DNA of 44,294 nucleotides from a bacterium (GTDB lineage Bacteria; Patescibacteriota; Patescibacteriia; Patescibacteriales; JAKAJF01), in contig JAJYLD010000002.1 in assembly GCA_021788015.1 (NCBI GenBank), positions 90,739 to 135,032 of the forward strand, in the 5' to 3' direction. Of this stretch, positions 1 through 44,294 are shown piece after piece. Under the pieces are notes generated by a model. The model worked only from the letters and a program-made list of their open reading frames with translations. It made no database searches and was not told where the DNA came from. Both the position numbers and the translations under genes were made by a program. Positions within the stretch are counted from its first letter, which is position 1; each line of letters begins with the position of its first letter.

Positions 1-678
1 CGAATCGGCCATCAAAAGCATGGTCCCTTCGCCTCCTATTTGCGCTATACGGTTCAAGTCCGCGGGCTTGTCGTTAACCGGTGAATAATCGATTTTGAAA
101 TCTCCCGTATGAATAACGCGACCGAGAGGAGTGTTCGCGATGACGGAGAAACAGTCGGGTATGGAATGGTTGATTCGCAAAAATTCAATTTTAAATTCAC
201 CCAATTGTAATTTAGAATTTTCATCGATTTCTTGAATATTGAGCTTGGGACATTTGTCGAATTCTTCCGCTCTTTTTTTGATTAATCCGGCCGTTAACTT
301 GCCGGTGAAAATCGGCGGGTTGCCGATTTTACCCATAATGTGAGGAATGCCTCCGATGTGATCCATGTGGCCGTGCGTGATTATTATTCCTTTTATCCAA
401 TTTTCCTTGCCTTCAAGATAAGTCGTGTTGGGAATGATATAATCGATTCCGTGCATGTCCTCTTCGGGAAACTGCAAACCCATATCGATAATGATGATGT
501 TTTTGTTGTATTCCAGAAGGGCCATATTGCGGCCGACTTCTTCCAGTCCGCCCAAGACGATGACTTTTAATTTATTTTCGTCACCGTCTTTTTGTTTTTC
601 TTTGTTTTCTTGAACATGTTTAAAGACGCGTTGCCTTTTGGGCTCGCGATCATGTTTAGGTTTGTATTTTGTTATCAT
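1..678 (-). CDS. rnj: Ribonuclease J / metallo-beta-lactamase-fold RNase (C-terminus beyond window)
   Basis: Minus-strand translation from ATG at 678 gives MITKYKPKHDREPKRQRVFKHVQ...KVIVLGGLEEVGRNM...IIITHGHMDHIGGIPHIMG...; HGHMDH metallo-beta-lactamase motif and RNase J-type N-terminus; open at the window edge. Confidence 0.88.
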   Translation of the reverse strand, partial: MITKYKPKHDREPKRQRVFKHVQENKEKQKDGDENKLKVIVLGGLEEVGRNMALLEYNKNIIIIDMGLQFPEEDMHGIDYIIPNTTYLEGKENWIKGIIITHGHMDHIGGIPHIMGKIGNPPIFTGKLTAGLIKKRAEEFDKCPKLNIQEIDENSKLQLGEFKIEFLRINHSIPDCFSVIANTPLGRVIHTGDFKIDYSPVNDKPADLNRIAQIGGEGTMLLMADS

Positions 679-920
679 AAGATTAATTAATTTTCAATTC
701 CAATTTCAATCGCGTTGGATGAAATCAATCAAAAATTTATATTACGAATGCTTTAATTTTAATTCAAAATGCAAAATCAAAATTATCACCGCCTCGGCGG
801 AATCCCTCCTTCAGTAATAAAAATAAAGTGGCGGGACAATTCAAAATTATTTTTAAATTGCGAATAAGGCGAGCTCATTACTTTTGATTTTTGAATTTTG
901 AGTTTTGACATTAACTGTGT

Positions 921-994
921 GAGCAAGGAAGGACTTGAACCCTCACAAGATCGCTCTCATAGCGACCCGAACGCTATGCCTGCCCCGCACCAAT
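921..994 (-). pseudogene. Class II tRNA-like 3' segment without recognisable 5' acceptor strand or D-arm
   Basis: Reverse complement contains ATAGCG-TTCGGGT-CGCTAT (6-bp stem, loop with CGG), variable arm GAGAGCGATCTT, T-arm GAGGG-TTCAAGT-CCTTC, then CTTGCTCA; no GAGCAAG partner upstream. Confidence 0.55.
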
Positions 995-998
995 TTTG

Positions 999-1062
999 TG
1001 GGGATGGAGAGACTTGAACTCTCACGATATTACTACCACATGCGCCCTTGCCCCGCACCAAA
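999..1062 (-). pseudogene. Second tRNA-like 3' segment with the same GC-rich leader
   Basis: T-arm block ggagagacttgaactctcacga (1007-1028) is identical to 1083-1104 in tRNA-Leu(CAG); leader tgccccgcaccaa (1050-1062) is identical to 982-994; no D-arm. Confidence 0.5.
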
Positions 1063-1075
1063 ACAGGAAGCCAGT

Positions 1076-1157
1076 GGGCGCGGAGAGACTTGAACTCTCA
1101 CGAGCTTGGCTCATATGCTCCTGAAACATACGCGTATACCAATTCCGCCACGCGCCC
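1076..1157 (-). tRNA. tRNA-Leu(CAG)
   Basis: GGGCGCG/CGCGCCC acceptor stem, long variable arm GAGCCAAGCTC, T-arm GAGAG-TTCAAGT-CTCTC, anticodon loop TTCAGGA; no encoded CCA. Confidence 0.92.
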
Positions 1158-1274
1158 AAATTTTATTATTATAATTTGCTAACGTTCGATCTTTGGTGCC
1201 GGGGTGAACATGCGTGTCTGCCAATTTCACCCGCCTCGCGTCGATGCGAGTCGAGGCAGGCCACATCCCCAAAA

Positions 1275-3134
1275 TTACCAGACGATTTTTTTGCCTGTAT
1301 TTACATACCAATCCCCTATATCCGTAAAACGATCGGCGGGTGTTTCGATTTTATTTACGGAAACACCTTTGACCTTTTTGCTTTGCGCATAAATATAATC
1401 GGGGGAATACAAAAATATCGCCGGTTCGTCATTGGTTATATCTTTTTGAAATTTGCAATAATCTTCTTTCCTTGCGTTAATATCGATTGTTGCGCGCCCC
1501 GTTTCCAAAAGCCGATCGACATCTTTATTGGCATATCCGGAAATATTGGCGCCGCTGCCAATTTGGGACGAATCCCAAAACGCATAAAGATCGGGGTCCT
1601 GGCCGACAATCTGACCGTAAAGCAAGGCTTCGAATTCGCGCGGTTGAATAACTTCCGATTGGATTTGCGCGGCTGGCACGGTATCAATAACGGTTTTTAC
1701 TCCGACGCCTTCCCAATCATTTTTTATTTTTTCGATAATTTGCCGGTCGACCGAATCAACGGCGGTTAATTTTACAACCAAAAATCCGTTTTTAAAACGC
1801 CATGCGCCCGGACCGAGCGCCAATTTTTCATCGTCATATTCGTCAACTTTCGAATTATTTTTTTGCGCCTGCTTGATTTTATTTATGTCTCCGTCGGTAA
1901 TTTCAACGATGCTCCATCCCGCGTTGTCCAAAAGTTGCTCCGCCTTGGCTTTGTCAAAATTGTAAACACGGGCATCCTGACAATAAGAAAAATTATCCGG
2001 TAAAATCGGGCCGTTTGCGATGCGAGCATCTCCGCCAAAAACTTGATTTACGATTTCGTTTCGATCGATGGCAAAAGCTAAAGCTTGCCTTACGTTTAAA
2101 TCGGCCAGAGCCTGATTATTTTTTGAATTTAAAAAAATAAGGTTTAACTGCGGTGAAATTAATTTATGGACAGAAACGGCGTTTTTCGCGGCGACCTTGT
2201 CTTTCATTCCTTCCGGGAGACGACTGATCCCGTCAACCGTTTTTTCATTAAAAGCTTGAAGCGCTTCGTCATAACTGCCGAAAATTTTGAATGTCAGGTT
2301 GGTTATGTTCGGTTCACCGTCGTAATAATCTTTATTGGCCGCCAAAGTATAAGTTTTTATCTGACCGTTTTTATCTTTGGTCAAAGACTTGAACTCGTAC
2401 GGACCGGACCCGATCGGTTTTAAGTTTAAATCGGCCAAACTGGCCGAACCGGCCGGTATTTGTGACCAAACGCTTTGCGGCAAAATTCCAAAAGTCATCA
2501 AGTCCAAGAAGGGTGCGTACGGTTCGCTTAGAGTAAATTTGACGGTTTCGTCATCTATTTTTTCAGCGTCCACTCCGGAAAAACTATTCAAAAGAGGAGA
2601 TTTGTAGGCGGGGTCTTTTATGGCTCCGACCGTAAAAACGATGTCGTCGGCCGTAATATTTGTCCCGTTGTCCCACTTCGCATCCGTTCTGATTTTAAAC
2701 GTGTATGTTTTGCCATCCGGACTTATTTCATAACTCCTGGCCAAATCATTAATCAAATTTCCGTTCCCGTCGTATTTTAAAAGTGAAGAGAAAACCAAAT
2801 GAGTTATGTCATTGTCGGTATCGTTGATGCTTGCGTATAAAGGATTAATATATTTGGGCGACCCGACCAAAGCTTCCGTATAATCTCCGCCTTTCTTGGG
2901 AACCGTTTCCAAATGTTTCATATAAAATCCGAATCCCAAAAAAACCAAAGAAAAAATCAAAACTGCAAAGCTCGCGCTCATGAACAAACGCTCTCTCCTG
3001 CTTAAAAATTTATTTAAATATTTTATCTGCCCTAATTTCGGAATTCTTGATTTTGCCAACGAATAAACCAATTTTTTATCAAGATCGGAAAGCAAGCCGG
3101 GATTAAATTTTTTTTCGCGTTTAAAAAACGCCAA
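1275..3134 (-). CDS. ABC transporter substrate-binding protein, family 5 (oligopeptide/OppA-like), membrane-anchored
   Basis: 619 aa ORF; N-terminal TM; EALVGSPKYINPLYASINDTDNDITHLVFSSLLKYD and SYEISPDGKTYTFKIRTDAKWDNG typical of SBP_bac_5. Confidence 0.87.
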   Translation of the reverse strand: MAFFKREKKFNPGLLSDLDKKLVYSLAKSRIPKLGQIKYLNKFLSRRERLFMSASFAVLIFSLVFLGFGFYMKHLETVPKKGGDYTEALVGSPKYINPLYASINDTDNDITHLVFSSLLKYDGNGNLINDLARSYEISPDGKTYTFKIRTDAKWDNGTNITADDIVFTVGAIKDPAYKSPLLNSFSGVDAEKIDDETVKFTLSEPYAPFLDLMTFGILPQSVWSQIPAGSASLADLNLKPIGSGPYEFKSLTKDKNGQIKTYTLAANKDYYDGEPNITNLTFKIFGSYDEALQAFNEKTVDGISRLPEGMKDKVAAKNAVSVHKLISPQLNLIFLNSKNNQALADLNVRQALAFAIDRNEIVNQVFGGDARIANGPILPDNFSYCQDARVYNFDKAKAEQLLDNAGWSIVEITDGDINKIKQAQKNNSKVDEYDDEKLALGPGAWRFKNGFLVVKLTAVDSVDRQIIEKIKNDWEGVGVKTVIDTVPAAQIQSEVIQPREFEALLYGQIVGQDPDLYAFWDSSQIGSGANISGYANKDVDRLLETGRATIDINARKEDYCKFQKDITNDEPAIFLYSPDYIYAQSKKVKGVSVNKIETPADRFTDIGDWYVNTGKKIVW

Positions 3135-3216
3135 AGACTTAAACGCCCTTTTTATAAAATTGAAGAGTTTGGACTTTGATAAATTGGAAGAGAATATATG
3201 GTTAAGCCTGTCTTAT

Positions 3217-3435
3217 TTACTTTTGAAGAAAGATACCGAGAATGGCTAAAAGAAAGAAGAGAACCGCGAGAACGATTGTAGAATAAAATAAAGTTTTTTC
3301 AATACCCCTTTTCGTTCGATAAATGCCGCCGCCGCCGCCGAAAACTCCGGAAAGACCGGCGCCCCGATTCTGCATGAGAATCGCCGCCATAAGCAAAATT
3401 GCAATAACTATTTGAACTATTTTAATCCAGAACAT
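3217..3435 (-). CDS. secG: Preprotein translocase subunit SecG
   Basis: 72 aa, two TMs, ILMQNRGAGLSGVFGGGGGIYRTKRG signature. Confidence 0.88.
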   Translation of the reverse strand: MFWIKIVQIVIAILLMAAILMQNRGAGLSGVFGGGGGIYRTKRGIEKTLFYSTIVLAVLFFLLAILGIFLQK

Positions 3436-3582
3436 ATAAAATATACCACAAAAATATAGTTTAGTAAACCCCGTTAAAAAATACTAGAGTTAGATAACTT
3501 TTAATTTTAAAAACCGATTATAAATTAAACCCTCCCTGAGCTTAGTCAAAAAAGTTATTTTTAACGGGTAAAGAATTTTAAT

Positions 3583-3930
3583 TTATTTCTTTACGCTTTC
3601 AATAATTTTAGCCAATATTTCCTTATTATTTACGGCCAAATCCGCCAAAACCTTTCTATTTAAGTCAATTTTCTCCTTTTTTAAGACATCCATAAATTTT
3701 GAGTAGCTTAATCCGTGTTCCCGAACAAAAGCGTTAATTTTAATATGCATCAAGCCTCTCATTACTCGTTTCTTCTTTCTGCGATCGGCATAGGCATGCG
3801 CCCCCGCTTTCGTGGCAGCGACTTTCGCGTGCTTGATCAAACTTTTTCTACCCCAACGATATCCTTTAGTCTTGGCTAAAAGATTTTTTCTCCTTTTTAA
3901 ATGGCTTTTCCCTCGTTTAACTCTTGGCAT
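3583..3930 (-). CDS. rplT: 50S ribosomal protein L20
   Basis: MPRVKRGKSHLKRRKNLLAKTKGYRWGRKSLIKHAK...; next to rpmI and infC. Confidence 0.97.
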   Translation of the reverse strand: MPRVKRGKSHLKRRKNLLAKTKGYRWGRKSLIKHAKVAATKAGAHAYADRRKKKRVMRGLMHIKINAFVREHGLSYSKFMDVLKKEKIDLNRKVLADLAVNNKEILAKIIESVKK

Positions 3931-4020
3931 ATAACTGTTAGCAGTTAAATGGTTAAACAGTTCAAATAAAACAAATTTAACGATTCAACATTAAAATTCA
4001 TAAACACTGATGCGCCACAA

Positions 4021-4218
4021 TTATTTATGCAACGTTAAAGTTTTAATGGTTTTTGTTAATGTTGTTGGCGCATGGATATCACGCTTTTTGTTCCTTAAAG
4101 TTTTACCGGATTCCCGAGCGTTAAAATGATCTTGTCCGCTTTTTCTGCGTAATATTTTTCCACCTTTAGTTTTAACAAATCTTTTGGCCGTTGCTTTGTG
4201 CGTTTTCTGTTTTGCCAT
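4021..4218 (-). CDS. rpmI: 50S ribosomal protein L35
   Basis: MAKQKTHKATAKRFVKTKGGKILRRKSGQDHFNARESGKTLRNKKR. Confidence 0.96.
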   Translation of the reverse strand: MAKQKTHKATAKRFVKTKGGKILRRKSGQDHFNARESGKTLRNKKRDIHAPTTLTKTIKTLTLHK

Positions 4219-4229
4219 ATTTATGAAAC

Positions 4230-4244
4230 AAAAAACAGGTTAGA
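4230..4244 (-). terminator. Attenuator-like hairpin plus U-run in the infC-rpmI spacer
   Basis: Minus strand CAGGT-ATCTA-ACCTG followed by TTTTTTG, directly upstream of the rpmI ATG. Confidence 0.45.
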
Positions 4245-4360
4245 TACCTGAATTTAGGCTATTTTTTACTTTTTACCCCGCTTGGAAATACAAATATTAG
4301 CGGTGGGCCGGGGTATAAATTTAATTTAGTTTGTAAAGTTAATTTGTTAGTCAGGAAATT

Positions 4361-4951
4361 CTAACGGGGTTTATTAACTAGGATTATATTAAATCTTCCG
4401 CCCTGTCTTGTCAAGGGCTGTTCCGTTGTTATATTAAATCCTTCGGTTTCTTTAAGTTTATTCACAAAATTCATTACTGTTTCGTGCGCTTTTTCAGGAT
4501 GCTGCCTTTCGCGGCCTTTTAAAATTATTTCCAGCTTTAGCTTGTCGCCGCGTTCAAGAAATTTTTTGGCCTGGTCGATTCTGAAATCAAAATCATGCTG
4601 ACTGATACGAACGGACAGCCTTATGCCCTTGATTTCCACTTTTTTCTGTTGCATTTTCTGTTTATGCTCTTTTTTTTCTTTTTCGTATTTGAATTGGCCG
4701 TAGTCCATTATTTTGGCGACCGGAGGATTTCCTTTCGGGTCAACTTGCACCAAATCCAATTCCGCTTCGCGCGCCATTCCCAAAGCTTTATAAGTCGGTG
4801 TCGGACCGACCTTTTCACCGTTTTCATCAATTAAAAACACTTCCGGGACTCTGATCTGTTCGTTAACCCAGAATTTTTTTTCGTTGTTTTTCGGTTTTGC
4901 TCGTCTCCAAATTGTACGCATGTTAACAATTAACGGTTTAACAGATAACAA
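4361..4951 (-). CDS. infC: Translation initiation factor IF-3 (true start may be an internal Met near 4921)
   Basis: WVNEQIRVPEVFLIDENGEKVGPTPTYKALGMAREAELDLVQVDPKGNPPVAKIMDYGQFKYE. Confidence 0.96.
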   Translation of the reverse strand: MLSVKPLIVNMRTIWRRAKPKNNEKKFWVNEQIRVPEVFLIDENGEKVGPTPTYKALGMAREAELDLVQVDPKGNPPVAKIMDYGQFKYEKEKKEHKQKMQQKKVEIKGIRLSVRISQHDFDFRIDQAKKFLERGDKLKLEIILKGRERQHPEKAHETVMNFVNKLKETEGFNITTEQPLTRQGGRFNIILVNKPR

Positions 4952-4996
4952 AAATTCGTTGAAATTTAAATATTAACTGTTACCAGTTATTAGTGA

Positions 4997-5068
4997 GCGG
5001 GTAACGGGAATCGGACCCGTTTCTTGTCCTTGGCAAGGACACATAATAGCCATTATACGATACCCGCC
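4997..5068 (-). tRNA. tRNA-Gly(GCC)
   Basis: GCGGGTA/TACCCGC acceptor; TCCTT-GCC-AAGGA anticodon arm; T-arm ACGGGTCCGATTCCCGT. Confidence 0.92.
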
Positions 5069-5146
5069 TAAAAAATTAAAATGCAAAAATTAGGTAACTA
5101 TTTCGTGAAAAATTTCTTTAATAAATTTTATTCCATAATTTTTATG

Positions 5147-5230
5147 TGCCGTGGGAGGGACTTGAACCCTCATGGGATTGCTCCCAACGGATTTTAAGTC
5201 CGTCGCGTATACCAATTCCACCACCACGGC
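5147..5230 (-). tRNA. tRNA-Leu(TAA)
   Basis: GCCGTGG/CCACGGC acceptor; anticodon arm ACGGA-CTTAAAA-TCCGT; class II variable arm TGGGAGCAATCCCA. Confidence 0.93.
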
Positions 5231-5330
5231 GTATTTCTCATAACGCATAACGCAAAACGCATATCGCACACATCATTTCACAAGATTGAAAATGAGTTAT
5301 GCGTTATGCGTTACGAGTTGTGCAAAAATG

Positions 5331-5715
5331 TGGAGATGGCGAGAGTTGAACTCGCGTCTAATAAACATTCAAAAGCGTTTGTACAAAGGATAGTTCAATT
5401 TGAATTCTCGCTATATTCGTAAAAACTGAACAAAATCGACTATAGCCCAGCTCTTATTCTTTTAGATAAAGGCTAGAGCTCCTCCTCTATCCTATCCCGA
5501 TAAATGACACCCGGAACCGACTATCAGGAATCGCCGGACGGATGGTTGCGGCTATTAAGCGGCAACGGGTGCGAAAGCCGGAACTTTCCATGAGAAAGTG
5601 GCTTTTGCTAATAAGTTTTTTGCACTTATGTTTATTTTCCGATTTTTTACGTGGCTCCGGAAAAACACGCCTTGAACGCTTTTAAAAAATTTTATTATCG
5701 AATCACAACATCCCC
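5331..5715 (-). ncRNA. ssrA: tmRNA (transfer-messenger RNA)
   Basis: 5' GGGGATG pairs with 3' CATCTCC-A; T-arm GCGAG-TTCAACT-CTCGC; reading frame GCA(5623)...GCT(5558) TAA TAG encodes AKNLLAKATFSWKVPAFAPVAA; directly downstream of smpB. Confidence 0.93.
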
Positions 5716-5762
5716 AAACATCGGTTCATAAAGTTAAAAGGTTTTTAAAGTTATTATGAACT

Positions 5763-6260
5763 TTACAAACTACTTCTTCTTTTTGTCAATGTTCTTATTT
5801 TTCTTTCAATCTCTCTTTTTTTGATCACTTCGCGTTTGTCAATCTTCTTTTTTCCTCTTCCCAGACCAAATTCCACCTTAATAAGACTATGCTTAGTATA
5901 CATTTTAATGGGCACAAATGTCAACCCCTTTTCTCGCTTTTTTCCGACTAAATGTTCAATTTCATTTTTTTTTAAAAGCAGTTTGCGCGGCCTTTCCGGA
6001 TCGTAATCTTTCATCTGCGCCGCATGTTTATATTTGGGCACATGGGCATTGATCAAATAAACTTCGGGGATGTTTTTATCCGGAACATTTTTTAAAACCA
6101 CATAGGATCCTTTCAGGCTTACATGTCCGGTTTTGATCGATTTGACTTCGTGGCCGAACAAAACAATTCCCGCCTCATACGTTTCGAAAATTTCATAATC
6201 GAACTTGGCCCGTTTGTTATCGGCTAAAATTTTCATATTCGAGATAGATGCTTTATTCAA
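5763..6260 (-). CDS. smpB: SsrA-binding protein SmpB (start probably at an internal Met near 6236)
   Basis: KILADNKRAKFDYEIFETYEAGIVLFGHEVKSIKTGHVSLKGSYV. Confidence 0.96.
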   Translation of the reverse strand: MNKASISNMKILADNKRAKFDYEIFETYEAGIVLFGHEVKSIKTGHVSLKGSYVVLKNVPDKNIPEVYLINAHVPKYKHAAQMKDYDPERPRKLLLKKNEIEHLVGKKREKGLTFVPIKMYTKHSLIKVEFGLGRGKKKIDKREVIKKREIERKIRTLTKRRSSL

Positions 6261-6286
6261 TTAAGAAGAAGGGTAACCACCAATTT

Positions 6287-7579
6287 CTATTTTTCCACGT
6301 TCCACTCCGTCAATTTTTCAATCACTTTGCGATTGGCGATCGTGTTTTTTAAATAATTTCTGTAATCCGGACTTTTTACTCTTTCTTCCACTTTTTGATA
6401 TCCTTTGTACTGCTTTAAAAGCTGTTCCACTTTTTCATCGATTTCTTTTTCGCTCACGGTTATTTTTTCCTTGATCGCGATTTCACGGACAAGCAAAGCG
6501 CTTTTCACTCTTTTAATCGCGTCGGGAAAAAGATCCATGAGCAGTTGATCGCGAGTTTTTTTAATACTCGCCAAATAATCATCAAACTTGGCACCTTGAT
6601 GCGCGACCTGATGTTCAAGTTCGTCGAGCATGGCATGAGTTTCGTGGTCGACGAGCATTTCCGGCAATTCGCCGAATCTTGTTTTTTCAAGCAATTTGTC
6701 CAAGAGTTCGATTTCCATGTGCTGAGCCTCATGCTGTTTTTTTTCTTCTTCCAAACTCTTTTTAATATTCTCTTTTAATTCAGTTGCCGAGTTCAAGCCG
6801 AAAGCTTTCGCGAATTCGTCATTCGTCTCCGGCAATTCGCGGGAATAAACTTCATTTATTTTCACCGTAAATTCAACCATTTTCCCGGCCAAATTTTTCA
6901 TATGATGATTCTCGGGGTAATGCAATTTGAATTCGCGCGTGTCTCCCTTTTTCGCGCCGAGCAAATTTTTATCAAATCCCGGGATAATATAATCTTTGCC
7001 AATGATCGCGGCCGCGCCCCTGCCCTGACCGCCTTCGACCGGAATGTTGTCCAAAAACATTTCGATGTCCGCCGTAACTTTGTCGCCTTCTTTTATTTCA
7101 CGATCAACAACGACTTCTCGCACCCGACTTTCACGCAAGTCATCGATTATTTTTTCAACGTCTTTATCGCTGACGGGAGCGTGCGTATGCGGTTTTAATT
7201 TCAAGCCTTTATAATCATCCAATTCTATTTCCGGAAGAACGGCGATAACAACTTTGTACTCGAGAGGGTTTTCCGGCGCCAATTTCGTAATATCGACTTT
7301 CGGCTGCCCGACGGGTTCGCGGTCGACAACGTTTTCCAGAAGCACTTGATCGATCGTTTTATTGATCGCGATGCGCGCCGCTTCTTCAAGTATTGTCATT
7401 TCGCCGATTTTCGATTTTAAAACATCAAAAGGCACCTTGCCGGGCCGGAAGCCTTCGATTTTAACTTCTTTGGAAACACTTTCCGCACCACGCTCAATAT
7501 ACGGACTGAATTCTTCTTGCGACAACTCAACCGTTAATTCGACTTGTGATTTTGGTAAATCTGTTTTTGTTACTTTCAT
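6287..7579 (-). CDS. tig: Trigger factor
   Basis: KSQVELTVELSQEEF...KVEGFRPGKVP-type N-terminus (KIEGFRPGKVPFDVLKSKIG), FKBP-like middle domain, helical C-terminus. Confidence 0.94.
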   Translation of the reverse strand: MKVTKTDLPKSQVELTVELSQEEFSPYIERGAESVSKEVKIEGFRPGKVPFDVLKSKIGEMTILEEAARIAINKTIDQVLLENVVDREPVGQPKVDITKLAPENPLEYKVVIAVLPEIELDDYKGLKLKPHTHAPVSDKDVEKIIDDLRESRVREVVVDREIKEGDKVTADIEMFLDNIPVEGGQGRGAAAIIGKDYIIPGFDKNLLGAKKGDTREFKLHYPENHHMKNLAGKMVEFTVKINEVYSRELPETNDEFAKAFGLNSATELKENIKKSLEEEKKQHEAQHMEIELLDKLLEKTRFGELPEMLVDHETHAMLDELEHQVAHQGAKFDDYLASIKKTRDQLLMDLFPDAIKRVKSALLVREIAIKEKITVSEKEIDEKVEQLLKQYKGYQKVEERVKSPDYRNYLKNTIANRKVIEKLTEWNVEK

Positions 7580-7587
7580 AATAATAC

Positions 7588-7614
7588 GTCATCCCTGCGA
7601 AAGCAGGGATCCAG
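7588..7614. repeat. Short dispersed element GTCATCCCTGCGAAAGCAGGGATCCAG
   Basis: Hairpin CCCTGC-GAAA-GCAGGG with a GTCAT terminus as in the longer copies at 10376, 12179 and 41203. Confidence 0.75.
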
Positions 7615-7774
7615 AAAAAATATTTTAATAAATTAAGAAACTTAGACTTAATTTGATAAATCTTGACTATATCTAAATTCCATGATATTTTAATTTAATT
7701 TCAAAATCTATGGCTCCCATAGGTTTTGGCTGCCATTTTTTTGGCAGGAATGACCTTTTATAAGGAGAATAAAA

Positions 7775-8218
7775 ATGCGCAAATCCTCACTGTACTTAGG
7801 GTACTTGGGTTTTGTCTGTTTTTTGATTTCTATAATTGCCGGCATAATTGCCATAGCTACTTCGCCGGGAGCAAGATCCAAAGCTCCCGTCGTAGCGAAG
7901 ATCTCAGCCCCGACGCATTTCGCGATAGCAGACATCAAGTTCGCTCAGGTTGCTGGAACCAAAGACGAGATCGTAACAATATACTGCCGGAACTCCACAA
8001 ATCCAGGCGGTCCGATCACCTTCCTACAACTCAATCCGTCGGCAGAATTAAAAAAAGCACTGCTTGTCATTCAGGGTATAGTATGGGACCAGGGCGCAGA
8101 GGAGTATATTATAAAGTACTCACAAACCGCTACACCATATTTCATTAGGATCGACAAGATCCAGGGGACAAGTGGTTTTTCAGATCAAATTTACTACGAT
8201 GTAAAGAAAAAAACGTAA
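7775..8218 (+). CDS. Hypothetical protein, one N-terminal TM, probably exported
   Basis: 147 aa; MRKSSLYLGYLGFVCFLISIIAGIIAIATSPG signal/TM; upstream TTGACT-17-TATTTT; intrinsic terminator follows. Confidence 0.65.
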   Translation: MRKSSLYLGYLGFVCFLISIIAGIIAIATSPGARSKAPVVAKISAPTHFAIADIKFAQVAGTKDEIVTIYCRNSTNPGGPITFLQLNPSAELKKALLVIQGIVWDQGAEEYIIKYSQTATPYFIRIDKIQGTSGFSDQIYYDVKKKT

Positions 8219-8234
8219 TCGAGTGTCATATTTT

Positions 8235-8265
8235 GCCCGCAAAAATTTCTTGCGGGTCTTTTTTT
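8235..8265 (+). terminator. Intrinsic terminator
   Basis: CCCGCAA-rich stem pairing with TTGCGGG followed by a T-run. Confidence 0.8.
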
Positions 8266-8326
8266 AAAAAAACAAATATCTCTCCATGTTACACTAAATT
8301 TTCAATTTTTTCAAGCCTCAAAACCA

Positions 8327-8354
8327 GTAGGAACAGAGCCTGCTCTGTTCCTAC
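8327..8354. repeat. Palindromic repeat, GTAGGAAC family
   Basis: GTAGGAACAGAGC-CT-GCTCTGTTCCTAC, perfect 13-bp arms. Confidence 0.8.
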
Positions 8355-8379
8355 AATAATATTCATTTTCTAATTTGAA

Positions 8380-10365
8380 TTACAATAACAAACCAACAAT
8401 CAATAACGCCACAATATTTAAAATCTTAATCATCGGGTTGATAGCCGGACCGGCAGTGTCTTTATACGGATCGCCGACCGTATCGCCGGTAACCGCGGCC
8501 TGATGGGCGAAACTGCCCTTGCCGCCGAAATGTCCGTCTTCAATATATTTTTTCGCGTTATCCCAAGCGCCGCCGCCGGAGGTCATGGAGATAGCGACGA
8601 AAATTCCGGTAATAATCGAACCGACCAATAACCCGCCCAAAGCGTGAACGCCCAAAATGAATCCGACTAAAATCGGGGAAGCGACCGGAATCAAAGCCGG
8701 AAGAATCATTTCGCTGATCGCGGCGCGAGTAACGATATCGACAGCTGTGCCATAATCCGGTTTTTCCGTGCCTTCCATAATGCCTTTCTTTTCGCGGAAT
8801 TGTCGGCGCACTTCTTCGACAACGGCTCCGGCCGCGCGGCCGACCGCTTGCATGGACAAGGCGCCGAAATAATAGGGCAAGAGTCCGCCGATGAACAGTC
8901 CGGCCAAGACCATCGGATCATTGATTAAAAACTGGAACGTCGAAGGAATGCTATGTGTAAAATCGGCGAACAAAACGAGCGCGGCCAAAGCGGCGGAGGC
9001 GATCGCGTAACCCTTGGTCACAGCCTTGGTCGTGTTGCCGACCGCATCCAACGGATCCGTAATTTTACGAACGTCTTCGCCCATTTCCGCCATTTCGGCG
9101 ATTCCGCCAGCGTTATCCGTAATCGGTCCATATGAATCAATGGCGACAATAATCCCGGCCATCGAAAGCATGGCCATAACGGCGACCGCGACTCCGTAAA
9201 GACCAGCCAGGGAAAACGCGCCGATGATCGCGGCGACAATAACAAGAATCGGCCAAGCGGTTGATTTCATGGAAACCGCCAAACCGGTGATGATGTTGGT
9301 GCCGTGTCCGGTTTCGGACGATTTCGCAATCGATTTAACCGGATTGTATTTTGTCGAGGTGTAGTATTCGGTAATGACAACCATCGAAGCGGTAACGGCC
9401 AAACCGATCAAAGAGGCGAAATAAAGATTAATATAATTATACAAACCGTTGCCGGCCATCAATATTTTTGTTGCCGGATAAAAAGCGATCGCGGCCAAAA
9501 CTCCGGCCACAATCAAACCTTTATACAAAGCTCCCATTATGTTTTTATCCTTTCCCAGTTTTACAAAGAAAGTGCCGATAACTGAAGCGATAATTGAAAT
9601 CGCACCGAGAACCAACGGATAAACTATTGCATCTTTAAAACCGGCGAGAAGCAGTGAACCCAAAAGCATGGTCGCAATCGAGGTGACGGCGTAAGTTTCA
9701 AAAAGATCGGCGGCCATGCCGGCGCAATCGCCGACATTGTCTCCGACGTTATCGGCTATAACGGCCGGATTTCTCGGGTCATCCTCCGGAATTCCGGCTT
9801 CAACTTTTCCGACAAGATCGGCGCCGACATCGGCGGCTTTTGTAAAAATACCGCCGCCCAAGCGAGCAAAAATCGAAATTAAAGAACTGCCGAATCCGAA
9901 ACCGATCAAGGCGTGAATATTTTTTGTAAGCAGATAAAATCCGGAGGTGCCTAAGAGCGCGAGGCCGACAACCAAAAGTCCGGTTACGCTTCCGCCGCGA
10001 ACGGCGACGGTTAAAGCTTTATCCATACCTTCGCGAGCCGCTTCCGCAGTGCGGACATTGGCGCGCACGGAAACATTCATGCCGATATATCCGGTCAAAG
10101 CGGATAAAAACGCGCCAATAAGAAAAGCGACGGCGGTCATCCAGCCCAGCTTCGGAACCAAGCCGATGATAACAAACAAAACAACCGCAACCATAGCGAC
10201 GGTTTTGTATTGTCGATTTAGATAAGCCTTCGCTCCTTCTTGAATCGCTTTCGCGATCGCGGTCATTTTTTCGTTTCCTTCCGGCATGCGCAAAACGAGT
10301 TTAATCAAAATCGCACCATAGATGATGGCAAGCACCGCGCTACCTAAGATGAGTAATGTGGTCAT
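8380..10365 (-). CDS. hppA: Membrane-bound proton-translocating pyrophosphatase (ORF can extend to 10380)
   Basis: [60 protein letters not shown]-terminal [22 protein letters not shown]. Confidence 0.96.
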
Positions 10366-10375
10366 ACAAATTAAT

Positions 10376-10464
10376 GTCATCCTGGAAGGAACGGAAGCGA
10401 CTGATAGGATCTCGCGAGAATTTCACCAGATTCTATAGCTCCACTTCGTTTGCTCCAGAATGAC
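10376..10464. repeat. Dispersed element GTCATCCTGGAAGG..CCAGAATGAC, copy 1
   Basis: Near identical to 12179-12267; imperfect terminal inverted repeat. Confidence 0.8.
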
Positions 10465-10514
10465 ATCGTGTTTTTATATTTTAATTTTAATTTGAAAAAA
10501 GCGAGCATGTGTTA

Positions 10515-10856
10515 TTACACAAGCTCAATTTCAGTATCGGCGAAAATATAGTATCCGGCGCCGGATTCATCTTCAACGATAAAATGATTTTCGGAAAAAG
10601 ACATAATTTTCTTGCAGACTATTTCTTCGGTCCCGATACGAATTTTTTTGCCCACGAATATTTCGGTCAATCTAATGATTGTTTTCGCATCGATCCATTT
10701 TTGCATTTTTACTATTTCTCTTCTGCGCTTCTCCAGAGTAGTCTTAACTTTCTGCTGAAGAGAAATTTTGTTTAATAAAAGAACCTCGCCCTTGATGCCC
10801 ATTTTTTTCATCTCTTGTAAAAGAACCTTGCTTTCGGCATCCGTTTTTTTGGACAT
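10515..10856 (-). CDS. Hypothetical protein
   Basis: MSKKTDAESKVLLQEMKKMGIKGEVLLLNKI...; GGAGG SD-like sequence upstream of ATG at 10856. Confidence 0.65.
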   Translation of the reverse strand: MSKKTDAESKVLLQEMKKMGIKGEVLLLNKISLQQKVKTTLEKRRREIVKMQKWIDAKTIIRLTEIFVGKKIRIGTEEIVCKKIMSFSENHFIVEDESGAGYYIFADTEIELV

Positions 10857-10915
10857 TTCCAACCTCCGATTTTTTATTTTAATTTCTTGACTCTTAATTC
10901 ATGCTTCATGCTTCC

Positions 10916-12169
10916 TTATTCTTGATTATTTTCTTTTTCCTTTTCTGGTCCAGTTTCATTTTCACCTTTAACTTCCGTCGTTTCTTCAGTTTCCGCCTTT
11001 TCCGCTTTTTTCTCATCTTTCTTTTCAACAATATCGATTTTCCATCCGGTCAGTCTATGCGCGAGCCGGACGTTCTGACCACCCTTGCCGATCGCGAGCG
11101 AAAGCTGGTCGGCAGCGACGGTCACTGTCGCCTTCCTCTCTTCTTCATTCAATTCGATATTGACGATTTTCGCCGGCGACAAGGAATTGGCGATAAACTT
11201 TTCCTGATCGTCGCTATATTCTATTATATCAACTTTTTCGCCGCCAAGCTCGTGGATAATTGTCTGAATGCGGGCGCCTCTTTGCCCGACGCACGAACCG
11301 ATCGGATCGATATTTTCCGAAGTCGCCTGCACGGCCACTTTCGCCCTCGCGCCGGCTTCGCGCGCCACCGCTTTCAATTCAATAAGACCGTTGGAAATTT
11401 CCGGAATTTCCAAATAAAAAATTTTTTTCAAAATTTCTTCCGAGGTACGGGACAAAACGATTTCCGGACCCTTGGGAGTGGTGTTTACCGCTTTAACATA
11501 AATCTTGATGCGATCGCCCGGATTGTAACGCTCTCCCAAAATTTGTTCTTCCTGCGGCAAAACTCCGACCGCTTTGCCCAAATCGACCAAAACGATTCGG
11601 CCTTCGCGCCTTTGCACTATTCCGCTCACCACTTCATTCTCCTTATCTTTAAATTCGCCGTAAACCATGTCGCGTTCGGCTTCGCGCAATTTTTGGATGA
11701 TGACCTGCTTCGCGGTTTGTGCGGCCATGCGTCCGTACGATTCCGGCACTTCCAATTTTATTTTAATTTCATCGCCGAGTTTCGCGGTTTTTTTCAAAAG
11801 CTTTGCGTCCGCTAACTGCATTTCCGTTTTCGGATTGAATTTTCTTTCTTCCTCTTCTTCGCCGACTTCTTCTCCCGCTTCGATTTTTGCCGCTCGTTCC
11901 GCTTCTTTTTTCGCCCTTTCTTCTTCCATTTTCTGCTCATATTCTTCCGTTCCATATCCTTCCGGCAAATCTTCGACCACGGCTTTGACATCATAAATTT
12001 TCGATTTCGTAGTTTCCGGATCAAATTCGACTTTTACATTTTGATTTTTTTCGCCAAAATCTTTGCGGTAAGCGGCGGCCAAAGCCGATTCGATTGTTTC
12101 AATAACGGCCTCGTAGCTCAACCCCTTTTCATCGCAAATCTGTTTTATGGCATTTGTTAATTCTGACAT
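10916..12169 (-). CDS. nusA: Transcription termination/antitermination protein NusA with acidic C-terminal tail
   Basis: MSELTNAIKQICDEKGLSYEAVIETIESALAAAYRKDFG...; S1/KH regions (GSCVGQRGARIQTIIHELGGEKVDIIEYS; AIGKGGQNVRLAHRLTGWKIDI). Confidence 0.95.
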   Translation of the reverse strand: MSELTNAIKQICDEKGLSYEAVIETIESALAAAYRKDFGEKNQNVKVEFDPETTKSKIYDVKAVVEDLPEGYGTEEYEQKMEEERAKKEAERAAKIEAGEEVGEEEEERKFNPKTEMQLADAKLLKKTAKLGDEIKIKLEVPESYGRMAAQTAKQVIIQKLREAERDMVYGEFKDKENEVVSGIVQRREGRIVLVDLGKAVGVLPQEEQILGERYNPGDRIKIYVKAVNTTPKGPEIVLSRTSEEILKKIFYLEIPEISNGLIELKAVAREAGARAKVAVQATSENIDPIGSCVGQRGARIQTIIHELGGEKVDIIEYSDDQEKFIANSLSPAKIVNIELNEEERKATVTVAADQLSLAIGKGGQNVRLAHRLTGWKIDIVEKKDEKKAEKAETEETTEVKGENETGPEKEKENNQE

Positions 12170-12178
12170 ATTTTATCT

Positions 12179-12267
12179 GTCATCCTGGAAGGAGCGAAGC
12201 GACTGATAGGATCTCGTGAAATTTTCACCAAATTCTATCGCTCCACTTCGTTTCACACCAGAATGAC
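12179..12267. repeat. Dispersed element GTCATCCTGGAAGG..CCAGAATGAC, copy 2
   Basis: Shares long stretches with copy 1 (gcgactgataggatctcg; ttctat-gctccacttcgttt). Confidence 0.8.
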
Positions 12268-12358
12268 ACTTTAGTAAATGAAAAAGGCTAATTGTATTAA
12301 ACAACTAGCCTTATAAATTTATAATAGCACACACCTATGCACCTGTCAAACGGCTATT

Positions 12359-12523
12359 TTACAAACAATACCGATTGACATTGGCCATTACACGCCGAGC
12401 GATTTCCTCGGATTCCCGACGGATTTTCTCAATCTCCTTCGGAGACAATCCGGATTTGCGAAACCGAATTTCTTTTCTTTGCGAAAAAAGTTTTTTAAAA
12501 AAGGACGCCAATTTTTTAAACAT
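12359..12523 (-). CDS. Small ORF, 54 aa, basic/helical (absent from supplied track)
   Basis: MFKKLASFFKKLFSQRKEIRFRKSGLSPKEIEKIRRESEEIARRVMANVNRYCL; GGGAG SD-like sequence upstream. Confidence 0.5.
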   Translation of the reverse strand: MFKKLASFFKKLFSQRKEIRFRKSGLSPKEIEKIRRESEEIARRVMANVNRYCL

Positions 12524-12539
12524 ATTTTTTCTCCCTTAA

Positions 12540-12701
12540 TTACGTTTTAACATTTTCCCTTTCAATCCCCGCTAACTCCGGCATCATCAATTTTTTAAAC
12601 GTGCCTGTTTCTTTATCAAGCGAGCCCACTGGCCGTCCCTCGATGATTTCATACATCACCCACCGCAATAATGAAAAAGCGTTTTTAATGAACAAGATCA
12701 T
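12540..12701 (-). CDS. Small ORF, 53 aa (absent from supplied track)
   Basis: MILFIKNAFSLLRWVMYEIIEGRPVGSLDKETGTFKKLMMPELAGIERENVKT; co-oriented with neighbours. Confidence 0.42.
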   Translation of the reverse strand: MILFIKNAFSLLRWVMYEIIEGRPVGSLDKETGTFKKLMMPELAGIERENVKT

Positions 12702-12762
12702 GGTTTTTAGTCCTGTGAGTTGTTGCAGACGGAAACAGGTCTCTCTGCTTCTTTTTGATACA

Positions 12763-13080
12763 TTAAATTACAAACGAATCTTTTGGATAATCTACCTCGA
12801 TCGTCCCACGCTCTTCATCATACTTAAGAACGCAAACCGGGTTCTTTTCCCAGTCATTGTTGTCTTTGAGATGGTAGATCTCTCCGTCAAAATATGAAGA
12901 AATGCCCTTTAAACATCCTGTTATAAATTGCGGCCCCCTGCCAAAATATTTAAGACAGATCCATCCGATCCTCCGGCTAGAAATGTCGCCGTCTTCTTTC
13001 GTCATAACCAGACCAACATCATGTTGCGTGCTTTCCAGGCCGCCCCTGACAACATAAAAAGTAAATCCTAAGCTGCACAT
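12763..13080 (-). CDS. Hypothetical protein
   Basis: MCSLGFTFYVVRGGLESTQHDVGLVMTKEDGDISSRRIGWICLKYFG...; GGGAGG SD 5' of ATG at 13080. Confidence 0.6.
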   Translation of the reverse strand: MCSLGFTFYVVRGGLESTQHDVGLVMTKEDGDISSRRIGWICLKYFGRGPQFITGCLKGISSYFDGEIYHLKDNNDWEKNPVCVLKYDEERGTIEVDYPKDSFVI

Positions 13081-13160
13081 ATCATCCTCCCTTGTCAAAA
13101 GAAATTTTTTCTCAAATTATATCCCGATTATAAAATTGTCAATGTCCACATGGGTCCGCG

Positions 13161-14252
13161 CTAGCGAAGCTCTTTCTTAAACCAATCCACCCATGGATTT
13201 GGAGCCGGATTAACACCGTTCAACATGGCTAGATAGAATGTTACCCAACTGCCGAGCTGAAGCATTTCAAAGGCCTGCTCCAGTTTCGTCCGGCCCAATA
13301 ATTTATAATCGTAAACTTTAATTTTATTTTTTCGAATCACTTGTTTCGTCAGTTCGGCCCGCTTCTGCACGCGCGGTGAATATAACTCCGAGTCTATAAA
13401 AAGAAAGGCAAGCGTGTTCGAATTTGACTTCGGAAAACCGAGTCCTTCCATCGAGTAATGATTCAACTCGGGCAGAACCAGAAAACTCGCGAAATTTTTT
13501 CCGGTTTCGCAAAACTGATTGCGCAGTGCTTGCGCGTTCCCTTCTAAAAATTCCGCGGCCGTAACGATGACTTGTTTGCCCTCGAGACTGGACACGATTT
13601 GTTTCGCGATATTTTTTTTCGCTTCGACTTGCGGTCTTAATTCATGATCCCAAATTTCCAAATCGGCAACCATGCGTTCGATATTTTTCACATCTATTTT
13701 GAACAGTCCCGCTTTTGCGAGCAAGGTCATGGTCCCGAAAATGCCATACCCGAGGCCGAGACGGGGAGCGCCGGCGGGATTATTATCGGTTTGATACAAA
13801 TAACCGGGAATGTTTTCTTTTATCATCAGTTTTTCGAGCGCACTCGCTTTTTTCGGATTTTTCGCTTTCGAAGCGATAGCCAAAATTTTTGCCCCGCGCT
13901 TTTTCACTTCCTTGTAAACGCTTAAGGGCTCCTCGGTCCCGCCCGAATAAGAAGACATTATATATAATGTATCTTTGCCGACAAACGCCGGCACTTCGTA
14001 TCCGGGCGTGACAATGATCGGCACTTTTATTTCGCCGGCAAAAACATCTTTCACGATGCGCGCGCCCAGATTCGAGGCGCCCATTCCGTTCACGACCACG
14101 TTTTTCGCTTTGCCGTATTCGCGCGGAATTTTTATCAAGCGCGAGTCTTCGATTACCTGGCGAATTTGCGCGTATAATTTTTCAATCGACTCCATTGTTC
14201 CGTTTGCGTCGATTTTTTTAATTCGTTTTAAATCATCTAAAATTGTTGGCAT
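13161..14252 (-). CDS. SIS-domain bifunctional phosphoglucose/phosphomannose isomerase-like
   Basis: NVVVNGMGASNLGARIVKDVF...LYIMSSYSGGTEEPLSVYKEVKKRGAKILAIAS; C-terminal FLAMLNGVNPAPNPWVDWFKKEL. Confidence 0.85.
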   Translation of the reverse strand: MPTILDDLKRIKKIDANGTMESIEKLYAQIRQVIEDSRLIKIPREYGKAKNVVVNGMGASNLGARIVKDVFAGEIKVPIIVTPGYEVPAFVGKDTLYIMSSYSGGTEEPLSVYKEVKKRGAKILAIASKAKNPKKASALEKLMIKENIPGYLYQTDNNPAGAPRLGLGYGIFGTMTLLAKAGLFKIDVKNIERMVADLEIWDHELRPQVEAKKNIAKQIVSSLEGKQVIVTAAEFLEGNAQALRNQFCETGKNFASFLVLPELNHYSMEGLGFPKSNSNTLAFLFIDSELYSPRVQKRAELTKQVIRKNKIKVYDYKLLGRTKLEQAFEMLQLGSWVTFYLAMLNGVNPAPNPWVDWFKKELR

Positions 14253-14265
14253 AAATTCGTTTTAG

Positions 14266-14293
14266 GTGGGAACAGAGCATGCTCCGTTCCTAC
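14266..14293. repeat. Palindromic repeat, GTAGGAAC family
   Basis: GTGGGAACAGAGCATGCTCCGTTCCTAC. Confidence 0.75.
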
Positions 14294-14343
14294 AAGCTTC
14301 TTCAATTTTATCATTTTTCAAGCGTTTTGTAAATTAAAATTTG

Positions 14344-14371
14344 GTAGGAACATAGCATGCTATGTTCCTAC
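14344..14371. repeat. Palindromic repeat, GTAGGAAC family
   Basis: GTAGGAACATAGCATGCTATGTTCCTAC, perfect 28-nt palindrome. Confidence 0.82.
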
Positions 14372-14385
14372 GATTTATTTCCAAA

Positions 14386-14415
14386 AAGAAAAAAGGCGGG
14401 AAAATTAATTCCTGC
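14386..14415 (-). terminator. Intrinsic terminator (minus strand)
   Basis: GGCAGGAATTAATTTTCCCGCC followed by TTTTTTC on minus strand. Confidence 0.55.
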
Positions 14416-14553
14416 CTATGTTTTATTTCGCGGTCTCGCCGTTCTTTATATTCGGTTGCCATCAGCCGGAACTTCCGAACGATCCCCGCTCACGAGCGCA
14501 TATCGAGCATACCTCCTTTGTAGCTCGATTAGATTTGCTTGCCCGCCATTAAG

Positions 14554-14955
14554 TTAATGAGATATTATGTATACGATCTGTTCGTAATCCTCCCTGCTAT
14601 TACGAACACAAATAGCGAAATTATCGCCATTTTTACGTATGCTTTTTATCTCATCAAAGCTCAAGCGCCGATCATCCTTTTGGGCAAAATCATTACGGTA
14701 AACGATTTTCTCGCTTATCGCCAGCTTGCCCGAGTGGATGATGAAGAGCTGTTTGGACATTTGGCTTTCTTTGTCACCGTACGTATTCGACCAAGAGTGA
14801 ACATCGACTAAAACAACGATGAACCCCTTAAACTGCCGAATTTGTTCGATGGTATTTGCCAAATATACACCAAACGCGCTACCGACGCTTAGGTCCCCGA
14901 AATAATTGATAAGCGGTTTTAACTTATCAATATCAGGAACTTTTAGCTTCTTCAA
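14554..14955 (-). CDS. Hypothetical protein (start uncertain, TTG or upstream)
   Basis: 133 aa; AGGAGG SD about 38 nt 5' of the TTG start; no recognised family. Confidence 0.55.
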   Translation of the reverse strand: MKKLKVPDIDKLKPLINYFGDLSVGSAFGVYLANTIEQIRQFKGFIVVLVDVHSWSNTYGDKESQMSKQLFIIHSGKLAISEKIVYRNDFAQKDDRRLSFDEIKSIRKNGDNFAICVRNSREDYEQIVYIISH

Positions 14956-15193
14956 CTGGCTTGTAATAGTTTCCGTTTTCCTTTCACCTCCTCTGTTTTT
15001 AAATGGCTCGCCCGCGGTTTATGCAAAAATTCAACGTAACCGGCGTCATTACTAATCGTTTCCTATATCCCTTTATTTTCAAAAGAGCAAAGCTCTTTTA
15101 TCTTTGTCTCGCTTCTTTAGCCTGACTTTACAGCATACAACGAACTTATAAATATGTCAATAATTTATGCGAATTAAATTTATGTATTTTTAT

Positions 15194-15257
15194 TTTATTT
15201 AAAATTAGCTTATTTAATTTATAAAATATTGACGAAATTATCGACATTTGCTAAAAT
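15194..15257 (+). promoter_or_regulatory. Promoter plus upstream operator-like motif of trmB-type gene 1
   Basis: TTTATTTAAAATTAGCT (15194-15210); TTGACG (15229-15234) -17- TAAAAT (15252-15257). Confidence 0.65.
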
Positions 15258-15273
15258 ATAAATATAAAACCAT

Positions 15274-15302
15274 GTAGAGATGAGGCATTGCCTCGTCTCT
15301 AC
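15274..15302. repeat. Palindromic repeat, GTAGAGAC family
   Basis: GTAGAGATGAGGCATTGCCTCGTCTCTAC; lies in the predicted 5' UTR of the next gene. Confidence 0.8.
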
Positions 15303-15315
15303 TGGACGTAAATAT

Positions 15316-16092
15316 ATGGAACGACTTGAAGAATATTTAATTCAAACCGGTTTAAATGAAAAAGAAGCGAAAATTTATTTGGCTTCTCTTGAGCTTGGAC
15401 CTGCTAGCATTCAGACGATCTCGAAAAAATCCGGCATAAAGCGGGGCACTGTTTATGAAATTTTAAAAAATTTGAAACGTTTGGGCCTGTTCACTGAAAC
15501 CTTGAAAGGCAAGCGCAAGCTCATTGTCCCGGCCGAACCGGAAAATTTAAAACGGAACATTAAAGAAAAAGAAAGAAAGCTGGCGGAAATTCTTCCGGAA
15601 CTGAAAGCGATCAGTAATTCGAGTTTAACAAAACCGAAAATCAGTTTTTACGAAGGCCGAGAGGGAATCAAAGAAATTTATTTTGACGCTTTAAAAAATA
15701 AAAACATAAATACTTACGGCATTTCCCCGGCAAAAACAATCGTGGAAAATGTCGGCGAAGATTTTTTTAATTCTTACATTGATGAACGCATAAAAAGAAA
15801 AATTTGGATAAAATTGATTCATATTACCTCCCGCGATGCTTCCTATAAATACAGCGGTCCGGAAACTTATGAAAAAGCATTAAAAAAAGTAAGATTTACG
15901 CCTCAAGAAATAGACATCCCGAATACTTTTATTATTTACAAAAACAAAACGGCCGTAATCAGCTCAAGAAAAGAAGGTTTTGGTTTTATAATCGAAAGCG
16001 AAGACTTCACAAAATCCATGAAAATTTTTCATAATCTCCTTTGGCAAATTTCCAAACCTTACGAAGAAATTTTCGGCCCGAATCCGGCTTGA
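15316..16092 (+). CDS. TrmB-family transcriptional regulator
   Basis: MERLEEYLIQTGLNEKEAKIYLASLELGPASIQTISKKSGIKRGTVYEILKNLKRLGLF (wHTH) plus TrmB-type effector region. Confidence 0.88.
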   Translation: MERLEEYLIQTGLNEKEAKIYLASLELGPASIQTISKKSGIKRGTVYEILKNLKRLGLFTETLKGKRKLIVPAEPENLKRNIKEKERKLAEILPELKAISNSSLTKPKISFYEGREGIKEIYFDALKNKNINTYGISPAKTIVENVGEDFFNSYIDERIKRKIWIKLIHITSRDASYKYSGPETYEKALKKVRFTPQEIDIPNTFIIYKNKTAVISSRKEGFGFIIESEDFTKSMKIFHNLLWQISKPYEEIFGPNPA

Positions 16093-16249
16093 TTTTTCTC
16101 TTTAAAAATGTTACAATTTAATTATCAGGCGCTGCCTGATTTTTTATAAATAGCGAACCTACAAAAAATACATACGAGTTTGCGAACATGCAGATTAAAA
16201 ATAATTCGCGAGTTCGTAGATTCGCATAAAATTCGCATACTAGCAAATT

Positions 16250-16969
16250 ATGTCGGGACATTCGAAATGGGCGACAACTAAAAGACAAAAGGCGGTCGTT
16301 GACGCGAAGAAAGCGGCTGTCTTTACGAAAATCGCCAATATTATTTCCATAGCCGCGCGAAAAGGAGGCGATCCGGATACGAATTTTTCTTTGCGCATGG
16401 CCATTGATAAAGCGAGGGCCGTAAATATGCCCAAAGAAAATATCGAACGATCGATCAAGCGCGGAACCGGAGAGTTGGGCGGCAATCAGCTCGAAGAATT
16501 GATTTACGAAGGTATCGGCCCGGCAAAGTCGCAATTCATAATCAAAAGCGTTACCGACAACAAAAACCGCAGCGCGGCCGCAATCAGACATCTTTTTTCC
16601 GAACACGGCGGATCTCTCGGCTCGGTAATGTGGAACTTCGAACAAAAAGGCATTGTCAGAATTGAAAATTCGAAAGCCGGTGGTAAAAATTTAGAAAATT
16701 TGGAATTGGAATTGATCGAAAACGGGGCCGATGACATAAAAACGGAAGAGGAAGGAATAACGATTTACACAAAAATGGAAGATCTGCAAAAAATAAAAAA
16801 TTTCTTGGATTCAAAAGATATTTCCACCGAATCGGCCGAAATCGAATATGTTGCGAAAGAAGAAATTGATTTGGAAGGAGAAGAAAAAGAAAAGGCGGAA
16901 AAATTCATCGAAGAACTTGATGAAGACGAGGAAGTGAGCGATTATTATCATAATATTTCAAATATTTAA
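16250..16969 (+). CDS. yebC: YebC/PmpR family protein
   Basis: MSGHSKWATTKRQKAVVDAKKAAVFTKIANIISIAARKGGDPDTNFSLRMAIDKARAVNMPKENIERSIKRG. Confidence 0.95.
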   Translation: MSGHSKWATTKRQKAVVDAKKAAVFTKIANIISIAARKGGDPDTNFSLRMAIDKARAVNMPKENIERSIKRGTGELGGNQLEELIYEGIGPAKSQFIIKSVTDNKNRSAAAIRHLFSEHGGSLGSVMWNFEQKGIVRIENSKAGGKNLENLELELIENGADDIKTEEEGITIYTKMEDLQKIKNFLDSKDISTESAEIEYVAKEEIDLEGEEKEKAEKFIEELDEDEEVSDYYHNISNI

Positions 16970-17074
16970 CTCAAAACGCAAATGTCAAAACTCAAAACCA
17001 AAGCCCAAAACTTAAAACTAAAGTTTTGAGTTTTAAGATGTAGTTTTGAGATTTGAGTTTTGAGATTTGAGTTA

Positions 17075-17551
17075 ATGATCCCCAAAATTATCCTCGGCAT
17101 CGACCCTGGCATCGCTGACACTGGTTTTGGCATTATCAGTAAAGACAAAAATAAAATCGAATGCATAAATTATGGCTCGATCAAAACGCCTGCCAAAACC
17201 GATTTGAGCGAACGTCTGGAAACTATAAGCAAAGATTTGAAAACTATTATTCAGAAATACAAACCTGATTTAATTGCCGTCGAAGAACTTTTCTTTTTTA
17301 AAAACGCGAAAACCGCGTTAGTCGTCGGCCAGGCGCGCGGAGTAGTTTTACTAACGGCCAGACAAAATAAAGTTCCGCTTGTCGAATTTACTCCTCTCGA
17401 GGTCAAACAAGCGGTTTCAACTTACGGCAAAGCGGAAAAGAAACAAGTGCAACGCATGGTAAAGACGCTTTTAAATCTGAAAGAGGTGCCGGAACCGGAC
17501 GACGCCGCCGACGCTTTAGCCATCGCTATTTGCGCTTGCAATCATGCCTAG
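17075..17551 (+). CDS. ruvC: Crossover junction endodeoxyribonuclease RuvC
   Basis: KIILGIDPGIADTGFGII...VEELFFFKNAKTALVVGQARGV...YGKAEKKQVQRMV...PDDAADALAIAIC. Confidence 0.94.
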   Translation: MIPKIILGIDPGIADTGFGIISKDKNKIECINYGSIKTPAKTDLSERLETISKDLKTIIQKYKPDLIAVEELFFFKNAKTALVVGQARGVVLLTARQNKVPLVEFTPLEVKQAVSTYGKAEKKQVQRMVKTLLNLKEVPEPDDAADALAIAICACNHA

Positions 17552-19034
17552 AAAGATGCCCATGCCTTCCAAATCCCTTAAAATTGTTTCTGTTTCAAGC
17601 GAAGTGGCGCCGTTTTCGAAAACCGGCGGTCTTGGCGATGTGGCCAGAAGCCTTCCCAAGGCCCTAAAAAGATTGGGGCAAGACATAATTGTCGTCACCC
17701 CGCTTTATGAAAAAATAATTGATAAAAACGAATACGATTTAAAATTGATTTTTAAAGATGTCTATTTAAAAATCAACCAAAAAGAATCGGTCAAAATAAA
17801 TTTTTGGAAGGGGTACATGATGAAGGGGCTACCGATTTATTTTGTAGAAAACGCGAAATATTTTTCCCGTCGAAAAAGTTTATACGGTTCCGAACATGAA
17901 AACGCCCGTTTTTTGGTTTTCAATCTCGCCGCCCTAAAATTGATCTCCCTTTTAAAATTCGAGGCCGATATTGTTCATTGCCACGATTGGCAAACCGGGT
18001 TAATTCCTTATTTTTTAAAAAATAATTTTCGTGATTCTCAAACTTTGCGCAAAACGAAATCGATTTTTACCATTCATAATTTGGTCTTTCAGCTCGGACA
18101 TAATTGGTGGGAAATTCCGCCTTCAAAAAAAGATTACGGAAAAAAATCTTTGCCTTTAATTTCTGATCCGGGCATCGAATACGTCAATTTCGCCAAACGA
18201 GGCATTCTTTACGCCGACGCGGTTAATACTGTAAGTGAGCAATATCGCGAAGAAATTTTAACAAAAAATTTCGGTCAAGATTTGCAGCGCATTTTAAAAA
18301 ATCGAGAAAAAAAAGTTTTTGGCATAATCAACGGCATTGATTATAATGACTATAACCCGCGAAAAGACAAAGCGCTTTTTAAGAATTATGATTACAAAAA
18401 AACGCGCAGAAAAAGAGCCAACAAAGAGCGTTTGCAAAGTTTGCTCAAACTAAAAACGGACGGCGACATTCCCGTTTTAGCGATGACTTCCCGCGTCACT
18501 TTTCAAAAAGGATTCGAATTGATTACGAAGATTTTGGAACCGTTGTTAAATCAAAACCTTGAAATTATCGTCATGGGCGACGGCGATAAAAAATATATAA
18601 ATGAAGTAAAAAAAATCGGGAAAAAATATCCGGAAAAAATCGTCTGGGTTCCCTTTTCTGAAAACGAAAACATGGAAACATTAATTTACGCCGGTGCCGA
18701 TATTTTTCTTTTACCCTCCCATCACGAGCCCTGCGGCATAAATCAGCTTATCGCTATGCGTTACGGTTGCATCCCGGTCGTAAGGAGTGTCGGCGGCCTG
18801 TTTAATACCGTTGAGAATTATGATCCGCAAAACAACAAGGGGACCGGCTTCAATTTTAACGGCTTTGATATTTTTTCTTTATACGCAAGCGTGGTTCGCG
18901 CCTTGGAAATGTACAAACATAAAAAAATTTGGCGCGACTTAATGATTAGAGCCATGAAAGAGGCGAACGGATGGGAAATCCCGGCCAAAAAATATTTAAC
19001 CTTGTTTAAAAAAACGATTAAAAATAAAATATAA
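17544..19034 (+). CDS. glgA: Glycogen synthase (GT5), paralog 1
   Basis: SSEVAPFSKTGGLGDVARSLPKALKRLGQDIIVVTPLY...; SHHEPCGINQLIAMRYGCIPVVRSVGGL. Confidence 0.92.
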   Translation: MPRKMPMPSKSLKIVSVSSEVAPFSKTGGLGDVARSLPKALKRLGQDIIVVTPLYEKIIDKNEYDLKLIFKDVYLKINQKESVKINFWKGYMMKGLPIYFVENAKYFSRRKSLYGSEHENARFLVFNLAALKLISLLKFEADIVHCHDWQTGLIPYFLKNNFRDSQTLRKTKSIFTIHNLVFQLGHNWWEIPPSKKDYGKKSLPLISDPGIEYVNFAKRGILYADAVNTVSEQYREEILTKNFGQDLQRILKNREKKVFGIINGIDYNDYNPRKDKALFKNYDYKKTRRKRANKERLQSLLKLKTDGDIPVLAMTSRVTFQKGFELITKILEPLLNQNLEIIVMGDGDKKYINEVKKIGKKYPEKIVWVPFSENENMETLIYAGADIFLLPSHHEPCGINQLIAMRYGCIPVVRSVGGLFNTVENYDPQNNKGTGFNFNGFDIFSLYASVVRALEMYKHKKIWRDLMIRAMKEANGWEIPAKKYLTLFKKTIKNKI

Positions 19035-19106
19035 ATCGCGTATCCCTATATTTCGTATCGCGCGCCCGAAAACGATGCGCGATATGCGCTATGCGATATG
19101 TGATAT

Positions 19107-20267
19107 GTGACGATGCTTTGGATAAATTTTTTGCATATTTATCAGCCGGCCAATTCGGAAAACCGACAAATAAAAGAAGCGGCGGAAAAAAGCTATGCTC
19201 GCCTGGTTCGGGCTTTGAAAAAAAATTCACGCATCAAATTTACTTTAAACGTTACGGGGTGCTTGTTGGTTCGGCTTGAAGAACTTGGTTTTAAAGAATT
19301 GATCAATCGGATAAGAGCGCTTTCCGAACGCGGACAAATTGAATTGGTCGGCTCGGCCATGTACCATCCACTCTTGCCTTTGATTCCGGAAAAAGAAATT
19401 ATGAAGCAAATCCAAGAAAACGAAAAGGTTTTAAAAAAATATTTTCCCAAAATAAAATTAAACGGATTTTTTCTTCCCGAAATGGCTTATAATGAAAAAG
19501 TGGGCCGAATCATTAAAAAATCGGGTTACAAATGGATAATTCTTGATGAAGTTTCTTATAACGGTAAGTTGGGTCAAGTTGATTTTAATAAAGTTTATAA
19601 AACCAAAAATGATTTAAAAATTATTTTTCGTTCACGAAAATTTTCGCAGATATATCTACCCGACCATAAAAGTATTCTCAAAGAAAAACTTGTAATCACT
19701 GCTACTGACGGCGAACTGTACGGATTGAGACATATTGATCCGACCGGTGAGTTTGAAAAATTTTTAAAAGAACAAAGTCTTAAAACCCAAACCGTTTCCG
19801 AATTTATTAACTCGAAAAAAAGTTCAACAAAAATAAATCCTTTGGCGGCAAGCTGGGAGACAACAGAAAAAGAAGTGAAAAAAAATCCTTTCGCCCTTTG
19901 GCAAAACAAGAACAATAAAATTCAAAAAAATTTATGGTTATTGAGCGGGCTTGCTTACGATACGGTGGAAAAATTTAAACAAGACAAAAAGTACGAATGG
20001 GCGCGCTGGCATTTGGACAGAGGTTTGGCGAGTTGCACGTTCTGGTGGGCGAGTGGCCGGGACTTCCACAAAGTTTTTGGCCCCGTGTCTTGGGGTCCCG
20101 ATGAAATCGAACGCGGCGTAAACGAACTGATTCGCGCCATCCGCAGCCTGGATGATAAAAAAACAAAAACGATAAAATTAAAAGCGGAAAAATTACATGC
20201 AAAAATCCGGCAGATGATTTGGGAGGAACATTGGAAAAAATATTGGAAACGGGACGAATCCCGTTAG
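19107..20267 (+). CDS. Glycoside hydrolase family 57-like protein
   Basis: WINFLHIYQPA N-terminus; GFFLPEMAYNEKVGRIIKKSGYKWIILDE; ITATDGELYGLRH; 386 aa. Confidence 0.85.
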   Translation: MTMLWINFLHIYQPANSENRQIKEAAEKSYARLVRALKKNSRIKFTLNVTGCLLVRLEELGFKELINRIRALSERGQIELVGSAMYHPLLPLIPEKEIMKQIQENEKVLKKYFPKIKLNGFFLPEMAYNEKVGRIIKKSGYKWIILDEVSYNGKLGQVDFNKVYKTKNDLKIIFRSRKFSQIYLPDHKSILKEKLVITATDGELYGLRHIDPTGEFEKFLKEQSLKTQTVSEFINSKKSSTKINPLAASWETTEKEVKKNPFALWQNKNNKIQKNLWLLSGLAYDTVEKFKQDKKYEWARWHLDRGLASCTFWWASGRDFHKVFGPVSWGPDEIERGVNELIRAIRSLDDKKTKTIKLKAEKLHAKIRQMIWEEHWKKYWKRDESR

Positions 20268-20377
20268 AAGCCGCGATAGCTCCACGGCACGACTGAATAT
20301 AAAAATTTTTATAATAAACAGCTTGCGTATTATACAAAATCAAGATTTCTTTAATCGCGATCTGCTTCTAAACGGGG

Positions 20378-21415
20378 ATGAATAAAATTTTAAATTTACT
20401 TGACGAAAAATACGTTTTTTCCTTTTTTAAGAAAGAGCTTTTACCGTTTTATCCGAGCTTTGTCGGAATTAAAAAAATAAAAATCAAGCCGCACAAAAAA
20501 TATATCTGGGCCGATACTTATCATGTCGTTTTTGAATTCGAAACCAGTTTTATCACCAAAGAAAATAAAATAAAAAATTTGTCGATTTTCTGTTCCGCCC
20601 ATTCCAACGAACCCAGAAAAAATTTTTTTGATGGCCTCAAATTTTTATGGGACAACAATTTCGGCAAGGGCGAACTTACCGCGCCGCGTCCTCTTTTTTA
20701 TTCCGAACTCTTTAACGCCGTTTTCTATCGAGGTATTACGGGCGAAAACCTCCTTTATTATATCAGTAAAAAAAATTTTTCCGAAATTGAAACCATTACG
20801 GTAAAAATCGCCAAATGGCTCTACAAGCTGCACTCCTTGCCGGTCGAAAAAGCAAAAAATTTTAATTCGGAAAACAGTTGTATCAGAACCGTCCTGCCGG
20901 GAGTGGACTTCATTTTAAACAGAGTTCAAAACGATTATCCAGATTTATACGATATTTGCAAAAAGATTTATTCCGTTCTTATGGAGAAAGAAGATTTTTT
21001 TTCAAATCACGCAAAAAATATTCGGCTTATCCATGGCGACGCTCATCCGGAAAACTTTATAAAAATCAGCGAACGAAAACTGGGGGCCATTGATTTTACC
21101 GATCTCTGTTTGGCCGATTTCGCTCGCGACCTTGGCTCCTTTATGCAACAACTCGATTACATGCTCAAAAAACATTTGGGCGATGATAAAGATTATATTG
21201 AAAAAATAAAATCGCTTTTCTTAAATGCTTATTTAAAAGAGTCGACCCTTGAACTTACAACGGATTTGGATGAACGAATTAAAACTTATTATAATTTTAC
21301 GGCCATGCGTACGGCCACTCTCTATTTAATCAGAGACGAACCGAGCCCGGAAAAGGCGAAAACACTGCTTGCGCAAATTTCTTCAAACCTTAAAATCGAC
21401 AATATTCTTGTTTAA
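20378..21415 (+). CDS. APH-fold phosphotransferase/kinase
   Basis: RLIHGDAHPENFIKISERKLGAIDFTDLCLADFARDLGSFM, aminoglycoside-phosphotransferase catalytic and metal-binding motifs. Confidence 0.8.
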   Translation: MNKILNLLDEKYVFSFFKKELLPFYPSFVGIKKIKIKPHKKYIWADTYHVVFEFETSFITKENKIKNLSIFCSAHSNEPRKNFFDGLKFLWDNNFGKGELTAPRPLFYSELFNAVFYRGITGENLLYYISKKNFSEIETITVKIAKWLYKLHSLPVEKAKNFNSENSCIRTVLPGVDFILNRVQNDYPDLYDICKKIYSVLMEKEDFFSNHAKNIRLIHGDAHPENFIKISERKLGAIDFTDLCLADFARDLGSFMQQLDYMLKKHLGDDKDYIEKIKSLFLNAYLKESTLELTTDLDERIKTYYNFTAMRTATLYLIRDEPSPEKAKTLLAQISSNLKIDNILV

Positions 21416-21497
21416 TGTTTCTAATATAAAAAGAATTAAATAATTATTTTTTAACATCGACGTTTTGCGGTAAAAATTTAATTTTAAAATTAAAACA

Positions 21498-22352
21498 ATG
21501 TTAATCGATCTACAACTACATTCGACTTATTCCGACGGCTACTTAACTCCTTCGGAGGTCGCCGGGTTTATCGCCGGTCAAAAAATTAAAGTCGCCGCCT
21601 TGACCGACCACAACACGGTGGGCGGAGTCGATGAGTTTAAAAACGCTTGCAAAAAATTAAAAATCAAGGCTATCCCCGGAATGGAGCTTTACGTTAAATT
21701 GAGACATAAAAGATTCAATTTACTTTGGTTCAATTTTAACCACAAGGACCCGGAATTGCATAAGCTTTTGCGCGAAAGCCAATCGCGCAGACGGGCAAGG
21801 GTAAGAAAAATTTTAAAAAAACTTAAAGCGAAAAATTATAAAGTGGATATCAATAAAATTTTAGATTCGTTTAACCATTATATCCCCATAAATCATTTGG
21901 TCGACGAACTTTGGTTAAACAACAGAACAAGAATAAAAAAAGAGTTACACAACAACTTCCCGCGCGAAGACGAAATGATACGGGAGTATTTTTATAACAA
22001 AAAAATCGGTATGCTTCATGAGAGTTATATAAACATTGAAAGAATAATCAAATTAAGAAAAAAAATTGGCGGCCAACTGATTTTAAACCATCCGGGGAAA
22101 CACAATCAATTACAAAAAGAGTTTCTGGAAAAATTGAAAAAGATGGGTATTGACGGTCTTGAACTTTTGTCGCCGCATCATTCATACGGCGCCGTTATGT
22201 ATGCCCAGTTTATTGCCGACAAATTAAAATTCATTACGACCGGCGGATCGGATTTTCATCGTTTCGAGGGGAATGGATATCTTCTGCAAAAAGCTCATGA
22301 TTATTTTAAAATTGACTCAAAATTTTTAAAATCGGAAGAAATTATAAACTAG
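21498..22352 (+). CDS. PHP-domain phosphoesterase
   Basis: MLIDLQLHSTYSDGYLTPSEVAGFIAGQKIKVAALTDHNTVGGVDEF; later LNHPGKH and TTGGSDFHRFEG. Confidence 0.87.
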   Translation: MLIDLQLHSTYSDGYLTPSEVAGFIAGQKIKVAALTDHNTVGGVDEFKNACKKLKIKAIPGMELYVKLRHKRFNLLWFNFNHKDPELHKLLRESQSRRRARVRKILKKLKAKNYKVDINKILDSFNHYIPINHLVDELWLNNRTRIKKELHNNFPREDEMIREYFYNKKIGMLHESYINIERIIKLRKKIGGQLILNHPGKHNQLQKEFLEKLKKMGIDGLELLSPHHSYGAVMYAQFIADKLKFITTGGSDFHRFEGNGYLLQKAHDYFKIDSKFLKSEEIIN

Positions 22353-22353
22353 T

Positions 22354-22941
22354 ATGGCTGTTGATACTCGCATCTACGACAATAGATTCTTTAAAAACAC
22401 AAAAAAACTGGAATCCGCTTCGGCTAAGGAGACGGCTGAAATTATTTTAAACAACTTTTATTCCAAATCAATAATAGACATAGGCTGCGGAGCCGGCATT
22501 TATTTAAAAGAATTTGAGAAGCGCGGAATTGAAGTTTTGGGTGTTGACGGTTCTCCTGCCGCCATGGAAGAATCTGAAATCAAAAACAAAATAGTTTTGC
22601 ACGATCTTTGCAAGCCGTTTAATCTAAAAAGAAAATTTGACTTATGCTTATGTTTCGAAGTGGCCGAACACTTGCCACCTTCTTGTTCCGAGACTTTAAT
22701 TCAAACTTTAATCAATTTATCAGATAAGATTGTCTTTACGGCGGCCACTCCCGGACAAGGCCCGGCAAGCATCGGCCATATCAACGAACAGTCTCATATT
22801 TTTTGGATAAAAATGTTTAGACAGCGTAATTTTCGCTATGAAAGAAAATTGTCTTATGAAATAAGAAATAGCTTGGCCAAAAAAGACGTAGTATGGTGGA
22901 TTGTAAAAAATTTAATGGTGTTTGCTAATGAAAAACAATAA
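22354..22941 (+). CDS. Class I SAM-dependent methyltransferase
   Basis: SIIDIGCGAGIYLKEFEKRGIEVLGVDGSPAAMEES; LCLCFEVAEHLPP. Confidence 0.82.
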   Translation: MAVDTRIYDNRFFKNTKKLESASAKETAEIILNNFYSKSIIDIGCGAGIYLKEFEKRGIEVLGVDGSPAAMEESEIKNKIVLHDLCKPFNLKRKFDLCLCFEVAEHLPPSCSETLIQTLINLSDKIVFTAATPGQGPASIGHINEQSHIFWIKMFRQRNFRYERKLSYEIRNSLAKKDVVWWIVKNLMVFANEKQ

Positions 22942-24373
22942 TTTAAAAATTTTATTCTTGTCTGCCGAAGTCACGCCCATTGCAAAAGTGGGCGGTCTTG
23001 GCGATGTCGCCGGCGCCCTGCCAAAGGAATTAAAAACACTAGGCATTGATGTCAGGATTTGTCTGCCTTTTTATGGCTTTATCGATAAGAAAATTTTAAA
23101 GGCAAAAAAAATAAAATCCATTTTGGTTCCTATAGATTCTAAAAAGGAAAAGGCGGAAATTTTTGAAACCGTTCTCCCGAATTCATCCGTTCCCGTTTAT
23201 TTGATTAAACACAAATTTTTTAATCCAGACGAAATTTACTTGACTGAACGTTCCCAAAAAGAAAATAATTATATGCGCGGCCTTACCGATATTGTCCGTT
23301 TCTCTTTTTTTTCACGCGCCTGCATAGAACTTATAAAAACAACCGGCTTTCACCCAAGCATAATCCACGCTAACGACTGGCACACGGGATTAATCGGCGA
23401 TATTTTAAAAACCTTGAAACAAAAAGAAACGAAATTAAAAAAAATAAAAACTATTTACACAATCCACAATTTGGCGAACCAAGGCATTTCCGACCCAAAC
23501 ATCGTTAAATTGTCAAAAATTAACTCTCACCTGAAAAACGTCAGAAACGACCTAAAAAACGGAGATTTGAATTTCATGGTGCAAGGAGTGTTAAGCTCGG
23601 ATTTGGTAAATACGGTAAGCCCGACTTACGCCAAAGAAATTTTAACTCATAATTATGGCGCTGGCCTTGAAAAAGTTTTAATTTTAAAAAAGAAGAGTCT
23701 TTATGGAATTTTGAACGGTATCGATATCGATTTTTACAATCCGGAAAAAGACAAAATGATTCCGGCGAACTTTTCAAAATTCAATTTAAACGTCAAAGAA
23801 AAAAATAAACGTATTTTGGAAAAAAAACTGGGTTTCACAAAAAACAATTTACCTCTCGTCGCTTTTGTTTCCCGTTTTGTTTGGCAAAAAGGAGTTGATT
23901 TGATTAATGAAAATTTCGCCAACCTAAATTGCCGCTTTGTTTTTCTCGGTACGGGCGAAAAAAAATACGAACGGCATTTAAAAAATTTTGAAAAAAAATT
24001 TCCAAAAAAATTTCGCACCATAGTTCGTTTTGACGAAAAACTGGCGCATGAAATCTATGCCGGCGCCGACATGTTTTTGGTGCCTTCCCGTTTCGAGCCT
24101 TGCGGCTTGACACAAATGATCTCCATGCGCTATGGCGCCGTTCCGATTGTCCGAGCAACCGGCGGACTAAAAGACACAGTAAACGGCAAAAACGGTTTTG
24201 TATTTAAAAAATTCGATTCGAAGGATTTTTATAAAACGATTGAATCGGCGATTAAAGTTTTCCAAAGTAAAAGTCAGTGGCAAAAACTGCAGCTCAATGG
24301 AATGAAAAAAGATTTTTCATGGAAAAAACCCGCCAGGAAATATTTAAACCTTTATAATAAATTAATTTCATAA
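22922..24373 (+). CDS. glgA: Glycogen synthase (GT5), paralog 2
   Basis: LSAEVTPIAKVGGLGDVAGALPKELKTLGIDVRICLPFYG; SRFEPCGLTQMISMRYGAVPIVRATGGLKDTV. Confidence 0.93.
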   Translation: MLMKNNNLKILFLSAEVTPIAKVGGLGDVAGALPKELKTLGIDVRICLPFYGFIDKKILKAKKIKSILVPIDSKKEKAEIFETVLPNSSVPVYLIKHKFFNPDEIYLTERSQKENNYMRGLTDIVRFSFFSRACIELIKTTGFHPSIIHANDWHTGLIGDILKTLKQKETKLKKIKTIYTIHNLANQGISDPNIVKLSKINSHLKNVRNDLKNGDLNFMVQGVLSSDLVNTVSPTYAKEILTHNYGAGLEKVLILKKKSLYGILNGIDIDFYNPEKDKMIPANFSKFNLNVKEKNKRILEKKLGFTKNNLPLVAFVSRFVWQKGVDLINENFANLNCRFVFLGTGEKKYERHLKNFEKKFPKKFRTIVRFDEKLAHEIYAGADMFLVPSRFEPCGLTQMISMRYGAVPIVRATGGLKDTVNGKNGFVFKKFDSKDFYKTIESAIKVFQSKSQWQKLQLNGMKKDFSWKKPARKYLNLYNKLIS

Positions 24374-24443
24374 AATTGCTAAATTGTCAGACGATGAAAA
24401 CGTCAAAAAATCATCCGACAATTTGACAATTTGACTATTTAAC

Positions 24444-25394
24444 ATGTTTGACACAATTATTATCGGCGCCGGTCCGGCCGGTATGGCCGCGGCCATTTAT
24501 GCGGCAAGACGCGAAATGAAAACCTTGATAATCGCCAAAGAAATCGGCGGTCAAGTTGCGCTTGCGTCAGAAATAGAAAATTACCCGGGCTTTAAATCAA
24601 TTAAAAATTTTGATCTTATCGACAAAATCAAGGAACAAGTTGAAGGATTGGGAGTTGAAATAAAAAACGACGAGGTAAAAAAAGTTGAAAAAAGAGAAAA
24701 TTTTATGCTTTATACGAACAAAGAACAGTTTGAAAGCAGAACTGTAATTCTTGCCATGGGGCTGGCTCCGCGCAGACTCGCTATACCCGGCGAAATAGAA
24801 TTAAACGGAAAAGGAGTTTCTTATTGTGCCAATTGCGACGGACCTTTGTATAAAAAGAAAACCGTTGCCATAATCGGCGGAGGTAACGCCGCCTTAGACG
24901 CTGCGGAAGTTATGTCAAAAATCGCGGCCAAGGTTTATTTAATCCATATTGCCGATAAATTTAACGCCTTTGAAGCCATTGTTGATGAGGTGCAAAAAAA
25001 ACCGAACATAGAAATTTTATTAACAAGCGAAACAAAAGAAATTATTGGTGAAAACCGGGTTGAAAAAATTAAAATCTTAAACAAAAGCACAAACGAATTT
25101 CGCGAATTGCATGTTGACGGAGTTTTTATCGAAATCGGAAGAATCGCTCATACAGATCTTGTAGCCGATTTGGTGAACCGTGACGAACGCAATCAAATCA
25201 TTGTTGATGAAAAATGTAAAACTAACGCAGAAGGTATTTTTGCGGCTGGCGACACCATTCGAAGTGAATTTAAACAAATTACCATCGCTTCAGGGCAAGG
25301 GACAATTGCCGCTTTGGCCGCTTATCAATATTTACAATTACGCGCCGGTAAAAATGGAATTGTTTTGGATCGCAGCGTAAAAAAGAAAAATTGA
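24444..25394 (+). CDS. trxB: Thioredoxin reductase-like flavoprotein
   Basis: MFDTIIIGAGPAGMAAAIYAARREMKTLII; active-site SYCANCDGPLY; GGGNAALDAAE; C-terminal GIFAAGDTIRSEFKQITIASGQGTIAALAAYQYL. Confidence 0.9.
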   Translation: MFDTIIIGAGPAGMAAAIYAARREMKTLIIAKEIGGQVALASEIENYPGFKSIKNFDLIDKIKEQVEGLGVEIKNDEVKKVEKRENFMLYTNKEQFESRTVILAMGLAPRRLAIPGEIELNGKGVSYCANCDGPLYKKKTVAIIGGGNAALDAAEVMSKIAAKVYLIHIADKFNAFEAIVDEVQKKPNIEILLTSETKEIIGENRVEKIKILNKSTNEFRELHVDGVFIEIGRIAHTDLVADLVNRDERNQIIVDEKCKTNAEGIFAAGDTIRSEFKQITIASGQGTIAALAAYQYLQLRAGKNGIVLDRSVKKKN

Positions 25395-25993
25395 TGATTA
25401 CTTTCAAGTCGGAACAAAAGCTATTTTCAAAAAATTACAAATTGATAGGCGCCGTAGATGAAGCCGGTCGAGGCCCCTTGGCCGGGCCGGTTGTTGCCGC
25501 TTGTATTTTAATCCCGTGTTCTTTTAAAATCACAGGGGATTGGCGCAAAGTTAACGATTCAAAAAAATTATCCCCTAAAAATCGCGAACACCTCTTTAAG
25601 ATAATAACAAAAAACTTTGAATACGGAATTGGAATTTGCGATCACAAAACCATAGACAAATTAAACATTCACCATGCCAGCCTTCTTGCCATGAAACGAG
25701 CCATTAAAAGTTTAAACAAAAAGCCCGATATTTTGTTAATCGACGGTAAGTTCTCCGTCCGACGGATAGGAATTAAACAAAAAACCGTAATTCACGGCGA
25801 TGCCACCCTTTTTTCAATTGCTGCCGCTTCGATTTTAGCCAAAGTTACTCGGGATAAAATCATGAAAAAAATGCACGAACTTTATCCAGGATATAACTTT
25901 AACCAACATAAAGGATATTGTACAAAATCACATGTAGAAAAAATAAAAGAACTCGGCCGTTGCCCAATTCATAGAAAAAGTTTTTCCTTTTAA
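25391..25993 (+). CDS. rnhB: Ribonuclease HII
   Basis: LIGAVDEAGRGPLAGPVVAACILIP; VNDSKKLSPKNREHL; AAASILAKVTRDKIM. Confidence 0.95.
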   Translation: MMITFKSEQKLFSKNYKLIGAVDEAGRGPLAGPVVAACILIPCSFKITGDWRKVNDSKKLSPKNREHLFKIITKNFEYGIGICDHKTIDKLNIHHASLLAMKRAIKSLNKKPDILLIDGKFSVRRIGIKQKTVIHGDATLFSIAAASILAKVTRDKIMKKMHELYPGYNFNQHKGYCTKSHVEKIKELGRCPIHRKSFSF

Positions 25994-26055
25994 ACGCATC
26001 CTTGTGAATTAAAGTTTTTTATTTTATAATTAATTATATAATATTATTAAATAAT

Positions 26056-26607
26056 ATGTATTACTCGGGAGGAAACGCCTTAATAAACACAAATTTAATT
26101 ATTGCCAAAATAAAAATCGGCGAACGCATGAAGGTAGCGGATCTTGGTTGCGGCGCGTCTGGACATTTTGTTTTTCCTATATCTAAGGTTGTGGGAAAAA
26201 GAGGAAAAGTGTACGCAGTCGATATTTTAAAAACAATTTTGGAAAATATAAACAGAAGGGCAAAACAGGAAAATTTTGATAATATTGAAACTGTCTGGAC
26301 CGATTTGGAAGTTTTTGGAGCTACAAAAATAGAATCCGGCAGCCTTGACGTTGCCTTGCTTATAAACACCCTTTATCTTTCTCATAAAAAGGCGGAGATG
26401 CTACGAGAAGCAATTAGAATGTTAAAAAAAGATGGCAAATTATTGGTCGTTGAATGGGACAGAACTTCTTCCCCCTTTGGTCCGCCGTTGGATGATAGGG
26501 TTCAACCTGAATCAATAAAAATGGCCGCACCCAAATTAGGCCTAAAATTAGAAGACGAATTCGAGGCAGGTCAATACCATTACGGTTTGGTGTTTACAAA
26601 ATTATGA
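26056..26607 (+). CDS. SAM-dependent methyltransferase
   Basis: KVADLGCGASGHFVFPISKVVGKRGKVYAVDI; MLKKDGKLLVVEWDR. Confidence 0.82.
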   Translation: MYYSGGNALINTNLIIAKIKIGERMKVADLGCGASGHFVFPISKVVGKRGKVYAVDILKTILENINRRAKQENFDNIETVWTDLEVFGATKIESGSLDVALLINTLYLSHKKAEMLREAIRMLKKDGKLLVVEWDRTSSPFGPPLDDRVQPESIKMAAPKLGLKLEDEFEAGQYHYGLVFTKL

Positions 26608-26990
26608 ATATAAATTTGTTTAAATTAGGCTTCTGGTTTAATGTTAGAGCGGGCGAATTAACACCGCGCATAGAGCAGTCTTTAATGGCTTTTATTTTAA
26701 TATTAGCAATTTTGTTTATTGCTTTTATAAATTTAAAAAGAAAAAAAAGTATCTATGGCCGCTCTTACGGAAAAATCGCCTCTTTCTCAATTGTAAATTT
26801 TTTTATAGGCTTGCTGTTATTATTTTTTACTTACGAAACAACCCCTTTTCTTTCATCTCGTTTTTGGTTTGTTCTTTGGGTACTCGAAATGATTATTTGG
26901 ATTGTTTTTATATTTAAAAACTTTAAGAAAATTCCAGAAAAGAAAAAAAGGTTTGAAAAAGAAAAAGAATACAAAAAATACATTCCATAA
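26604..26990 (+). CDS. Hypothetical multi-TM protein
   Basis: 128 aa with three hydrophobic segments; overlaps the upstream stop. Confidence 0.65.
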   Translation: MNINLFKLGFWFNVRAGELTPRIEQSLMAFILILAILFIAFINLKRKKSIYGRSYGKIASFSIVNFFIGLLLLFFTYETTPFLSSRFWFVLWVLEMIIWIVFIFKNFKKIPEKKKRFEKEKEYKKYIP

Positions 26991-26998
26991 TTAACCAG

Positions 26999-27044
26999 CA
27001 GAAAACAAAAAACGCTTTTTTAAAAAAGCGTTTTTTGTTTTCTG
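26999..27044. terminator. Bidirectional intrinsic terminator, perfect 46-nt palindrome
   Basis: CAGAAAACAAAAAACGCTTTTTT / AAAAAAGCGTTTTTTGTTTTCTG. Confidence 0.85.
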
Positions 27045-27128
27045 ATCCTCCTAATTACATAAAAATTAATTTTCTACACAAGTTATACACTATTTATTAT
27101 TATGCTAAAATTAGTAAAAAATCTTTTT

Positions 27129-27196
27129 AAAGTCCACGTTTTTCTAGACTTTTCCACCCTGTCTTATTTTTTAAAGTCCACGTTTTTCTAGACTTT
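27129..27196. repeat. Two identical 24-nt direct repeats with internal hairpin, period 44
   Basis: aaagtccacgtttttctagacttt at 27129-27152 and 27173-27196. Confidence 0.85.
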
Positions 27197-27221
27197 AAAA
27201 AATATCTTTGAATTAATTATT

Positions 27222-27237
27222 TGTTCCACATGAAACC
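27222..27237. promoter_or_regulatory. parS: parS-like ParB-binding site
   Basis: TGTTCCACATGAAACC versus Bacillus-type parS TGTTCCACGTGAAACA, 14/16 by eye; about 3.4 kb from the dnaA start. Confidence 0.6.
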
Positions 27238-27388
27238 TTAAACTACTAAATTTTCAATACTCTTGCGTTCTAAATCTTTTACTCGTGCCAATCCTTATGC
27301 TTTAAACATTCTTTTGATCTTTGGTTACAAACACTAAAATAAATGTTTCTTTACCCAAAAAAAGGATTGCCAAATCTATATGCGGTTG

Positions 27389-27462
27389 TGGACCATAAGG
27401 GACTTGAACCCTTGGCCTCTTCCATGCCATGGAAGCGCTCTAGCCAACTGAGCTAATGGCCC
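27389..27462 (-). tRNA. tRNA-Ala(GGC)
   Basis: GGGCCAT/ATGGTCC acceptor; CTTCC-ATGGCAT-GGAAG anticodon arm; AAGGGTTCAAGTCCCTT T-arm. Confidence 0.92.
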
Positions 27463-27488
27463 ATTATTTTGCTAATATTTAATAAAAG

Positions 27489-27560
27489 TCCCTTCGGCAG
27501 GAATCGAACCCACATTTCTCCCTTAGGACGGGATTGTTCTGTCCATTGAACTACGAAGGG
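27489..27560 (-). tRNA. tRNA-Arg(CCT)
   Basis: CCCTTCG/CGAAGGG acceptor; anticodon loop GTCCTAA; T-arm GTGGGTTCGATTCCTGC. Confidence 0.88.
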
Positions 27561-27710
27561 TTCCGCCGGGCATTTTCCAAAACAAAAATACCCCTTTCGG
27601 GCTTTTATTTGTAATTTTATTATATTTAATTTTTGACACATAGTCAACCAATAAGATAAACTTTAAGTATATTTATTATTAAACCGAAGCCTTCTTGGTT
27701 TCATAATTTT

Positions 27711-28097
27711 ATGTTTACCAAAATTGATGAAAAAAATTTAAAAGAAGCCGAAACAATAATAGGCCCGTCTCTTAAAGTAAAGGGTGATTTTAGCGGGAAG
27801 GGTAATATTATTGTTGAAGGGGTGCTTGAAGGATCTTTAAAGACTTCCAGCAATCTTTTTATAGGAGACGATGCTAAAATTACGGCCAGTCTTGAGGCCA
27901 ACGAAGCTCGAGTAGGAGGAGAAATTAACGGTAATATAAAAACGCACGGTCATTTGGAAATTTCTTCCAGCTCAAGAATAAACGGGGACATTGATTGCTC
28001 AAGCATATCAATTGCTCGCGGTGCAATTCTAAATGGAAAATGTATCATGAATCCTAATTCAAATCACCCAAACAAAGATATAAAAGATAAAAACTAA
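27711..28097 (+). CDS. Bactofilin (polymer-forming cytoskeletal protein)
   Basis: ETIIGPSLKVKGDFSGKGNIIVEGVLEGSLKTSSNLFIGDDAKITASLEANEARVGGEINGNIKTHGHLEI. Confidence 0.93.
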   Translation: MFTKIDEKNLKEAETIIGPSLKVKGDFSGKGNIIVEGVLEGSLKTSSNLFIGDDAKITASLEANEARVGGEINGNIKTHGHLEISSSSRINGDIDCSSISIARGAILNGKCIMNPNSNHPNKDIKDKN

Positions 28098-28099
28098 TT

Positions 28100-28849
28100 A
28101 TGCATGTTTACGTTTATGATTCTTTTTTGAATCAAAAGAAATATGCTTCGCTTTTAGCGAAAATTGAAACGCGAATAACCGACCTGGGTTTGAGCGGAAA
28201 AATTTCTCGTTTGGGTTTGATTAAAAACATTAAAGAAACTGTTGAAAACGAAATAAAACGCGGAGCAAAAACAATTATAGCGGTTGGCAATGATCAAACT
28301 ATTTCCGAAATTCTTCCTGCAATGATAAACACACAAATCCCTTTGGGCGTTATTCCAATTGACGGGCCCAACAAACTTAGCGTTAGTCTTGGTATAGAAT
28401 CGGGAGAAAGGGCTTGTGATGTTCTTTCGGCAAGACGCATAGAGAGACTTGACTTGGGCGAAGTAAATAAAAATTATTTTCTTTCTAATCTTTTCTTAGT
28501 GAATGACGGAACCATTATTGAAATGAATAAAGATTTTACAATAGAGCCGATTGGCGAAGGAAGTGTTAATATTTTAAATATGGCCACTCTCAATTATCCC
28601 ATGTTTGAAAATGAAAAAAGCAATCCTCGGGACGAAAAACTTGAACTATATATTGAAACAAAAAGAAGACGGGGCGTTTTCCAAGGTGAAGGAAGAAAGA
28701 GCTTCTTTGTCTTTAAAACCTTAACCATTATAAATACAAAAAACAACCTTATTACCATTGACGGCGTAAAACAAATCGATACGCCGGCGGAAGTAAAAAT
28801 TTTGCCAAAAGGAATAAATATAATTGTAGGAAAAAACAGAACATTTTAA
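28100..28849 (+). CDS. Diacylglycerol/lipid kinase-like catalytic domain protein
   Basis: TIIAVGNDQTISEILPAMINTQIPLGVIPIDGPNKLSVSLGI resembles the DAGK/YegS nucleotide-binding core (GGDGT replaced by GNDQT). Confidence 0.65.
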   Translation: MHVYVYDSFLNQKKYASLLAKIETRITDLGLSGKISRLGLIKNIKETVENEIKRGAKTIIAVGNDQTISEILPAMINTQIPLGVIPIDGPNKLSVSLGIESGERACDVLSARRIERLDLGEVNKNYFLSNLFLVNDGTIIEMNKDFTIEPIGEGSVNILNMATLNYPMFENEKSNPRDEKLELYIETKRRRGVFQGEGRKSFFVFKTLTIINTKNNLITIDGVKQIDTPAEVKILPKGINIIVGKNRTF

Positions 28850-28875
28850 AAAAGATCTTCTTAAAGATCTTTTTT
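28849..28875. terminator. Bidirectional terminator between convergent genes
   Basis: AAAAAAGATCTT-CTT-AAAGATCTTTTTT. Confidence 0.75.
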
Positions 28876-28877
28876 GT

Positions 28878-29597
28878 TTATTCTTCTTTTTTGCTTCTAT
28901 GAAAAATGTAAAGCTGCTGTAAGGCCGTAAGAAAGGTAAGGGCAAACCAATATAAAGTAAGACCGCCAGGTAATTTTAATCCAATTATTACAGTAATAAG
29001 GGGCATAAAATAAAGCATTTGCTTGTTCATAATCGCCATCATATTTTCATCCTGAGAGCCTTCACTTTTTATTTCCGGTTTTTTGGTTGACATCATTTTA
29101 GCCTGCCAAAATTGCGCTACACCGGCCAGAATAGCCAAAGATACATTCGGTTTGGACAAGTCTAAAAAACCAAAAGAAATATGATTAATAACTTCTGGCC
29201 TATAAATAAACGAGTAAACATAATTTAAAGAACCATCACTTAAACCACTTCGAAAAACACTGTAAACAGCAATTAAAAAAGGTATTTGAATTATTAAAGG
29301 AAGGCAGGAGGAGAAAGGGTTGACTTTGTTCTCGCGATAGACATCCATCATGGCCTTGCCCATTTCTTCTTTATTATTAGCGTATTTTCTCTTAATTTCG
29401 TCTATTTTTGGTTGGATGTCTTGAAGCGCTTTTTGTGATTTTATTGATTGTTTCGACAAGGGAGACAAAATCAGCTTAATAACTACAGTTAGCACGATAA
29501 TTACAACTCCTAAGTCATGTCCGGGAATTATATTGTAAAGAAAGACAAGGAGATTTAAAATTGGTTGATAAAAAATTACTCGAAAGAGATAAGCCAT
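28878..29597 (-). CDS. yidC: Membrane protein insertase YidC
   Basis: GHDLGVVIIVLTVVIKLILSPLSKQSIKSQKALQDIQPKIDEIKRKYANNKEEMGKAMMDVYRENKVNPFSSCLPLIIQIP. Confidence 0.95.
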   Translation of the reverse strand: MAYLFRVIFYQPILNLLVFLYNIIPGHDLGVVIIVLTVVIKLILSPLSKQSIKSQKALQDIQPKIDEIKRKYANNKEEMGKAMMDVYRENKVNPFSSCLPLIIQIPFLIAVYSVFRSGLSDGSLNYVYSFIYRPEVINHISFGFLDLSKPNVSLAILAGVAQFWQAKMMSTKKPEIKSEGSQDENMMAIMNKQMLYFMPLITVIIGLKLPGGLTLYWFALTFLTALQQLYIFHRSKKEE

Positions 29598-29607
29598 AAA
29601 ATTATTA

Positions 29608-29856
29608 TTATTTAACGGGGTCCCACCCTCCCTTGCTCCAAGGATTACATCTCAAAACACGCCATATCGCCTTAAGCCCTCCTTTGACAACCCCATACTT
29701 CTCAACGGCGCCAATCGCATAATCCGAACAGGTGGGACGAAAACGACAATATCCGTTTGGATAAAAAAATTTAAATAAACCGTGATCAAAAGAAAAGGTT
29801 TTTTGATAAACCCTAAGCAACATTATGACAAAATTACGAATAAGATATTTGTTCAT
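29608..29856 (-). CDS. yidD: Membrane protein insertion efficiency factor YidD
   Basis: [43 protein letters not shown]. Confidence 0.95.
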
Positions 29857-30194
29857 TTTTTTAACGCTTTTAACTTTCTTAAATTTTTTATGATCGAACT
29901 TTCTATTTCCTTGTATGTTTTTTTAACAATTGCCGGTCGCGCGATTAAAACGTAATCTCCTTGCTTAATTTTATTTAATGTTAGCCAAAATATTTCTCTA
30001 ACCTGTCGTCTAATCCTGTTTCGTTTTGTTGCCTTCTTGCTGACTTTATTACTAATCACGATGCCAAAACGAACACTGTTTACGGTTTTTAATACAACCT
30101 TAATTCCAACGATTTCGTTATAACTTGACTTTCCTTTTTTAAATACATTTTCAAACTCCTTCTTTTTTGTTAAACGATTGACCTTCGGCAACAT
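29853..30194 (-). CDS. rnpA: Ribonuclease P protein component
   Basis: [28 protein letters not shown]; between rpmH and yidD. Confidence 0.93.
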
Positions 30195-30228
30195 GTTATC
30201 AAAAATGCTCCGAATTCGGAGCAGAACT

Positions 30229-30369
30229 TTACTTTGTTAGTTTTTTTCGTCCCTTTTGTTTTCTTCTTTTTATTACTTTTTTCCCCGTGCTTGCTTTCAT
30301 TCTATTTCTAAAACCATGCTTCTTTTTCGCCCTTTTTTTATTTGGTTGATACGTCCTTTTTGTAGCCAT
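30229..30369 (-). CDS. rpmH: 50S ribosomal protein L34 (absent from supplied track)
   Basis: [46 protein letters not shown]. Confidence 0.95.
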
Positions 30370-30371
30370 AG

Positions 30372-30616
30372 TTTTTATTTTTTCAATTATATTTTTTAAT
30401 GCTTCTATCTTAACACTTTTGTTTTCTTTTTGTCAATTATTTTTTATTGTTTTAAACCGTTTTGGACGCTCCTCTTGTTTTCTCAAAATAAAAGGAGTCG
30501 TCTCCACCATTTATCAACACCTTTTGAACAATTTATCGTGTTTGGGTTATTGCGATGTTTTTTTATTTTTGGTAATATAAAAAAATCTTATCGCTATAAA
30601 AATTAAACTTCCCACT
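30372..30616. other. Candidate oriC spacer (rpmH-dnaA intergenic)
   Basis: AT-rich, divergent from rpmH/dnaA, contains TTATCAACA; additional DnaA-box-like words lie in the dnaA-dnaN spacer. Confidence 0.45.
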
Positions 30617-31972
30617 ATGAACAACGACCAACTTTGGCAGGCGGTTTTAGGCGAAATCGAACTCAATTTGTCTAAAGCCAATTTTACGACATGGTTTAAA
30701 AACACATTTGTTTCTTCTTATGAAGAAGGTAAAATAATCATAGGGGTTCCAAACACATTTACCAAGGCATGGCTTGAAAAAAAATACCACAAAGAAATTG
30801 CCGCCGCCCTTGAAAACATTAAGGGAGAAAAAATAAAAGAAGTTTTTTACAAAGTGGAAACAAGAAAAACACCGATTGAAAACTCTTTCCAAATAAAAAA
30901 AGAATCCATTACTCCTTTGCCAGAAAAAGAAATTAACGTTATCAACCGTTTTGGGCTAAACCCGCGCTACACTTTTGATAATTTTGTTGTTGGCAAAGGA
31001 AACGAACTGGCGCACGCCGCTTCTCAGGCGGTCGTTTCCAATCCCGGCCGCGCCTACAATCCTTTATTTATTTATGGCGGTGTGGGACTTGGGAAAACCC
31101 ACCTTCTTCAAGCCATCGGCCACGAACTTTCTAAAAAAACAGATAAAATTTTATATGTAACTTGTGAAAAATTTACCAACGATTATATTCAATCGGTACG
31201 AAACGGACAAACCAAAGAATTTAAAGATCGATACCGCAACGCCGATCTTTTGATGATTGACGACATACAATTTATGGCCGGGAAAGACGGGACTCAAGAA
31301 GAATTTTTTCATACTTTCAACGAACTCCACCAAACCAACAAACAAATAATTCTTACTTCCGATCGCCCGCCAAAATCAATCCCCGCGCTTGAAAAACGTC
31401 TCCTTTCTCGCTTTGAGTGGGGAATGATTGCCGACATTGTTCAACCGGACATCGAAACGAGAATGGCCATTTTAGAAGCAAAGTGTCGAGAAAAAAATTA
31501 TCCGCTTGAAAAAGATGTTTTGTATTACGTCGCCACTAACATACAAAATAACATACGAGAACTGGAAGGGGCGTTAAATCGTCTTATTGCCTATCATGAA
31601 TTCAACAACTACCAACCAACTCTCGAAACAACTAGAACCATTCTTAATAGTCTGGTTTCTAGTGTGCAAACAAAATCGGTAACCCCAAAAATTATTATCG
31701 AAGCCGTAGCCAAATTTTACGATATTGAAATTAAGGACATTATCGGTAAGGGAAGAAAACAAGAATTGGTAAAACCTCGTCAAATCATCATGTTTTTGAT
31801 GCGCCGAGAAGCTAATATTTCTTTTCCCACCATCGGGCAAGAGCTCGGAGGAAGAGATCATACCACGGCAATGCACGCATGCAATAAAATTTCAAAAGAA
31901 GCGGAACAAAACAAAAAAATTAAACAAGAACTGGAATCCATTAAACAACTTCTTTATACCAATCCATTGTAA
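30617..31972 (+). CDS. dnaA: Chromosomal replication initiator DnaA
   Basis: NPRYTFDNFVVGKGNELAHAASQAV...PLFIYGGVGLGKTHLLQAIGHE; C-terminal GGRDHTTAMHACNKI. Confidence 0.98.
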   Translation: MNNDQLWQAVLGEIELNLSKANFTTWFKNTFVSSYEEGKIIIGVPNTFTKAWLEKKYHKEIAAALENIKGEKIKEVFYKVETRKTPIENSFQIKKESITPLPEKEINVINRFGLNPRYTFDNFVVGKGNELAHAASQAVVSNPGRAYNPLFIYGGVGLGKTHLLQAIGHELSKKTDKILYVTCEKFTNDYIQSVRNGQTKEFKDRYRNADLLMIDDIQFMAGKDGTQEEFFHTFNELHQTNKQIILTSDRPPKSIPALEKRLLSRFEWGMIADIVQPDIETRMAILEAKCREKNYPLEKDVLYYVATNIQNNIRELEGALNRLIAYHEFNNYQPTLETTRTILNSLVSSVQTKSVTPKIIIEAVAKFYDIEIKDIIGKGRKQELVKPRQIIMFLMRREANISFPTIGQELGGRDHTTAMHACNKISKEAEQNKKIKQELESIKQLLYTNPL

Positions 31973-32181
31973 TTTCTGTGAATATAAACGTTAATTAATT
32001 GTTTAGTTTTTGTGGATTTTAAAAGATCTTTTTCTTCCCTCAAGACGACATCAACAACTTCTCTTTTTTTTCTCACAAACAATACACATTAAAAACTTAT
32101 ATTTTCCCGCGCCTTTTAACGATATTTTTTATTTTTCCCCACTATACACATTCTTATTATAATTATTAATTTAATTAATAT

Positions 32182-33309
32182 ATGAAAATTTCCAGTTTAC
32201 AAGAGAATTTAAAACAAGGTCTTTTTCTCGTAAATCATGTCGCGGGGAAAAATTTAAATTTACCGATTTTAAACAATATTTTAATTGAAGCGAGAGACGG
32301 GAACATAAAATTGATAGCCACAAACCTGGAAATAGGAATTGTAAGCACGATCAGGGGAAAAATCGAAGAGGAGGGGTCATATACTGTCGATTCAAAAATC
32401 ATATCCGACTTTATTTTTTTGTTGCCAAATAAAAAAATAGACCTAAAACAGAAAGAAAACTCCCTTTTTATTGAAGCAGAAAATAATCGTACAAAAATAT
32501 CGGGTCAGGGAGCGGAAGAGTTTCCTTTAATACCGAGTATAGAAAAAAGGGATTTTTATAGCGTGAATATTCAAGAATTTAAAAAAGCTTTAAGTCAGGT
32601 TGTTTTTGCGGTGGCCAACAGCGAAACAAGGGTTGAATTGTCCGGCGTTTTGTTTAATTTTTCTAAAGACAAATTAATTTTGGTGGCCACGGATAGCTAT
32701 CGGCTCGCTGAAAAAAAGGTTTTGTTAAAAAAAGAATCTTCAAAAGAAGAAAAGGCGGCCATAGTTCCGGCAAAAACAATACAAGAGATAATAAGGGTTC
32801 TGTCTAACTTGAAAGATGGCGATTCGGAAAGCGAAGATGAAATAAAATTTTATATAACCGAGAACCAGATTATGTTCAGTATAGACCCGACGGAATTGGT
32901 TTCTCGTCTTATTGAAGGGCAATATCCAGATTATAAACAGATAATCCCTGGTCTGGGTAAAACAAATATTATTGCAAACAAAAACGAATTGATTCGTGCC
33001 GTAAAAATAGCCTCCCTTTTTTCAAAAACAGGGATTAATGACGTTAATCTTGATTTTCCGAAAGGCAAAAACCGCATTGTTGTTTCTTCCGCTTCCGGAC
33101 AAAGCGGTGAGAACATTACGGAGGTTGAGGCCATGGTTGACGGAGATGACAATGGCGTTGTTTTAAATTATCGGTATTTACTGGAAGGACTAAACAGTGT
33201 TGAAGGAGAAGGTGTAAAAATTGAAGTTATAGACGGCAACACTCCCTGCTTGATCAAGCCGGAAAAAGACGATGGTTATTTATATGTAATCATGCCGATT
33301 AAACAATAA
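32182..33309 (+). CDS. dnaN: DNA polymerase III sliding clamp beta subunit
   Basis: MKISSLQENLKQGLFLVNHVAGKNLNLPILNNILIEARDGNIKLIATNLEIGI; C-terminal CLIKPEKDDGYLYVIMPIK. Confidence 0.97.
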   Translation: MKISSLQENLKQGLFLVNHVAGKNLNLPILNNILIEARDGNIKLIATNLEIGIVSTIRGKIEEEGSYTVDSKIISDFIFLLPNKKIDLKQKENSLFIEAENNRTKISGQGAEEFPLIPSIEKRDFYSVNIQEFKKALSQVVFAVANSETRVELSGVLFNFSKDKLILVATDSYRLAEKKVLLKKESSKEEKAAIVPAKTIQEIIRVLSNLKDGDSESEDEIKFYITENQIMFSIDPTELVSRLIEGQYPDYKQIIPGLGKTNIIANKNELIRAVKIASLFSKTGINDVNLDFPKGKNRIVVSSASGQSGENITEVEAMVDGDDNGVVLNYRYLLEGLNSVEGEGVKIEVIDGNTPCLIKPEKDDGYLYVIMPIKQ

Positions 33310-33335
33310 TAAAAATTAAAAAACCAAAAAAGAAG

Positions 33336-33357
33336 AGGATGCGCAAACATCCTTTTT
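33336..33357 (+). terminator. Intrinsic terminator after dnaN
   Basis: AGGATG-CGCAAA-CATCCT-TTTT. Confidence 0.7.
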
Positions 33358-33438
33358 ATAATTTTTTCACCTAAACGGCGATAATCGGTCGAAGGGTTTG
33401 AAAAAGACGTCGTTGTCTGTCCGTTCGGTTTTTATTTT

Positions 33439-33446
33439 GCTATAAT
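33439..33446 (+). promoter_or_regulatory. Extended -10 element upstream of the galT-like gene
   Basis: Extended -10 TGCTATAAT. Confidence 0.5.
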
Positions 33447-33539
33447 AAAAACATGAAAAAATGTTTATTTATTTATGCGCGCGATTTGATATTTTTTCTG
33501 AAACTAGGGCTGTAAAGCGCGTTTAAGAGTTGAATTAAA

Positions 33540-34457
33540 ATGAATAACGCGGAAATACGAAAAGATTATTTTTTAAAAAAATACGTTATTATCGCCCCGG
33601 CGCGGGCGAAACGTCCCAAAGAATTAAAGGAGATAGCCACGGAAAAGAATTCCGAAATTTGTGTTTTTTGTCCGGAGAACATTGATCCAAAAAGTGTTTT
33701 GGATAAAATCGGCGCGGGCGAAAAATGGCAAGTTTTAAGCTTGGAGAATGTTTACCCGGCAGTTTCATTAAACAATAAAAAGGCGTACGGCACCCAAGAA
33801 GTGATTATTGAAACGCCGAAGCACGACATATCGTTGGCGAACCTTCCGGAAGAACACGTTGAAAAAGTGTTAAAAATGTACGCGAAAAGAACGGCGGCCA
33901 TTTCTAAGAATAAAAAAATTGATTATATACTTTGCTTTAAAAATCAGGGTCCCAGGGCCGGAGCCTCGCTTAAACATGCGCATTCCCAAGTTTTTGCCAC
34001 ACAAATATTGCCGCCGGACATTCAAGAAGAAAATAAAATCGTTCAAGAATATAAAAAAGAAAAAAACACCTGCCCTTATTGCGACGTTATAAGAAAAGAA
34101 GTTGATTCCAAAAGAGAAATTTACAAAGACAAACATGTTTTCGCTTTCACTCCTTTTGCCAGCCGGTACCAATATGAAGCATGGATTTTTACGCGGCGAC
34201 ATCTGGACAATATAACAAAATTAACCGAAGAAGAGTTTAGGTCGTTTGCCAAAGTTTTGAAAAGGATTCTTCTTAAGCTGGAGTTGCTCAACCTGCCGTT
34301 TAATTTTTTTCTTCACCAAGTTGTTTCTGAAAAAGATCAACATTTTTATTTAAAAATCGAACCGCGAGGCAGTATTTGGGCTGGTATCGAATTGGGTTCG
34401 GGGTTGATTATTAATCCGGTTTTCCCCGAAGACGCCGCCGAATTTTTGAAAAAATAA
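33540..34457 (+). CDS. galT: Galactose-1-phosphate uridylyltransferase-like (HIT superfamily)
   Basis: RKDYFLKKYVIIAPARAKRPKE; FKNQGPRAGASLKHAHSQVFA; CPYCDVI; HQVVSEKDQHFYLKIEPRGSIWAGIELGSGLIINP. Confidence 0.8.
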   Translation: MNNAEIRKDYFLKKYVIIAPARAKRPKELKEIATEKNSEICVFCPENIDPKSVLDKIGAGEKWQVLSLENVYPAVSLNNKKAYGTQEVIIETPKHDISLANLPEEHVEKVLKMYAKRTAAISKNKKIDYILCFKNQGPRAGASLKHAHSQVFATQILPPDIQEENKIVQEYKKEKNTCPYCDVIRKEVDSKREIYKDKHVFAFTPFASRYQYEAWIFTRRHLDNITKLTEEEFRSFAKVLKRILLKLELLNLPFNFFLHQVVSEKDQHFYLKIEPRGSIWAGIELGSGLIINPVFPEDAAEFLKK

Positions 34458-34512
34458 AGCTTTGTTTTTCCATAATTTTTGACAAAAAAGAAGAAAAACC
34501 GCTCAAAAACCA

Positions 34513-34541
34513 TTGAAAGATTTGTTTCAACTGGTTATAAT
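34513..34541 (+). promoter_or_regulatory. Sigma70-type promoter of the PBP1A gene
   Basis: TTGAAA -17- TATAAT. Confidence 0.7.
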
Positions 34542-34576
34542 ATAATGGCTTCGCTGGAATTTAAAAATTTTTTATT

Positions 34577-37444
34577 ATGCCCATCCCTCCTTTAACTTAT
34601 AAAAATTGGACTGAAAAGAGTTGGAAGGAAAATAAAAAGAAAGGTCGCACCCAGGCCAAAAGCCCTTGGCAAAGAAACAATAAAAAAACCAACACGTTTA
34701 AAAGCAAATTAATAAAATTTTTTGCCATTGTTTTTGCCGGGTTAATTTTTTTTGGATTTGTTTATGTTTTCAGAATCACACGCGACTTGCCGGACCCCAA
34801 TCATTTAATGAATCGTCAAATCGCCCAAAGCACGATAATTTATGACCGAACGGGGAAAAATATTCTTTATGAAATTTCCGGCGATCAAAAAAGAACATTA
34901 GTAAGCATTAACGATATTCCCAATTATGTAAAATGGGCGACAATCTCCGTTGAGGACAAGGATTTTTATCATCACGGCGCTTTCAGTCTTTGGGCGATTT
35001 TCCGTACGGCCGTTACCGATGTTTTGTTCGGCAGATCGGCGGGAGGGTCAACCTTGACTCAACAATTCGTAAAAAACGCCGTTTTAAGCGATCAAAAAAC
35101 GTTTACGCGAAAAATTAAAGAGATTGTCATAGCTTATCAGCTCGAAAAAAAATTTTCCAAAGATCAGATTTTGCAAATGTATTTTAATGAAATTCCTTAC
35201 GGTTCAACCGCTTATGGCGTGGAAGCCGCGAGCGAGCTTTATTTCGGGAAGAGCGTAAAAGACGTTACTTTGCCCGAAGCCGCGATTTTGGCAGCTTTAC
35301 CGCAGGCACCCAGCTATTATTCTCCTTACGGAACACACAAGGACGCGCTTATTGCCAGACAGCGCTATGTATTGGATCTTATGGCAAAATATGGCTATAT
35401 CACTCAAGCGCAAGCCGATCAGGCTAAAAATACGCCCTTAAAATTCAAGCCCCTGACAAACAATATTACCGCTCCCCACTTTGTCATGTATGTGAAAGAA
35501 TTGTTGGAAGAGCAATATGGAGAAAAAGAAGTTGAAGAGGGCGGGTTAAAAATTTATACGACCTTGGATTTATATAAGCAGCAAGCGGCTGAAAATGCCG
35601 TCACCGCATATGCGGCAAAAAACGAAAAATATTATAATGCTTCCAATGCCGCCCTGGTTTCAATCGATCCGAAAACCGGGCAGATTTTGGCCATGGTGGG
35701 ATCGCGCGATTATTTCAACGATAAAATAGACGGTCAGGTCAACGTGGCCACTTCTCAGCGCCAGCCGGGATCTTCAATCAAACCGATAGTTTATGCGACT
35801 GCTTTTACCAAGGGCTATTCTCCTAATACGGTTTTGTATGACGTGTCAACCAATTTTTCGACCGATTCGACAAAACCTTACATACCGAATGATTTTTCCG
35901 CAAAAGAATACGGTCCGGTAACCATGCGTCAGGCTCTGGACGGTTCTTTGAATATTCCGGCGGTGAAAACTTTGTATTTGGCCGGCTTGAACAATGTAAT
36001 TGATTTGGCGCAAGCTTTGGGCTATACAACTTTTGATGATATAAATCGTTTCGGTTTGTCTTTCGCTTTGGGCGGCGGAGAAGTGACATTGCTTGAACAC
36101 ACAAACGCTTATTCCGCCTTTGCCCGAGAAGGCATAATTCATACGCCGACCGCCATTTTAAAAGTGGTGGACAAAAACGGAAACGTTTTACAACAATATC
36201 AGGACCAGCCCAGAAACGTGCTCGATCCGAATGTCGCCAGAATGGTTAACGATGTTCTGTCCGACGATAGCGCTCGCGCTTATGTTTTCGGAGCCCACGG
36301 TTATTTGACTCTTGGCGATCGTCCCGTGGCTGCGAAAACCGGCACCACCAACGATTTTAGGGACGCCTGGACAGTCGGCTACACGCCTTCGATCGTAACG
36401 GGTGTATGGGTCGGCAACAGCGATAATCGACCGATGAGAATGGGCGCGGACGGAGTGGTTGTGGCGGCTCCGATTTGGAATAAGTACATGAAAACGGTTT
36501 TGGGCGACACCCCGATCGAACAATTCAAAAAACCCGATATTCAGAAAACTGGAAAGCCGGTATTGGACGGAAACACAACCGGCCAAATTACTGTCAACCT
36601 TGATAAGTCGTCGGGACTTCTCGCTGCCACCGCTACGCCCGCGGATTTCGTTGAACAAAAAACTTATCAGGAAGACCATTGTATTTTGTACTGGGTGAAC
36701 AAAGACGATCCTTTGGGTCCGGCTCCGGCCGATCCGACCACCGATCCGCAATTCAATTTATGGGAAGGCGCGGTTCAGGCTTGGGCGGCAAAAAATCATC
36801 GGGCGAGCTCCACGCCGCCAACAGCAACCGACAATGTGCATATTCCCGCGAATCAACCCACGCTTACGATTTTGTCTCCGGTCGACAAACAAATCCTGAC
36901 CAACCCCGATCTGTCCGTTTCTATTCAGGCATCCGCTCCCCGCGGTATCAGCAGGGCTGATTATTACATCGACAACAATCTGGTTTACACCAACACAAAC
37001 TATCCTTTTAACTTCGAAAAAAATATTTCCTTTTTAAGGAACGGATTCCATAATTTAACCGTAAAAGTTTCGGACGATGTGGACAATAGCGCGAGCCAGA
37101 GTTTGGATTTCAATTTGCTATTGCCCAACCAGGTTGCCGTTTCGGATGTCGGCATTTATCTTAACGCGCCGGCAAACACGTCCGTCAGCACTTCGTCATT
37201 TCCTGTTTTATTTAGCGCCAGTCTTTCCAATGAACCTCAAATCGCTTCCGTGTCTTTTTATTACGCCTCGCTGGGAAGCGACAACTATACGATGTTTTCC
37301 AATTTGGCGCCTATTCAATCTAATGCGGCGGAAACGACATGGATCATCCCTCCTCCGCCCGGAAATTATAAAATTTATGCGCAGGCGAATGGATGGAATG
37401 GGCAATCGGCGAAGAGCAATGAAATTGACATGACGGTAAAATAA
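34577..37444 (+). CDS. Penicillin-binding protein 1A-type transglycosylase/transpeptidase with C-terminal Ig-like region
   Basis: VEDKDFYHHGAF; GGSTLTQQFVKN; transpeptidase QRQPGSSIKPIVYATAF (SSIK), KTGTTNDFRDAW. Confidence 0.96.
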   Translation: MPIPPLTYKNWTEKSWKENKKKGRTQAKSPWQRNNKKTNTFKSKLIKFFAIVFAGLIFFGFVYVFRITRDLPDPNHLMNRQIAQSTIIYDRTGKNILYEISGDQKRTLVSINDIPNYVKWATISVEDKDFYHHGAFSLWAIFRTAVTDVLFGRSAGGSTLTQQFVKNAVLSDQKTFTRKIKEIVIAYQLEKKFSKDQILQMYFNEIPYGSTAYGVEAASELYFGKSVKDVTLPEAAILAALPQAPSYYSPYGTHKDALIARQRYVLDLMAKYGYITQAQADQAKNTPLKFKPLTNNITAPHFVMYVKELLEEQYGEKEVEEGGLKIYTTLDLYKQQAAENAVTAYAAKNEKYYNASNAALVSIDPKTGQILAMVGSRDYFNDKIDGQVNVATSQRQPGSSIKPIVYATAFTKGYSPNTVLYDVSTNFSTDSTKPYIPNDFSAKEYGPVTMRQALDGSLNIPAVKTLYLAGLNNVIDLAQALGYTTFDDINRFGLSFALGGGEVTLLEHTNAYSAFAREGIIHTPTAILKVVDKNGNVLQQYQDQPRNVLDPNVARMVNDVLSDDSARAYVFGAHGYLTLGDRPVAAKTGTTNDFRDAWTVGYTPSIVTGVWVGNSDNRPMRMGADGVVVAAPIWNKYMKTVLGDTPIEQFKKPDIQKTGKPVLDGNTTGQITVNLDKSSGLLAATATPADFVEQKTYQEDHCILYWVNKDDPLGPAPADPTTDPQFNLWEGAVQAWAAKNHRASSTPPTATDNVHIPANQPTLTILSPVDKQILTNPDLSVSIQASAPRGISRADYYIDNNLVYTNTNYPFNFEKNISFLRNGFHNLTVKVSDDVDNSASQSLDFNLLLPNQVAVSDVGIYLNAPANTSVSTSSFPVLFSASLSNEPQIASVSFYYASLGSDNYTMFSNLAPIQSNAAETTWIIPPPPGNYKIYAQANGWNGQSAKSNEIDMTVK

Positions 37445-37452
37445 GTTTCATA

Positions 37453-37486
37453 AAAAACACCCCGGTTGAGCCGGGGTGTTTTTTTT
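37453..37486. terminator. Bidirectional intrinsic terminator
   Basis: AAAACACCCCGG-TTGAG-CCGGGGTGTTTTTTTT. Confidence 0.9.
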
Positions 37487-37493
37487 ATTTGGT

Positions 37494-38261
37494 TCATAAT
37501 GAATTCCAAGCTTGAAGCCGTTTTGCTCCTTCCCAGGCGAGCTCAAATATTTTTCTTTGCGCGCCGGATATTTCTTCGCTTTCGATTATGATTGCAAATT
37601 TTTCTTTCCATGATGCAATCATAATTTTATTATTATAAATATTCATTTCGATTGAAAAATAAAATTTGTCTTTAGGCACAAGAAGAGACATTCTTAATTC
37701 TTTTTTATCATTTAAAACCACATCCCGGCTTCCCGGATCGTCGGGCGCAATAACTCTGACTTTAATATTTTTTTCTGCGCGTTTTTTAAAATAATTTTTA
37801 AAATAATCTCTGCCCAAAGACTTAAACATATCCGCTCCGACGGCAAAAGCTAAAATTTCATCTTTCGCGGTTAAAGTGTCTTCAAAAGCTTCTTTCATTC
37901 CGTCTGTTCCGTCGTAAAATCTGATTTTCGGTTTTTCTTTGGTTGAGAAAAGCGATAAAAGTTCCGGCAAAAGCATTTGCGCCTCATTCAGCCTGTTTTG
38001 CGCCTGCTTTATGTTGTCTTCCAAAAATTTTAAAACCTTTTCCGGATTTTCAGCGGAATATTTTTGTATTTTAGAGCCGGTTAAAATTACAAGCCCGTTG
38101 CCGGCCAAAGATTCCAAAATATCATAACTTGTAGTTCGGTTGATTCCGGCCTTGCGGGCTATTTCAGCCGCGGTTGACGGACCCAATTCTAAAAGCGTTA
38201 AATAAACGCCAGCCTCTTTCGGGCTAAAGCCTAATTTTATTAGTTGTTTATGGGTAACCAT
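37494..38261 (-). CDS. TrmB-family transcriptional regulator (paralog of 15316-16092)
   Basis: LIKLGFSPKEAGVYLTLLELGPSTAAEIARKAGINRTTSYDILESLAGNGLV; same domain layout as the first TrmB. Confidence 0.88.
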   Translation of the reverse strand: MVTHKQLIKLGFSPKEAGVYLTLLELGPSTAAEIARKAGINRTTSYDILESLAGNGLVILTGSKIQKYSAENPEKVLKFLEDNIKQAQNRLNEAQMLLPELLSLFSTKEKPKIRFYDGTDGMKEAFEDTLTAKDEILAFAVGADMFKSLGRDYFKNYFKKRAEKNIKVRVIAPDDPGSRDVVLNDKKELRMSLLVPKDKFYFSIEMNIYNNKIMIASWKEKFAIIIESEEISGAQRKIFELAWEGAKRLQAWNSL

Positions 38262-38270
38262 ACTGATTTT

Positions 38271-38335
38271 ATTTTAAGCAAATTTTCATAATGTGTCAAT
38301 ATTTTTCCACAAAAACGTAGCTTATTTTAAATAAA
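38271..38335 (-). promoter_or_regulatory. Promoter plus upstream operator-like motif of trmB-type gene 2
   Basis: On minus strand TTTATTTAAAATAAGCT (38335-38319); TTGACA (38299-38294) -17- TAAAAT (38276-38271). Confidence 0.65.
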
Positions 38336-38379
38336 AATTTTTAAGATATAAAAACATAAATTAAAAAAGTGGATTTAAA

Positions 38380-38408
38380 TTGACAATTTGTATTGAAAAT
38401 TATATTAT
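38380..38408 (+). promoter_or_regulatory. Promoter of the divergent 158-aa gene
   Basis: TTGACA -17- TATTAT. Confidence 0.55.
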
Positions 38409-38430
38409 TCAAAATTAACAAAGTAAAAAT

Positions 38431-38907
38431 ATGAAAATAAAAATTTATACTATAGCGAGAATTTCAAAAGATGCACATGAATGGACTAATAAAATTTTAG
38501 CGCAAATCGATCCGAGTAAAGCCATTGTCTTTAAACCCCACGAACACAATCCTTGGAATTTAAAGCACGAAAAAATAGAAAAGAGGGTATATGAAACTGA
38601 TTTGTACGAAATAAAAAGATCGCACATGGGCATTTGTCTTCCTGAGTTTGGAAACGATTGTTCGTGGGAGTGTGGCTGGTATAGCAATTCAAATAAACCT
38701 TTAATTGCTTTAGTAGATTCACAAATAAAGTGGTTAAGGGATTGGATGGTAAAGAGAGGCTTAGATTATGTTGTTACAATAAACTCAAAAACCTATAAAA
38801 AACTAAAAAATGACCCAATTTTAAAATATAAAAAAATTTATTTAATCACAGAAAGGACTACTCTAACCAAAGTAATAATGAAAATATATTCAAAACACTT
38901 TAAATAA
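38431..38907 (+). CDS. Nucleoside 2-deoxyribosyltransferase-like superfamily protein (tentative)
   Basis: MKIKIYTIARISKDAHEW...VYETDLYEIKRSHMGICLPEFGNDCSWECGWYSNSNKPLIALVD resembles the NDT D-x(n)-WE-G-A-KP pattern. Confidence 0.5.
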   Translation: MKIKIYTIARISKDAHEWTNKILAQIDPSKAIVFKPHEHNPWNLKHEKIEKRVYETDLYEIKRSHMGICLPEFGNDCSWECGWYSNSNKPLIALVDSQIKWLRDWMVKRGLDYVVTINSKTYKKLKNDPILKYKKIYLITERTTLTKVIMKIYSKHFK

Positions 38908-38909
38908 AA

Positions 38910-38935
38910 AGAGACGTGGCATGCCACGTCTCTAC
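38910..38935. repeat. Palindromic repeat, GTAGAGAC family
   Basis: AGAGACGTGGCATGCCACGTCTCTAC. Confidence 0.8.
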
Positions 38936-38953
38936 AAAATAAATTTTTTCGAT

Positions 38954-41194
38954 TTAAAACTTTTTTCTTTCTCTGTTTCCGTGTCTTTCGTCGCGGTGTC
39001 CGCCGCGCGGAACGAATCCCCCCTCTTGTTTTCCTTTCTGGTCTCTCCACAAATGTTCATTCGCGGGAAGACCGAGCATGGTCAAATTGACGCGGCCCAT
39101 GGAATCGATTTCCTCTATTTTTACCTGAACCTCATCCCCGATTTTTAAGAGATCGCTCGGTTTGCCGACGCGATAAGGAGCCAGCTTCGAAACATGCACC
39201 ATGCCGTCGCGGCCCGGGGCCAGTTCGACAAAAGCGCCGAAATCCATGATACGCGCGACTAAGCCGGTAAAGATTTCGCCGACCTCGAATTTGCGCACGA
39301 TGTTTTTAATCCATTCTACCGCTTCCTTGCTCTTTTCCGGATCCATGCCGGTTACCATAACCAAGCCGTCATCGTCAATGTCGATCGCAACCCCCGTGGC
39401 TTCGATGATTTTATTGATTACCTTTCCGCCCGAACCGATGACGTCTCTGATTTTTTCCGGATCGATGCGGAAGGTGATAATGCGCGGAGCGTAAGGCGAC
39501 AGATCCGGTCGCGGCGCTTCGATTGTTTTTTTCATGACATCCAAAATCTGCAAGCGCGCTTCCAAACCGCGTTTTAATGTTTTTTCGATTATTTCAAAGG
39601 TTAAGCCATTGGTTTTTGTATCGAGCTGGATGGCGGTAATACCGTCTTCGGTTCCGGCGATTTTAAAATCCATGCCGCCTTTGCCGTCTTCCAAGTCTTG
39701 AATATCGGTTAAAACCTCCCACTCGCTCATGTCTTCGTTCGAGGCCAGGCCCATGGCGATTCCGGCCACCGCTTTTTTAATCGGCACGCCGGCGTCCATC
39801 AAAGCCAAGGATGAACCGCAAGTCGAAGCCATCGACGAAGATCCGTTTGAGCTCAAGGTTTCGCTGACGACGCGGATGGTATAAGGAAATTCTTCCTTGT
39901 CGGGCAACATGGGGACAATGGCTTTTTCCGCCAAGGCGCCATGACCGATTTCTCTTCGACCGGTTGCGCGCAAAGGACTGACTTCGCCGACAGAAAACGG
40001 CGGGAAAGTATAATGATGGATGTATCTTTTTGTCGCCATACCCTCGATGCTTTCCAGATGCTGCTCTAATCCGGGCGCGCCCAAAGTCACAACCGACATG
40101 ACCTGTGTTTCGCCCCGAGTGAAAACACCCGAACCGTGAATATGCGGAATCGCGCCGACCTCGGTCGTCAAGGGGCGAATTTCGTTCAAAGCGCGACCGT
40201 CAACACGACGTTTTTCTTTTAAAATTGCATTCGTAACTTCCGCCTCCACCATGTCCTCAACCAAAGCGCTGATGGCGCGAATACGATGACCGGCTCCAAT
40301 GCCGCGTTCAAAAAGAAAATGGTCCAACTTTTCCTTGATTGCGGCGATTGCCAATTTTCTTTCCCCTTTGGTGTAATAAATTTTATCGAACAAAATGGAT
40401 TTGATGTTTTCTTTTAACCATGAACGCGCAATTTCAAAAAGCGCTTCTTTTTCTTTTTCGAGTTCCATCTCTTCCGCGCTGACTAATTTTTCTTTTTCGG
40501 AAATGATTTTTACATCAACATTATTTTTTAATTCTTTAATAAGTTCAATCGCTTTTTGCAGAGCTTCTTGGCCGGCTTTGATCGCTTCGAACATGTCATC
40601 TTCTTTGATTTCTTTTCCGCCGGCTTCGATCATGATTACTTTTTGTTCCGTTCCGGCGACAATCAAGTCCAAATCGCTTTTTTCGCGTTCTTCGTAAACC
40701 GGATTAAAAACAAATTGACCGTCGATACGGCCAACGCGAACGCCGCCGATCGGACCGGCCCATTCCACTCCGGAAATTGAAAGCGCGGCCGAAGCGGCGA
40801 CTAAAGAAACAATATCATGATCGTTTTTTCCGTCGGTGGAATGAACAGTAATCATAACCTGAACGTCTTTCCTGGCTTTGTCGGAAAAAAGTGGGCGGAT
40901 GGAACGATCGATCATGCGGCCGGTCAGAACAGCTTCGTCCGAAGGGCGGCCTTCTCTTTTTATCCAGCGCGAACCCTTAATAATGCCTCCCGCATAAAGG
41001 CGTTCTTCAAAGTCGACCATGAGAGGGAAAAAGCCGATCCCCTCTCTTTCGGTTTTGGCCTCGACAACGGTAGCCAAGACGGAAGTTTCGCCGTACTGGA
41101 CGGTAACGGCGGCGTTTGCCTGTCTCGCTATTTTGCCGGTTTTAATCGTGAGTGGTCGGCCAAGCCATTCAGTTGAAAATGTTTTTTCTTGCAT
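38954..41194 (-). CDS. pnp: Polyribonucleotide nucleotidyltransferase (PNPase)
   Basis: RNase PH domains, KH (IRDVIGSGGKVINKIIEATG) and S1 (GLVARIMDFGAFVELAPGRDGMVHVSKLAPYRV). Confidence 0.97.
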   Translation of the reverse strand: MQEKTFSTEWLGRPLTIKTGKIARQANAAVTVQYGETSVLATVVEAKTEREGIGFFPLMVDFEERLYAGGIIKGSRWIKREGRPSDEAVLTGRMIDRSIRPLFSDKARKDVQVMITVHSTDGKNDHDIVSLVAASAALSISGVEWAGPIGGVRVGRIDGQFVFNPVYEEREKSDLDLIVAGTEQKVIMIEAGGKEIKEDDMFEAIKAGQEALQKAIELIKELKNNVDVKIISEKEKLVSAEEMELEKEKEALFEIARSWLKENIKSILFDKIYYTKGERKLAIAAIKEKLDHFLFERGIGAGHRIRAISALVEDMVEAEVTNAILKEKRRVDGRALNEIRPLTTEVGAIPHIHGSGVFTRGETQVMSVVTLGAPGLEQHLESIEGMATKRYIHHYTFPPFSVGEVSPLRATGRREIGHGALAEKAIVPMLPDKEEFPYTIRVVSETLSSNGSSSMASTCGSSLALMDAGVPIKKAVAGIAMGLASNEDMSEWEVLTDIQDLEDGKGGMDFKIAGTEDGITAIQLDTKTNGLTFEIIEKTLKRGLEARLQILDVMKKTIEAPRPDLSPYAPRIITFRIDPEKIRDVIGSGGKVINKIIEATGVAIDIDDDGLVMVTGMDPEKSKEAVEWIKNIVRKFEVGEIFTGLVARIMDFGAFVELAPGRDGMVHVSKLAPYRVGKPSDLLKIGDEVQVKIEEIDSMGRVNLTMLGLPANEHLWRDQKGKQEGGFVPRGGHRDERHGNRERKKF

Positions 41195-41202
41195 ATTTTT
41201 TT

Positions 41203-41291
41203 GTCATTCTGGAGCGAAGCGATAGAATCTCGTGGAATAAAACGAGAGCCTATCGGTCGTCCCGAAGACTCGGAACTCCCTCCAGGATGAC
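41203..41291. repeat. Dispersed element GTCATTCTGGAGCGAAGCG..CCAGGATGAC, copy 3
   Basis: Inverted relative of the copies at 10376 and 12179, with a variant centre. Confidence 0.75.
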
Positions 41292-41303
41292 TTAAAATTA
41301 TGC

Positions 41304-41390
41304 TTGGCCAATAAATTACAGGACTATGGAAATTTCCTGTCCCCTCTCATCAAGGAGCGGAAGCCACAGTACTATCTATTTATTGACCAA
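41304..41390 (-). ncRNA. Candidate structured leader upstream of pnp
   Basis: Outer 13-bp inverted repeat TTGGCCAATAAAT/ATTTATTGACCAA (one G.U) enclosing the hairpin ACAGGA..TCCTGT. Confidence 0.4.
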
Positions 41391-41441
41391 ACCATGTTAA
41401 TTAATGTTATTAAAAAATAAGACGAAAAAAATAATTCCGCC

Positions 41442-41939
41442 TTATCTCAATAAGTATTTTTTATCTTCGCTTAAATTTATAAAATCATCCACTTCTTCCA
41501 TTAGTTTCGCCGAAGCGGTTTGACGGAAAGCCATCATTTCAACCAAGCAACCTTTCGTGTTCTGTAAATAGCTGACCAAAGGAATAAAATCGCCGTCGCC
41601 AGTTACCAAAACCACCACATCCAATTTGTCGGCCAGCTTGATCGCGTCCATGGCTATTCCGACGTCCCAGTCCGCTTTTTTCGCGCCCCCGGCAAAAACT
41701 TGCAACTCTTTCATTTTTACTTCAAATCCTTGTTGGCTTAGGGCCTCAAAAAAAGGCACACCCTCTTCGGTTTCCGTTTTTATGACGTAAGCGACGGCGC
41801 GGATTAATTTTCTTCCGGCAACGGCGTCTCGCAAAATTTCTTTAAAATTGACTCTTCTTTTGTATAAATTTTTCGCCGAGTGGTACATATTGGAAACATC
41901 GACAAAAACTCCCACTCGTTGCTCCTTGTGCTTGATCAT
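41442..41939 (-). CDS. NYN domain (PIN-like, LabA/DUF88) putative RNase
   Basis: RVGVFVDVSNMYHSAKNLYKRRVNFKEILRDAV...AIKLADKLDVVVLVTGDGDFIPLVSYLQNTKGCLVEMMAF. Confidence 0.9.
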   Translation of the reverse strand: MIKHKEQRVGVFVDVSNMYHSAKNLYKRRVNFKEILRDAVAGRKLIRAVAYVIKTETEEGVPFFEALSQQGFEVKMKELQVFAGGAKKADWDVGIAMDAIKLADKLDVVVLVTGDGDFIPLVSYLQNTKGCLVEMMAFRQTASAKLMEEVDDFINLSEDKKYLLR

Positions 41940-41941
41940 AT

Positions 41942-42316
41942 TTATTGTTTTTCGGTTTTTTCGTTCGTTTCTTCCCCTTCTTCGGTTTCGCCGACCGATA
42001 TTTCTTCTTCCCGTTTTTTCCTTTCTTCTTCATCCTCGACCATTTTTTTGGCTATTTTTAAATTTAATTTTTTGGCCAATTCTTTAAACTGTTCTTCGTT
42101 TTCTTTTTGTAAATATTTCAAAAGGCGGCGTCTTTCCCCGACTTTTTTTAGCAACCCCCGGCGCGAAGAATGATCATGTTTATGGCGTTTTAAATGTTCG
42201 GCCAACTGTTTGATTTCTTCGGTTAAAATCGCAATTTGGACCTGCGAAGAACCAGTGTCCGTTTCATGGGTTTTGAACTTGTTGATAATTTTTTGCTTTG
42301 CTTTTTTGTCTAACAT
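41942..42316 (-). CDS. rpsO: 30S ribosomal protein S15 with acidic C-terminal extension
   Basis: [56 protein letters not shown]; tail [27 protein letters not shown]. Confidence 0.95.
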
Positions 42317-42496
42317 GGCTTTTTGCCCCTGACCGAGAAGCGGTTTTAAAGCTTTTCCGCATCCAAGTAAAGGGTAGATTAATAAATTTATGAATAAACT
42401 CTAACATAAATTGAAAAAAAAGGCAAGGTGTCGTAAAATGGAATTAGGAATTAGGAATTAGGAATTAGGAATTAGGAGGGGCATGATTCGTGGTTC

Positions 42497-43450
42497 ATGA
42501 TTCATAATTCACAACTCAAAAAACAAATTATCAATTTTCTCGAATATCTGGAAATTGAACGAGGGCTATCTCAGGCTACGATTCGCAACTATTCTTTTTA
42601 TTTAAACCGTTTTGCCGGGTTCGCAGAGGAGAATGGGATTAAAGCGTCGGAGAGAATTTCCAAAGAACTGCTGACAAAATATCGACTTTGGCTGAACCGC
42701 AAGCTTTTGGAAAGCGGTGAAAATTTAAAAAAGAATACGCAAAACTATCATCTCATCGCGTTACGCGGCTTTTTGAAGTATCTGGTCAAGAACGACGTAA
42801 AGACGTTGGAGCCGGAAAAAATAGAATTGGCCAAACAAGAACCGAGACAGGTCAGCTTTCTGGAGGGACCCGATTTGGAAAGAATGATGGCGGAACCGTT
42901 GCGGCTGAATCAAGCGGAAATTTTAAAGAAACGGGACAAAGCGATTCTCGAACTCTTTTTTTCGACCGGTTTGCGCGTTTCCGAACTGACAAAACTAAAA
43001 ACAGAAAATATAAATTTGAACAAAGATGAATTTACCGTGCGCGGGAAAGGAGCAAAACTGCGAGTGGTGTTTTTATCGCCGGAAGCGAAAAATTGGATTG
43101 AGGAATATTTGCACGCGCGCAAAGATATGAATCCGTTTTTGTTCGTAAGCCATGACAAAGCCATGAACGGAAAAAACAAAAACGGCAACGAAACCGGGTT
43201 GGCTCCGCGAAGCGTGCAAAGGCTTATTCAAAAATACTCGAAAGCGGCGGGTATTACAAAGCGCGTCACTCCCCACACTATGCGCCATAGTTATGCGACC
43301 GATTTATTGATCAATGGCGCCGACATTAGAAGCGTGCAGGCCATGCTCGGTCATTCCTCGATTACGACGACGCAAGTTTACACCCATATCACCGATCAAC
43401 AGCTTAGGGACGTTTATAAGGCGTTCCATGGAAAACGGAGAAAAAAGTAG
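42497..43450 (+). CDS. Tyrosine recombinase XerC/XerD family
   Basis: FSTGLRVSELTKLK; HTMRHSYATDLLINGADIRSVQAMLGHSSITTTQVYTHI. Confidence 0.93.
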   Translation: MIHNSQLKKQIINFLEYLEIERGLSQATIRNYSFYLNRFAGFAEENGIKASERISKELLTKYRLWLNRKLLESGENLKKNTQNYHLIALRGFLKYLVKNDVKTLEPEKIELAKQEPRQVSFLEGPDLERMMAEPLRLNQAEILKKRDKAILELFFSTGLRVSELTKLKTENINLNKDEFTVRGKGAKLRVVFLSPEAKNWIEEYLHARKDMNPFLFVSHDKAMNGKNKNGNETGLAPRSVQRLIQKYSKAAGITKRVTPHTMRHSYATDLLINGADIRSVQAMLGHSSITTTQVYTHITDQQLRDVYKAFHGKRRKK

Positions 43451-43531
43451 GTTGACGGATTTTGTGTTTGCACTTAAGATTAAATAAATTACATTCTTTT
43501 GAAAACTTAACCCAAGATAGAGGAGGGTGAA

Positions 43532-44294
43532 ATGGGAAAGGCGAAAAGGAGAATAAAGACAGGGTCGGCGGCTTTTCCTTGCTTGATTTACATTGGTTCG
43601 AGCGGAAAAAATTTAATCCGAAGCGAATGCCAGGAAATAAGCAAAAACGTGCAAACAAATAAAAATTTTTGCATGTATTGCAAGGTCGGACTCGGGCGGC
43701 AATGCATAGCTTGTGCCAAGCAGGGTATTTTTGGTGAAAAGGCCGAGATAGCGAGGTCGGAAGAGGGATTTAACAAGGGACTTTGTTTGGAACATCTCAA
43801 AAACGGAGCCGACTGGAAAAAACCAAAGTTCGGCGAAACCGCAACGCCTTTACCTGGACGGCCGATGCCCGAGCAGGAAGAAGAAGGGAACGAAAATCTC
43901 ATTCTTCCAACTCTGGCCGAGATAAGAAAGATGTATAGGGATTTTCTTGAATTTGGCGCTCTTCCTTCCGTACGGGAACTGACGCTTCCGATAAGGAAAA
44001 AGCTTCTGGAAGATTTCGCAGCCGAAAGAAGTCCTGAAAGAATAAAGATTCCTGCCGGCGAAGTCAGGCTCGATCTGGTCAGGCCCAAGTTCGATCAGCC
44101 GCGAAAAAGGTTTTATCTGTTTAAGATTTTTAATTTGGCCAAGAGCAGAACAGTCGAACAAATAACGCCTATCATGGTGTATAAGATTGAGGGCGACAAA
44201 AACGGGTTTGCTTATGGAATTGTCGCTGGGGAAAGGCGGTTTTGGTCGGACGTAATTAGGGGCGCAAAAAGCATCCGAGACGAGATAACATCTG
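43532..44294 (+). CDS. Hypothetical protein with CxxC-x7-CxxC Zn-ribbon-like motif (truncated at window edge; absent from supplied track)
   Basis: MGKAKRRIKTGSAAFPCLIYIGSSGKNLIRSECQEISKNVQTNKNFCMYCKVGLGRQCIACAKQGIFG...; GAGGAGGGTGAA SD; no stop through 44294. Confidence 0.72.
   Translation, partial: MGKAKRRIKTGSAAFPCLIYIGSSGKNLIRSECQEISKNVQTNKNFCMYCKVGLGRQCIACAKQGIFGEKAEIARSEEGFNKGLCLEHLKNGADWKKPKFGETATPLPGRPMPEQEEEGNENLILPTLAEIRKMYRDFLEFGALPSVRELTLPIRKKLLEDFAAERSPERIKIPAGEVRLDLVRPKFDQPRKRFYLFKIFNLAKSRTVEQITPIMVYKIEGDKNGFAYGIVAGERRFWSDVIRGAKSIRDEITS

Follow-up and report, generated by a model that had tools for sequence, protein, structure and literature searches.

The stretch of DNA analysed here (the window, 44,294 nt) corresponds to G000:C11:90739-135032; the genome to which it belongs comprises 1.13 Mb in 13 contigs, with a listed completeness of 100%. 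Genome size, gene content and the range of organisms in which the repeats recur point to a probable member of the Patescibacteria. The genes yebC and ruvC follow one another in the window (Table 1), and the spacer between them (16970-17074) is a single imperfect inverted repeat with 70-nt arms that are 74% complementary. None of 200 shuffles produced arms and a heptamer tract as strong as those observed. The predicted RNA fold has an energy of -35.9 kcal/mol, compared with -14.5 kcal/mol in shuffles (z -8.1). These values bear out the original prediction of a long imperfect inverted repeat that ends at the ruvC ATG. The focal element overlaps the yebC stop codon TAA (16967-16969) and abuts the ruvC ATG (17075). 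No Rfam family matches the hairpin over the gathering cut-off.

Table 1. Positions of the focal element, its neighbours and other heptamer features in the window
Feature	Position	Strand	Remarks
yebC (TACO1/YebC)	16250..16969	+	upstream neighbour
Probable ORF-less S23 hairpin element, CAAAACT family	16965..17074	+	covariance model match C11:107703-107812, 117.6 bits
Focal 5' arm	16970..17019	+	A/C-rich, CTCAAAA heptamer variants
Fossil S23 start codon	16982..16984	+	ATG TCA AAA CTC AAA ACC (MSKLKT...); compare MSNLKTATQ of intact S23
Focal 3' arm	17022..17074	+	G/T-rich, TTTTGAG heptamer variants
Fossil end of S23 unit, TTTTAAG	17031..17037	+	kept from 3' end of S23-bearing copies
ruvC	17075..17551	+	downstream neighbour
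TAACTGT-type heptamer spacer, weak	4922..4994	.	tract 3/200 shuffles
CATAACG-word hairpin	5237..5317	.	26-nt arms, 0/200 shuffles; word of CATAACG S23 clade
GCGATAT heptamer tract	19073..19110	.	best S23 arm L350
AATTGTCA/TGACAATT hairpin	24374..24431	.	significant, 2/200 shuffles
GGAATTA heptamer array, no inverted arm	42440..42477	.	perfect, 5.4 copies

Heptamers in the intergenic spacers

Genes were called with a hexamer model in 396 kb sampled from the genome, and dinucleotide shuffles served as the reference for the 243 spacers. In these spacers, 785 exact 5-mer repeats occur at a lag of 7 nt against 133 expected (z 52), and the signal echoes at 14 and 21; the coding DNA of the sample has no lag-7 excess. 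A heptamer tract is present in 52 of the 243 spacers (2.4 expected; two coding controls). The words of the spacers are therefore heptamers, and this 7-nt period is a common property overlooked at the first reading of the sequence. When all spacers were scored, an inverted repeat beyond that of 100 shuffles was found in 36 of 243, compared with 2.4 expected and five of 243 coding controls, which upholds the view that spacers are more self-complementary than shuffled sequence. The accompanying idea that each spacer has its own lexicon does not hold, since words recur within and between genomes.

A dispersed hairpin family

Full-length copies of the focal hairpin occur at other places in the same genome, with non-self scores of 113, 105, 101 and 91 bits. 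Shuffling the focal hairpin in heptamer blocks, which keeps the words and loses their order, gave a maximum of 73 bits in 60 trials; because the non-self scores fall this far, the order of the heptamer variants is inherited. A covariance model of the family yields 50 hits with E up to 1e-3, which represent 26 places counting both strands. One of these places (C1:313754) consists of another word. The CAAAACT family, as we refer to it, is about 105 nt long, with about 25 copies in the genome. Covariation in the solo hairpins (those without an ORF) is not significant, and no target-site duplication was obvious by inspection at the 26 copy boundaries. Solo hairpins are co-oriented with their flanking genes in a ratio of 17:2, at stop/start junctions.

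The family was found in 32 of 60 genomes searched, belonging to several families of the order. A 21-mer of the focal 3' arm is present in at least 113 stretches from many phyla, and the full hairpin of about 110 nt also occurs in Microgenomates, Roizmanbacteria, Verrucomicrobiales and others. It had been supposed that the hairpins do not represent a mobile family, a view that is not supported. Since its non-self copies score above the block shuffles, the focal hairpin is a member of a dispersed family, and one that recurs in other families and phyla.

S23 genes within heptamer arms

At some CAAAACT loci, picked by the word alone, the arms stand 365-390 nt apart and enclose an S23 ORF (PF05635, 23S_rRNA_IVP). 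CAAAACT arms surround S23 in L258, L233, L204 and L145. S23 is about 16 times denser near the CAAAACT word, on small counts (five near and two far matches). The source genome has nine PF05635 matches, most of them within arms, and the words around its S23 types differ (CAAAACT, GTAGCTT, CTAAATT, TTCAATT and others). Across 36 genomes, inverted arms unmatched by any of 50 shuffles surround 83 of 96 S23 genes; 13 lack arms at this level. Inverted arms were seen at four of 71 control genes of similar size, all taken from the source genome. Repeats in the S23 arms peak at lag 7 (737 against 91 expected). An S23 unit is then some 0.4-0.5 kb long, with two inverted arms of degenerate heptamers around the gene.

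S23, also called 'four helix bundle protein', turns up frequently in cyanobacterial and metagenomic genomes and has, to our knowledge, no known function. We know of no nuclease, transposase or reverse transcriptase domain in S23, and no catalytic residue was found. Phages were rejected as a vehicle: the core pattern is absent from viral contigs, and a single-protein query found no S23 relative there.

The arm words follow the protein. Between S23 genes of different genomes the arm-word cosine is 0.42 at 60-80% identity and about 0.05 below 50%; in opposite orientation, S23 pairs show no sharing of arm words. Clades of the S23 tree match word classes, and the period classes 7, 8 and 9 undergo nine changes on this tree, compared with a shuffled mean of 20 (minimum 17). 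With one word per S23 lineage, the intergenic repeats seem unrelated yet have a common design. The early observation that the sequences are unrelated but share one architecture, lie in spacers and often touch start codons was correct in this sense, the different words being those of different S23 lineages. In some S23 clades the arm period is 8 or 9 rather than 7 (AATAAAATA..., AGTCCATAA...).

Remnants of the S23 reading frame

The CAAAACT-type S23 ORF starts within the left arm, where AAATGTC is read as A-A-ATG-TC; the intact gene begins ATG TCA AAT CTC AAA ACT GCA ACG CAA (MSNLKTATQ). Either ATGTCAAA or ATGTTAAA is kept on the model strand in 19 of the 26 solo hairpins, with 18 of the 19 at one offset, and the start is found on the opposite arm in none of the 26. 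TTTTAA near the loop is retained in most solo hairpins. Three S23 units, with the 5' end joined to the 3' end, are 75-84% identical to nine solo hairpins over about 105-115 nt, and the focal copy is 76-78% identical to ORF-deleted S23 units over about 106-110 nt. This fossil ORF is the strongest evidence for the solo hairpin being a shrunken S23 element.

Association with S23 and placement

The lag-7 ratio ranges from 0.3 to 1.8 in genomes without S23 and from 1.7 to 11 in those with S23 (Mann-Whitney p 1e-4, phylogeny ignored), and the lag-7 excess tracks the presence of S23 (Spearman 0.77, p 3e-4, again with phylogeny ignored). The CAAAACT family itself is more closely associated with S23 (Fisher p 1e-4) than with Y1_Tnp (p 0.06), in a comparison that likewise ignores phylogeny. 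Genome G001, of the same family as the source genome, has S23 and lacks the CAAAACT family.

Two genomes of one genus (G022 and G042), with flanks that are 95-98% identical, differ by one S23 unit, present in one of them, where it separates a stop codon from the following ATG, and absent from the other. The difference is a gain or a loss, and could be a loss. At the yebC|ruvC junction the spacer is 40 nt or less in 26 of 49 genomes, and hairpins or arrays of other words occupy it in about 15 (by inspection). S23 units share the direction of both neighbours in 75 cases and oppose both in one; a ratio of this kind would also be expected of ordinary genes in an operon, but not of insertions in random orientation.

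Hairpin inserts in 23S rRNA

The 23S rRNA gene of the source genome is 3339 nt long, compared with 2925 positions in the model, and three hairpin inserts lie within it (L043 3935-5439, G000:C6). The insert near E. coli nt 235 carries the CTAAATT word. The others, which we take from the flanking sequence to be in helices 25 and 45, are TAACAATT/AATTGTTA and a 26-nt stem, respectively. A search of this rRNA for an S23 ORF found none. Helices 25 and 45 are the classical sites of intervening sequences (IVSs; PMC4990558).

Comparison with known elements

The IVS of Coxiella burnetii, 428 nt in length, has an S23p ORF in terminal inverted repeats that form a 28 bp stem (PMC4990558). The resemblance to the S23 units extends to the four-helix-bundle ORF between stem-forming terminal inverted repeats, the sporadic distribution and the hairpins held by helices 25 and 45 of the source genome. 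In contrast to IVSs, most copies here lie between protein, tRNA and tmRNA genes, many have no ORF and the arms are degenerate heptamers whose word class follows the S23 clade. Since it is located between yebC and ruvC, outside the rRNA gene, the focal copy is an intergenic relative and not a strict IVS. The mobility of IVSs is only hypothesised and their origin is described as unresolved (PMC4990558). As in miniature inverted-repeat elements (MITEs), there are dispersed short inverted-repeat copies without an ORF and a coding parent, the S23 unit; unlike MITEs, there is no transposase and no target-site duplication, and the parent encodes S23 only. We conclude that an S23 element, related to the IVSs of 23S rRNA, gave rise to the focal hairpin as a MITE-like derivative without an ORF, a reading to which we assign a probability of about 0.85.

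Plasmid-borne S23 genes are nearly all cyanobacterial. Eight of ten such loci have inverted heptamer-type arms unmatched in 50 shuffles, with words that include TAGGGAG, GGGAACA, GGGAAAA and CAGGAGT among others, and in another of the ten, long arrays of direct heptamer repeats flank the gene on either side. Three of the ten units interrupt CRISPR-cas gene clusters. On the plasmids of L361, L363 and L366, co-directional S23 units lie between cas6/cas4 and between cas10/cmr2 and cmr3, bordered by arms or arrays of the heptamer type.

Rickettsia palindromic elements and REP/BIME also include several palindrome families that are alike in build, unrelated in sequence and found together in one genome. 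These differ from the present hairpins in their tags (GTAG, CGTC; PMC3733652) and size, and heptamer arms are not known to have been described for them; the focal family (about 105 nt, no terminal tag seen) is likewise distinct from the 20-40 nt REP/RAYT palindrome with its GTAG. Repeats of 7 bp with no known function are an established feature of cyanobacteria; relevant here are their short tandemly repeated repetitive sequences (STRRs) and the P6b stems of the Nostoc trnL intron, made of heptanucleotides with the motifs TDNGATT and NNTGAGT (PMC2670836, PMC4476775). The STRRs and Nostoc P6b share with our elements stem-forming 7-nt repeats, and the Class II motif NNTGAGT fits our TTTGAGT. Tandem degenerate heptanucleotides in spacers, as in STRRs, were also found here, both in the lag-7 signal and at the flanks of cyanobacterial S23. 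The difference is the link to S23, which is made here from ten plasmid loci only and does not appear in the consulted passages of those reports (PMC4476775, PMC2670836). Intergenic heptamers near start codons or in inverted pairs are also reported from Beggiatoaceae, as direct repeats of TAACTGA (PMC4679880), and from Xanthomonas, as GGGAATC repeats (PMC4692102). Xanthomonas campestris has an S23 protein (XCC0516, PDB 2gsc), and we predict that both sets of repeats are related to S23.

Alternative explanations

Heptamers with so strong a period, in arms and spacers alike, might be assembled locally, replication slippage and template switching building each hairpin in place. Heptameric repeats are over-represented in bacteria generally, with slippage the proposed cause (PMC4679880), and direct arrays without inverted arms do exist (42440-42477). 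Slippage of this kind does not explain why the variant order is conserved between copies far above heptamer-block shuffles, why the same hairpin of about 110 nt occurs in other phyla, why solo hairpins retain a fossil S23 start and end or why genomes without S23 show no lag-7 excess. The local generative process of the original prediction is contradicted for the CAAAACT family, in which variant order is conserved and the focal hairpin derives from an S23-encoding element, and we consider it quite unlikely there; for isolated tandem arrays it is possible. The tandem arms and their 7-nt period probably owe something to slippage, which does not, however, give rise to the hairpins in place. REPs are moved by RAYTs, which are Y1 tyrosine transposases (PMC3733652), and a REP-like element mobilised in this way would also leave dispersed intergenic palindromes; Y1_Tnp matches are present in 40 of 60 genomes searched. 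The source genome has only two partial matches, G047 combines a strong lag-7 signal with zero Y1_Tnp, the correlation is weaker than for S23 (rho 0.50; Fisher p 0.06) and the elements measure 80-120 nt, not 20-40, which makes this explanation very improbable.

The very stable predicted fold, the position at stop/start junctions and the fixed orientation with respect to neighbours (17:2 for solo copies, 75:1 for S23 units) would suit a host regulatory RNA, that is an intrinsic terminator, an attenuator or an mRNA-stabilising hairpin. We think this unlikely, given that no Rfam family reaches threshold, that covariation is not significant and that the yebC|ruvC junction is empty in about half of the relatives and holds unrelated words in others. 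A secondary regulatory use of the hairpin is possible. S23 is related to Avd, an accessory protein of DGRs, and retro-mobility, with S23 working alongside a reverse transcriptase, would account for the orientation bias with transcription since RNA-level copying would give the same. RVT_1 is absent from the source genome and from the S23-rich G007, G022, G025, G042 and G051, so the polymorphic pair G022/G042 is among the RVT_1-free genomes, and such a partnership is distinctly unlikely. Neither RAYT nor reverse transcriptase is consistently present, and both were rejected as consistent partners.

A possible mechanism and its significance

For the S23-derived hairpin, the following scheme may apply. 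The arms would be recognised by S23 or a partner, and S23 units would move or be copied in a manner dependent on the pairing of arm and S23. In co-transcribed genes, units would survive between one stop codon and the following start codon, presumably because insertions elsewhere are purged. By analogy with IVSs, RNase III probably cleaves the RNA within the stem, in which case the yebC and ruvC messages would be separated harmlessly. Slippage with a 7-nt period could continually renew the arms.

A wider and more tentative proposal, to which we give slightly less than even odds, is that S23 marks a pan-bacterial class of mobile hairpin, so far unrecognised, whose small four-helix-bundle protein would recognise its own 7-nt-repeat arms, each S23 clade determining the word and its period (7, 8 or 9 nt); 23S IVSs, cyanobacterial heptanucleotide repeats and the pervasive intergenic 'word' hairpins of Patescibacteria would be its products. 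IVSs and S23 are already known; the link of intergenic heptamer hairpins to S23 is made here, and full-text searches of an open-access library yielded nothing that connects such hairpins or STRRs to S23. The correspondence of S23 clade and word would provide a concrete recognition code and explain several classes of heptamer repeat together. ORF-bearing, ORF-less and empty alleles occur naturally and can be used for experiments.

Other sites and repeats in the window

The same architecture had been attributed to further sites in the window. Each was tested singly, inverted arms and heptamer tract being compared with 200 shuffles, and the attribution proved right in part. Hairpins are present at 5236 and 24376, the former in the gap between tRNA-Leu (5146-5230) and tmRNA (5328-5715). 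Sites 19036 and 770 have significant heptamer tracts (0/200 shuffles each) and no significant inverted repeat or hairpin, 4921 and 3931 (13/200 shuffles) are weak, and 16137 has no signal above chance in 200 shuffles. Matching of k-mers to S23 arms is clear for the focal hairpin and 5236, marginal for 19036 and 4921 (just over the best of 50 shuffles) and no better than shuffles for 24376, 3931, 770 and 16137; the word at 24376 is similar to that of the AATTGAC S23 clade, with a k-mer match not above shuffles. Not every hairpin in the window need belong to S23 elements.

The region 758-908 contains an element of about 97 nt whose outer words are AT-rich and whose inner hairpin is GC-rich; it shares more than 90% identity with a copy at C9:7684, and that copy is 95% identical to another at C11:20046. 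A second perfect GGAATTA heptamer array, with about 12 copies and without inverted arms, is located at C13:2362-2513. A dispersed repeat that is not heptameric (TGTCATCCTGGAAGGAGCGAAGCG...) occurs at 10366-10514 and 12170-12762, the pair being 89% identical, and sequences resembling it lie in other parts of the genome. A pair of similar palindromes, GTGGGAACAGAGCATGCTCCGTTCCTAC and GTAGGAACATAGCATGCTATGTTCCTAC, is found beside the bact-PGI_C gene (14266-14293 and 14344-14371), and positions 26999-27044 form a perfect 46-nt palindrome (CAGAAAACAAAAAACGCTTTTTTAAAA...).
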